A stretch of DNA of 64,000 bases from Owenia fusiformis (taxonomy: Eukaryota; Annelida; Polychaeta; Sabellida; Oweniidae). The stretch's first letter is position 1, and each line of letters opens with the position of its first letter. The notes under the pieces are model-generated. The model was not told the DNA's origin, ran no database searches, and saw only the letters and a list, made by a program, of their open reading frames with translations. Below are positions 1-64,000 of the stretch, piece after piece. Position numbers and translations under genes: made by a program. The stretch lies in NCBI GenBank assembly GCA_903813345.2, contig CAIIXF020000009.1, forward strand, positions 34,105,259 to 34,169,258, read 5' to 3'.

Positions 1-93
1 TCATGACATATTTAATTGACATTCATATTCTCCATGACATGTGCCATATGATTGACAGGATCTAAACTTTTACACAATAAAACATGTTTAAAG

Positions 94-633
94 TACAGTA
101 CAGTACAGCTCGGTACAGTACAGTTCGGTACAGTACAGTAAAGTACAGTATATTGCAATTTAGTACAGCTGGTACAGTACAGTACAATATGGTGTATTGC
201 AATACAGTACAGCTAGTACAGTACAGTACAATACAGTGTTTTGCAATACAGTACAGCTGGTACAGTACAGTACAATACTGTGTTTTGCAATACAGTACAA
301 CTGGTACAGTACAGTACAATACGGTGTATTGCAATACAGTACAACTGGTACAGTACAGTACAATACGGTGTATTGCAATACAGTACAGCTGGTACAGTAC
401 AGTACAATACGGTGTTTTGCAATACAGTACAACTGGTACAGTGCAGTACAATACGGTGTATTGCAATACAGTACAACTGGTACAGTACAGTACCATACGG
501 TGTATTGCAATACAGTACAGCTTGTACAGTACAGTACAATACGGTGTATTGCAATACAGTACAGCTGGTACAGTACAGTACAATTCGGTGTTTTGCAATA
601 CAGTACAGCTTGTACAGTCATACAGTGCAGTAG
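94..633. repeat. 44-bp minisatellite (TACAGTACAG-rich)
   Basis: About eleven units of 44 bp follow each other; the CTGGTACAG junction recurs at 301, 345, 389, 433 and so on. Units differ by a few substitutions (tgtattgc versus tgttttgc, aactgg versus agctgg). Because the unit avoids stops, overlapping Tyr/Cys-rich ORFs appear on both strands here; they are artefacts. There are no unique spacers, so this is not a CRISPR array. Confidence 0.95.
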
Positions 634-637
634 ATGA

Positions 638-2774
638 AGGGTTTATGTCACCTCCTCTTATTTACCCCATCCTTGATCCAAGGCTATTTCAATGCTTTCT
701 ATAGCAGTGATCCCCAATCTTGAAGAATGATTTACCAATCTATTTCTTTGTAAGAAAAAGGTAAATAAGAGAGGTTAATATAAAAGTACAGAACATGAAT
801 TTGGCATCAAATCAAAATAATTATTATGTTTTTGGTCAAATTCCATATCAGTCACTTTATACATGTAAATGACATAGTCTTGCACCAGGCCCCCTCCCCA
901 CATCTACCACATCTGAGTGGAATGAAGGGTTGAGACTTGTTGCTAGACTAAACTGTATGATTTATGGTATACACAGTGTATTATATATTATGTTATAATG
1001 AAAGATGAAATATATACAAATTATTAATATATTCAATTACATGATTTTTATGTTGATTTATATCAACCAGGTCAACTTGATTCAACTTTCACCTGATTGA
1101 GGTGATCAGCCTTTTTATGCCCTTTTAATTTGAGGGTTAATCCAGTTCATGTGGGAAATGATGATGTTCAATGTCACCATAACTTGCAACAAGGCATTTA
1201 CTTCCTTTGTTATGAACATTATCAAAGTCAAACTGAGTTCAATAGGGCCTTGCAGAGTTGTTTGTATGGGATAAGGGTTGGGGTGAAATGTACAACAATC
1301 AATTGAAAGTTGCACCGATCTACATACTGACAGACGGACAGCCATCCAATATCATTTACAAAATAAAGATGAGAATGTTGAATAGTAATCTGAGTGACAG
1401 AGTCCAATTCAACTACCAAATTATTGAAAAGGGTAAATGAAAAGTGCCTTAATAAAGGCTCAGTGCATAATTTCAACTTATGACTCCATCATAAATTTAC
1501 TTTTTTTTTATTTAAATTATAGTATTTGTAAGCATGTACCTGTTATTAGTCCTGTTGTGCTGATTTACACATGTGTTGTATGAGATCCGATTAATATACA
1601 TGTACTTACCCAGGGACCATAGACCAACACGTTACTTCAATAAGTTAAAAAATGTTATTTTACAATAACTGTCTTTGGAAAATAATTACCATGTCCCTGT
1701 TTAAAACAAATGGAAAAATTATTGCAAAGACAAACCTATATGGTATTTTCATTCAACAACTACCAGGATAGACACATAAACCACTTCATTGACATTTATT
1801 TATACTCATATTTAAATCTAGTATGAAGAAAATCGGAGTTATTTTGTACGGGTTGGGTTGCTTTTGTACGTAATCCATTAAGATGCTATTAATGGAAATG
1901 ACCTTAATCATTATGAAAATCAGCTGATTTCTGGTATGTTAACCTGTACATGTGATATAATTAAAGTCAAAGAGCAAACAAGTTCACTCATCATAAAACA
2001 GGCCAAGGTTTCAAAACTGTTCTAAACAAAGATTATATAAGAGCTTATTAGGTATCACACTTGTTGGCATTCGTACAGGTATGGGGGTCAATGAAACGCG
2101 ATTATGGTTATGTGAAAGGAAGGCTAGGAGGAATAAGAGATCCTAGATAAAGGTTAGATAAGAAATGGTACAGTTGTAAAAAAGTTGTAAATGTATCGGG
2201 AAATGTATAATCAATGACTATAACAAGGTAGAGTTAGGAAGGGGACAACCCTACTTTATGCTATTATCAAAGATGAACTAGATCAAGAGGTCCAAAATAC
2301 TTGAAACAAGACTATCTTAGACAGTGCAATCCCCAACATCTGCCTGCTTTGTTTAAAATCGGGTGCGATAAATCAGAATGCGTTTTGCACAATCGTATCT
2401 TCTCTACCAGTCAACATTCGGTTTTTAAATTAACACCATTTGTCCCAAAAGTTATTGATCGTGCCTCTTTTGATTATTTACACTGACCATGCTGCCATTT
2501 GCCGCCAAAATGGATTTGTTGATACTATTTAGTCATACCAATTCTTCCAATTTTGATTGGTTACTAGTTATCGAAATGAATTCTTCCAACCAATCAAATT
2601 GATGAAATTGATTAACTTATGCCAAATATGGAACATGGGTGCCTGGGAGAAATACTTGCATCAATGCGGTACACATAAAACTGGAAAGCGAGTACCATGA
2701 TCAAAATAACCTATTAAGTATAAGTTACACACGCAGATGCTAGCAGTAAAGAAATGCTGAACTAAACCAGGAAA
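638..2774. other. intergenic, no gene seen
   Basis: AT-rich sequence without a convincing exon. A fragment around 1225-1345 ends in a gacagacggacagcc motif like the 3' ends of dispersed repeats elsewhere in the window. The sequence just upstream of 2775 is presumably the 5' UTR and promoter of the next gene, but no clear core promoter motif stands out. Confidence 0.6.
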
Positions 2775-5700
2775 ATGAGAATTTCATACAGTTTGGCGAT
2801 TTTTTGTTGTGCCTTAGTAACCACAGGTAAGCAATGGTTTTTTCATATCGTAAGTCACTCTTTCTTTGTTATTTGTTAGTTAACTCATGGGCCTCTAGTT
2901 TGGTTTCAAATTTGGTCCCATTTTTATGTTTGTGACTTACTGTGGTTTTGTGAGAGCATGGACCTCCATCCCCACAAAGAGTTCGAATTCAAACATTTAC
3001 AAGGTGTTTTCAATGAATTAAGCTACAATAACATTCATTGCACATTTGCATTAGAACAATTACTAGCATTAACTTCGCATTTGTTATCTTTTCGAGGGGA
3101 GGGGGAAGATGGAGGTCAATGCCTCGGTAAACTTTAAAGTACAACTACTTTCACTTGCAATCCTTTCCTCATCTGTTTGTGCTTGATGTAATATGATGAA
3201 TTCTAATTCTGAATTGTGAATTTTGTGTTTGTATAATTAAACATCTTAAGCAATCGACTATGATGACCACTGTGAATGTATAGTTTTAAATTGTTTTTTT
3301 TTGTTTTGAACGTTTTTCTGTTACAAGGGCAAATCAGCTGTTTACTATATTACTAGGCATAGCTCCATAGCTCTGGTCATGTTACCTTTAAATTAGCACA
3401 CACGGATCTTGACGATCTCAAAAACATCCTTTCCTCCAAAACGTTATATTTCATGTATTTGCCTATTTGATATGGGAATGGCATTTTGCAGAATGAAATT
3501 GATGTACATGGAGAATGGACTGCGTGGCCAATGATTGGGGAAAATCCAGGGCCTAGATTTAAAAATATTGTTTGGCCAAGTTTATTTCATGTATAAAGGA
3601 TTTGTGGAAAGAAATGTTGACCAACGTCGTAATCGCCTCTATTTTTATCACAGCCAAATATGCTTACATCTTTGTGCATGTTTGCACTGTTTATTGATCA
3701 GTGATAACAACTTTTAAACCAAAACAATAATACACTGTACGATTGTACCTTTAAAACCTTTTATGATGGTCCCCGAACGCTTAAGACTACAAGAATGACC
3801 TTGATGTGAATAAAGTTTTAAAACGAAACAATCAATCAAAAAGTGTCAGCTTATGATATCAATAGTAAGGTGAACGAAGATTTTATTCAAAAGTAGATTC
3901 AAATCAGTAACCCAAGGTTCACAAGTTGGCGAGGAGCATTCAAAAAGTTACTTGATCGGTTTCCGTATGATCGAGTAGCACTTAGCAGCAGCTAACCTGG
4001 GATTCATGACATTTCTTCTTCATAGTTGAACTATTTATACGAATTAAAAAATAAGAAATGGAAAATAGAATGAGCTAGTCTGGTTGTGAGGCTGAGCAAA
4101 AGGCCTAGGGTTGGCGTAATATGAATAGATATTCCATTTGTACAGTTTCTTCGGTGGTTATAATGACTTCTCAGAGATGGATCTCTTCCAGCCTTTCTTT
4201 TTTGTTGGGATATATGATTAAAAATATCTCCAATCAGCTTTGAGGATGTAAACCAAACAAACTGTGCGTCACTTTAAGATATTATTTTAGAAATAACCTA
4301 GTGCCGCTTACAAATATTTACAACAAGAGATATGTAGCTGAAACGATGAATCCAAATGTTTAGTTTTGACTCTAAACGCTTTTGTAAAGTACAGGGTAAT
4401 CCAAAATGATATGAAAGCCTATTATGTTTTGACTTATATTGACTTTGTCAACAAGGATGGGATCTTATTCATTTTTAGAGAGCGTTTTTGATTGCCCAAA
4501 CACAGACGCTCGCCTTAGTGTCAACCACTTTATTTAAATTTTGAAAAAGCTTTTCTGCTCATACACTGTCATATCAAGTTATTTAAAATTGTGAGTTTTA
4601 CGTTTATTTCTTTGCCATAATTTCCAAATAAGCAAGTCATTTCTGATTTGCTTTCATAAACATTATTTTCAAAGCCGTGTTGTGTCCGCTTATCCTACTC
4701 TCCAGTAAAATCGCAGTCACATTTGCTCTACGGCGGCCGTAGCTTAATAAAATCTATATAGAAAATCTATATTCTATATTCAGCTAAATCTCATGCTGCA
4801 CATTTCTCTCGATTTTGGAAAGCTACGGCCGCTGTACGTACGGTTGCTGTAAATCAAATGTAACTGAGGTGGCTGATGCAATGCAGATTGTATTCGTGAT
4901 TGAATACGTTTATCATTCCACGGGATGTGTTTTCAATTAGTGTAACTTTTTACGAAGCTAAAACTATATTTTTGAAACCAACACGTATGGTTATAGACTA
5001 AACGGTGTGAATCAAAGTTATGAGCGTTTTTATTCATGGAATTTGTTGGGTCACCCAGTATTTACATTTAGACGATGTGGTAAATTTTAGAAACTGTTGA
5101 AACTCTCTATTTAACAAAACATCGTACGATTTCCGGCACTAAGGGGGTCAAGTATTGCTTGACTTGTTATGGCTGCTGCATTCAAGTGGTTTACGTGATC
5201 TATTTGGTTTCCCTCATTCATGCCAGCAGCAGAAATTTAAAAGACGTTACCATCGTTTATTGAACTTGACATAGTGTAAAAATAAAATCTCACAAAGGGT
5301 ACTTGAACACCTGTCTTTCTGACTGGAAACAAACAGCCTAACATATTTTTACTCCGCCCCACAAATCTTTTCCAAGTACAGTGTAGTTCAGTCTATGGAT
5401 GATTTTCATTTGTGATTTTAATAATTACAGATGCAGCGGTACCTGACAGCATTCTGCGACGCGCCAAGGCTCGTGCTGAGGCACAACAAGATCGCTATGA
5501 GACGCAAGCCAATGCAAAGATAAGACAGGACGAGGCTGACAAGAACAAAAATGAGCCTAAATCTGATGATTCTATCACAATCATAGAGCGAAGACCAACT
5601 TCTAATTCTGATTTGGAGGACGCTAAAGCAAGTATGTATAGACAGATGATGAATTACAGAAACCGAGGACACAGTCGCCATCGTGGAGGTACGAAATCAA

Positions 5701-6170
5701 CGACTGACAAATCACGCCCATTAGACAATACAAGGAAGATCAACAGGCCAACAAATCGTAAATCGGAACCAGTGAAAGAAAAAACAATACGCCTTACGAG
5801 TTTTCGAGTGCCTGCTAAAGAGGACACCGACACAAAAAGACGCTTCAAACTTAGAAGGTTTCGGCCGAGTAAGCAAAAATGTTGCAAAATTGGAGAAAGG
5901 GTTGGAAAGAAACGACTTTCATGCGATGTCAACTTGCACGAGTCATATCACACAAAATTTGATGACCCCAAATATTCATCATTGCTTGAGATAACGTATT
6001 CTAAAGTACTTGCCAACAAGATCGCCATGTGTTCCAAGGACTATGCTAAAAACTTCAATAAATGTTGTCGTTATCGCGCGCATTATGTGAAAGAAATGGA
6101 TGAATGCAAGAAGCTGCGAGGTTATAAAAAGAAAGCATGCAGGAAAACTGTTCGTCATCGATATCCATAA
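2775..6170 (+). CDS. secreted basic Cys-rich protein, anaphylatoxin-like cysteine pattern
   Basis: Two exons, 2775-2826 and 5431-6170, joined in phase (G|AT) with a gtaagc donor and an attacag acceptor; 263 residues. Exon 1 encodes a classic signal peptide (MRISYSLAIFCCALVTT), so the product should be secreted. The middle is charged, Lys/Arg-rich and probably disordered (residues 20-165), with RR, KR and KK sites that proprotein convertases could cut. The C-terminal 96 residues hold eight cysteines: CC at 168-169 with G172, C182, C218, F226, CC at 229-230, C243 and C254. The order C-C-x2-G...C...C...F-x2-C-C resembles the anaphylatoxin-like module of complement C3/C4 and fibulins, with a longer central loop. 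A simple AATAAA follows the stop. Family membership is inferred from spacing only; a shell- or mucus-matrix protein is an alternative. Confidence 0.72.
4711..4868. mobile_element. foldback (MITE-like) element in intron 1 of the secreted gene
   Basis: The left arm (agtcacatttg, then ctacggcggccgtagctt, about 4711-4743) is matched in inverted form by the right arm (aagctacggccgctgta, then caaatgtaact, about 4828-4868). The spacer is AT-rich and non-coding. The arms also contain a small palindrome, CTACGGCGGCCGTAG. Confidence 0.6.
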
Positions 6171-6502
6171 TCACACAACTACAATCTTCAAGTGCTTTGC
6201 CTACATCCATCCCATAACAACTCGGGAAATAGGTGGGGTGGCCATGGCCAAGACTATATATTAATTGCAGATGTATTCATATTTTCAATTATTATACAAT
6301 GACGTTCGACAGACGATATTATAAATGGGTGTAGGAGAAAACCCTGTCACTCAGGAAGTTTTTTGTGCTAATCTCGGACATACATATGATACAGGACTTG
6401 TTACCAGTTTGATTTTCAGTGAAGAGTTTATACCTTGAAAATGCAAGATGTGTAAATATATCAGGTTATCACATTGTAAATATGTAAAAATGTACAGTTG
6501 TA

Positions 6503-6508
6503 AATAAA
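6503..6508 (+). terminator. polyadenylation signal of the secreted Cys-rich gene
   Basis: Canonical AATAAA about 330 bp after the stop codon at 6170, followed by AU-rich sequence. It gives a plausible 3' end for the two-exon transcript. Confidence 0.6.
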
Positions 6509-6639
6509 GATATATAAGTAATTAAAATGGGATGTTTGTTGGGGTAAAATCGTTCGCTTGTCCCCTTATCACACCAAACAAGTTCTGAGAACGTTCAATC
6601 TCGTCCTAAAATACGATGCTAGTTCTTCTGTAAACAATA

Positions 6640-6775
6640 GGGAGTTTAAGCTAGCATATAAAATCGAAACGCCAACCTATACGTATGACCAATCACCCAT
6701 ACAAATACATCGCTTAAATATTTTCCTTTCACGTTTAGGTGAAAAACATTGCAAGCTTAAACTCCCAATTATCTT
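6640..6775. repeat. short inverted repeat
   Basis: agggagtttaagct near 6648 pairs with agcttaaactccc near 6755, about 90 bp apart. It is non-coding and lies just downstream of the secreted-protein gene. It may be a MITE remnant, but no target duplication is obvious. Confidence 0.4.
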
Positions 6776-7397
6776 CAATACACGTCTAAAAATTGAGTTG
6801 TAACGTCCTTCAGAACTATTCCCTTTGATTTGAACGTGGAAGAGCTGTTCAGGTGAATGGATGCCAGAACGAATTTTGAGCAGTCTCAAATTTCTGGAGC
6901 TCATCCACGTCCGAACACATCCTTGAAGTTTATGATGGACACCCGAATGGGAACGTGTCACCCGTCTATAGGTTTTATACACATAACACAACTAACCGTG
7001 TACAAGATGTAAATGAACAAGGCATGGAATTTATTGCAATAAAAATACATTCAATTCGTAAAAATATCATCAATATAATATCTTATACATTTGCATACAA
7101 ATAAATATGCATTTGTGTTTTGTAAAATTATAATTGGCTTATGTGGAGTAAACGATCCTCACCAAATAATAACATGCAGCATATGAATCAAACATTCCAT
7201 TCGAAATACATTGATTGTTTTATATTTGTAGACCTATTTGATACAATAAATTATATGCTTCACAGTTTATAAGCAATTTAATATATTGTACAAATCAGAG
7301 ACATATAGTGAGCAAAATTTTTATATGCCTCTAGATAAATGAAACTATTACCCTTTTTATTACCCTTTTCATGTCTCCAACACCAGAGCATATAATA

Positions 7398-8006
7398 CGG
7401 CATTTACATGCAAAATGTCACCACCTGTCAAATGTTACAGATGCCGAGCACCAAACATGACGCCAACCACCGAATGCTGAACACCAAACGTTGCCCACAA
7501 AAAAAGTTGGAGACGATAACATGTCACCCCTTCTGGTCGTGACATAAAAACTTATGCCCCTGGCACAACATAGTCATTATATCTGACACAAGTATCCATT
7601 ACTCTTCGAGTTATAGCAAAACATGTGTATGGGTAGTCCTAGTGTTGTTTCAGAAATGGCTATTATGTTTTGAAACAACAAATTTTAAACTAGATCAATA
7701 TGATATGTCTTTTTGCTATAAAATTACCATAACATAATATCATAATTTTGGAGGGACTGAATGTTCATAACAACTAGTTAAAATTGTTAATCTACTACCT
7801 ATTCAATAGTATTTTGATTTATTTCCTGAAAGATCTGCAAATTCAATTAGCTGAAAATGTTAACGTTTCCATGAAATACACAGAGTGATTTTCATCAAAG
7901 ATAACAAACAAGGCATTAACACACACCTGCCATTTGTTACAGACGCTGAACACCGTCCACAAAAAAGGTGGAAGCAATATGTTACCACTTGTAATGGTGA
8001 CATAAA
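7398..8006. repeat. two fragments of a dispersed repeat (GTCACCACCTG family)
   Basis: Fragments at about 7398-7555 and 7903-8006 share the order: ggcattwac, aaaatgtcaccacctg, rttacagayrc, a run of acaccaaa/caccgtccacaaaa, then a ttgga box and a closing gtgacataaa. Related copies lie at about 54673-54785 and 57165-57425 in introns of the SAFB-like gene, and a reverse piece near 21660. No ORF is associated. Confidence 0.6.
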
Positions 8007-9251
8007 AAATCAACGTTTACCTAAGACTAAGATGAATTGTCACTAACGGTTTACCCTGAAATTATATCTAATTTTCATCGTCAGTTACCCTTTTCTGTCT
8101 ACTTCCATGAAAATTTAATTGGTGTAAACCAAAAAATTACCCTTTCTGTATATTATAGAAATCTAATACTACAAATCCAAATATATCATGAATATATAAA
8201 TCATCTATAGATATATAATATGATGGTTTATCATACGTATCTTAGATACAAAAAACAACACATACAGTAGCAAGCTGACTAATATTCTATATACCCTTTA
8301 TCAATTACCCTCTGCAAATATTTGTAGCTTTATCTTTGTTTTCCATACTTAAAACATAAAGGTCACGTATTCTTTGAAACTTAGCTGTCTATTACATCTA
8401 TACATAAATAAAATTGTAAACTTTTCTGTATCAGATTATTATCACACAAGTAGAATGAGTAATTTAACATAGGCTTTCATTCTCATTTCATGCGCAAACG
8501 GGTCAAATGTTTTTCAACTAGGTCCACCTTAAACCCATGCATTGATAAATCAAGGTAAACTAAGTTGACAGGCTGATTAATGTGGATCTCATACATATAG
8601 GCTTCCATCCAAATAGGTCCACGGAATTCCATGCAGCTTACATTAAGCGCCCTCTTTTCAAATTTACTTTTCATTCTTTTTATGGAAATATAATGCTGGT
8701 TATCAGGTTATAAACTCCTCATATTTCATATGATGAAGTGGAACTATTATGACATCACTCCAACATTCTATAATGCCTTATCCATGTTATCACAGGTAGT
8801 AATCAAACAGCACTCTCCTGCAAATCCACACATTTCTATAAAAAGTCGTGAGATTTTGGAAATTTTTTGACATCAAATCCTCTTTCTTGGAAGTTCATCT
8901 ATCTAGCTTATTTTTGTTAGTATATTCAGCTAGCGTAATGTGTTTCACATCATCTGTGATTTTTAGGATACTTAAATAAGTTTAGGTTGTTCGTGAGACT
9001 GCACACAAATTGGAATCTCAACTGTGTGCCAGTTTATGAAGAAGCTTGAGGTCAGCTGACGTCAGCCATGGATGAATAGGGTAGGTAAATATGTGATTCT
9101 ACTTAATAGATCGAAACAGATACTCTGTGAGTGTGCGATTTTTTACCCGGATCATGCAGTTTTGCAAGAAGGTGCTGTTTGATTACTACAGTACCTGTGC
9201 TTGTAAGTTATATATTGCCTTACTGAATAGAGCATCATTGTATGATCAATT
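8007..9251. other. intergenic, AT-rich, no gene seen
   Basis: No exon or repeat that I can support. The segment just below 9252 should hold the 3' UTR of the minus-strand NPL-like gene. Confidence 0.5.
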
Positions 9252-12200
9252 TCATACTTTTACCCAATCAAAAAAATTAACAGCCTTCAGCTCACTCTGC
9301 AATTTTTCTGCAAGGTCAGAGGTCAAGGACACCAATGGCAGACGTACAGGCCCAAGGTCAAGGTCAAGCATTGGCATCATGCTCTTACCAACAGCAAAGC
9401 TTTGAGGACCAGTTCCTGAAGGAGTGCAGGGAAATGTACGATTATTATGATGTTTCAACTAAATGTCACGAATGAAATAAGTTTTTCCTTGACTTTTTTC
9501 TTTTTGTTATCAATTGATTCCAATGATGCAGTTTGGAACTATGTTTTTGTTTGAGTCATTTTGGAACATTTGGGTCATAACATGCATATTTGGCTTCATT
9601 TATGCACATATATGGCCATAGTATTAATATTATGTAATATGTATTATAAAATTGCATCAGCCATCACTTACCATATTTACTTCTAACGTTTACAACTTTC
9701 TGGCATGCCTCTTGGGCATTTCTAGCTGCCTCAAGGTCACCAGAATTAAAGGCTTCAATAATTTTGTTGAAATATGGGGCCATGAAAGCACTTGTAACAA
9801 TCGCTTCTGATCCTAGAGATAGTGCTGCTAAATATTGCTGGAAATTAAATGATTTCAATAAAATGATCAACATTATTTAAAATAAAATATACAAAAAGTA
9901 TTAACAAAAATGAAATAAAAAAAGAATTTACGTTTTTCAATTCTCTCACATCAAATACTGTAGTACAATAAAACAAAGTGTGCTTTTAATGCTGTTAAGT
10001 AAATATCATTTTTAAACTTTAAGCATGTACCTCATACATCTTTAATTACTTAATAATTTAATTATGTTGCTTACATCATCAGTCCCCATCATGAACTGGT
10101 AACCACGGTGTTCCCTCATCCCTGTGAACAGACTGGGAAGTTGCGGAGATGAATGTTTTACTCCGCGTAGTGTCTTTATTTCATCTTTAGCAAGATCAAA
10201 GAATCTTGAGACACTTACTAAAATGGTAAACAAACATTTTTAATTAAAAATAATCAGAGTTGTCTGAAAAGAAATATTGCCAGGAAGCCAGGAATTTTGA
10301 ATATCAGGGTTTTAACAAAAAATTTAAAAATTTGGAGTAAACACTAAAAATCAGGATTTACCCTAATCTAGATCTGGAGTTGACAGATAGGTACGAGTAT
10401 TTTTACATACAGAAAAATGAGACGAGTATCCAAATGACTTACTGTAGACGTTTGTCATTATATTGAAGTCGTAGAGATAGAATGGAGTATTGGGAGCAGC
10501 ATCTGCCACTTCTTTCATATAGCTCACTACACTCTCTGAAAATGAACCATATACATGTAATCACAAAACTATTTTTGCTTCTTTTCACAACCTTTAATTT
10601 ACTAAACAGGACAATTCGGACTCTGTGGATCCTTTTCAACTGTTATAAGAACTGAATTGCTACAAAAAATGGCAATCAATTAATTAATTGACAAGAAAAA
10701 AATAGTTTTGTGATTTAATGATCCAACCTGAAGAACATGTTTAAGCATATACATGTAGTTCTAATAGAAATGTCATGAAGAGGTATTATAAGTTCTGCTG
10801 CTCCAGTTCTGAGAACTTTATTGACCCTACTAAACTCTCAGGCTATTGTTTTCATCCTCTTTTACTAAAAGATCTCACATTTTTCTCTAGCTAATTTTTA
10901 ATTACTCCAGGTTTCTAATTAAAAAGTCTCATTTTCTCTGCAATACAATGCATCTCACTTATTTAATTGCCAAAATGATTATATATGTACATGTATAATG
11001 AACTCTAACAATGAATCCTATAATTGAGTTACCCTTTTCAAAATTTGATTTCACTTCCTTTAAAAGGCTTGTACCTACCTTCATTATTGGCTCTAAAGAA
11101 AGATGGCGCTATACATGCTATGCCATCTACTCCAATACTTTCTGCATGGCTGGCCTTGAAAGATAAACTTATATAAACTACATGTATATTTAGACACATT
11201 AGCATAAAAACATGTGAGACAATCAGATTACAAACATATGAAGACACTAAATTCAAGATATAAATGTACATGTTATAGTTATTAATTTATGTCAACAAAA
11301 TATCTCGAGGACAATCATGTATATTATTTTCAGAAAAGTAACTTGTATGATATATGTGCCAATACACTAATATTACTACTATCAATATTACGACATTTAA
11401 CAAAAATGCTTTCCTAACTGAATCAACTTTGATTTGTGACTTACTAGTTGAATACTGTCTTTTAGGTTACCAGTTCCGATGTGCAACAATATGGATTCAA
11501 ACCTTGAGAATTTGCATAAAACAAAAAGAGTAAGGTTTGCAAAAATAAATAAATGGAAAGGACAGACAAATATGAGTACAGAAGATAAAACAAAAACATA
11601 ACTGTAAAATAGGAATATCTTACATGGGCGTAGCCAGAGGGGTGTGGGCTGTGAAAAATCATAGTTTGAAATGGTTAGAATGCACCATATATAATGTAAA
11701 TTCTAACCCCCCCCCCCTTAACGCAAACCCCAAAAATCGCACCCCTCTTGACGCCCATGTCTTACCATAAATTTCTCTTGAACATATAAAGAAATTGCAT
11801 GTATTTTAATGATAACAAATTAAAGCACATTAAAAAGCAATTAGGCTAAATGCCAACGTACCAAAGGTTCGAGCGTAAAGGAATAATAAATCAAAATATT
11901 TGGGCAAAGCCTTCCTTTAAGAGGCATGAAACATAAGTGAGAATCAATTTAAGAAATAACCTTGAATATTTGGACAGATTTGAAGTAATAAATACTGATG
12001 TTATTATCAAATGTAAAAGATGTACCTACTTGTCTTTTTGCTGCATCCAAAGTTCCGCAGTTTTTATTCTCTCCTCCATTGTCATTGACAACCCCTCACC
12101 AGTTGTGCCATTTACTATAAAATGGTGTGGTGAACAATTAATATGTAAAGTGTGAAAATACATTATTTGTCATGACTTGAGATTGTTCGAAAAAAGGTGA

Positions 12201-14202
12201 CTTTTAAATGAAAAAGTTGTTGGTCTTTTAATCTTCAAATATTTGAATTTCCCACCATTTTAGCAGCAAATGCTTAGGTTTTAAGAATACAAAAAAACTA
12301 TACTTTAAAACACAATATTTTCTACTAATCTACACTCTGTATGACAAATCAAGTAAAAGTTACATTATTTTGTGAAATTATTTCTCTTACTTTGCAACCA
12401 AGCTTTTATTTTTCTACATAAAATGGTTCAAAAAGTTGTAAATCAATTGTTCAGCCAACAGGCCAATGATAATTGACTTTATACATGAGAAAGTTCCCTG
12501 AAAATGACAAAGTTCTTCTTTTTGTCAAATGTTATAGAGTCAAAACACCAAAAACTGTAATTTCAAGAGCTTTGAAATCTTCAGAGAACACAAGTTGCAT
12601 ATACAGCAACTACTACGAGTTATTTGAAAGTTCTACTTCAACAAAGTGTCTAGTATTTACAGAAAATTTGACTTTTTGACATCAAAATCAGCAATTTCTC
12701 AGAAACCGAGAAAATAATATTCAATAAATTGAATAAAGACATACAAAGGTAATAAAAATGGGTTTACAATTATTTTCTATACTTGTTCCCATACTTACCA
12801 AATAAATGCGGGATTTTCAATTTTTGAAGATGATCAGCATATGATTTAAATTTGCTGTAATCAACATCCCTGAAACATACATAATAACAGGTAAATCTAA
12901 TGCTTTTTCATTATTGATGTACATTTATGAGGGGCATTCAAAAATAGTACAAAGTCCTTACTTTCATGTTTGTAAACAAATCAAAATGTAATTTTAAGAG
13001 GTTGGAGGCAATATGCCCACTTAATACAGGCTAAATATAATAAATTCAAATAAATGACCTTTAAAACTCAATAAGAAATGAATAATACATAACCAGATTA
13101 GTTTTTTACTCCGAATCTATCTCAATGTATTGAGAAGAATATGTAGAAGAGTTTATGTATTAATTCTTTTATGTTGATTGATATACTCCCTAAATCTCAG
13201 CATTTCTAAAAGTGTTCCAGAGGGCTACATGTACAGTAAAACTTGTTTACAGTGAGACACAAAAATGTGTTCACTATAGGTTGGTGTTCACTAAAATGAT
13301 TTGTTTTAATACAGAAGTCAGTGCCAGTGGAGTATGTCCTGAGATGAGGTGTTCACTAGACACAGGTGTTTACAAAAGAGAAGTGTTCACTAAGACAGGT
13401 TTTACTGTATGTCTAAAACTAGCTTTTTACTAAAAATAAGTTGTTTGGTCAATTTTCAAATGTACAGGGTGGTCAAAAAAATGGAAACCCTGTCACCATT
13501 TTCCTCATATCTTTGTCATTTTAGGAAATTACTCCTTGATATTTAGCACATTTGTACATCATTCAATTTCCTACCGGCCAACCATATTTCATGACCATCA
13601 AATTGATAGTCACAACGTTACAGCACTTTAAACAACATGCTCCATTGGCCAATATTGCACTTTCGGCAAACCTGCACCTATCATCCAAAATGTCCCTCCC
13701 TAACTTCAACCTGTGGTGATACACCAAAAAAGAGTGTACGAGAATAACCCCAGGACAACTGTAGACCTCAAAAAGCAGATCATCCATGTCATTCAGGCCA
13801 TACCTGCTGAAAAATGTAGTCAGATCATTGACAACCTGTTCAGATTTACCAATAACGCGATGGTGGCCACACTGGGGCATCTTGTTCAAAGTGCTGTACC
13901 ATTGTGACTATCAATCTGATGGTCATGAAATATGGTTAGCTGGTAGGAAATTGAATGTTGTACATGTGTGTCAAATTTCAGGGAATAATTACCCAAAATG
14001 ACGAAGATGTGAGGAAAATGCAGGGTTTCCATTTTTTTTGACCACCCAAATTGTTTTTTCTTTTGGTACCAAAAAGTTATTAAGGGCTGTATCTCAGTCA
14101 TGTTGCATAATATTTACGATATATAAATATCTGTACTCACTTGCCGTCTTTAGTAAATGGAGTAAAGGGAGCAGCCATACATCCTTTAGGGGCATATGTT
14201 GA
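9252..14202 (-). CDS. NPL: N-acetylneuraminate lyase-like protein (5' end missing)
   Basis: Nine minus-strand exons, all phase-consistent: 14141-14202, 12799-12869, 12030-12114, 11445-11502, 11079-11154, 10443-10535, 10075-10217, 9672-9837, 9252-9415; about 305 residues, against about 320 in human NPL. The family is the class I aldolase (DHDPS/NAL) TIM barrel that cleaves sialic acid to N-acetylmannosamine and pyruvate in the cytosol. Visible hallmarks are the VNGTTGEGLS carboxylate-binding loop (exon 3), GVDGIACIAPSF (exon 5), the barrel tyrosine in FYLYDFN (exon 6), the Schiff-base lysine in RGVKHSS (exon 7) and the LGPVRLPL tail (exon 9). The usual Tyr-His/Asn-Ile-Pro after the tyrosine is Tyr-Asp-Phe-Asn here, so substrate use may differ from true NPL. 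The first exon found starts in phase 0 without a good initiator, so an upstream exon is missing. Confidence 0.88.
11622..11760. mobile_element. MITE in an NPL-like intron
   Basis: The ends acatgggcgtagccagaggggtg-type and cacccctcttgacgcccatgt are inverted repeats of about 20 bp. The interior holds a C run and no ORF. It sits in the intron between exons 3 and 4 of the NPL-like gene. Confidence 0.7.
13232..13409. mobile_element. TACAGTAAAAC-type MITE
   Basis: It begins tacagtaaaacttg and ends caggttttactgta, an imperfect terminal inverted repeat. The interior carries repeated gtgttcact motifs. A diverged copy lies at 37759-37917. No coding capacity. It lies in intron 1 of the NPL-like gene. 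Confidence 0.65.
13465..14047 (+). mobile_element. Tc1/mariner-like element with remnant transposase
   Basis: Long inverted arms (about 13465-13625 and 13885-14047) begin with cagggtggtc, next to a TA dinucleotide. Between them a plus-strand frame (about 13731-13907) reads RVYENNPRTTVDLKKQ... to a stop, which fits the C-terminal end of a Tc1/mariner DDE transposase (Val-Tyr-x-x-x-Pro-Arg-x4-Leu-Lys). The catalytic N-terminal two thirds are gone, so the element is non-autonomous. The right end has lost its last bases. It sits in NPL-like intron 1. Confidence 0.72.
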
Positions 14203-14643
14203 CTAAAAAGAGAAAGAAAATGAAAATGTTAAATAAATACACATTAAGAAGGAGCTAATGCCAGTAATGGATGGCAATGAGTTGGTAATTATGAAAGACC
14301 TAGTACAGTAGTACCCAAGCCATCTCCTAGGATGCAGATTTCAAAAGTTCTCAAAAGAAATTCACAGGCCTGTCAACTGTCCCGCAATTTGCGTATTTGT
14401 CACGCATTTGCTGAAGAATTTGAAGTCACGCCAGTTTTTTTTGCGTGACAGAAAATGTCACGCAAATACGCATTTTACCTGGTAATTGTCACGCAAATAT
14501 GTTTCTGTAAAAATTTTTTCAAAATATGTTTATGATACGGTAAAAATACGAACGTCGGAAAAAAACGAACGCAATTTGTTCGGATTTGTCACGCTAATCC
14601 CGTATATGTCACGCATGTTCATCGGAAATTTTCGTACCTACCC

Positions 14644-14971
14644 CAGGGGCGGATCCAGGAACCAATAAGGGGGGGGGGCCCAAATTTCAGGTCAGAGAAA
14701 AAAGTCCGCACTTGCGCGGAAAAAAATTTTGGGCCCCTAAAATCCTAAAGTGGGCCCAAATTTTGAAATTTTGAGGCCCATTTTCTTCAAAATTTGGCCT
14801 GAAATTAAAAAATAAGGCCTTTAAAGGCCCAGTAATGACCAAAAAGGCCCACTTTTGGGGCCTGAAGGCCTTTTTTGGCCCAAAAATTTTTTTGGGCCCA
14901 ATTTTTTTTTTCTGGGCCCACCCAAGGGGGGGGGGCCCGGGCCCCCAGGCCCCCCCCCTAATCCGCCAGTG
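14644..14971. mobile_element. CAGGGGCGGATCC MITE (hAT-like ends)
   Basis: It starts caggggcggatccagg and ends taatccgccagtg, so the outer bases are inverted repeats. The interior is rich in gggcccaaat and G/C runs. It is bounded on both sides by a tacccc tract and by a perfect 110-bp direct repeat (14535-14644 and 14993-15102). A partial relative is at about 29560-29712. Confidence 0.7.
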
Positions 14972-15097
14972 TACCCCCCCCCCCCCTATAAAATACGGTA
15001 AAAATACGAACGTCGGAAAAAAACGAACGCAATTTGTTCGGATTTGTCACGCTAATCCCGTATATGTCACGCATGTTCATCGGAAATTTTCGTACCT

Positions 15098-15098
<1 letters not shown>

Positions 15099-15139
<41 letters not shown>
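15099..15139. repeat. 41-base C homopolymer
   Basis: An unbroken run of 41 cytosines directly after the second 110-bp repeat copy, followed by ttgatgacatcgcgagcgtagcgagcgc. Length is likely to be unstable and prone to sequencing error. Confidence 0.9.
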
Positions 15140-15140
<1 letters not shown>

Positions 15141-15439
15141 TTGATGACATCGCGAGCGTAGCGAGCGCGAAAAATTTGAGGTGATAAAAGTTTAGCAAAG
15201 GTGCTCAAACTTTGGCCAAAGGTGTTTAAAAGTTGGCCAAAGGTGTTCAAAATTTGGACAAAAGTGTTCAGATTTGGACTTCGGTGTCCAACATTTGTAA
15301 GTCACTCATATTAGGTGGTCCCAAGTTGACAGCCCTGAATTCATCCAAAAACTGAGTATTAATCCTAGCAACATTGCAAGATTCACTAGAAATTAAGTAG
15401 ACTACAATAATTTTCTCATAACATTATAAAGTTTAACAA

Positions 15440-16165
15440 GGCACATGACGTGAACAAGATCACACCATCGAAAAAACTTCAAAATGGCCACCAGAAAACA
15501 AGATGGCCACCCAAAAGTTAGTAAGCTCTAGAACTTGATATCCTCTGTGTGCAAATTTGGAGAAAATCTGATGAGCGGTGATAATGGCGATGATAAGATT
15601 TATCGAAAAATCTTCAAAATGGCCACCAGAAAACAAGACAGTCACCCAAAAGTTAATCAACTCTAGAACTTGATATCCTCTGTGTGCGAATTTGGAGAAA
15701 ATCCAATGAGCGGTTTTCCTGAAATGGCGATGACAAGATTTATCGAAAAACCTTTAAAATGGCCACCAGAAAACAAGATGGTCACCCAAAAGTTAATCAA
15801 CTCTAGAACTTGATATCCTTTGTGTGCGAATTTGTAGAAAATGCGATGAGCGGTTTTCTTGAAATGGCGATGACAAGATTTATCGAAAAACCTTCAAAAT
15901 GGCCACCAGAAAACAAGATAGCCACCCAAAAGTAAATTAACTCTAGATTATGATATCCTCTATCATGTGTGTGAATTTGGAGAAAATCTGATGAGTGGTT
16001 TTCCTAAAATTTCGATGACTTAAGTTTTATCGAAAAACCTTTAAAATGGACGAAAGAAAACAAGATGACCACACAAAAGTTAATCATCTCTTGAACATGA
16101 TATCCTCTATCATGTGTTTGGAGAAAATACGATGAGTGGTTTTCCTGAAATCACTATGGGATAAA
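15440..16165. repeat. tandem repeat of about 140 bp, GGCCACCAGAAAACAAGAT type
   Basis: Five diverging units carry the order cgaaaaac-cttcaaaatggcc, accagaaaacaagat, cacccaaaagtt, ctctagaacttgatatcct, tttggagaaaat and gatgagcgg. Unit starts lie near 15467, 15602, 15741, 15883 and 16030, and divergence grows towards the right. It is related in style to the GGCGGCCATTTT arrays at 39105 and 54985. Confidence 0.8.
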
Positions 16166-16289
16166 GTGGAATGATCACAATAATGCCCACGATAACGATA
16201 ATGATCAAGCCGTCATCAATGAGGAATGACTAACCAATGAGGTATCTTGGTATCTGAATGGATGGTTGAGATGAGGGTATTGACAGCCC

Positions 16290-17710
16290 TTAGATTTGAA
16301 GGGTTGGTGCCAGAGAATGAAATAATGCTGCTCAAAATTGATATGACTGGTACCAAAGAATGAGATGATGGTGCTTAGAATTGAAATGACTGGTATCAGA
16401 GAATGAAATGAAGGCACTTAAATTTGAAATGACTGGTACCAGAGAATAAAATAATGGTACTTAATGAGATGACTGGTACCAGAGAAATAGATACTGGTGC
16501 TTAAAATTGAGATGGCTGATACCAGAGAATGAGATAATGGTGCTTAAATTTCAGATGGCTGGTACCAGAGAATGAAACAATGGTGCTAAAATTGAAATAA
16601 CGAAATGATGGCACTTAAATTTGAGATGGCTTGTATCAGAGAATGAAATGATGGTGCTTAAAATTTGAGATGACTGGTATCAGAGAATGAAATGATGGTG
16701 CTTAAAATGAGATGACTGGTACCAGAGAATGAGATAATGGTGCTTAAATTTCAGATGGCTGGTACCAGAGAATGAAACAATGGTGCTAAAATTGAAATAA
16801 CGAAATGATGGCACTTAAATTTGAGATGGCTTGTATCAGAGAATGAAATGATGGTGCTTAAAATTTGAGATGACTGGTATCAGAGAATGAAATGATGGTG
16901 CTTAAAATTTGAGATGACTGGTAACAGAGAATGAGACGATGGTGCTTAAAATTGAGATGGTTAGTACCAGAGAATGAGACGATGGTGCTTAAAATTGAGA
17001 TGGTTAGTACCAGAGAATGAGATGATGGTGCTTAAAATTGAGATGGTTAGTACCAGAGAATGAGAAAATTGAGATGACTGGTACCAGAGAATGAGAAATG
17101 GTATTTAAAATTGAGATGACTGGTAGCAGAGAATGAAATGATGGTGCTTAAAATTGAGATGACTGGTATCAGAGAATGAAATGATGGTGCTTAAAATTTG
17201 AGATGACTGGTATCAGAGAATGAAATGATGGTGCTTAAAATTTGAGATGACTGGTAACAGAGAATGAGACGATGGTGCTTAAAATTGAGATGCAGAGAAT
17301 GAGATGATGGTGCTTAAAACGGAGATGTTTAGTACCAGAGAATGAGAAAATTGAGATGACTGGTACCAGAGAATGAGATGATGGTGCTTAAAATCGAGAT
17401 GTTTAGTACCAAAGAATGAGAAAATTGAGATGACTGGTACTTACTATATTTGCACATAGCCATCTTTTAGTAGATGTAGTATCTATCAGGAGATAGCTTT
17501 GTGCAAACTAAGTAAACTGGTACCAGAGAATGAGATAATGGTATCTAAAATTGAGATGACTGGTAGCAGAGAATGAAATGATGGTGCTTAAAATTGAGAT
17601 GACTGGTATCAGAGAATGAAATGATGGTGCTTAAAATTGAGATGGCTGGTATCAGAGAATGAGATGATGGTGTTAAACTTGAGATGGGTACTAGAGAATG
17701 AGATGATGGT
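16290..17710. repeat. 43-bp minisatellite with a 200-bp higher-order duplication
   Basis: More than 25 units of gagatgactggtaccagaga plus atgagatgatggtgcttaaaatt. Segments 16525-16709 and 16725-16909 are identical over nearly their whole length, a recent 200-bp duplication. The array is broken at about 17440-17516 by a short insertion with inverted ends (tttgcacatagc / gctttgtgcaaa). Confidence 0.9.
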
Positions 17711-17887
17711 GCCGGTACCTGTCAAGGTACCCTGTGCACTCTTTGTGTAAAAATGAGAGATGCAACAGATAGCATGTGTCTGTTTCCTTGATTACGAGAA
17801 CCCACTGCTGGGGTCTTGAAATAGATCCCAATCCTGCCAATTTTTTAAACTGAAATATGAAAGTTTTTTCCCCCTATAATATTCACA

Positions 17888-17977
17888 GATGGCAGAATTT
17901 TTCTTGGGAAATACGTCCTAAAGAAAGCGCCCTTTATATTTTTTTAGGAGGCATTTCCCGAGACAAATTCTGCCATC
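17888..17977. repeat. hairpin-forming inverted repeat
   Basis: Arms of about 35 bp (gatggcagaatttttcttgg... and ...cgagacaaattctgccatc) flank a 20-bp loop. Differences between the arms are scattered. Outer tataatatt/atattata bases extend the symmetry. It is probably a small MITE. Confidence 0.65.
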
Positions 17978-18518
17978 TAATCTTAGACTATATTATATTC
18001 GGTCTGTTGGATACATACTACATCTAATCTAATATTGCACTGAGATTGAGATTGAGAATTTTTTTGTTTTGATATTTTGATAATTCAAAAATCAAAATCT
18101 GGTCCTTGATTCCAAAAATTTCTTATACAGTCCTAGTCAGAAAACAAAAGAGAAACAAAGGGCACTTCCTCACCATGTTCTTTGGTGCCAAAGAGTATGA
18201 TTTTATACAGAAATTGAGAGAAGTCCAATTTTGAAGTTTCAAGAACTTAGCTGCCATTTTGACTGATCATGTGACTTGATCATGTGACTTTTCAAAATGG
18301 CGGACGCAATTTAGAAATTATTGTTTGATTTTTGTGAAGGATTTGTCAATTTACTAGTAAGTGTACTTATTTATTCACTTTTCAATATGATCAGTACATT
18401 AACCATGTAATAATCTTTCCATTAAATGTTGATTTTATCGTTTTTGTCATGGGGAAATTGGTATATCCGAGCTGAAAGGCTTTTTTAGATCCAAATGTGG
18501 GGTCGATTTTTCAAATTT

Positions 18519-20098
18519 GTAAATGAAGGGGACAGCATCTTTTCCATTCAATCGAGGTTGGGCCATGGAGCCGAAGGTACACCATACAACCGAAGGTAAG
18601 CCATACAACCGAATTTTGCCGATTCAATCTGACGGAGAATGTCGAGCCTCTCTTTTTGACCAATTAGAGACGTCCTCTTCACATTCGTGGTAAATGAAGG
18701 GGACAGCATCTTTTCCATTCACTAGTCACTGGAAGCTTATTCCTCAAGTTTATTTCAAGCGTCTTGGAGGACTGAGTTTTTTGTTGCAGTGTAATTATGA
18801 TATTAAAACACTGGCACACAGTGTTCCTACCTTTTATATGAATTTGCTTCGAAACTATTCAGAATTAAGAAATAGATCGCCGCCTAGAACCAGTTCAGGG
18901 GTTAAAGGTGAAATAATTTGGAATAACAAATCAATTCTAATTAATGATAAGGAGGTGATGTACAAACATGTCATGGAAAAGGGGGTCATTTATATTAATG
19001 ACCTTCTTAACGAGAATGGGGCTTTTTTACAGTACAATGAGTTTAAGACTAAGTATAATATTAATATCAACTTTTCCATCATATCGGCTATACCAAATGA
19101 TTGGAAATTTCTATTGAAATCAGATTTAAGTTCGACCTTTAAAACCCAGCATACAGGAAGAACTCGTGTATTTGAAACTTGGTGGAAAACAGGTGACAAT
19201 CTCTAGTATAACGGTTAAATCAATTCAAACAATATTAAATGGAAACAAGTTCTTGGAACCGTTATATAAAGACAAACATGATCGTGAATTAAAGAGAACC
19301 GATTATTTTAAAATGCCTTATATGTGTACAAACAGAATAAAACGCGACAACTTCAGTTTAAAATACTTCATGGTATCTGCACTACAAATGCCTTTTTAGC
19401 GCAGATAGGCATTAAAAATGACTCTAAATGTAACTATTGTGCCTTTCGAGATATGTTAAAACACAAATTCTGGGAGTGCAAAAGAATTCAAATATTTCTG
19501 GAAGCAATCAAAGGGAATTTAAAGCGTTTATTTAAAGTTGATTTCGATTTTAATGCCCATGACATGGTTTTTGGAAGGCAAGCTAATAAGAAAAATATCT
19601 TACCAAATAGACTTACCCTTGCAATTAAGTACTATATTTTTATTAAAGAGTTCGCCGAAGTGAATCCCAATTTGTATGAGGCGCAATTTGAAAAAAATAT
19701 GTTTTATTATGTACCTGAACTTAAAAGTATGACTGTTGCAAATGTCTGAATGAATGGAGGTGGTGTGAAAAATATCTGAACTGTTCTAATTATTGTACTT
19801 GTACTGTTTGAATAGAGAAATAAAAAAAAAAATCTTTTCCATTCAATCGAGGTTGGGCCATGGAGCCGAAGGTAAGCCATACAACCGAAGGTAAGCCATA
19901 CAACCGAATTTTGCCGATTCAATCTGACGGAGAATGTCGAGCCTCTCTTTTTGACCAATTAGAGACGTCCTCTTCACAATCGTGGTACCATCAGCAAATT
20001 TGCAAAGAAAATCTTCGGCAATCTCCGGCTTTTCTAGAGGTATCTTCGGTTGCAAGCCAAAAGTTGACACCCGTAAATGAACCACACATTAACTAGGA
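18519..20098. repeat. 171-bp tandem duplication split by a LINE
   Basis: Copy 1 is 18519-18690. Copy 2 starts at 18691, is interrupted by the LINE after 18721, and resumes at 19846. Both contain a twice-repeated aaggtaagccatacaaccg block and gagaatgtcgagcctctc. In copy 2 the minus strand is open for about 80 codons (20085-19843) and looks protein-like (FADGTTIVKRTSLIGQKERL), but no family is recognised and the start would be GTG; a captured exon is possible. Confidence 0.7.
18722..19831 (+). mobile_element. 5'-truncated LINE (L1/Tx1-like ORF2 end), inactive
   Basis: The sequence translates in three frames as the C-terminal part of a LINE ORF2: ...IYINDLLNENGAFLQYNEF... (to about 19150), then ...SIQTILNGNKF..., then KCNYCAFRDMLKHKFWECKR, a Cys-x2-Cys...His...Cys knuckle typical of L1/Tx1-type elements. 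Frameshifts near 19160 and 19330 kill it. It ends in an A-rich tail at about 19820-19832. The 14-bp target duplication ATCTTTTCCATTCA is present at 18708-18721 and 19832-19845, proving insertion by target-primed reverse transcription. Confidence 0.88.
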
Positions 20099-20526
20099 AT
20101 GTCACGTCCCTAGGGACTCATGACGGGACAACCCCCTTGTACTGAATATTTTGGTCCGTGTTCAAGATATACTACTTCTCCTATGTATGACCCTAAAAGT
20201 AAAACTTTCCAAATGCACGATAAATATGATTTAGACTTGAATTTTCTTTCGTATTTATAACTTCTCTGCCGGACACTGTATTTATGCCCAGAAAGTACTC
20301 ATGGTTAAAGATATGCCATACTGCACATGGATCTTTGGAGAACTTTTTGTTCTGACCTACTTTCTGGACACAATATTTCAAAAGCAGGTCAAAATACTCG
20401 CTGACAGCAAAGGCTAACGCTATTAACATACTCCTTGCTATCTGTAAATCAAATTTCGAAGAATAAGTGTAGTGCCAGAATCCTAGAAATAAGGAGAAAC
20501 TATGAATTTGACCTAGATTTTGACTT

Positions 20527-21140
20527 AAAGGAATATTCCTTGCCAAACCATCTCTCTCCTTATATGGTAGCTATAACCATATATATGCTTGCCATGTTTA
20601 GCAAAACACGCAAAAATGTTTTGATATGGTCAAATTTGATCACTTAGAAATGTGATGCTCAATTCCAGTAAGCTGCCATCTTTTAAAATTTCACACAGGA
20701 AGTGATGTCATCGACTCTCAACTTTGCATATAGCATTAGGTGAGGAGCTATTAAGAATTACAAAACCAGCTAAATATTCTTTTTCAACTTTGTATCTTAT
20801 TTAATCCTTCTGAAAATCTCTTCTTTTATTCTAAGTTGACAAGCCCTGAAAATATTTTTGCACAGAAAGATGATCACTTGTCTAGAAGTGATTTTGTGCT
20901 ACTTTCCTATACTGTTATGAGCAAGGTTATAGAAGTTGAGAGTTGATGACATCACTTCCTGCAAGAAATCTTAAAAGATGGCAGCTCACTGGAAATAAGC
21001 ACTAGATTTTTAAATGATCAATATCGACCATATTAAAACATTTTCCCATGTTTTGCTAAATATGGAAACTATATATATGATTATAGCTACCATATCAAGT
21101 GAGAAAGGGTCTGGCAAGGAATATTCCTTTAAGCCTTTTA
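20527..21140. mobile_element. long foldback element, arms of about 210 bp
   Basis: 20527-20735 (ttaaaggaatattccttgcc ... gatgtcatcgactctcaact) is inverted at about 20932-21140 (agttgagagttgatgacatc ... ggcaaggaatattcctttaa), with a spacer of about 195 bp that contains a piece of another repeat (agttgacaagccctg). No transposase. The transcript would make a long hairpin. Confidence 0.75.
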
Positions 21141-21479
21141 GTGTCTAAATTTTGAAGGAAAGTAGATTTTTAGGCCTTTTTCTATTGAAGACTTTCATTA
21201 AAAGTTGGCTGTCGAGTAGGTAGCTGAGCAGTTGGTATTTTTCAACTACATGTAAGATAACAGAGTTCTGCTTTAACCTTCAGTCAGTTTTACTACTCCC
21301 AAAATTATTTACATGACCGCGATCACAATGGTCATGGTCACAATGACCCTTGCCATGTTGAAATAGATTTTTCAGCCCTCTGAAACTGTGACTGAAAAAA
21401 GTTAGCATTTCCGAAAGGTCACCAAACCAAACAGAATATTTTGCATTTTTCAGAAAATGTGCCCAATATATTGCTTTAA

Positions 21480-22030
21480 ATGATAGGAGCGAAAAGTTTG
21501 AGGTGTCCAAAATTTGGTTATATGCAACAAAATTTGAACCAATGTGCTCAGAATGTGAGGCAAGGTGTTCAGATTTGGGCCAAGGTCTCCAAAATTTGAA
21601 GAAAGGTGTTCAACATTTGTAAGTCACTCATGTTAGGTGTTTCCAAGTTGACAGGCCTCCAAATGGCAGGTGGTGACATTTGGCCTGTTAATGGGTTGTA
21701 GAGAATGACGCTGTCTATATGTCCATCCGCTGGTAATGTGTATGTCTGTAAGTGTTCATCTGTATGTCCGTCCAGGCAATAACTCAAATACTGTTGGACC
21801 AATACTGTTTATATTTTATATGTATATGCCCCATGAGAGTACAAGCTGATTTTCAAAATGACTATCTGTCTCAAAATGGTCAACATTTTAGTGTAAATTT
21901 TACAGTATGTAAGTAAAACATATAAAATTGTATTATTCATATGTTTTAAATGATATTGATTTAAGTTGAAAATCTAAATATTTAAAAACATGGTGGCCAT
22001 CTTGAAAAATGGCGGCTGTAACACACCAAT
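21480..22030. repeat. remnants of two dispersed repeats upstream of INTS15
   Basis: 21480-21656 is a half-copy of the 14365-15337 element (gttcaacatttgtaagtcac, ending agttgacaggcct). 21700-22030 is a reverse-oriented fragment of the GGCGGCCATTTT family (gtccgtccaggcaataactc, then ggtggccatcttgaaaaatg). No gene is seen between 21140 and the INTS15 start other than 5' UTR. Confidence 0.55.
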
Positions 22031-22497
22031 TTTTTTTTTTGATTTTTGCTATAACTGAAAAAGTACTGGAATGATTTTAATCCTATTTGGAATGTGAATT
22101 CTGATAAGCATGGCACATTGCTAATGGCACTGGCTAGAAGGCCGACATTGTTACTTTGAGATGCTTTTTGATTGGTCAATCAGCCTGAAGACACACATTG
22201 AACTCTCTTGCATTGTCTCAGTGTAGATACATTGAAGACTTGCACTGCCATAAAGTATAGTCAAGGGATTATCAACAGGCGAAGTGGCCACGAGGTCATC
22301 TTGCACATAAATATGGTTTTGCGATATCCATAACAAACACCTGTAGGAATAATGGAAATCTTGGAACCCTTGAATAACTTTTCATAATATTTTGTTAAAG
22401 TGGCAGCCATGGCTGTTTGATGGGATTTACTACACCTTGGCATTGCTGTCATCTACCTAAAATAGTTATATGATTTATGCGTTTCAGAACCTAAACA

Positions 22498-25400
22498 ATG
22501 ACAGACATACTAAATGCCTTGAAGACACAGGATTTTCCTAAGTGTACACAGATTGCTTTGTGCCACATAGAAACCCTACTGGCCTCATGTAGAAGTATAC
22601 CAGGTCTGGGAGACCCACAGAATGAACTCGCACATAGAATCACGCAGGAATATGTGTTTTGTCAGCATGTGTCAAGGAAAGGTGGACTTTTCAAGGTAAG
22701 GCAGTCTTGATTAAATATTTTCAATTTAAGTACCAACTATTAATGTTTTATTCATACACCTAATGTTTTTGCTGCAAGTACTTTAAATACATGTATATTG
22801 TCCTTGAAGGAGGGTCCATTTCTGGACACTACTTTTGGTGGAAATACACCAATTATATTTAAAACAAATAATAAATGAGATACATGTACCTCTTCATGAA
22901 TTTATGAGTCCAAAGAGGAATTGTTCTTTTCCAACTGTTCTTATCTTTTATGCAACCCCTGTGAAAGATCTTACAAAATACACGTACATGTACCAAATTA
23001 TAATACAATGTTGAAATTCAAATTATTTTATAGAAACTCACTGCAATCCAAGAAATTCAACTTTGCGAATTGCTCCTCCAACATTTTGGGAAGCAGCAAG
23101 ACCCGAGTAAATTGCAAGCTTTATTTAACCAGCTATTTGACATGAAACAGGAGCCATATCGACTGGATATTCTGTGTAAGATGGTATCTATGGCGATTGG
23201 TTTGAAATCTGCCCCTGTGTTGAATGCAACAGGTGCTTGGCTACAGGTGAGGGATTCAACTATTTTTAAATACAATTAGTGAATTTGTTGATATAATTAG
23301 GTCAGTAATAGGGGTGAAACAAATACAGAGGAGCAAATATATTTGAAGGTCCAATGGCAAAAAATGATATCTGTGGTATGTGATGAATATATTGACCATT
23401 GACTACATGCATGTGGGCTTGTTTAAATTATTTTGTTTTCTGCTTCAAAATCAAGCATTTTTGCTTCTATTTCATGCAATGTACATAAAACATATCACAA
23501 AGGACAAACAGTCTCCAAATACATATATATATATATATATATACACAGGGTGTCTCAAAAATGTACCCAAAAGTATATCAACAGCACAAATAAACCAATC
23601 AATATTTTCAGACATTTTTTGCATAGTCATGTAGCCAAAACATGAAAGTTTTCTCCCCAATACACCGTTTTTATTTCAGTCTTCTTTTTGATCATTTAAC
23701 TCTTTATCTCTTACACCACATAATCAAATAATCAATGTAACCTCATATTTCGATGACAGCCTGTATCCTTACTGCTACATTGTTCACCACATTTGATAAT
23801 AATTCCAGGAGAATGTTTTGGATTTCTCATTGGGTTCTGCCCTTAGGTCGTTCTTGGTCTTTTTGCTTTGAATCAGCATTAAAACAATCCTTCAAATAGT
23901 CACAGAGAAAGATGTTTGAGGATGACGATTGCAGAACAAACACAAAGAACCAGGTCAATTATTGGCAAATGATTTAGGAGTTTCCTTCCAGAGTTATGCA
24001 GACTAGCCTGGAGACCAAATGGTATCCAAATGAAAACACAGTGGTCTCAAATTGATTGAGCCCCTCTACACACAACAAAGGCTACACTAGAATCCCAACC
24101 AATGCAGTTTCTTGAACATCTGACCTCTCTGTATAAGGGGGCTATGAGACATTGTGAGGGCCCCCCTATTCACCAGATTTGAGGGTCCATACTATTTCTC
24201 TGGGGCCATTTGAAGGATCATTTAAAATGCTTAACCCAACCTCAGAGACCTAGAATAACTTAAGACCAGCATCCAAACAGAAATCAAAACATTCCACAAG
24301 AAAAATATCAAATTTGATGAACAATGTAGGAGTGAGGATGCAGACTGTCATCAAAATATGAGGTTACATTGATTATGTGGTGCAAGAGGTAAAGGGTTAA
24401 AGTATCAAAAGGGCAAATCTGAATTAAGGTACAGCTGGAAAATAACATTTTGGTAAAAAGTTGCTTTACCTGCACATGTTATTTTCTGGTACACTATAAA
24501 GTATGAAGGCATGTGTTAGTTTCCTTGCTTTTTTCAGGAAAGTATCATTACATTGTCCTCTTTTAGTATATCTGGTAAGAGGTCAATGGGAACTCCATTA
24601 AATTCTGATATTTTACACTTTCTATTTTTCCTTTCAAAGTTTCCAGACAACACAGGAGCTACCATTGACCTGTTTCCAGGTTACTAAAAGTAGACAATGT
24701 AATGATACTTTCCTGAAAAAAGCAAGGAAATATACACATGCCTTCATACTTTATTTTGTACCGGAAAATAACATGTGCAGGTGTAGCATTTTTTTTACCA
24801 AAATGTTTCTTTCCAGCTGAACCTTAAAACTGTACATAGGGGAAAAAACATGTTTTGACTACAAGACCATGCAAAAAATGTCTGAAAATATTAATTGGTT
24901 TGTCTATGCTGTTGATATACTTTTGGGTACATTTTTTGAGACACCCTATATGTACAAGGGGCGATCCATATATTCTGATAAAAATGCTCTCATTTTGCTA
25001 TTTTTTCACATATCCATCTCATATTTTCAGAAAATGTAGATTATGAAATTACACCTACAATGCTGAAATATTATAGCTACATCTTAAATTAATTAAGAGA
25101 TAGGGTTACCATGGTAACCTGTATTAAGGGTATCAAAGTTAGACAGGTCAATTAAATTATAACTTATAAAATATCATAATAACTTGTTATTTTAATTATA
25201 TTAAAGCATGCGGAAATCATACATTTTTTCTAAAAAAAAGTTTGGTATTGTTTCTCGTTGTTTGTTGCTAAACAAATGTTTATTTGTGATCACTATAACA
25301 TCACAACAACTCACAATAGCAATGTATGACAGGATGGGCAAATTGGAATTACATGTCATGAGACACACCAAATATCAAAATGACAGATCAGATGAGGTTA

Positions 25401-27445
25401 GTGCAGCTGTTGCAGAGTGTGACATTAACAGATACATTAGGAGTACCATTAGATTTTATGTACTACCAAGAATAAGTAAGAGGACACTACCAGAGACATA
25501 CATGGACTCGTATAGTGGATGGACAAGGTGTTATATCTGCTCTAAGGATCTCTAGGTAGTATTGTAAATTTTAGGAAGGCTAGTCACTGTTGAATATCAT
25601 TTCCAATCTGGTTGCAAGAAGAGCTTGCGGACAGAGAATAACACTACGATAATTTGAGATGCAATTTTTGAAGAAAGAACTATTCCAATGTGGAAATAGC
25701 AAACAAGGGCAACAGGGGTATGGAGCAGTTCAACGAATAGTTGGCAATGACCTGGGTATGCGTTTGATCTGCTTGAAATAGGCACCGAGGAATGATAAAA
25801 TTAACAAATTTATCTATTGTATATGTTACAATTTAACTGACCTGCCTACCCTAAATACAGGTTACCATGGCAACCTTATCTCAAAAATAATTTAAGATAT
25901 AGCTATAATAATTTAGCATTGTATGTATAATTACATAATCTTCAAGTTCTGAAAAAATGAGAGGGATATGTGAAAAATCACAAAATGAGAGCATTTTTAT
26001 CAGAATATATGGATCGCCCCTTGTATATATACAGTGTAATGTACATATTGTGTAATTCATGGTCCTCATTTGTTTTAATCTTAAATATACTCACATATAG
26101 GCTCCCCTATAATTAGAAACTTAAAATATGTTGAAACATTTTCCATGTTTCTACCCCAATCAATATTATTAATTCATTTCAGATCCAAGGCCCCAGTAAA
26201 CCAACATCTGCAGTCCTTGTTGGAGCGCTCGTCTTAGATTACTGTCAACTGATACCTGATGTTGTCGCATCTCTTCACGCCATTATCCAAATTTCTCCTC
26301 GTTTCACACACAGCTTCCTAATGGCAGCCTCTATGCTGTATGATCTGAAAGGTACACAGCCAATCTCTATAAGTAATGTTACGTATTATAAAATATGGTA
26401 CTGTACGGTATCATTGACTAATTTGTCTCAAAAAGTATGGCACTGTACAATGAACACTGTACGGCACCATACTCGATTGGTACCATACTCGTAATTTACC
26501 ATGATTTCAGAGTATGAATATACAGGCCGGTAACATCATAATGACCCCAAATGCATCCATCATGGACTTTCATTGGAGTTTGAATGTAAAATAAATTTAT
26601 CTGAAAGGTATTATATGTTCATTGATAATTAAGCTTATTCAGCAAAATTAAAGATGAAAAGTGATATGAGCAAGGAATAAAATAATCACACAGTTGAAAT
26701 CAAAATCAACATACAAAACATTTATTATGGTCACCCCAATTTTACATTTTACCTGTTCACATATTGTATCTGATGCTGGGTAAGTAAGAAGATAATTAGA
26801 GCTCAAGTTTTTAAATTTATTTATTTCTTTTCAGATAATAAAGAAAATAATAGGATACCCCCCGATAGTCTTGTTGAAGTGATAACTGATTGGTTGGCTT
26901 CAGAGCCATCTATCTGCTACCCAGGGAAACACAGTACACCACGACAAGCCCCAAGCCGTCCATCAGGACTATGGAATCCTGGGATTGATGTAGAACCTGA
27001 TTTGGGGCCAGAATCTCCAATACCTGGATTTGTGAATTGGTGTGTCAGAGCACCTCTTATATACAACCAAGATTATTTGAAGCTGCATCCTGGTTCATCT
27101 ATAGAGACATTAAAGAAAACAACCATACTTTACTCGAAGTTACATTTAGCTTTATTACACACGATTCATTTGTATGGCAAACAAAAAGCTCCTCCATCGG
27201 GGGAGTTACTAAGGAACACCCATATGCTGCAAATAGCCTCAAATCTTGGAGTGTTAATTGGAAAGAATAAAGACATGGAAGTAGATCTTGTAGATGTCAC
27301 TTTAGACAGACTTGCTCAAATATATCAAGTTGCCATGGCAACTGGTGCGATGAAATATTCAAAGGATGATATCACTAAGATTGTACATATGTTACCTAGC
27401 AATAAGTTGTTTGAGGCAATGGCTGAGTTCACAGTTGGTCACTAA
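22498..27445 (+). CDS. INTS15: Integrator complex subunit 15
   Basis: Four exons, all phase-consistent: 22498-22695, 23034-23246, 26183-26351 and 26835-27445, giving 396 residues. The protein matches the C7orf26/INTS15 family from end to end by recollection of the human protein: IQEIQLCELLLQHF (exon 2), LVLDYCQLIPD and SPRFTHSFLMAASMLYDL (exon 3), IPPDSLVEVITDWL, GFVNWCVRAPLIY, LLYSKLHL-like ILYSKLHLALL and TLDRLAQIYQVAMATGAM (exon 4). INTS15 is a nuclear Integrator component tied to snRNA 3'-end formation and pausing control. It lacks the Pro/His-rich C-terminal tail of the human protein (about 449 residues). An acceptor-like gtttcag lies at 22481-22487, so the 5' UTR is probably spliced. 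AATAAA follows at 27596-27601. An alternative assignment is very unlikely. Confidence 0.92.
23521..23545. repeat. AT microsatellite
   Basis: A run of about eleven TA units directly at the left border of the mariner-like element in INTS15 intron 2; it fits insertion of that element into a TA target. Confidence 0.8.
23546..24947 (+). mobile_element. Tc1/mariner-like element, dead, in INTS15 intron 2
   Basis: Inverted arms beginning cagggtgtctcaaaaa are flanked by TA. The outer 115 bp match closely; a further inner part (23690-23790 against 24310-24410) shows that the original arms were about 245 bp. Between them a broken plus-strand frame around 24150-24210 reads like PPYSPDL...LGPF, the Asp-rich end of a mariner-type transposase. 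Multiple stops and frame changes show decay. The right arm is split by the foldback element at about 24427-24826. Confidence 0.75.
24427..24826. mobile_element. foldback element nested in the mariner-like right arm
   Basis: 24427-24560 (aaggtacagctggaaaataa ... ttacattgtcctctttta) is inverted at about 24685-24826 (taaaagtagacaatgtaatg ... agctgaacctt). Removing it restores continuity of the surrounding mariner arm with its left partner, which dates it as the younger insertion. Confidence 0.75.
24955..26023. mobile_element. TIR transposon with arms of about 215 bp (CAAGGGGCGATCC ends)
   Basis: Both ends start caaggggcgatccatata with TA on each side, and the arms stay alignable for about 215 bp, up to ggttaccatggtaacctgta. 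The core (25208-25800) holds a 115-codon plus-strand ORF (25208-25555) whose product (DEVSAAVAECDINRYIRSTI...) I do not recognise; it is followed by stops. This fits a Tc1/mariner-superfamily element by target site, but the coding remnant is not diagnostic. Confidence 0.7.
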
Positions 27446-27595
27446 GACAAGTAGCGTAATCTCAGACTCATCAACCACCAACCCAATGTCTGGGAACAAG
27501 CTATGGATAGTCTCTTATTATGAGCCATAAGCATGGAATCTTTTTGACAACTTGTATATTCAATTTGACAAGAAAGACAGAAAAGAAGCCAGGGA

Positions 27596-27601
27596 AATAA
27601 A
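27596..27601 (+). terminator. INTS15: polyadenylation signal of INTS15
   Basis: AATAAA about 150 bp after the stop codon. It is the nearest canonical signal to the INTS15 stop. Confidence 0.55.
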
Positions 27602-27830
27602 TCTTGAACATACATGTACTGATGTAGTTATTTTTTCATGTATAACATTATCTTAGAAAATCAAATTTTCTATGCACAGGAATTCAGATAACTCTGTGTA
27701 TGAGTAAGATATATGTGGGATTATTTTGTGGAAAATTCATTTCTCTGAGATAAGTTTTTTCCAGCTAACTTTGGGACATAAAAATCTCATACCTTAGTAA
27801 AACCCTGGGAGTAAAAGGCTTGTTTAAGAG

Positions 27831-28032
27831 CAGGCCTGTAGCCATGGAGGGTTCGATGGGTTCGAGCGAACCCCCCTGGCCAAAAATTCTTTCAAAATCA
27901 TGCAGTTTTTCACCATTCTGAGCACTTTTTAAGTGATTTGGGCCATTTTTGGACCAAAATTGTCAAAAGTGAACCCCCCTGGAATTTTCCAAAAAGTGAA
28001 CACCTCATTGGCAAATCCTGGCTACGGGCCTG
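27831..28032. mobile_element. hAT-like MITE (CAGGCCTGTAGCCA ends)
   Basis: Terminal inverted repeats caggcctgtagcca and tggctacgggcctg, flanked by AAGAG on both sides (27826-27830, 28033-28037). The interior holds gcgaacccccctgg and gtgaacccccctgg repeats. Non-coding. Confidence 0.75.
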
Positions 28033-28777
28033 AAGAGTGTTGAATTTGAAACCCTGATTCTAAAGATATTCTACAAAATGCAAGTATTTGAATCTTACAC
28101 AACGTTACAATTTATGCATATTATTTCAAACCCTTCGATTCCACTATTCACCTGGAAGTTGAGCAAATGTTAGAGTTCTTAGTGGGAATCCCTTAGAAAT
28201 ACAACTGCCCTGTATAAATTGAAATAAGCTTTTTAATGCATCCCTTAAAATCATATGGAGAAGAAATGATTTGCTGAAAGGTAAAAACTCCACCACCAGA
28301 ACTAAGAATTAGATGTCGACAATAGTTTATGGTGAATTTCTACTTTTTCACCCAACCCTACTGAAACTTCATTTGTATCAAAAAACGGTAAAAAGTAGTT
28401 CTATGTAAGTTCATCTCTCTGGTTTATATAAAAAAAATTGAACACTTTATTTCTACAGATATCAATTTATTTTATCAGGTAAATACAGATCCAAAGTCTC
28501 GATAAAATAAATTGCTATCTCTCAAGAAATTAAAGTGTTTAAAAAGTTGCATTAAAAGTAGTTTGAATCAGGCAGCTCGATATATTATATTAAGTATTTT
28601 GTAATATTAATTTTATTGATGATGATCTGAAGTAACTAGATACTCCATCAACAGGAATGGTGAATAAAGATATGGAAGACTTACCTTTATTGTCTGAAAT
28701 AATTTTTAATGGTATTACCATGAATAAATATCAGCAGTATAGGGGGTGTTACATAGCCTACAAAGTTACAACATGTA

Positions 28778-29367
28778 CAGGGTGTTTCATAATGATCGTA
28801 AAACGTGTACCTCTTGTTGAGGTATATAGCAAGTTGTAAAAACTAAACCTGATGAGCTCATTTAAGTTGTTTCAATAAGTCCAAACTTGAACAAACTTTC
28901 ATATGATGTTATTATTATTATTTTATTCACCTTCATAATGGTGGCACACCTCAAGGGGTGCAATACAGATATAAAACATATTACAATCAATCTTTCAATT
29001 TAATATGTACTTTGATAATATTTTGATAAGAGAACGTTAAAACCAATATCTTGCCAATAATTCATCATTACCAAGCAGCCAATATAGTTTTGTGTCTTCT
29101 GGTAAGGTTAAAAAATTCATTCCATACAGGAGATGGAAGCGTTGATTTTAAATCATTGAATAGGGCATGGCATTCAGCCGTGAAAAAATGACATCTGAGT
29201 AATCCATGACATAGGTCATCCCTACATTCATCATTGCATAATGAACAAAGTCCAGTTACCTTTCCCCTCTCTCTAAATCAGTCTGTAACATGAAAGTATA
29301 TAACATAATGAGAGTATGCTATTTAGGATTGGTGATCAATTGGGGATGGTCATTATGAAACACCCTG
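28778..29367. mobile_element. TIR element carrying a LINE 3' fragment
   Basis: Ends cagggtgtttcataatga and its inverse are 18 bp long and adjoin TA. The core, read on the minus strand, translates as CSLCNDECRDDLCHGLLRC..., a Cys-x2-Cys...His...Cys knuckle of a CR1/Jockey-like LINE, followed by an AATAAAATAATAATAA-type tail at about 28910-28925. So a retroelement 3' end has been enclosed by DNA-transposon ends. Confidence 0.65.
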
Positions 29368-29559
29368 TACATAATATAGAAGATTATACAATCTGAGACT
29401 GACTGTCTCTTCACTTGTTCCTTGGCCTACCAGTGGTCTCTTGTCAGATAATGTAACTTTGATTATTTTGAGGCTGTTAAATAAATTAAATGTTTCGATA
29501 TTTGGTATTTTGCGGCTTTTTAATTTGGCAGATTTGGGCAAAGTTCAATTTCTTAGTTG

Positions 29560-29712
29560 TCATTGAAAAATTGGGCCCAAATTTTGAAAATTTAGGATCC
29601 ATTTTCTTGATAACATAGCCTACAAATAAGAAAAGGCAGTAATTGTCAATTTCTTTTGGGCCCAAATTTTTTCTGGGCCAATCCTAAGGGGGGGGGGGGG
29701 GGTAATCCACCA
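29560..29712. mobile_element. partial GGCGGATCCAGG-type MITE
   Basis: Contains gggcccaaattttgaaaat, a G run of about 14 and the end taatccaccagtg, matching the right end of the MITE at 14644-14971. The left end is missing. Confidence 0.55.
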
Positions 29713-31082
29713 GTGGGTTGCAGGTATGCATTTTCTATGCAAGGAGTTGTACAATTTATCAAGTCCATGATGTTATGACACTTAAAATGAAATAAATCAG
29801 TGTCTACTCTATATATTCATGTGTTTGTTATATGTTAGTGATTTAGTTCTTTGTTCATTTGATCTTTAGTAATGGTTTATCAATTTCAGTCAATTTTTTA
29901 GCATTATTATGTCATCACCAGGAAGTTTGTCACCACTGATGACAATAAAGTCTGAGACCAACACTTAGATGGGTTTTTACTTTTTGATACTGTTTGCAAC
30001 AAGGAGGTGGTGATATTTTGTCACATAGCTGTACATGTACAGGCCCCTTATAGAATTGTTCAGTTTTCCAATCAAATCCTTGTCATCCTTAATTCCCTCA
30101 AATGATCAATAACCTAACAGCACTTGTATGTATACCTTTGGTACCTCTCAGTCTCTAGTGTTCCATTATTTGTATTCCGCAAGTGCTGATGGCATTATGG
30201 AAAAGAACTAAAAAAAACTTTACAGAACAAAGCAAAAGAACACATTTAAGAGTACACTACTAATCATAAGTGAAAGCAAACCCCAACATCCCAGATCACA
30301 ATTCAATATGAAAAGAAATAGTGTATACCCCCACTGTTCAAGTTCCAATATCACAATCTGATGCCATACTCGCGTTACTGGAGTCTTGGTCATTACAATG
30401 CATGTTGAAGGATAAATTTAAAACTGATAGTCAAACATCAAAAATAGGTGATTATGTACATGTAATTTATCATAATGGTACTTTTTTAATTGACTTTAAA
30501 TGGTACTTTTTTATACTTGACCTTATATGCCCCCCTTATATGGTATTTGGTGTCAGTGTTTGTCTAATGTATTATTTTTGGTTACAATTTCTTCTAAATA
30601 ATAAATAGATTGAATTAACAAAGTTGTACTGAACCAGATCAAACCCCTCATTTTCTTCCACAGCATCAGTTCGTTTCATTTGATGTGGAGGAGATCCAGC
30701 ATTTAGATATAACTTAGAAGAGTTCATGTTTGAGGGGAAATATTTGTACAAGTGATTTAATAGTCATCGCACTATTAGAAATTAATTTGCAATTTTTAAT
30801 TGATTCAAAAATTATAAATGTATAATATGTCAGTTCATTATATTTTATTCTTATTTCATTTAGATTTCTCAAAATTATAGCAAACAAAGTATTCCACCAC
30901 CCCTATTGTTAGACTCGTCTTCTTCGGTAATCTTCGCCATTCTCCGGTTATCAACAATTGCGATTTTAGGAAAAAAAAGTCGTGTAAAAGGAGTCTCCAA
31001 TTTTTGACAAATTACACCCTTTACTTATAGTTTTCACTCATGAAATAATCGACATAACGATAATAAGACGACAAGAAACACA
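29713..31082. other. intergenic between INTS15 and HAPSTR1
   Basis: AT-rich, no exon supported. An ORF of 95 codons at 30321-30608 is not recognised and has no family-like features. The stretch around 30895-31080 is less AT-rich and probably contains the HAPSTR1 promoter and 5' UTR. Confidence 0.5.
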
Positions 31083-34000
31083 ATGGAGGATGATAGGGAG
31101 CGTGAAAATGACTTAAATCCTGGCAATTGGCTCACGAATTGGGAGGATAAATGTATCCAAGATTTTGAAGACGAACCCAATATGGACGATATTATACAAG
31201 CTGAACGAGAAAGGGCGGCCCAAAAACTGTGGTTTTCATTCCAAAATTCAGCTTCTGGTGTAGCTCAAATGTACAAAGGTAAAGTATATATTCATATTAA
31301 GCAGAGATATTATCAATTCAGATGTAAAATCTCGTGCCTGACCTTCATTTATATATGACCTTTTCCCATAAATTTTCTGGAAATCAGACAGTCTCAGTCT
31401 GAACCTGATAATTGTTTATTCTCATTTATAGGAAATAGGAAAATCTGGGACCCAGATGAGTTTATTTAGTTCTTGGGATATGACTTTGTTCATCATTAAA
31501 TCTACGTTTTGATCAATTGAAGATAATCTCTGGAGAGTTTCAATAAACTTCATTATGAATTCTGATGAACCTTGTCCATCTTTGCTTTGTTTGACATCTT
31601 TGTAGAAGATTGAAACTTGACACTGAACTTTATCAGTTTAACACAACAGTATTATCAGCTCTGATGAACCATATGAAAGTTTGCATATTTCTGTCAAATG
31701 TGCTTGTTTGAAACTGACCAACAAAAACCTAAGATTATCACGAAGATTGCGAAATTCCCATTTCCTCACTGAATCATACTGGCATGCAGGCTCATTTTTG
31801 CGAGGGGGGAGGTTCAGTTTTAAAAAATTCTAGGGGAGGGGGGTCAAATTCAGGCCAAAGATTTATTTACATAATGACTTATTGCACTGTTATTTGATTG
31901 CTTATTTTTGGTTTGATCAGGTTTTTGGTCTGGTTTGATAGACTTACAATTTTGCGCTGCCTCAGATTGTAGATTGGAAGCAAATGGCTTAGAAGTCTTG
32001 TCATCACACTATAACAATGTTCATCCATTTCATTTTCATGATTTCACGGATGGAAGATAGTACAGCAAGCTTTGAAATGATCTCTCCTTTGTCTTGAGGT
32101 GTCTTTATATTTCTACTGTTGCAATATACAATAGAAATATTATTTTACTTGGGAATTTTTTTAAATAGGACGACATGATCTGAATGGATGCAAGGATTCA
32201 ATAGGCTGAGACTGGAGAAATTGTAATTTGAACCTTGTCAATTAAACATGTAATCTATGGAGGAAAAGTAGGTTGTTTCCCCCTTAGCTTTCCAGGGGTT
32301 CACTATGTACAAAATTTCGGCAGGGGTCCTAGACTAAACCCTCAGATATCAATATGTTCCCATACCAATTTGTCAAATTTTGATGTGTTCCCATACCAAC
32401 CAATATAATGCCGAAAAGTCATACCAAATGTCAAAATATAAGACCAATGCCATACCAAATGTCTAAATATAGGACCAATGACTATCGATGTTATGATTGG
32501 TCCAAAGAAGAATATTTCCTGGGAAAAAAGCTAAAATTTTAACTGAAGGAGGACTGAAGAAGAAGGCGATCTTTGAGGAAAACGTTCCAAAACAGCCTCA
32601 AATTAAGGATATGTATAAATACTAGACCAATGCCATACCACAAGTGTGAGGTAACATATTTTCCTAGACCATTCTCATACCAGAAAGTGAAAGAATCCGA
32701 CCATTGCCATACCTGAAAAGTCCCAATGAGGAGGCATTCTCATACCAGATCCTAAAATTTAGGGCCATTGCCATACCAAATGTCAAAAAAGTTGCCCCAT
32801 GTACACTGAGGATCCCCGTCAAGGTTAATATACAAATGAACACCCGGGCTTAGGTTACTCTGGGGTTTGTTTGTGTTACAACTGCTTGTAACTTTTGCTG
32901 TAAACCATTATATAGCCTAAACAGTGATCTCCCAACCATTAAAGCAAGTGGGCGCAATAACCACCTGAGATTTCAAAAACAGGGTTGCATCCTCTTGAAA
33001 ATGAGAAAAATCATGAAATATTGATATATTTCGACCAATTTTGGTCTGAAATGTGAAAATAAGAATTTTGTACCCACCTGAGAAAATATCCTGGTGAGAT
33101 CTCTGTTTAGGTTACCTTTTCTTAAACAAATCAGAGTTAATGAGATTGTAGCACATTTTTATTTACATTTGCAAAGGAAAAGTCTGAGGAATGTGGAATC
33201 TAGAATTCTAAAACAAAGGCTAATTTACCAACCTCTTGTCAATGGCATGACCAATCTGTGCAGTGATCGGTTGTGAATAAAACTGAGGTATAACAATGGT
33301 GGATTCCGTCTTCGGTGCTAAGTCAATATCATGACTTAGGTCTATCCTTACAATCCACAACAAAACTGAAATTTGAATTAAAAATCCTGTTGAGAACACT
33401 GCTAAAGCATTAGGAAAGATCCTTGAACAGATCCCTGATACCTAGAGTATAAAATACAGCCAATAGTCTAGTCCTTGACCAGGGGTCTCGCTAGGCTTTT
33501 ATAAATACTGTCTATTTAGCTCCCACAACAATTAAATGGCGAATATTGATTGTTCCCACAGTTTAAACTTGACTGAATACATAATAATAGATGTAAAATG
33601 GATAAAATATAACATAAATATGATGTATCACGATTGAATAGTTATGCAGAAGATGTTTCCATCACACCCTAAATATTTCCTGGTTAGAGTCCTGCTTGAC
33701 CTCAACTCTACTGCGCTAATGTGTGTTTATGCTAATTTTGTGTTTTCAGACCACCAGGCAGGTAGATCTATGTGGATACCTTTCCAGAATTCTGCCAGTT
33801 CTGTCACCAGTCTTTATAAAGGTAAGTAGGCTAGTATATATTCGCTACTGCTAAATGTTGTATCAACCATCTACACATGCTACATGTAGTTTGGAAAGGA
33901 AACATTGTTGATGGGGATTAAAGACTTGAGACAAAACTCCATGTCTTTCTGAGATTCATATTTTTACATTAGTGTGGTGATAATAATAATCATAAACCTT

Positions 34001-36617
34001 CCTCATAGAAAATGTCAAAAACTCAAGGAATATATTTACCTTAAATAGAAATGAATGCATCTTATCCGTTGAACTTTCTTGTGTTTTTTTTATCGCTTGA
34101 CAAAAAATGTAAAGAAATCACTTTTGAAAGTTCAGTTACTTTTGCAGATACGTACAGGTTTGTTGAAACTATCAACATTGTCTATTATTCCTTTTTTCAC
34201 AAAAAAAGATACAACATATTATTTTGTTTTGATGGGGCTAATTTGGTTCTCCATATTCATATATTGCATTCATTATTAATTATTGGACAGTTTTAGACTA
34301 TTCAGTAGTGAACAGGATATCTTCAAGTAAACAATTACAAAACAATTATTGGAATTAGATAGTGATAATAAATCTAAAAGTAATGGTTGGCTCTCTGTTC
34401 ATCTTTTGATTTATGTGTAATTGGGCAAGTAGGCGTTGGTTGGCATATGGTAACCCAAGAAAGATGGTAAAACATGTCCCATAACAATATTTTGACAAAC
34501 TTAATAATTGACCAACTGGCTTTAATTAAACATATTCATTTATTCTGGACAAAATTCAAATAGTTTTGACAGTTTAATGTAATGCCCCTGATAAATACAA
34601 AATATTGTCACAGTTTGAGTACTGACTTTGAAGAGAATTTTATGAATAGCATCTGACAAATTCTGAGATTATGAATTTATTTTTAAGTCCAATGACTTTT
34701 TACTTGATAATAGTAGCTTAACCACTATACACCCAGTTTTTTATGTATTGTGTTTGTCCTTTTATTGTATTTTAATGATTTCTTACCAAATACATGTATA
34801 GGATGAATTTTGGTGTTCACAGTGATTATTAATTTAAAATAAATCTCCATTTCCAATTCTTCTCAGTAACTCTGTTCGCAACTTACTGTTTACGTTTTCA
34901 TGATTTTTTTCAGTTTTCACTTTTTTAACTTGAACTGAGAGGTTCATGCATGCATGCACAGTACAATAAAGAAGGCAATATGGCGACTCAAACAATTCTG
35001 AATCAGAGTGGAGGTGTCCAAATTAAAATGAATATGTTTGCTTATTCCATAGTTAGCATGATATTCATAGGATAACATGTGAAAATAAAAACGGTATTTT
35101 TGTATTCAGTGGTAAAATATGATATTTTTGACAAATTTTCACTTAACCATAGCATACGTTTTTTTAGCCATGACATACGGCGCCGTATGCGATGGTTTAT
35201 GGATTTTTGCTACTTCAGACTCAAAACGAGGCTAAATGTCAACATCGCCGGATTGTTTGGAAAATTCGAATTAAATCACTTAATTTCCGACGATTCTGAT
35301 GATGACTTAAACTATGGAATAAAAAGAACATCCTATGATTTACTCGTGATATGATTTTAATCCACTCATGGATATTGATATCTGCACTCTCTCGCTACGC
35401 TCGCTCGTGCAGATATCACATCCATTCGTGGATAAAAATCATATCACTCATAAATCATAGGATATCCTCTATTTATGCATGAATCGATCACATATTTAAA
35501 CCAGCCAATCTTTTAAATAGAATACTTAATATTGTAATGGAGTATACTTATTTTGTGAGCTTATTACCCCTTTAAGCAATGTGGAGTACCTCAACTCTGT
35601 TGAGCTGAACTTGATAAAAACTTGTTGCCACAGAAATCCTGTTCTTTGATGGGAGTCTGTCATTTCTTTGATGGGAACTTTTTATCATCAAAATCAAGAT
35701 TTAGTTACTGTTTGAATTTCCATTTAAATCTTCATCAATACTTCTTCTAAGTAAATGTATTTTAAAAAGTGAGTTCCTTCATAATGTTAAGACTGTATAT
35801 AACTATATGTAACTTGTGTGGTTTTTGATTTACTGTTTCAGACAGTTTAGAATGCTTAAAACAAGGTATTGAACTTGGAATCCAATGTGGTCAGCAAAGG
35901 CGTAGTAGGGACATAGTAGCATGGGCAAAGAAAAAACGACGCCACATACGTAGAGAGGATTTAGTAGGATATTTAAGTGGCAAAACTGCCCCAATGCGGA
36001 GCAAGCCTGGGACTCCAACTTCTAAGCATATGTCCCATGTGGTTGATTGTCCCCGGTTGTCAATGGTTGATCGAGAGCCATGTAGAAATGAATCTGAGCC
36101 AGATCTTAGGACATTTAGAGAAGCCCTTGCTTTACAAGGTAAGATTACTAAGTGAATGTTCAGACTGGCCTTTTTTGCTATCACTAGCATAACATATGTT
36201 TGCTACTTCTAAAGTTGAAACTAGAATTCTAGTTAGTTTTTCTGTATACTGAATTTGTCTGCTTATTTGACTTTGTATATTAGAAATATTGGCATTAATT
36301 TATTTCAATGTATTGTTCACTGTGACATCATAATTGTTGTCTTCTGTATTTGAGGCAAAAAAGTTGGTGTTACCCAATTACTTATAAGAATTTCAATTTA
36401 ATTTCTAGGTTTAAATGGTGCCATGTCAAACATTAGTATGGGTCATCGGCCCAGAGGCTCTAGTTCACCAACTCAACGTAGCCGTTCTACCAACATAGAT
36501 GACCTAGACTGTAATCTTTTAGATGAGATAAGCAAACATTGTGAAGCTAGAAAACGAACTGCAAGTGGAGAGAAACTGACAGATTCTCCATCTAGGAAGA
36601 AAAGTCGGCTATTCTGA
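31083..36617 (+). CDS. HAPSTR1: HAPSTR1 (C16orf72 family) stress-response protein
   Basis: Four exons, 31083-31278, 33750-33821, 35842-36138 and 36409-36617, all joined in phase 1, giving 257 residues (human about 275). From memory of the family, HAPSTR1 is a nuclear protein that partners the E3 ligase HUWE1 in stress signalling. The sequence shows an acidic N-terminus with WLTNWEDKC, two related motifs KLWFSFQNSASGVAQMYK (exon 1) and SMWIPFQNSASSVTSLYK (exon 2), the basic signature DIVAWAKKKRRHIRREDLVGYLSGK (split here for length: DIVAWAKKKRRH, IRREDLVGYLSGK; exon 3) and a Ser-rich tail ending TDSPSRKKSRLF that may act as a nuclear localisation signal (exon 4). Exon 2 is symmetric (72 nt), so skipping it would remove one motif in frame. 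Confidence 0.92.
32330..32790. repeat. diverged CCATACCA short repeats in HAPSTR1 intron 1
   Basis: Irregular repeats of ccataccaaatgtcaaaat / gaccaatgccatacca spaced 25-45 bp apart. Non-coding; probably an old minisatellite. Confidence 0.5.
32905..33365. repeat. dispersed repeat, inverted relative to copies in the SAFB-like gene
   Basis: The stretch from cagtgatctcccaac to ggattgtaag-complementary sequence is an inverted copy of 58455-58925 (shared blocks: gtaacctaaacagtgatctc, ttcacaaccratcactgcac, ccgaagacggaatccacc). Related shorter copies lie at about 56480-56630 and 59205-59310. The ORF at 33094-33276 is part of this repeat, not an exon. Confidence 0.75.
35330..35463. mobile_element. 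palindromic MITE with GCGAGCGTAGCGAG core
   Basis: The arms atcctatgattta...atatctgcac and gtgcagatat...taaatcataggat make a nearly perfect 134-bp hairpin in HAPSTR1 intron 2. The loop is ctctctcgctacgctcgctc. The same core type (gcgagcgtagcgagcgc, gagcgcagcgaccgag) occurs at 15150 and 41655. Confidence 0.75.
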
Positions 36618-37540
36618 TAATCCTGGTGCAGTGATGTAGTGTTCCCTTGTGTGGGTTCTGATTGGATGAATGAATATCGGGAAATTGACAAGGAAATATA
36701 TGCAGAATGACGTGAAAGTAGCAGGCTCCAACCGATATTTTATTTTCCGAAATGTTTAACTAAGAAAAAGATTGAAACTTGACAATTTTAGGGAATTTAC
36801 TTTTTTTTACTTTAAGGGTACCCTATAAGGCTTAAATGCTTCAAAAAAGAATTAAAGGAAAAGGGAAGAATAAATCAGACGATCATAACCTGTACAAGGG
36901 AAACCAACTACTATAAAAAAACATGTTGAGTAGAATCTGTTAATTTGTAACAAGGCTCTGATTTATAGAAATGAATTGCCAATTTTTTTAACAGTGTCAT
37001 ATATCTGTACCTAAGTTGCACAAAATATTCCCTTTTTCTAAAAACTTTATTTTCTTACAGTAAATTCCGTTTTAGAGATTCTATTCATTTTGGCTAAGTG
37101 TACAGTAGATAAATATTTCTATAAATGAGGGTCTTGTTTCAAATATCCAACTTGTAAACCAAAGTATCGTTGTTATTTATATGCAGTGTAGCAGTACCAT
37201 TGTGAAACACATACACACATTTTGAAGAGATTCACCTGTTTAGTGTTGCATCATGGGTGATAAATACCTCTTCCTTCTTTGAGTTTAGTCCATTTTAAGA
37301 TTTGAATTTCCACTTAGGAGTCTTCTTATTGCACATATTCCATTAAGGATAATCAGAGTACAGTATTTATTTGAATTACAGTAAAACTGATGAAGGTGAA
37401 CATATTGAAATTTTGAATTTAGTTTTTCAGTTCCAGTTTCCGGATATTTCATTGGTTCCCACATTGTCAGAGTCTCACTGTGAATTCTGGTCAGGATTTT
37501 GTTCCTTACAAACAATACAAAGTATATCGACTCTTGTTAA

Positions 37541-37564
37541 AATAAAGAGAGCTATAGAAATAAA
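37541..37564 (+). terminator. HAPSTR1: candidate polyadenylation signals of HAPSTR1
   Basis: Two AATAAA hexamers (37541-37546 and 37559-37564) about 0.9 kb after the stop. They would give a long 3' UTR. Nothing nearer to the stop is canonical. Confidence 0.45.
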
Positions 37565-37758
37565 CTGATGTGGAGTCATGAACTTTTATTAATACAAATG
37601 ATTGTACAAATGATTGGATTTAGAGAAATAGCACAATCATCTAACATTATTGAAATATATTTAAAGGAGATATCGTTGAATAGATGACATATCATTGGCA
37701 GGGAGGGGAGATGCTAATATCTCTCTAAATAAGTCCCTTACTCTTAAGAAAGTATGTA

Positions 37759-37917
37759 TACAGTAAAACTTGTACATGTGGGATGTCTAGTTCCTCAAAG
37801 AAGTGTTCCACTTGGGATGTATTCCACTTACAGAAGTTCATTAAGCATTAAATTTTGTACCTGGACTTTAAAAGTGTTCCACTTATCTAGATGTTCCACT
37901 TAACAGGTTTTATTGTC
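37759..37917. mobile_element. TACAGTAAAAC-type MITE, second copy
   Basis: Starts tacagtaaaacttgtac and ends aacaggttttattgtca, with repeated gtgttccactt motifs inside. It is a diverged relative of the element at 13232-13409. Confidence 0.6.
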
Positions 37918-39104
37918 ATTTAAATAGCAATGGACTGGTGAAAATGTATATTAAAAAGATACTGGTGTTATATCATTTTTTGTTATTGTATTTTTAGTTG
38001 GATGTATTATGTAAACCTGTACATGTGTGTATATACTATCATGTATATAGTTTTTCCTCAATGCAGTCATCATAAATCATATTTTAATATCAACTATAGA
38101 TAAGCCTAAAATGCTTACTTAAAATTAAAAGAACTGTACGTATAAGGGTGGTAGAGTATAGGGGTGTACATGTGACAAAATGATTGTTGAAACTTGCTTT
38201 ATCCATTTGTCTAAAGCCAATTTCATCGTTCATTTGTCAAATTAAACATTTAGATGCACAAAGGGCAATTGTTTCATTTGCAATAATAGGGTAATATTCA
38301 AAAGTGACCTGGTAATGATGTGTTTAAAATGCCAATATTTGCAGATTGATATTTATGGATTTCTCTCCTATTATTCCCAATGGTTTGAAAAAAAGTGAAA
38401 TTATCTTGCACTATTTAAAAATGTATTTGAATACTTGATGCAATATATAACAATACAAATTGAAATGAAGTTTTGAGTTGAATATATTAAGGCATTATGA
38501 GATGGTCTCCAATATTGAGCAGTTGTAGAAGTCAAAGTAAGTTTTGTTGGGCCAGGGGGGGGGTTAATGATGATTTCATCCAAGTAAAAGCAAATTCTTA
38601 ATTTGGGAAAGAGAGTTCATTCGTAAAACAATGAACTTTATTCACAACTGTCAACATTTGAACACCATCTTCAACTTTTGCTGCGATGAAACCTGTTACA
38701 ATCAATCCTTTGGAACATAAAATGTCATCGACTTCTCATCATTGGCCAAAGCTATTTTGGAGGTTTTCTGCTGGTGACTGGCCAATTTGATAAAAAAAAA
38801 TTGAGCAAATCGAGATATCTTTGGGCTTATCAGATACGATTATGAAGTCATATAGTAGATGAGATATATCAGGGTTGGTCAGCAATGAGTTAAGTGTAAC
38901 TTATATTTTGGTTATTTAACATAGAGTTAACTCAAGCCCTCTTTCGGAGGTCAAGTAAATGCTGGACACATGGCTTTTACTATCATGATCAAAATTAATT
39001 TGATTAACTGGGAGAATAGTATTAGAAATAACATATTCATTTGGCCTAAGATGACCTGCCCTTGAGCTCTTAATATAAATCTTGGACAATTTCACACTAG
39101 AAAA
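37918..39104. other. intergenic, no gene seen
   Basis: AT-rich, no exon recognised. A short G run (ccaggggggggggtt) near 38555 suggests another hAT-like remnant. Confidence 0.5.
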
Positions 39105-39905
39105 ACAGCAACTCCACGGAGTAGCAAATCCCACCGAACAAAACATATGCTTATTATAGCTAGTGTAAATGTTTGTGCACTTTGTGATAGAAGCATGAAA
39201 TTTGGTACAAAGTTAGTTTATACCATTGTGAACTAGGCATCATCATATAAAATTTGAACCAAATCCGTTCACTGGTATATGAGTTATCAAAGGTTACGTT
39301 TTTTACGAAAATTGGCCGCCATCTTGAAATTCAGCCGCCATCTTGAAAATTATTTCTTGAACAGAGCTACTGTGTCCCTAGGCATAATCATATAAAATTT
39401 CAACCAAATCTGTTCACTGGTATTTGAGTTATCAAAGATTACGTTTTTTACGAAAAATTGCCGCCATTTTGAAATTAAGCGGCCATCTTGAAAATATTTT
39501 GTCGAACATAGCTACTGTGTCCCTAAGCATCATCATATAAAATTTGAACCAAATCCGTTCACTGGTATTTGAGTTATCAAAGATTACATGTTTTTACAAA
39601 AAATGGCGGCCATTTTGAATTGAGCGGCCATATTAAAAATCTCTTTTTGTGCGAAACTCCTTTGTCCCTAGGCATCAGCATATAAAATTTGAACCAAATC
39701 CGTCAACTTGTATTTGAGTTATCAACGATTACATTTTTATGAAAAATGGCGGCCATATTGAAAATTCCTTCTCGAGCAGAGGTCCTACACTCATAAGGCA
39801 TAAGCCTACACAATTTGAACCAAATCCGTCAACCAGTATTGGAGTCATCGCCCGGACACACAGACGAACGGACGGCTTCTCTATATACTTGGATGGAAGA
39901 CTCTA
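39105..39905. mobile_element. GGCGGCCATTTTG-family element with internal 140-bp tandem units
   Basis: It begins near gtagcaaatcccaccgaaca and ends with cggacacacagacgaacgga and ctctatatacttggatgg. Inside are five units of about 140 bp: catataaaatttgaaccaaa, tccgttcactggtatttgag, ttatcaaag, then aaaatggcggccattttga. The same plan is seen at 54985-55896. No ORF. Confidence 0.7.
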
Positions 39906-40399
39906 AAGGTACAATATGAGGAAACCATTGTTTTCTCAACTTGAAACTTTTTCTATACACAGAAAAAAAATCTTGGACACGTGAACAATTTACCATTGAT
40001 AATCAAAGATCGGATGAAAAAATTGATGATGAAAGACAGTATATTAGCTTAAGTATTTGAATGGTAAAATATGCCTCCTAAGTTTCTATAAATAAATTTT
40101 TATGTCAATACCTCAATGTTATGATAGTTTTCTAATCTTTAAAAACTTACAAATTTTTTTGGCACATCCTGTATATTAACAACCATAGAATCATCAGAGT
40201 TCAGACAAGAATAAGAAGGGAAATGAAAGCTATTAAACAAAATATCTGTAAGCTTAGTCAGAAAACTTCACCTGGTGAGCTCAAGTTTGCCTCAAAGACA
40301 AGACATTTTGAGCACGTTTTGTAAGATGGCTATAAAATCTTGACCGAATATGACCTAAACGCATACCAAATTACTGGGATATTAAGATTTATTTGGGTT

Positions 40400-40925
40400 A
40401 TCTTTTTTGGCTCACCCTTTAGTGTGTAATTTTTTACATTTCAAACATCAGTGTTACAGTTTTTTGTTGTACCTAAAATAACAAGGAGGATTGGCAGTCA
40501 TTATTCAAACTCGATACTCCTTTGCCTGGCGTGCAACAATTTAGTAAAATTATTTCTATAAAATTCTCTTTGGACCTAAAGATTTCATTAAAAGACGTAC
40601 ATTACAAATATTATGGTAATATTCAAGTTTCATTGGCAGTTCTAGTCTTCAAACTATGAGTAATATTGTTACCTTTGTCCACGCTGGGCAATGGAGTATC
40701 GAGTTCGAATGATGGCTTCCAATCCTCCTTGTTAAAATACTGTAAAATTGACACTAATTGGTGGCCATTTTGAAAATCATCTTTCGAGCAGAACTTGTAC
40801 TCCCATGGGGCATATATGTATAAAATATAAACAATATCGGTCCAACTACGTTTTGCGTTATTGCCCAGATGGAGCCGTTCTCTATATCCCCACGAACTTT
40901 GGTCGATGGGATAACATGAGCGAAG
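40400..40925. mobile_element. second GGCGGCCATTTTG-family element, interrupted by a MITE
   Basis: The end of the family (ggtggccattttgaaaatc, tcgagcagaact, gttattgcccagatgga, tttggtcgatgggataac) runs to about 40917. Its left part is split by an inserted element at 40480-40733; the intact order can be read at 55640-55700. Confidence 0.65.
40480..40733. mobile_element. MITE with AACAAGGAGGATTGG ends and AAAAT target duplication
   Basis: Inverted arms run aacaaggaggattgg ... actcgatactcc and ggagtatcgagt ... ccaatcctccttgtt. The duplicated pentamer AAAAT lies at 40475-40479 and 40734-40738. The related, uninterrupted sequence at 55671-55690 shows the empty site. Confidence 0.8.
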
Positions 40926-41459
40926 ATTCTGAATACTTCTCACAAGTAATGTCAATCATCATAATTTTTCCCATGTCATTCAGTTAAACTAGTATATGAG
41001 TGGATGGCCTTTTGAGAAAATGCTCAAGTAAATAATTTTCTGAGACCCACTGATATTCTAGACGTTACAAAATGGAGTTTTCATTTTTATTTCAACCTAG
41101 CCCCCAGAAGACTGGCTGAAGGGGGTAAACATTTGGAAAGTGGAAAAATACTAGAGGAAATATGGGGCACAGTTGTAATGTTCTATTATGGGCATTTTTA
41201 CCCTTTTCCCCAGTAAATCCTGAAAATGGGTATATAGCATTCTGCTATTAGAAAATTACTAAGTTGATCTCACTATTTGCATGTCTGCTCACAATTAAGC
41301 CATCAATATTCATTGAAAAGATCTATTCAAATGTTTCATTATTGTACCATCACTTATTTCCTAACCCTTTGTTCTAGTAAGGGGACACAGAGGCTTGATG
41401 CAGTTCACGTTTCTGACACATCACTTGTGATCTCTCCAAATATTGTTATTTCGAGGGGA

Positions 41460-41760
41460 GGCTGGATATATAAGGGTTATGTACTGGGAGGTTTTGGATA
41501 TGGGGTTTATCCAGAGGGAGATATGCATATCTACCTGAGGGACTGTAGGGACCGAAGGTAGATATATAGGTTATTTACTGGGAGGGATTGAATATGGATT
41601 TTATTCCGAGGGACAATATGATATTGACCGAAGGGTAATATGATATTGACCGAGGGAGCGCAGCGACCGAGTGTCAATATCATATAGCCCAAGGTCAATA
41701 TCATATTTTCCGAGGAATAAAACCCATATTCAATCCCGACCAGAAATAACCTATTTATTC
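41460..41760. mobile_element. palindromic element with GAGCGCAGCGACCGAG core
   Basis: Arms at about 41568-41630 (taggttatttactgg, gggattgaatatgg, ...atgatattgacc) and 41692-41755 are inverted copies; the centre reads cgagggagcgcagcgaccgag. Upstream is a smaller palindrome around ctacctgagggactgtaggg. Positions 41472-41531 recur at 63941-64000 with one difference, so at least two copies exist here. Confidence 0.75.
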
Positions 41761-41840
41761 CATAATACACCCCTCTAAAATGCTACATTTGGAAAATGCA
41801 GATAACTAGGAAAAAATAACCGGGAAAATAGGTTAATATG

Positions 41841-41955
41841 CTCCAATACGATTTTTCCCGGGGACAATACGATTTTTTCATGTAATACGCTCCAATACGA
41901 TTTTTTTCCCGGGGACAATACAATTTTTTCATGTAATACGATTCAATACGATTTT
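41841..41955. repeat. tandem repeat of about 50 bp
   Basis: About 2.3 copies of ctccaatacgatttttcccg plus gggacaatacgattttttca and tgtaatacg. Non-coding; lies between two palindromic elements. Confidence 0.75.
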
Positions 41956-42051
41956 TATTCCTTCATATTTCCCTGGGAAAACAGTAGTATTATGGAATAA
42001 GTGCATATCTCACGAGGGATGAACCAAATATCCAAACCGACCGTGCATAAC

Positions 42052-42300
42052 TGCTTTATCCTATACCAAGTAGAGTTTTCAGGGGCATATGGCCATTTCA
42101 ATAGTACAAGGTGTAAAAATAAACAAATCATTCATATGCAAAGTCATTTTATTGCATTTCCACTACTTACCGGAAGCGGGAAGATATGCACCGAAGCGGG
42201 AGATATGGAGGTTCTGGATATGGAAACCTCAAAATCGGGATATGGGATATATCTTTCCAACTTATCTCCCTAAAACTCTACTTGGCATACTAGGATAAAA
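42052..42300. mobile_element. inverted-repeat element (AGTAGAGTTTT ends)
   Basis: tttatcctataccaagtaga plus gttttcaggg (from 42052) is inverted as ccctaaaactctacttggca plus tactaggataaa (to 42300). The interior includes gcgggagatatgg-type repeats related to the palindromic element at 41460. Confidence 0.65.
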
Positions 42301-43182
42301 ACCTGTTTACCACAACTTTTTACATCACATATTAATAACACCAAAAAATATCATGTTTCTATGTTTTATTTATTTTAATTTGCAATCGCAAACCATATAT
42401 ATGTTATATACATGTACAACTCTAAATCTGATTTACATACATTAATTCAATCGTCCATGATTATTTCCAAAACAAGATGAACTGATACACATATCAATCT
42501 TGAGTAAACTGAAAACGTCAAATCTTAATCCAATTAATACTTTTACCTAGATCTGAGCTCATTTTTCAATAATGTTTTTAATTATTCAATTAATTGCAAA
42601 ATATACAAAAACATTCTATGAAGCTAATAGCAGACAAGAGCAGAAGTGATTTTTATAATTATGAATATATACCTTGAATCGGAGTCAATACATACTTACT
42701 AGTACATGTATTTACAACACTGTCATGTTTATTGGGGCTATATGTATTCTAAAACTGTTCATGCATTGCTGTAGTCCGATACATACAACAGTTGCTTCTA
42801 TTAATGAATTCCTGATGGTATTACTTTCCAATATTGATCCTATGAATCCAACAAAATGCCACTTAAAGACATTGAAGTGGTGTTATCAATTTAAGAATGT
42901 TCTTTAACATCGTGTCTTATGGGAGATTATGTACAAACATAATGTAATTACACATGATCTGCATACATCTGTTCCAATAAGCTCATAGGTTGTTAAATTA
43001 ACTGAGTCCCAATCACAGTCTTAATACATAAATTAACAGTAAAACCCCAGACTATGAACACCCTCTAGATCCATATGTCCTGAGCACTCCTCTCATAGGT
43101 ATTATTCATTTCATTCATGAGGTTCACTTTTTAAAAACAAAATACACTACATAACTAAAACAACAAAAGTAAGTAAGCGTGT
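42301..43182. other. 3' region of the SAFB-like gene, no other gene seen
   Basis: AT-rich. On the minus strand an AATAAA lies near 42365-42370, which would give a 3' UTR of about 0.8 kb if used. No exon on either strand is supported. Confidence 0.45.
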
Positions 43183-43514
43183 CTAGTATCTCCGCCCCTG
43201 TAGCTGAGTAGATCCACTCATTGATGTTTTATATGCGTCATAGCGATTGTCCCTCTGCTGGCTGCTCAAACCAGCTCCCATAAGGATATTAGCTGCTTGT
43301 GCAGCAGCCCCCAAGAACACTGGGCTGGGTTGCACAAGAGGCTGGCCAAGGGCTATTCCTGTATGCTGGGGCATAACCTGAGTTGGTTGAACAAAGCTGG
43401 TTTGATTTGTTACATGTGTGCTGCTACGATTACTATGTGTGTTGCTATGGTCACGCTGTCCAGCTTGGCCCCATTGGTCACGCTGGCTGCTATGTCCATG
43501 GGTCTGGGTAGAGC
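43183..43514 (-). CDS. SAFB: SAFB-like exon 24: C-terminal tail
   Basis: Codes the final 110 residues, with a His/Ser/Gln-rich start, a hydrophobic Ala-rich patch ([20 protein letters not shown]) and the end QGRRY before TAG. The terminal Arg-Arg-Tyr matches the end of vertebrate SAFB. Confidence 0.88.
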
Positions 43515-46500
43515 CTGTAACACAAAATTGATCAGTATAATGCCTCTGAATTTAACCAATTAAATGTGGATCAGTAAACAAATGCTCACTTTTAAAAAAA
43601 ATGAATTCAAATCTAACATTTGTTGTCATTTTTGGCACAAGAAATGGATTCACTAAAAGCTTACTCCTGTAAACAAAATCCACTCATTGAACATGTATAG
43701 AACTCACCTCTGTTATCTGTGAAAGCTTGGCTTCTGTCATTGTAGCGTCCACTGCTGCTACTGGACTGTTGCTGGCTAGAGTGGGACTGGTGACCACGAT
43801 CTACAAACATATTCAACACATACATATTGATGACATAATGTACATTATTCATTTGAACAGAAACATGCTATTGTTTGATTCAAATTTTAAGAATACTTGT
43901 CAAAATTTTACAGTGGATGTTGATTAGATTTCTACATTCGTGTCCAATTAATATTACTGGTTTTCCAGCAATTTATTAAATGCTATAGAGCGCCGATACA
44001 ATATTAGTCAACATTACTGGTTTTCCAGCAATATAACCAAGATCCATAGTATCCCCATCTCCTCTAGGCTAGCTAAATATACATTACCCTCTACCAGAAT
44101 GGACAATGGACATAACATTTCACACAAAAAGGAGCAGTTTGGGTAATTAGAAAACTAAAACTTAGTGGAGCAGCAAATTCCGATGGTCATAATGTATTTA
44201 CACTTATCGTTTATACAGACTATTTCCTCATTTAATTTTTCAAGGGAGAACTCATTCTTGGGTGGCCATTTTAGATGTCTCAAAATAGTATGAAATGTTA
44301 TGTGGACTGTCAAACGTTCAGAATGGGTAACCCTAGTAACCAGGTACCTTCTACACCAGTCTTCTTTTTTTCCACAAATTTCGCCATCCTGGCCGAGTCT
44401 CTTCTCTGTGAAGCTGGCGATTTATACGAGTTTTTGTGATCTTGTAGCGCCTCCTGTTCCCTTTTCTGATTCATCAATTCAGCCATTCTTTCTGCGTCTC
44501 GTACTTTCTTGTTTACATCCCGACGATCTATTGGGAGTTTAATATTCCTTCAGTAACATTTCATGCAATCTCAAACAATTTGAGCTAAGAGAGTTTAATT
44601 TTTTTTTGAAAGCAACAGATATTGGTTTTCCAAATATCAGTTGCTATATATTTATTTTAATTATAATGAAACTTATAATGAAAGTTAACATTCTAAATCT
44701 TGTGCATTTCTTCGAATTTAAAATGGAAGGAAATCATTTGACCAGTGTTTATTTACTTCAATTTGTCCGGGAAAGGTCCATTCTATTTCACTGATAGTAA
44801 AGAGTTTGATTGCAACATACCCAAATTTGTCCTAAGAAATGCAAGAGATTGTTCAGTTTACTACACTTGAACTCACCAGAGTGAATCTGACCTCTTTCCG
44901 ACTTCCACTCCCCACGGCTGTCTGTGCGTCCACTGTCACGTGTTGTATTAGTGTGATGGGTGGCCTGCTGCCTGTTGCTGGTATAGTTATCACGAGAAGT
45001 GTTAGATTGGCGATCTTGCCTGCGGTCATCACGAGCTGGTGCAGCCCGATTATTATACCTAAACATACACAGGTAAATATATTTTTCTGGGAACGCTTTG
45101 AGAGAATATAAGTGTATTTTTCAGATATATTTTTGATTTCTATTTGATGATGAATTAGTGAGACTTTAGAAATAGTATTGCAATACGGTAACCTGATGCA
45201 ATGAAACAAAATTACAATCCAGTTATACAAGTATACAGCCCCATAAGGTGTCATCTAAACCAATTTGACTTTTGCTCAATTCTGGTCTGAAGGGGCTGTA
45301 TGAATATTGTGGTAAAACATGTCATGAGGTTCAGTGCCACCATTGACGTATAGTAGCTCTTTTGAGAGCAGATTGTGCTCATAAGTGGTCATAGTCACAG
45401 TTAATTTCCTCTCTCTATACAAAGCAATAACCACTGCTCTTACATCTACTTTGTAGGCATGATGACTGGACTGAAGTGAACTCCCATAACATGTTTTAGC
45501 AAACTGAATATCCCCATATATCACTACAGCCATGCTTAATTCACATTCTTCTCTCTAAAATTAGAATTATCTGATTGATTTCCTGCATTTTTATGTAATT
45601 TATGCTTACATCAACTTCATTTCTTTCTCCAATTTTTCTTTCTTTGGAAATATTAAGCATGACTATTGCTGATATCTGGGATTGCTTCTTGGAGCAGATT
45701 TCATTTACAATACCTGTCACTATACCTATCCTCCTGCCGTGTCCCTGTGTCACGTCGCGTATCCTCGTACCTGAAAAGTATGATTAAAATTATTAACATC
45801 ATAGGACATCATAAGACATTTTATAATTTTGAGCAAGAACTAACTTAGGTTCCTCAAACTGTAGTAGCAATATTGTGTTTAATGTTTGGTAAATCAAATG
45901 AATGAACTTGTATGAATTTTTTAAAACTATTGGAAACAAACTGATCCAATAAAAATCTTAGATAATGAAATTAATGCATAAATAATTCAAGCCCCTTCAA
46001 GTTTGGACGTTCCTGTGATATCAATAAGTCTTTGTATATAATAAAAATCTTTACCTATTATGCGTTACATTTGTATCTCTTGAAGTTGTCTCCCTAGTGG
46101 TTTCAACATTGGTCCTGCGGTCATACCTCTCAACTCTACGCTCGTTTCCTGTTTGGCGCTCTTCAAAATTCCTGCGATTATCAGTACGTGTATCTCTACG
46201 ATGATCGTCATAATTTCTGTAATACAATACAATTTACTTCATTCAACAAAATAATTCTTGCAATGAGAGTCATTTTGAAGGACTACTGAAAAAGGTGATA
46301 ATTTGTGTGATAATATATTCTATATATATATATGATTGTATGATAAAAAGATAAATAAACAAAATATGAAAAGATTTAAAAACTAGACATGTTTCTATAT
46401 TCCTCAGTAGTTTTTAAATTTTTATATATGATTATATATTATATATGATTGTATATATCCAGATGTAGACTTTCCTCCCTTTAGACTTCCAGTCCATTGA

Positions 46501-49500
46501 GTGAAGATTTTTGATCATAAAATGTTGACAAGTAAGTTGTCACTTCACCTTATAAAAACCAAACAAACAATTATTCTTGGTTGTGTACCTGTTCTGAGTT
46601 CTAGTATCCACTCTGGAGTTGTCTGTGGTGGGACGTTTGCTGTCCCAATAGCCTGGTTCTGCATTACGATTTCCAGAATCATATGTCCTCTTAGGGGCCC
46701 TTCTCTGTTCCTCCCTGTGAAATTAATGATATTATAAAAATAAAACCTTTGGTTCTCTGTTCCTACCTTTTATTTGTATAATAATAAATTCATTTAATCC
46801 TTGGGATATTCATGCTAGCTGGGAAATAACTTCCTTGGATTAAGAGGAAATTGAGAGTTAAAATCATTTTTTACAAAATTTCTTGCTGTTATTAACACAC
46901 ACATGGGGACACAAGCTGTTCTATAGTATATTATCTGATATAACAAAACATATTTGTTATTACATACCTTATTTTCTCAAGGCGCCTTGCCTCTTCTTCA
47001 CGACGTCTCCTGTCCTCTCTCTCTCGCTCTATTCTTTCACGTTCCATTTGTTGCTGGCGCTGACGCTCAAATCTCTCTGCTTCGAGGCGTGCACGTTCCA
47101 AACGATCTTTCTCATCCCTAGTTTAAAAGAAACAAACAATGCTATTTATAAATATCTGACTTTTTAGTTTTACTCAAAATGTGTAGTTACTGTATGTGAG
47201 ACTTGAATGTGGATGTTCATGTTCTACTGAACCAACTTAAGCAAATAGATATTCTCTGTATCTATTTATAGCTCAACTAACTTACTGGAGAGCTCTACGT
47301 TCTCTGGCAAGTCTATCAGCTTCACGTCGCTGTTCTTCATCAATACGTCGCTGACGTTCACGTAGGAGGAAACTCTGATGGCGATTGCTACGCTCCTCTT
47401 CACGAAGACGACGTTCTTTCTGACGGAGCCTTTCTCTCTCTCTTGCTTCCTACAATATGGACATAAAAAATCCTTGATATATTGCTGTATAGTATATCAT
47501 TCATACATTCTTATTTAGAGGTTTCAATATAAGTTTGATTCAGAATATTATTATAATCCTACAATATCAGATGAGATGCAGATACTTCATCATTCATTAC
47601 TACAATCATGACTAAGGTTGAATCAAATTTATTGCAAGAATTGAAAATTGTGCATGAGTAACAGATTTTCTGATACTAAGGATGATGCGCAACGGGGCAA
47701 GACATTTTGTGCGGGATTGTAATTTGTAAGCATGATTTTCATAAACTACTTATAGAATTAAGTGGTTTTCCAGTTTTGATGCTTCAGGCTTAGAAAATTC
47801 AAGTCAAGGCTTAAGGATAGTGTCCAATTGATGTAAGTTGTGGAAAGATGAAAAGATTTCATTAAGGAGAAGAAAATGATGATAAGCACCTCATTTCTTG
47901 TTTCAAAGAGCATTAGCATTAAAGTAGCATTGAGGGAACTACACCCATTTGAGACTTCATATAGGCTTGCAGCCAAAAGTGCCATTTGAAAATCATAAAA
48001 AAAATAGAAAATGCAACTCCAGATTAAAAAATCCAAACAAACTATATGTTGCTTCTCGAACACTAACAAATATTTAGCTAGATCTAAATCATTCAGAACA
48101 TGATATTAAATCTCCACAAAGAAGGTTGTTATGCTTTGTTTTGCCATATTATATTAACCTTGTAATTATAAACAAGCAATTGCTTAGATGCTGTCAAGCA
48201 CATTAGCATGTATGGAGGGCTTAAGGTGGGGGTAAAGCATGCACCCACCTGTAGCAGTTTACGGTCTAACAACACCTGTATTTGAGCTTCTTCTTTATCA
48301 AGCTAAAAGAAATTATTACTTTTAAAGTCATCCATAAACCAAAGAAAATCCCAATGCCTTTGTATAAAAAGTAAAGTGGGTAAAAATGAAGCAATAGTAG
48401 ACATAGATGGAGTAAAATAAAAACTTTTTAAAATGAAGAACATTTTTGACTTTCTGACACTAATGCTGCTTGAATCAGGGATTGTTAGTAATTCTGGTAT
48501 TAGATGAAACACAGAATCATTCATCAAAATTCCAAGCATTTCATAAGTATACATGGGCATTGGCGGGTATAGTGTTGTGGAAAAAATCCCAAATATATGT
48601 TATGGTGTTAAAACTCCATGCAAACCTGGCAAACAAAGTCGACAGATACATAGAGACAAGAAAATAAAAGATGAATGACCCATTTCCTCATATCAAACAT
48701 ATTAATTCCTACAACTATTTTGTTAGAAAACACCTAGGCTTGATTGAAACAGTAAACCTGTATAAACAAACACTTGTCTAATGGGATCACTTCATTCAAA
48801 GTCCTACCACTAAAAACCTAAATTGCGAATATGTGTTGCATACAGGTAAAATATTTGGATACAAATCGAACCCCTTCTTGGTGAAAATGATGAAAATAAA
48901 AATTTCCTTCAACAGAAGTTCATTCATATTGTTATAAAGAAATAATGTCTTTATAACAAGATTATAAAGAAATAACGTCTTTATAACAAGACAAGATTAT
49001 AAAGAAAAAAGAAATAACGTCTTTATAACATGATTATAAAGAAATAACGTCTTTATAACAAGATTATAAAGAAATAAGGTCTTTACAACAAGATGGGGAC
49101 GAGTGTTCATACTTTACAGGTTTACTTTGACAATCTGTTACTGGTTCATTCTCATCTACTGATTAATATAGCCTCTGTTTTATAGTTTATGTTCTTACCC
49201 TGGCCCTATCCGCCTCTGTTTTTCCATCTTTATCCCTAGACTGGGTACGTGTTCGACTATGCTCTTTTCTCTCAGTTTTAACAGCTTCCTTCTTTACTTC
49301 ATCAACCTTCTTTTCTCCTTCCTTGTTGTCTGCTTTCTTTTTGTCACCCTCTTGATCATCTACTTCTTTCTTAACTGCTGTTGGCTCCTCTTCCTTTTTA
49401 ACTGCAGATTCCCCTTCTTTCTTTGTGTCTTCAGGTTTATCTCCTTCCTTGCTGGCATCTGTGGTTTTCTCTTTCTCTATAAAAATTTATAAATGGATTT

Positions 49501-52500
49501 TATAGGCTTCTTAGGAGCATGTTCATTAGGCAATGGGATACTTATGGAACAAATTAACCACTGACTATAAACATTGGTGGGATCAGCAGAATAATCATTT
49601 TAAGTGCTTGATTCAGAATATTGCTATAATCCTATGATATCAGATGAAACACGGATAAATAATCATTCATCATTTCAAGCAATGCCAAATCATTCTTTAA
49701 TTCCAGAAATTAAACAAAAATGCAATTATAGAAAATAAGACAATGGAAACATATCCCAAAAATTGTCCTGAGAATCTTAACATACCCTCTTCCTTCTTCT
49801 CAGCTGACTTCTGGTCTCCTTCTTTCTTTGGTGTTGTCTTTGCATCCTTCTTGTCATCTTTCTTGTCGTCTTTTCTGTCATCTCGTCTTCTACCACCACG
49901 ATCATCTGATCTTCTACGGTCACCATGACGATGATCTATAACAATTAATTCATGTCATCAATCATTGAAAATGTTCTTTCTTGGGAGGTAGATGTAGATA
50001 TTGGAGTTAATAAGTGTTAAGGTAGTTATAAAGATGGCTTCATGATATAGCACAGGAGTAATGATTTAACAAGTGTGGTGTACAGGTTTAGGCCATATTC
50101 TTTTCATAATATCATACTTTCATATTCTACACTGAATTGCTGATTTTAATTCACGATTTTTAGGTCAGATTTATTTTAGTCTCCTATAAGATAAATTCTT
50201 GAAATAAACTGGAAATTGTATTCGACAGTTATTGTAGAATAAATAAAAAAACTAGTTTTAAAAGTTCAATAATTTCCAAAATATCATGATGCAGTACCTG
50301 AGGTTCTCCTGTCTCTTGGAGACATGTAGCCACGACGTCTGTCATCTTGAAAGCGAGCTCTATAATGACCAGATCCAGAAAGTCTTCTGTCACCACGCCT
50401 ATCTCTGTCATCACTTCGTCTCCTGTCGTCTTTCTTGGTTTCAACCTTTTTATCTGAAAATTTTTAAGGAAATAATTTACCAAATAAAATTCACATGATC
50501 TTAGTTCTACTCATTGTTATCTTAAAACATAAAATTTCTTGTTTCTTTTTGATGTTGATGTGTACTTGACAGTATGTGAAAAAGAGCTTGATTCAGAAAA
50601 TTGTTGTAATCCTATGATATCAGATGAAACACGGATAAATAATCATTCATCATTTCAAGCAATTCGAGTATCCATTATAGATATATTTGATTTGTGGACG
50701 TGTTTATACCAAAGGCCGGCAGATTATTGAATGGATGCAGTAAAGCACACAAACCTTTATCTTCTTTCTTTTCTTCTTTCTTATCAGTTGCTTTGGCCTC
50801 AGTAGCTTTAGCTTGGGGCTTAGGTTGAGTGGCAGGGTCAGTCTTTGCCTAAAAATTGACAAAGAGGTAATATACATACTGTACTGTTTCATTTCAAGGT
50901 TTGTTGTCTTGAAAATGAGAAATACCAAGAAAAATGGGCCAATTTTGACAAATTTAGGCTGATTTGTTAAAATAAGAATTTTGCAATATGTAAGATCCAG
51001 AGCTTTGTTGTAATCCTATGACATGAATTGTATTATCATTCATCACTGCATACAATATGCCTAGATCTATTATGGCGAGACCATACATACATAAGACATA
51101 GTATTGTTCAGAGTCATACATACCCTTTCTACAGAAATCATCCTGCCATGAAGTTCAGTTCTATGTAGATGTTGGATACACTTTGTTGCCTCTTCTTGGG
51201 TTGTCATGGTAACAAATCCATAGCAACGGGAGCCAGGGCTACGTGCATTAGTGACAACCTTTGCACCTGCAACCTATGATGAAATTGTACAAAATGTATA
51301 TATCTTAATATTAAACAACTGTTTCCAAAAAATACATTGAAAAACATAATTGTAGTATCTTTTGTTCACCTTCAAAAATGTAAATATTAGAGATAATGAA
51401 TTAAACATTGTAATTAAGACTTACTTTTCCATATTTGCTAAATAGAGCTTTCAAATCTGTAGCACGCGTAGAAGATGATAATCCACTGACCCATAGGTTC
51501 TTACTGTTGCTAGCTGCCCGACCTATAACACAATGCTGTTTATCAAAGGTTTGATCCAACACTACATACAATTACAGTTTACAAGGTGCTTCAGTTGTTG
51601 TACATGGCTTTGTTACTGTAAATTGTCAATTCAAAGTGGTTTATGCTCCAATCAGAATATTTCTATAATCCTTTATGATCAGATGAAACACGGATTTATA
51701 ATCATTCATCATTAATGAGCATAAAATAATGGGAATACCAAGATTTAGTTTTGCTTTATCCTATTTGAAAATACATGTACTCTTAAAATAAGTAAGATGC
51801 ATATCGATCAAAGCAGCAAAAATCATACTCCTTTGTATTATGCATCTTTGAAATAATCAAAATTACGTGGCAATATTTTGCTAACAACTGTTTATAACTT
51901 ACTCTTGTCATCTTTCTTAGCTTCCTCAGTAGTAGCGCTGGAAAAGAAATGTAAGATAATAAGAAAGTGTAATGAAGCATGTTCTAGTTATATGACAGAA
52001 TGTTTTAGAAACAGTGTTAATCATGCTATCGTGATCGAAAAAATCATGAGGTTATAAATAATGTCACTATTACCATCTATTCATTTATAAAGAAAATCAA
52101 GTTTTTTGGGCTAAATTCGCTGGCACGATTGTGTTGCCAAGGCCGGATGACAAATTTCATTTAATTATTAATTAATGGGCGCCATCTGTATAATCATGCA
52201 TTATTTTTTAAAAAATCAACCTTTTTATGTAAGAATTGTATTTACAAATGAAAAAATTATTGTGCAAAAATGTTCCGGTCATGTTTATTTATTTTAAACC
52301 CTACAATGTTAATGTAACCAAAAATGAATGAAATCCTGAAATTACTTAAAAGCTACATAATGTTGAAGTAAAAATTGTAGTAGAGATACTAGGCAAACTA
52401 AAAGATTAATACTGATGTATTCTAGTGCTTGAGCAGCACTCAGTTGGTATCAAAATAAATCCAGTGGCCGAAGCAGATAGAGGTGACCAACCGTAACCAT

Positions 52501-55500
52501 GGCGACTGCATCATACAAACCAACCTCTTATCATCAGAACTTTTTGCATCGGTTTTAGAATCATCTTTGTTGCTTTCCACTGGTTTTTCATCAGACTTTT
52601 CCTCAGATGTCTTTGTGGTCGATTCATCATTGGTATCAACTTTTGCAGGTTCTTTGTCACCACCAGTTTTCTCTGCATCTGCAACCTCTTGGGCGGTCTC
52701 GCTGGTTGATACTTCTCCATTGGCATGATCACCATTTTCCATAGTTAGAAGATCAGCATCAAGGTCGTTCTGTGCTGTATCATCAACCATAACAACAAGA
52801 GACACATCATCTTCTTTTTGTGACTCCAATGATGTGTCCATTTTGATTGTATCCTCGACGGTAAATGGTGCAACTGGTGCTACGCTAGTTGGAGTTGGTG
52901 GAACAGAGACGGCTTCCTTAAGGATGTCAGACTTGGTCTTATTCATGATAGCGGACACTTCTGCATCATTTGTACTGCCATCTTCACTTGCAGGAGCTTT
53001 CTTCTCATCATCAGGTGCAGTTGTAACAGGGTTAGTTTCTATGCAATGGAAATTCAACAGTAGAAACAGCTTAATGTAGGAATGTATACACCACGATATA
53101 TCTATATATTCGTCTTTAAGTACATGTATGTGTGCAAGTACAGCTAGCTACTTACCCCATACCCCTTAGTAAATAAAAGATTTGATCTTTAGGTGAGATG
53201 TCGTTTCACTCATATTGGCTAAAGGTTACATATACAAGAAATTCATTCATCAAACAAATTATATCCCCAAATAAGGTGAAACCTGTTTCAACAATTACCG
53301 CTCCAAGATGGTGTTGGCTGATAGCGTCACATCAATCACAGAATCCTCCTATACATGTCGAGCCAACTGTCGTCATAGAATAAACCTGTCTTAGAAACAC
53401 TGTATTTAATTACACATTGGAAAGATGGGTTTCGTGACTGTTCCATTTGGCATCTAAAGATCATAGGCCATTCATAGTCTGTTCATATATACTTTACTTT
53501 CCACCAGCCGAATACTAAGGAAGATTTCCATTTGAGGCTAAGGGCAACTCTGGACAGAATGTTCTGTAAGTAATGTTCCATATGTCTGAAAAATAAACTT
53601 GCAGCCTATGGAAAATCCAAACATGCAGTCCGTTACATATATATCAAAGTGATTGAAGTCTTCCTATTGTTATTTAGTTCCAGTTTTACTCCTTTCATTT
53701 CACTCCTTGTCTTTTTAGATTATCCGTTTCACTATTCTTTCACAGCAGTTCACAGTATTTTCAAGATTAAACAGTTATCTGTGGTGATGAACTTTTGAAA
53801 CAAATGTTTTGTCACCATGGCAACAACACAATGCTTGGATGACATGGTTACCAAAACACCAATACAAAGCAAATGTCATTGGCTATGTTGAAGTACTTGC
53901 AAAGTATCACTACCCATAACAATGTGCTAGGCAATCTTGCCATACAGTGCATGAGGCTTGATTTGATCTGGGGGATCAGTCCTCAAGTGGAATTTCTGAT
54001 GTACAGCAGGCATAGCAGTTTTGGGGTTTATTCTACTGATGCTAACATAGTTGGCTATGTAGACCGACAGTGGCATTGGATCATCAACTGGTTCTCTTTC
54101 CAGGCTTGATTGGGACCACCAATTCACTCTTGATGGGAACTGCCATCACGCTGTGGACATGAAGTCATTCATTTGGGACTCCTCGGGTACTCTAGCATGT
54201 GATGTACAGACAATTACGACCAAGAAGGATTTTCACGAATGAGCTTGACTACAATATATCATTTTAACCAAATACTGAATGCATTTCAAAAATTCAACAT
54301 GGGATAAGAATCGATCAACCCATAAAAATGAATGACTACAATCCTTCTTGATCTCATGTCTTGGTTGAAACAGGTCCCCCCTTAATTATATTCATATCTA
54401 ACACATGATCCACCAGTTATTTGTGTCTTAAACTCCTCGCTCATTTTACCTGCTTTATCCTGAGTTTTCACTTCTTCTTTAGGCTTGTCCTCCTGAAGAA
54501 AAAAAAATAGTGTTTTTATATTACAATGTTTTTTCAGGACAATTATGTGGTTGACATTTAAAGGTTTGGGCAATAAAAGATCACTGTTGAAATCAAAATT
54601 TATACTCAAATAGCAACTGGTGTAGTTGATGCCCAGAAAAAAAGTATCGTAACTGTGTGATGTAACGATAATAACAAGGCATTAACATGCAAAATGTCAC
54701 CACCTGCCTATTTTACAGACACCAAATGCAGACCGCCTAACACCATCCACAAAGAGTTGGAGACAAACCTAGTGGTGACACAACAGTGATGATTATAATG
54801 CTCAACTCAGAAAATTGTTGTAATCCTATGATATCAGATGAAACACGGATAAATAATCATTCATCACTTTGAGCATACAGTATAAACATGTTATAGTGTA
54901 AATTACCAGGAGCTAAGCAAATACTGATTTTTATAATGAAGCATGATGTAAGATAGTTTCAACTAAAGTAAACTCTAACCAGAACAACGGCAACGCCAAA
55001 GCGTAGCGAATCCCATCGAACAGAAATGGCTGACATTTTTACAAACGAAATATATAGCAAATATCATAAAACAACACACCAGAAAGGCCACCATTTTCAA
55101 AATGGTTGCTCATTTGCCAAGTTGTCATCAGAAGAAATAATATGCTTTCTACCAAAAGCATCATTAGACAGTGTGCCATGCTTATAGTATTCACATACCA
55201 AATATGAACAAAATCGCTCCACTACTTTTCAAGTTATAGTAAAATACGTTAAAATGGCGGCCATTTTTCAAAAAATTTTTCAAAATGGCCGCCTTCTACC
55301 AAAAGTGTCATAGGACAGTGTGCCATGCTTATAGTATTCACATACCAAATATGAACAAAATCGCTCCACTACTTTTCGAGTTATAGTAAAAAACGTTAAA
55401 ATGGCGGCCATTTTTCAAAATGGCCGCCTTCTACCAAAAATGTCTTTAGACAGTGTCCAATGCTTATAGTATTCACATACCAAATATGAACAAAATCGCT

Positions 55501-58500
55501 CCACTGCTTTTCGAGTTACAGCAAAAATCGTAAATAACGAGTAAAGGCCGCCATTTTTCAAGATGGCTGCCATGTGCTTCTTTAATATCTTCATTTGTAG
55601 CTTTATTAATGTCCTTTATAATTTTTTTACATTTAAAACATATTGCTATTACAGTTTTACATATTGCACCTAAATTACTGTAAAATCGGCACTAAAATGG
55701 CCGCCATTTTGAAATGAGCGGCCATTTTGAAAATCGGCTTTCGAGCAGAACTTCTAGCCCCATAGGGTATATGTGTACAAAATATGAACAAAATCGGGCC
55801 AACGGTATTTGAGTTATTGCCCGGACGGACGGACGTACGTACGGACGGAGGCGTTCCCTATATCCCTCCGAACTTCGTTCGATGGGATAACAAGTAACAA
55901 AGTAAATAACTTGTCAGTCAATTAGTTTTCTTGAATCCCAACTTCCAAGCATCGCCATCCCAGAATGAGATGTGCATGAAAGTGAAGTAAGATGCCTACC
56001 TCTTCTGCTAACAGCTTGTCTTCATCTTCTACAGTTAATGTTATAGCATCAGGCTCATCCATGACCAACTATAAAGATAAATTGCACAAATAAAAATACA
56101 ATCAATTAAGAATAAGAATAACAACTCTGCTCCAAAAAAGAAGCTGAATCAAAAGTGTTCAATGTCAAGATGAATGAACTTCATTTTTCCTATCGATAAT
56201 GCTAGAAAATGACTCATCTGAATAAACAAAGAAAACTTGTTATAAAACCGTTTAAATGAGACTCGTGTATACCATAACATATTAATATATTGAGAATTGG
56301 CTTTAAGTAAGTATTTCTACAATCAATAGTCTCAATGAGCTTATTGATTTTATGCATAAAACAATATCTATTATAAAATTAATCGGAAATTAATAGAAAA
56401 TAAATTTCCACTAAGCTCACAATAAAGCTCATATTCCAAACATATAACATACAACATACACAATATAAATTTACAGAATTTTTGTCCAGACCAATATTGG
56501 TCAAAATATGCCTGTTTTTCATGATTTTTCTCATTTCAAGTGGGTGCAAATGGGTTTTCAAGTAGCTGCAAGCCTGTTTTTATAATCTCAGGTGAGTGCC
56601 GCATCCACTTGCTTTAATACTGGGGAGACCACTGATATACCTAACTTAAATGTATCTAAACTTATATATGTGAAAGGGATGAAATTATGTATCCTAAAAA
56701 GACTAAGGTAACACACTAGTATGTCATAAACAGAAGAATACATGGGTGCTAGAAGTGCAACTGAAATAGAATACAAAACACTAACTTTCATAACGAAAAC
56801 ACCATCAAGCCACCACCAAACTTTTAATATGGGGAATTATACACAGAACGATGATTAACAAACACAACCATGTTCTAAAAATGCCTAAAATCCAGTAACA
56901 TGTTCTGCAAATCAAACACTGTCTATGTAAAGGTAAGGGGGAAACTGACTCTTACTATGTGTACAGATAGCCATCACCAAATAAAGTATTAACTACATTC
57001 CCTCTTGTACATGAGGTTCTACCATTAACAAATGCCCCAATTCAACAAAATAATGAAAAGTCAATACAGCTGATAAGAGATGGGGTCACATGTGGAAAGG
57101 TTCACAAAACACAGTCAAGAAGCAGAACAAAAAAAAGGACTCATCCCTCGAGAATTATTAATGTGCAATAACACATGATAAAATGTCATCACCTGTGGTC
57201 GTAATCCTAAAGTACAACTGATAAGAGATGGGATCACATGTGGAAAGGTTCACAAAACACAGTCAAGAAGCAGAAAAGAAAAGCCAGCCTTGAGAATTAT
57301 TAATGTGCAGTAACAAGGCATTTACATGATAAAATGTCACTACCTGGTCATAATTATTTTAAGTGTAACAATTTGTTACAGATGCTTACAGGTGGTGACA
57401 TTAAACCTGTCAAATGAATATCTTATGTAACTGTAACACCATGCTAGTGGAAGTTTTTAAAAATCACCAAATCCGAATATTATAATTTCGAGCTACCTCA
57501 AAGGCATCAATCTCCTTCTCTAACTGCTCTTCGGTTACTTTAACATCATGTTTAACACTGACTTTATTTTTTTCAATAGTTTCCATGTCCTAAAACCAGA
57601 ACAATGTCAATCCAGCGAAACGAAATATAAGTGCTGGGGCCTGAATACATAACCATGTGTGTAGAAACAGGTGTTTTGAAATATAACATAGCTTGGCTAA
57701 TCACATATTTCTGTTCAAAGCTGATAATTCTGATTAATTATTAACAACACTGAAGTATATTATCTTACACGCCACTCAAACATTTACAATCTCATACCCT
57801 TTTCACCTCCTATTTTTGATTTTGAGTTGAAAAATTACACCCAATGCCATTTCCCCAATGTTAAATTAGCAAGTTTCTACCTGGATTTGTAGTTAGGTAG
57901 TTGTCTTTTCTTCTTTAGCATTTACAATATTTTCAAAATCCATTTTCTAAGTTCCAACTTCTTCAGTTTCCACTTCAAATGATTATTATAATATTCCACA
58001 TGTTCAGCTTTGTTGTATCACAATATGATTTATTCTTAGGCTCTATTTCAACAATAGTGTCTAATATGGCAGGTCTTAGTTTGCCAATACTGTGCAGTTT
58101 TAGATTGTTGAAGCTATTAACATTGATTGTTATGTACAGTAGTATTCAATAATCATCTACATATCACTGACTCATTACATGTACTAAACTTGACTTGCAA
58201 TATTTATAGTACTAAACTAGCCTACTGAACATCACATTAATCAATATGCCCTTGGTAATTTTTTGTTGTTTTTCACTTCATAAAAAAACAATTTAAAGTG
58301 GAAGACATATAATTTTTAGAAAGGTGATTAAAGAATAAAGGTATGTTTAATATATTGGAACCATATGTAGAATCTATTTCTTGGCGATTTATTCTAGTAT
58401 ATACTGTTGGAACCATTTCATTACACTTGTTGATTTTTAAAATTCATATTTAAGTTTTGTTGTGGATTGTAAGGATAGACCTAAGTCATGATATTGACTT

Positions 58501-61320
58501 AGCACCGAAGACGGAATCCACCATTGTTATACCTCAGTTTTATTCACAACCAATCACTGCACAGATTGGTCATGCCATTGACGAGAGGTTGGTGAATTAG
58601 CCTTTAGTTTAGAATTCTAGATTCCAAATTTCTCAAGACTTTTCCTTTGCAAATGTAAAATGTGCTACAAACCCATTAACTTTGATTTGTTTGAGAAAAG
58701 GTAACCTAAACAGTGATCTCCCAATGATATATTCTCAGGTGGGTGCAAAATATTCATTTTCACAATTCAGACAAAAATTGGGTCAAAATATGCCAATTCT
58801 TCATGATTCTTCTAATTTTCAAGAAGGGGCAAATGAATTTTCAGGTGGGTGCAAGCCTATTTTCAAAATTTCAGGTGGGTGCTGCATCCATTTCCTTCAA
58901 TGCTGGGGATTGAGAGATCAATGTTTTTGAGAACTTTCCCAAGATTTGTTAAGTTCTATATTTACCTCAACATCTCCAGAAAGATCTTCATCGTCTCCCC
59001 CAACCTCATCAATCAACATGTTTTCATCATCAAGGTCAGGAAAGCCTTCATCTTCAACATCATCTATCGTATCATCTTTAACATCTTCCTGAAATCACAG
59101 AATCAATATTTTTTTAAATAGATTGAGTCAACACTACGAAACTATGTGCCAATTCATACATCATGTATTCAAATGATGGCCATATAAGCAATGGCACTGA
59201 CTGATCACCGAAAATGGAATCAACCATTTACATACCTCAGTTTTGTTCACAACCAATTATTACTCAAATCGGTCATGCCATCATGCATTTATAAGAGATT
59301 TGCAATTGGTTAATACCTAAAGGTTTTTAGGATATCATGTAATTTCACCATTTAATTCATGGACTTTTGAATTTTCACTTTGTATTGAATTCTGTGGAAA
59401 ATAAGAATTGGGTTTATATTTAATAATATACAATCTGTACATACCCTTTCTTTATCTGTGATATCTTCTTTCACATTTTCTTCTTTTGATTCTTTATCAT
59501 CATCTGCTGTTTCTTTCTGTTGTTCATCACCTTCTTTCTTGGCTGGTGTTTTACCAGGTGTTTTCACTGCAGGACTGTCAAAGGTATATTCTTCTGGGTT
59601 GTGACCCTCAGATTCAAGTGCCTTGAAATAATCGAGGGTGCAAAAAATTAGAATGCAACATGTTGGCTTGGTTTATGATTCAACAAAAAACATCAACAGT
59701 GTTCGCGCTAACCATTTAAATTTCTGAGTCCCAGGGACACAACCCATTTGAATAATGTGAGTCCCGTCTAATTTTTTTGCATCCCTCATATTTCTTCACT
59801 AAGTTCAAGAAAAATATTGTGAACGTGAAAATAAAGTGGGAGATAATAGAGTGCTTACACTAAAACGGGATAAAAATGACATATATTGTAATTCGATGCA
59901 TCCTCCCGATAAATATCTATCATTGGGTCCTCTTCACACAATTCTGAAGTAATGTTATACCAAAATAGTCCAAAATGAATGAAGGAAATGCTCAAATTAA
60001 GAGTTTTGTTTTTACATTTTACCAACTCGCGATCTTCAAGGTCATGCCAAGCCAAAGGTTGTGAACTTTTGCTTCTTTTTATTAACATTTCTCCTTATTC
60101 TGACGACTCATTAGATGAAAATCATCATTAAACAGTTATCTTGATGTATAACATTAGATAGATATATAATGGTCTCTAGTAGAAATAATAAAGATAATCG
60201 TGAAAACAAGTCCAGCTTCTGCAATATTGTATATTTTGATCTTGCATTTCGATTTCGGCATTTTCCGGAAGACATTGGAACCAATCAAAATCCATGTTTC
60301 AGACTGGAAACCCTGTAAATCTTCGCCGTAGACGACCCGCGTAATAAACAATCTTCATGTGGGTAACTATGTTTGATACATGGCTATTTTCGTAATAGTG
60401 TTGCATTCTTCTTGTTCATTTCAATACCAAATTATCACATATTGGGTATGTTTAAAGCCTACTTTGGAGCTAGTCGGCAGAAATTTTTGGCGTATGGATA
60501 TATTCAAATCGACATGCAAACTGTCTGGCCTAAATTTCAGGAATTTAACGATAAGACTCCACTATTTCCGGAAATTATAAAATGGCCGGGTGAAACCAGG
60601 AAGTGAGTATATTGTCGATGTATATTTTGCCAAATAAGTCATCGATGCAACACGATAAACTTTTGATTTAAACATCATAATTGAGTTTGTGTCCCAGGAT
60701 ACGCATGGGGCTCATTTTTCTGCATCCTCTCCCAGAAATCAGCGTAAAATATGCGGCTAGCGCGACCTCTGATCAATATATGATAAAAGTTCTACCCTGC
60801 ATTAAAACAATATGCACTGCATCTATCTAGTGATAAGGGCTCTTGGATGATTTAAAAAAAAGACAAACAGCGATAACATACATATACCCATCAGCACAAG
60901 ACTGCAACAAATGGCATTGAAACTAGGACACCAAGGTTGACCAAAATAAACCAATTGCAAAAACAGAGAGGCTGTAGTATATCGATATGTATGATTATGT
61001 GTGCATTTATAAGATAATGTTTAGGTTTTCATTACATATTATATATAAACTACGTCCAGAACAACATGACAGGATAACTCAGATCTAATGATGACATCAT
61101 CACAATGGAGGAAGCATTTCTAAAGAAAATAATTTCTGAAAATTTACATATTTCTTTTGGAAGATTCAAAAGCACTGCAAACACAAACCTCTTTTAAACG
61201 TTCAATCAGGATAGCTTTGACACCAGTCTTTTCTAATTTTCTCTTCTCGAGCTCGGCCCTAAGGTCTATCACTCTCAATGTCGCTAATTTCTTGGAAGAA
61301 TTCTCTGGAGTGGAAGCCAT
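43183..61320 (-). CDS. SAFB: scaffold attachment factor B-like protein (SAP + RRM), 24 exons
   Basis: Exons (minus): 61189-61320, 59445-59621, 58966-59088, 57497-57589, 56000-56068, 54450-54492, 52525-53038, 51903-51937, 51425-51522, 51124-51273, 50755-50848, 50298-50453, 49786-49935, 49199-49476, 48249-48302, 47286-47449, 46968-47117, 46589-46714, 46055-46216, 45714-45770, 44877-45058, 44348-44527, 43708-43800, 43183-43514. The sum is 3612 nt, 1203 residues, with all phases agreeing. Domain order: SAP (DNA-binding), acidic region, RRM at about 404-479, Lys/Glu- and Arg/Asp-rich part, Arg/Glu coiled coil at about 705-830, low-complexity Arg/Ser/Gln tail ending RRY, as in vertebrate SAFB/SLTM. 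SAFB proteins bind nuclear-matrix DNA and RNA and influence splicing and transcription. Start chosen at the second ATG (A at -3, G at +4); an ATG six codons upstream is possible. Confidence 0.93.
44348..44527 (-). CDS. SAFB: SAFB-like exon 22: extra basic helical segment
   Basis: Encodes [40 protein letters not shown] and [18 protein letters not shown]. It is phase-compatible on both sides (180 nt, symmetric, hence skippable). I do not recall such a helix in the Arg/Gly-rich tail of vertebrate SAFB, so it may be lineage-specific. Confidence 0.75.
46317..46346. repeat. AT microsatellite in a SAFB-like intron
   Basis: Short (TA)n run followed by atatatgattgtat-type repeats to about 46460, between exons 18 and 19. 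Confidence 0.6.
46968..48302 (-). CDS. SAFB: SAFB-like exons 15-17: Arg/Glu-rich coiled coil
   Basis: Exons 48249-48302, 47286-47449 and 46968-47117 encode [27 protein letters not shown]-like [20 protein letters not shown], and [20 protein letters not shown]. This corresponds to the long ER-rich helix that follows the RRM in SAFB/SLTM. Two of the introns here (47450-48248, 48303-49198) hold snoRNA-like units. Confidence 0.88.
47534..47598 (-). ncRNA. degenerate box C/D snoRNA-like unit (SAFB intron 15)
   Basis: On the minus strand: box C ATGATGA (47587-47593), D' CTGA (47567-47570) and D CTGA (47540-47543), with the same spacing as the better copies and the shared GGATTATA block. The guide next to D' is changed (CTGCATCTCAT) and there is no clear terminal stem, so it may be decayed or have a new target. 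It lies about 90 nt upstream of the 3' splice site. Confidence 0.45.
48462..48540 (-). ncRNA. box C/D snoRNA-like unit (SAFB intron 14)
   Basis: Minus strand: AATGCT...AGCATT terminal stem, box C-like TTGATGA (48521-48527), guide TTCTGTGTTTCAT, a D' changed to CTAA, and D CTGA (48475-48478). One guide base differs (C to T), which would still allow a G-U pair. Less canonical than the copies at 49605, 50586, 51641 and 54798. Confidence 0.5.
48931..49093. repeat. 30-bp tandem repeat in a SAFB-like intron
   Basis: Five units of attataaagaaataacgtct plus ttataacaag, the third carrying a short insertion. Each unit is itself nearly palindromic (ttataaagaaataa / ttataa). There are no spacers, so it is not a CRISPR. 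Confidence 0.85.
49605..49681 (-). ncRNA. box C/D snoRNA-like unit (SAFB intron 13)
   Basis: Minus strand order: stem TGCTTGA, box C ATGATGA (49667-49673), guide ATCCGTGTTTCAT directly before D' CTGA (49640-49643), then CATAGGATTA, box D CTGA (49613-49616) and closing stem TCAAGCA. Boxes lie one base from the stem, as a k-turn requires. Length is 77 nt, about 130 nt from the downstream exon. The host is transcribed in the same direction, so the RNA could be released by intron debranching and trimming. Confidence 0.78.
50586..50660 (-). ncRNA. box C/D snoRNA-like unit (SAFB intron 11)
   Basis: Minus strand: stem GCTTGA/TCAAGC, box C ATGATGA (50647-50653), the same ATCCGTGTTTCAT guide before D' CTGA (50620-50623), box D CTGA (50593-50596). 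The copy is almost identical to the one at 49605 between the stems, while flanking intron sequence is unrelated. Confidence 0.78.
51000..51060 (-). ncRNA. decayed snoRNA-like unit (SAFB intron 10)
   Basis: Minus strand: box C GTGATGA (51040-51046) and the shared CATAGGATTACAACAA block are present, but the guide is deleted, D' is lost and D reads CTGG. Best seen as a pseudogene of the same family. It lies about 150 nt upstream of exon 11. Confidence 0.4.
51124..51522 (-). CDS. SAFB: SAFB-like exons 9-10: RNA recognition motif
   Basis: Exon 9 (51425-51522) gives [20 protein letters not shown] (RNP2 LWVSGL, residues 405-410). Exon 10 (51124-51273) gives [20 protein letters not shown] (RNP1 RCYGFVTM, residues 444-451) and ends [16 protein letters not shown]. 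The vertebrate SAFB RRM is almost identical here, which fixes the family. The intron between them is only 151 bp. Confidence 0.93.
51641..51724 (-). ncRNA. box C/D snoRNA-like unit (SAFB intron 8)
   Basis: Minus strand: 8-bp stem TTATGCTC/GAGCATAA, box C ATGATGA (51706-51712), guide ATCCGTGTTTCAT before D' CTGA (51679-51682), box D CTGA (51652-51655). The stem sequence differs from that at 49605 but pairing is kept. It lies about 120 nt from exon 9. Confidence 0.75.
52525..53038 (-). CDS. SAFB: SAFB-like exon 7: long acidic/Ser-Thr region
   Basis: At 514 nt this is the largest exon, coding about 171 residues rich in Asp, Glu, Ser, Thr and Lys ([20 protein letters not shown]). It is probably disordered and phosphorylated. 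Its donor is gttggt, unusual among the donors of this gene; a slightly different 3' border cannot be excluded, but the phase into the 35-nt exon 8 fits. Confidence 0.8.
54798..54876 (-). ncRNA. box C/D snoRNA-like unit (SAFB intron 5)
   Basis: Minus strand: stem ATGCTCA/TGAGCAT, box C GTGATGA (54861-54867), guide ATCCGTGTTTCAT before D' CTGA (54834-54837), box D CTGA (54807-54810). The interior is almost the same as the 50586 copy. It is farther from the 3' splice site (about 305 nt) than the other copies. Confidence 0.77.
54985..55896. mobile_element. GGCGGCCATTTTG-family element with TIR-like ends
   Basis: Starts around aacggcaacgccaaagcgta plus gcgaatcccatcgaaca and ends cgttcgatgggataac, so the outer GTTCGATGGGAT boxes are inverted. 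Inside are three to four units of about 130 bp (accaaatatgaacaaaatcg, ctccactacttttcgagtta, aaaatggcggccatttttca) and a cggacggacggacgtacgta run. No ORF. It lies in SAFB-like intron 5. Confidence 0.75.
56480..56630. repeat. dispersed repeat fragment (CAGGTGGGTGC family)
   Basis: Contains ggtcaaaatatgcctgtttt, caagtgggtgcaaatg and caggtgagtgccgcatccac, matching part of 58706-58925 and, inverted, 32905-33100. Confidence 0.65.
57065..57345. repeat. direct repeat of about 130 bp in a SAFB-like intron
   Basis: 57065-57190 and 57213-57345 share ctgataagagatggg, tcacatgtggaaaggttcac and cagtcaagaagcagaa in order, offset by about 148 bp. They include parts of the GTCACCACCTG family. Confidence 0.7.
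58455..58925. repeat. dispersed repeat (inverted copy of 32905-33365)
   Basis: Near-complete inverted match to the repeat in HAPSTR1 intron 1, immediately upstream (in genomic terms) of SAFB-like exon 3. A shorter relative is at about 59205-59310 (cctcagttttgttcacaacc). Confidence 0.75.
59697..60771. mobile_element. TIR transposon in SAFB-like intron 1 (CGCGCTA ends, ATCAA duplication)
   Basis: Ends cagtgttcgcgctaacc and the inverse of cagaggtcgcgctagcc are flanked by ATCAA on both sides (59692-59696, 60772-60776). Subterminal gtcccagggacac and gtgtcccagg are also inverted. Inside are three ORFs of 65-78 codons (minus 59855-60088, minus 60154-60351, plus 60373-60606) that I do not recognise; they might be parts of a broken transposase or a spliced internal gene. 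Confidence 0.7.
61189..61320 (-). CDS. SAFB: SAFB-like exon 1: SAP domain
   Basis: Encodes residues 1-44, including [20 protein letters not shown] and [10 protein letters not shown]. This is the SAP helix-turn-helix motif almost as in vertebrate SAFB ([13 protein letters not shown]). The next exon continues [12 protein letters not shown], which also matches the family. The donor is gtttgt, weaker than its neighbours. Confidence 0.9.
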
Positions 61321-61380
61321 GCTTTTTTGCGGGAACATTACCCGGATGTAGGTCAGAGTCTCGTTCTCAAAGAAGACAAA
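61321..61380. promoter_or_regulatory. compact bidirectional promoter/5' UTR region
   Basis: Only 60 bp lie between the SAFB-like start codon (minus) and an ATG on the plus strand at 61381. The stretch is less AT-rich than the surroundings (gcgggaacattacccggatg). Start sites must overlap or lie inside the opposite gene if both are real. Confidence 0.45.
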
Positions 61381-61412
61381 ATGGCGCTGAACTCAAAATT
61401 TGATTTTGAAAA
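61381..61412 (+). CDS. possible first coding exon of a divergent gene
   Basis: acaaaATGGCGCTG has a good start context and encodes MALNSKFDFE, then AA|gtaagt, a strong donor; without splicing the frame stops at once (AAGTAA). No downstream exon joining in the required phase was found in the window, so the partner gene remains unknown and may continue beyond 64000. Confidence 0.35.
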
Positions 61413-62279
61413 GTAAGTCAATATTTCCAGATTTGAGTGAGTAAAACATAATGAAACAATACAAATTAGTTCCCATCAATAAGAGAGAATAAATATTTAC
61501 AACTTACAAAATATATTGACGCTAGATCAATAATAACAATTCAGAAAAATAAACCCGATAGGGTTTATTTCTGTCACTGTCACTCTTCTAGCCTACTTCC
61601 GGGTTATGTTAACCCATCTGGTAATGTCACTATGGCAATGATATCCATGTAAATAACATACCGTGTATTTATTTGCTGTAAATACTCTTTTTCTCCATCT
61701 CATTATTCCTTTTTAGGTCATACTCTGTTCATATAGTATCATATGTGTAGCCATTGGCTATGTAGCGTTGCGCTTGCCTGTTGTGTCAGCGGCGCAATCC
61801 ATCCATACGAGAAAGTCTCCTTCGGGGTCTTGGGAAATCCTTCGGTATGGTATATCAAAAGTGTGATGCCCTCTTGTTGAAGTGATTCCAGTTTTTATGA
61901 AGCCCACTCCGCGAAGCGGGCGGTACCCTTCGTTCTATGGACCGGGCTAGGACCATTCACGTGACCTAAGTTCCGCCTTTATTAGCTTATATAACAATTC
62001 ATCAAGGCAACTGCCAAGTCGTCAAATGATGTGATTGTGATTCGAGATATGACATATCACATAAACTATGATGTCAGTCACATATTTACTCCATCGAGCA
62101 ACTATAAACAAACAAATAATTGTAATGTGACACATCTCTGTTGATTGTATATTAACATGTGACGTCATTAACATGTCACCTAACCAACAACAAAACAAGC
62201 ATTTACTTTGTTCATTGCTGTTCTCCCTGATCTTTACATAAGAAGTGGATCAGTTTTCTCTATTAGCATATGGCCCTGC
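61413..62279. other. no gene recognised; short palindromic motif
   Basis: The region has moderate GC around 61740-61980 with a ccgcgaagcgggcggtaccc motif, reminiscent of the cores of the palindromic elements. No exon is supported on either strand. Confidence 0.45.
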
Positions 62280-62640
62280 ATATGGCCTTCATATTTTTCC
62301 AGTGAAATTCACTGGATAATCTTGTTATGTGTTGAGAGCTTTGGTGACAACCTGGTTAAAGGTTCCCTAGAATGACCTTTGGTAACGAATCCGGCTGCTT
62401 TCCTTTGTACATGCTTTAGGCTAGCATGTTGATATCCTGGTGATAATGATGCCATGCTGCGCTAGCATATTGTAGGTTTGGCTTAACTAGTGACTTGTAT
62501 GCCTGGGCTTTAATGTTTTCATTGCAATGGTACAGTAGACATACGTTGCCTTGTTTAATGTTAGATTTTGAGACAATCCTTTGTATATTATCTAATGTGC
62601 ATAGTCCAGTTGAAGTTGTTGTTGTGATTACTGATTTCAA
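62280..62640 (-). pseudogene. LINE reverse transcriptase fragment (CR1/Jockey-like), frameshifted
   Basis: The minus strand reads AQAYKSLVKPNLQYASAAWH (62416-62640), then in another frame SLKHVQRKAAGFVTKGHSRE. This is the end of a LINE reverse transcriptase domain (Tyr-x-x-Leu-Val-x-Pro-x-Leu-x-Tyr-Ala-Ser-x-x-Trp, then Val-Gln-Arg-x-Ala-Ala). The 1-nt frameshift near 62420 and missing ends mark it as dead. Confidence 0.82.
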
Positions 62641-63469
62641 TTCCTAGATATTATGGACCCCCGATTTCACTTGTGTCCTTGCTTGTACTAGATTCCCTGT
62701 CCAGTACTACCTGTTGGGACCTTTCAACAAGCTAGGATCTGAACCAGCTCAAGTTATTTCCACTTATTCCATAGTGATCTAGCTTTAGAAAGAAGAGTGT
62801 GGGTGCTATGCTTCAAAAAACACGAGGGGAAAGAGTACCCATGTATATACAACCTACCGCCGAGCAAGACACGCACATACCGCCGAGCAAATGTTTGATA
62901 ATGTCATCTCGTAGGAAAATGGACAATAAAGGTAATATAATGTCACTAACAATTCCTTTGGATGGTTAGAGTTGTTACTAAGATGTTCTAGCAGGCGCAA
63001 TTGGCCTAGAATTATAGTTGAAATATATTTTTATGTCCAAATTAAGAGATAAGGTAAACGTATAATGGTTTTCGATTTGTTTTTCTCATTCATACTCGCT
63101 TTAATTGATAATGAGCCATACATAAGACATACTTGGGTCGGTAAATGGATGTGCATATGCATAATATATTAAGTGTCAAAATATTAGGTCAAAATAGCAC
63201 TTTTGAACAGCAAAATCTTCACTTAAACTTTGTCTTAAAAGATCCGAGGTTATCGGACATCGGACCATGTGATCGACGAGTAATATTATAAAGATCCGAA
63301 AATATCTTGAGTAAAGGATCTCAGAATCCGAACATTACTTGAGTAAAATCTGTTGAGATCCGATTATATCGTCGAGTTTATGACGTGCTGATGAAAAAAT
63401 AATAAACATACAATCTGCATCATTCATGTGAATCATTTTGTTGTGAACAATAAATGAAACTGAAAAAAT

Positions 63470-63763
63470 ATGGCTATCACCAGTTACCACTGCACATCGA
63501 AACATTGTATTTCAGGTCCTCGGTACACATGCTTCCACTGTAGTTATAAATCACACGAGATGGATGACTTTGTGGTCCACTTCAGTCAGCACCATCCATT
63601 ACTGAGTATTAAAGTTAATGTGCCTGAGTTAAATGGCAAAAAATGGATTTACACTGTTTTTGACTATGGTATTGTATTATCAAAGAAAGATCACGGTAAT
63701 TTTCGTTTCGAGGATATGAAACTTGTGAAGCTTGGGATTCTTCAAGTTGTGTTCCTTGAGTAG
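63470..63763 (+). CDS. small ORF with one C2H2-like zinc finger
   Basis: 97 residues in one exon, starting MAITSYHC. The motif CFHCSYKSHEMDDFVVHFSQHH has Cys-x2-Cys...His-x4-His spacing of a C2H2 finger, preceded by a further Cys pair (HCTSKHC). The rest (KWIYTVFDYGIVLSKKDHG) is not recognised. A cag at 63513-63516 could be an acceptor instead (ttgtatttcag), so this may be the last exon of a larger gene. It could also be part of a mobile element. Confidence 0.45.
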   Translation: MAITSYHCTSKHCISGPRYTCFHCSYKSHEMDDFVVHFSQHHPLLSIKVNVPELNGKKWIYTVFDYGIVLSKKDHGNFRFEDMKLVKLGILQVVFLE

Positions 63764-63937
63764 AATGGCGCTTGCAATGCAGAATTACCATAGACACATA
63801 GGAAATTATGGTGGTTCAAGTGTAAGCATGAATTCAATGTTTTAAAGAACTTTGCTGGAAACAGACGTTGACGTATAGTGCTGTGGGAATTATATCATAT
63901 TATATTATATCCCGGTGCCAGGAGTATATGATAAATA

Positions 63938-64000
63938 AATAAGGGTTATGTTCTGGGAGGTTTTGGATATGGGGTTTATCCAGAGGGAGATATGCATATC
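63938..64000. mobile_element. left end of a palindromic element, cut by the window edge
   Basis: 63941-64000 repeats 41472-41531 with one mismatch (ttctggg versus tactggg). The rest of the element lies outside the window. Confidence 0.8.

Follow-up and report, generated by a model that had tools for sequence, protein, structure and literature searches.

A family of intronic box C/D snoRNA units with a conserved putative 28S rRNA guide in a SAFB-like gene of Owenia fusiformis

A SAFB-like host gene with seven intronic units

The window, a 64,000-nucleotide stretch of the Owenia fusiformis assembly, harbors on its minus strand a gene that was modelled from 46055 to 61320 with 19 exons and 18 GT-AG introns, yielding a joined frame of 922 residues. 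Further exons probably lie below 46055, and the weakest splice choices in the model are those of intron 1 and of the donor of intron 7, which was set by hand. The joined frame contains SAP and RRM_1 domains that score above the Pfam cut-offs (34.2 bits with a cut-off of 23.9, and 56.6 bits with a cut-off of 20.7). SAFB proteins carry SAP and RRM domains, and given these two domains and a long charged C-terminal part we take the host to be SAFB-like. The SAFB-like host named in a preliminary description of this stretch is thus supported by the domains in the joined frame. A search of the open-access literature with narrow terms found no paper on SAFB as a snoRNA host.

Seven different introns of this gene (5, 8, 10, 11, 13, 14 and 15) each contain one box C/D snoRNA unit, and all seven units lie on the host strand. 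Boxes C, D' and D are intact in four, and the other three are recognisable but decayed:

54799..54875, minus strand: intact C/D unit in intron 5 (54493-55999); D' preceded by the guide ATCCGTGTTTCAT; 8-bp stem; SNORD126 26.0 bits, sub-cut-off; 306 nt from the 3' splice site
51645..51720, minus strand: intact C/D unit in intron 8 (51523-51902); 9-bp stem; SNORD126 34.1 bits, sub-cut-off; 122 nt from the 3' splice site
50990..51052, minus strand: decayed unit (the 51000 copy) in intron 10 (50849-51123), with its D' guide deleted and CTGG as box D; 4-bp stem; profile E 2.4e-5; 141 nt from the 3' splice site
50585..50661, minus strand: intact C/D unit in intron 11 (50454-50754); 6-bp stem; SNORD126 32.4 bits, sub-cut-off; 131 nt from the 3' splice site
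49605..49681, minus strand: intact C/D unit in intron 13 (49477-49785); 7-bp stem; SNORD126 34.9 bits, sub-cut-off; 128 nt from the 3' splice site
48462..48535, minus strand: decayed unit in intron 14 (48303-49198); guide with ten remaining pairs and one G-U; D' reads CTAA; box C starts with T; 6-bp stem; profile E 2.2e-6; 159 nt from the 3' splice site
47534..47606, minus strand: decayed unit in intron 15 (47450-48248); guide broken; box C damaged; 4-bp stem; profile E 6.5e-12; 84 nt from the 3' splice site

When only the four strong copies are used to build a profile, it finds the three weak ones in the 64-kb window at the E values given above, where the best further match beyond the seven units reaches E 5.5, and leave-one-out profiles recover every strong copy at E <= 1.6e-14. 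The family of seven that had been proposed from the letters alone is therefore present, one unit per intron and on the host strand, and its coordinates generally hold, except that the unit placed at 51641 really spans 51645-51720. A sequence-only covariance model of all seven units, which are also its training set, returns those seven and no other match below E 0.1. With three mismatches or fewer allowed, the 17-nt string of guide and D' box (ATCCGTGTTTCATCTGA) is present five times in the window, where 0.17 occurrences would be expected; RTGATGA alone is modestly enriched (46 matches, 32.5 expected).

Box C (RUGAUGA) lies close to the 5' end of all four intact copies and box D (CUGA) close to their 3' end, and each of the three weak copies has a damaged box C (48462, in its first base, and 47534) or box D (CTGG in 51000). 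The boxes that the preliminary description ascribed to the units are thus intact in the strong copies and damaged in the weak ones, whose guides are also lost or weakened. The constant spacing that it reported applies to five of the seven copies, in which boxes C and D together with the interval between them measure 61 nt, and breaks down in 48462 (53 nt) and 51000 (50 nt). Its placement of most units 90-160 nt upstream of the 3' splice site agrees with the six that lie at 84-159 nt; the 54799 copy is further away, at 306 nt.

The ends of the units can pair into terminal stems of 8 (54799), 9 (51645), 6 (50585) and 7 bp (49605) in the intact copies, and of 6 (48462), 4 (51000) and 4 bp (47534) in the weak ones, whereas under identical rules only 1.4% of 20,000 random 14-mer pairs from the window form a stem of at least 6 bp. 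These pairs were counted directly and not from the MAFFT alignment, in which the stem of 51645 is misplaced. In two stem pairs, 49605 and 54799 differ at both bases (T-A to C-G and G-C to A-T), and these changes are compensatory. Among the four intact copies, none of the 17 columns of guide and D' box varies, nor do any of the four columns of box D, while box C varies in one of seven (A/G, both allowed) and the columns outside the boxes and guide in 10 of 33. Pooled, 1/28 columns of guide and boxes C and D are variable versus 10/33 of the others (Fisher p 0.008, with columns that are not independent of each other). The 61-nt core is 82-98% identical among the strong copies and the 48 bases past the stem on each side are 10-33% identical, in line with the conserved interior and unconserved flanks described before. 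Between D' and D, the loosely recognisable motif AGGATTA, picked out by eye, may be a C' box.

The window also contains other snoRNAs and repeats. SNORA57, of the H/ACA class, is found at 33232-33365 on the plus strand, in an intron of a HAPSTR1/TAPR1-like gene (31-37 kb), and at 58455-58588 on the minus strand, in SAFB intron 3 (61.2 and 63.3 bits, cut-off 40), and a diverged third copy lies at 59185-59281 on the minus strand in SAFB intron 2. The first two lie in a common duplicated segment of about 470-495 bp, with 415 identities among 463 aligned bases and 37 gap positions; this segment extends 21-23 bases beyond the snoRNA 3' end and more than 300 bases upstream. SNORA57-like sequence occurs at six genomic places (two SAFB introns, one HAPSTR1-like intron and three elsewhere), three of which reach the Rfam cut-off; in contrast to the C/D family, which is confined to the SAFB-like gene, it is thus also present elsewhere. 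SAFB intron 14 contains a tandem repeat (48926-49093) of 30-bp near-palindromic units (TTATAAAGAAATAACGTCTTTATAA), and two tandem arrays of similar style, both rich in AATGGCGGCCATTTT, lie at 55144-55555 in SAFB intron 5 (130-147 bp units) and at 39233-39849 (145-bp units).

The guide before box D' and its match in 28S rRNA

In all four intact copies the guide before D' matches TTGAAACACGGACC of the 28S rDNA in this genome by 11 Watson-Crick pairs, which involve guide positions 2-12 and exceed the 10 bases asked of a box C/D guide. The A in the middle of GAAAC faces guide position 5. Among the decayed copies, the guide of 48462 retains ten pairs and one G-U, that of 47534 is broken, and that of 51000 is deleted. 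The target falls within a 506-bit LSU_rRNA_eukarya match in the rDNA stretch L016; a longer stretch from the same place, L019, contains 4,900 N and has no Rfam rRNA match at the gathering score. The genome contains three occurrences of the string GACCCGTCTTGAAACACGGA and none of the control; the string is a 28S primer and also appears in the published literature.

We take the middle A of GAAAC to be the equivalent of human A1310, in line with a review (PMC8307265). A passage of that review gives SNORD126 as the guide of 28S A1310 and describes the Am1310 mark as lacking in mouse and limited to certain tissues in rat. The register of the guide is that of human SNORD126, and the predicted methylated base is the middle A in TTGAAACACGG of 28S. 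In the proposed pathway, splicing of the SAFB-like pre-mRNA would be followed by trimming of the snoRNA from the intron and its binding by the C/D core proteins 15.5K, NOP56, NOP58 and fibrillarin; the guide before D' would then base-pair at TTGAAACACGGA of 28S rRNA and direct 2'-O-methylation of the middle A of GAAAC. Expression of the SAFB-gene units, assembly of the particle and methylation are in this way predicted from sequence.

A possible second guide, before box D, was compared with L019 (half of which is N) and with a 7,069-nt stretch built from the rDNA pieces L017 and L021, a scan that spans a minor part of 28S, since none of six 28S landmarks sought downstream in L021 was found there. 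The best matches comprise 6-10 pairs per copy. The top match, of 10 pairs including one G-U, joins copies 54799 and 50585 with AAAGTTGTTG in the 18S part of L017, and these two copies may accordingly have a second guide for 18S; because the other copies do not share this pairing and the match was scored without a chance control, it is a lead only. In L017 (C501) an LSU fragment (232 bits) directly abuts the SSU match, so that this piece is rearranged.

Relation to SNORD126 and SNORD18 and the origin of the copies

The best Rfam family of all four intact copies is SNORD126 (RF01168), at 34.9 (49605), 34.1 (51645), 32.4 (50585) and 26.0 bits (54799). No copy reaches its gathering cut-off of 55 bits, and the units are therefore filed as box C/D snoRNAs and not as SNORD126. 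They share with SNORD126 the guide core TCCGTGTTTCA at an equal distance from D' (in three Rfam alignments, and by sequence in the fourth copy), which points to the identical 28S base as the target. They differ from it in their sub-cut-off scores, in the presence of four intact copies in one gene, and in their SAFB-like host, the human SNORD126 host being CCNB1IP1 according to an excerpt of PMC8148486. Weak Rfam matches of the units to SNORD111, snoR38, SNORD127, SNORD11B, SNORD12 and Am982, as well as one to snoMe28S-Am2634 at 45136 on the plus strand, were read as shared C/D features or chance and rejected as identities.

A second known system close to these units is SNORD18 (U18), a C/D guide present in several copies, one per intron of a single host, RPL4, and directed at an overlapping stretch of 28S. 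Its D' box sits directly after GTTT, which places its target base three positions further 3' in 28S (A1313 in human). The genome was scanned for box C, a spacer, TCCGTGTTT, at most 4 nt and CTGA, with the reversed pattern as control. This yielded nine matches, namely the four units of the SAFB-like gene and five SNORD18-type units, and none for the control. All five SNORD18 units score at or above the Rfam cut-off (41.9-47.5 bits; cut-off 41). They occupy two loci (C7:15.82 Mb and C11:24.65 Mb), three in RPL4 introns and two beside an RPS4 exon, where the RPL4 assignment is based on one exon matched to uL4 structures and on exons flanking the first unit that were read by eye. The genome thus multiplies another 28S guide in its classical host. 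In chicken, U18 has three copies, in RPL4 introns 2, 5 and 6, as given in a passage of PMC2653536.

The units in the SAFB-like gene could be SNORD18 descendants, in which D' moved by three bases and the likeness to SNORD126 arose by convergence, and which would still be C/D guides for that 28S stretch. Such a descent is in keeping with sub-cut-off SNORD18 matches on all four intact copies (27.9, 24.9, 23.9 and 22.5 bits) and with genuine SNORD18 in the genome that has the identical core TCCGTGTTT, but SNORD126 outscores SNORD18 on each of the four, and the distance from guide to D' is that of SNORD126, making this origin possible though doubtful. Whatever their kinship, the copies might be a mobile element or a retroposed snoRNA that was inserted repeatedly. 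Their similarity stops at the snoRNA borders, as is expected of retroposed snoRNAs, and when both ends were searched, 7-bp direct repeats were found to flank 51000 and 49605. Nevertheless, the other five copies lack flanking repeats of at least 6 bp, all seven have the host orientation, and a DNA search of the 498-Mb assembly with copy 54799 matched at least four places, all of them in the SAFB-like gene and the same four that the pattern returns. The preliminary description had named scattering through unrelated DNA in the manner of a transposon as evidence against its reading; the matches found in the assembly all lie in this one gene, and because of this confinement a transposon origin is disfavoured and appears very improbable.

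If every copy were a dead remnant of an earlier snoRNA and yielded no product, this would fit the clear decay of three of the seven, and a passage of PMC10234308 describes many vertebrate snoRNA copies as not expressed. The four remaining copies have kept their boxes, guide and compensated stems while the flanks and the stretch before box D changed, which renders this explanation unlikely. The units are instead very probably intron-encoded box C/D snoRNAs that were multiplied by duplication within one host gene. Points that weigh against this reading are the SNORD126 scores, all of them sub-cut-off, the greater distance of 54799 from its 3' splice site, and the loosely recognisable C' box. Boxes, spacing, compensated stems, location in introns on the host strand, an invariant guide that matches the genome's own 28S, and sub-threshold SNORD126 scores all support the intron-hosted C/D snoRNA proposed earlier. 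Judged on these sequence features, the units are most likely cis-duplicated 2'-O-methylation guides of SNORD126 type, of which four are likely functional and three decaying. For C/D families kept in one host gene, such as SNORD12 and SNORD58, which have other guides and other hosts than the SAFB-gene units, cis recombination has been proposed as the duplication route (in a passage of PMC8178906).

Meaning of the series

The arrangement in the SAFB-like gene is real but of an ordinary, well-known kind, and it adds a multicopy guide to a well-understood class. A more specific and tentative interpretation is that a SNORD126-type guide for 28S A1310 is hosted and has been amplified inside SAFB, forming a birth-and-decay series over seven introns. 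If so, guide levels would depend on the expression of a gene for an RNA-binding protein. If the units are, in addition, orthologous to human SNORD126, then the host would have switched between SAFB and CCNB1IP1, and the mark would be old, despite its absence in mouse and its tissue specificity in rat. Am1310 of 28S varies between mammals according to the cited passage of PMC8307265, and here four apparently intact guides for that base stand beside three decayed ones. The seven-intron series would thus offer a small, self-contained natural example of how snoRNAs are born and die.
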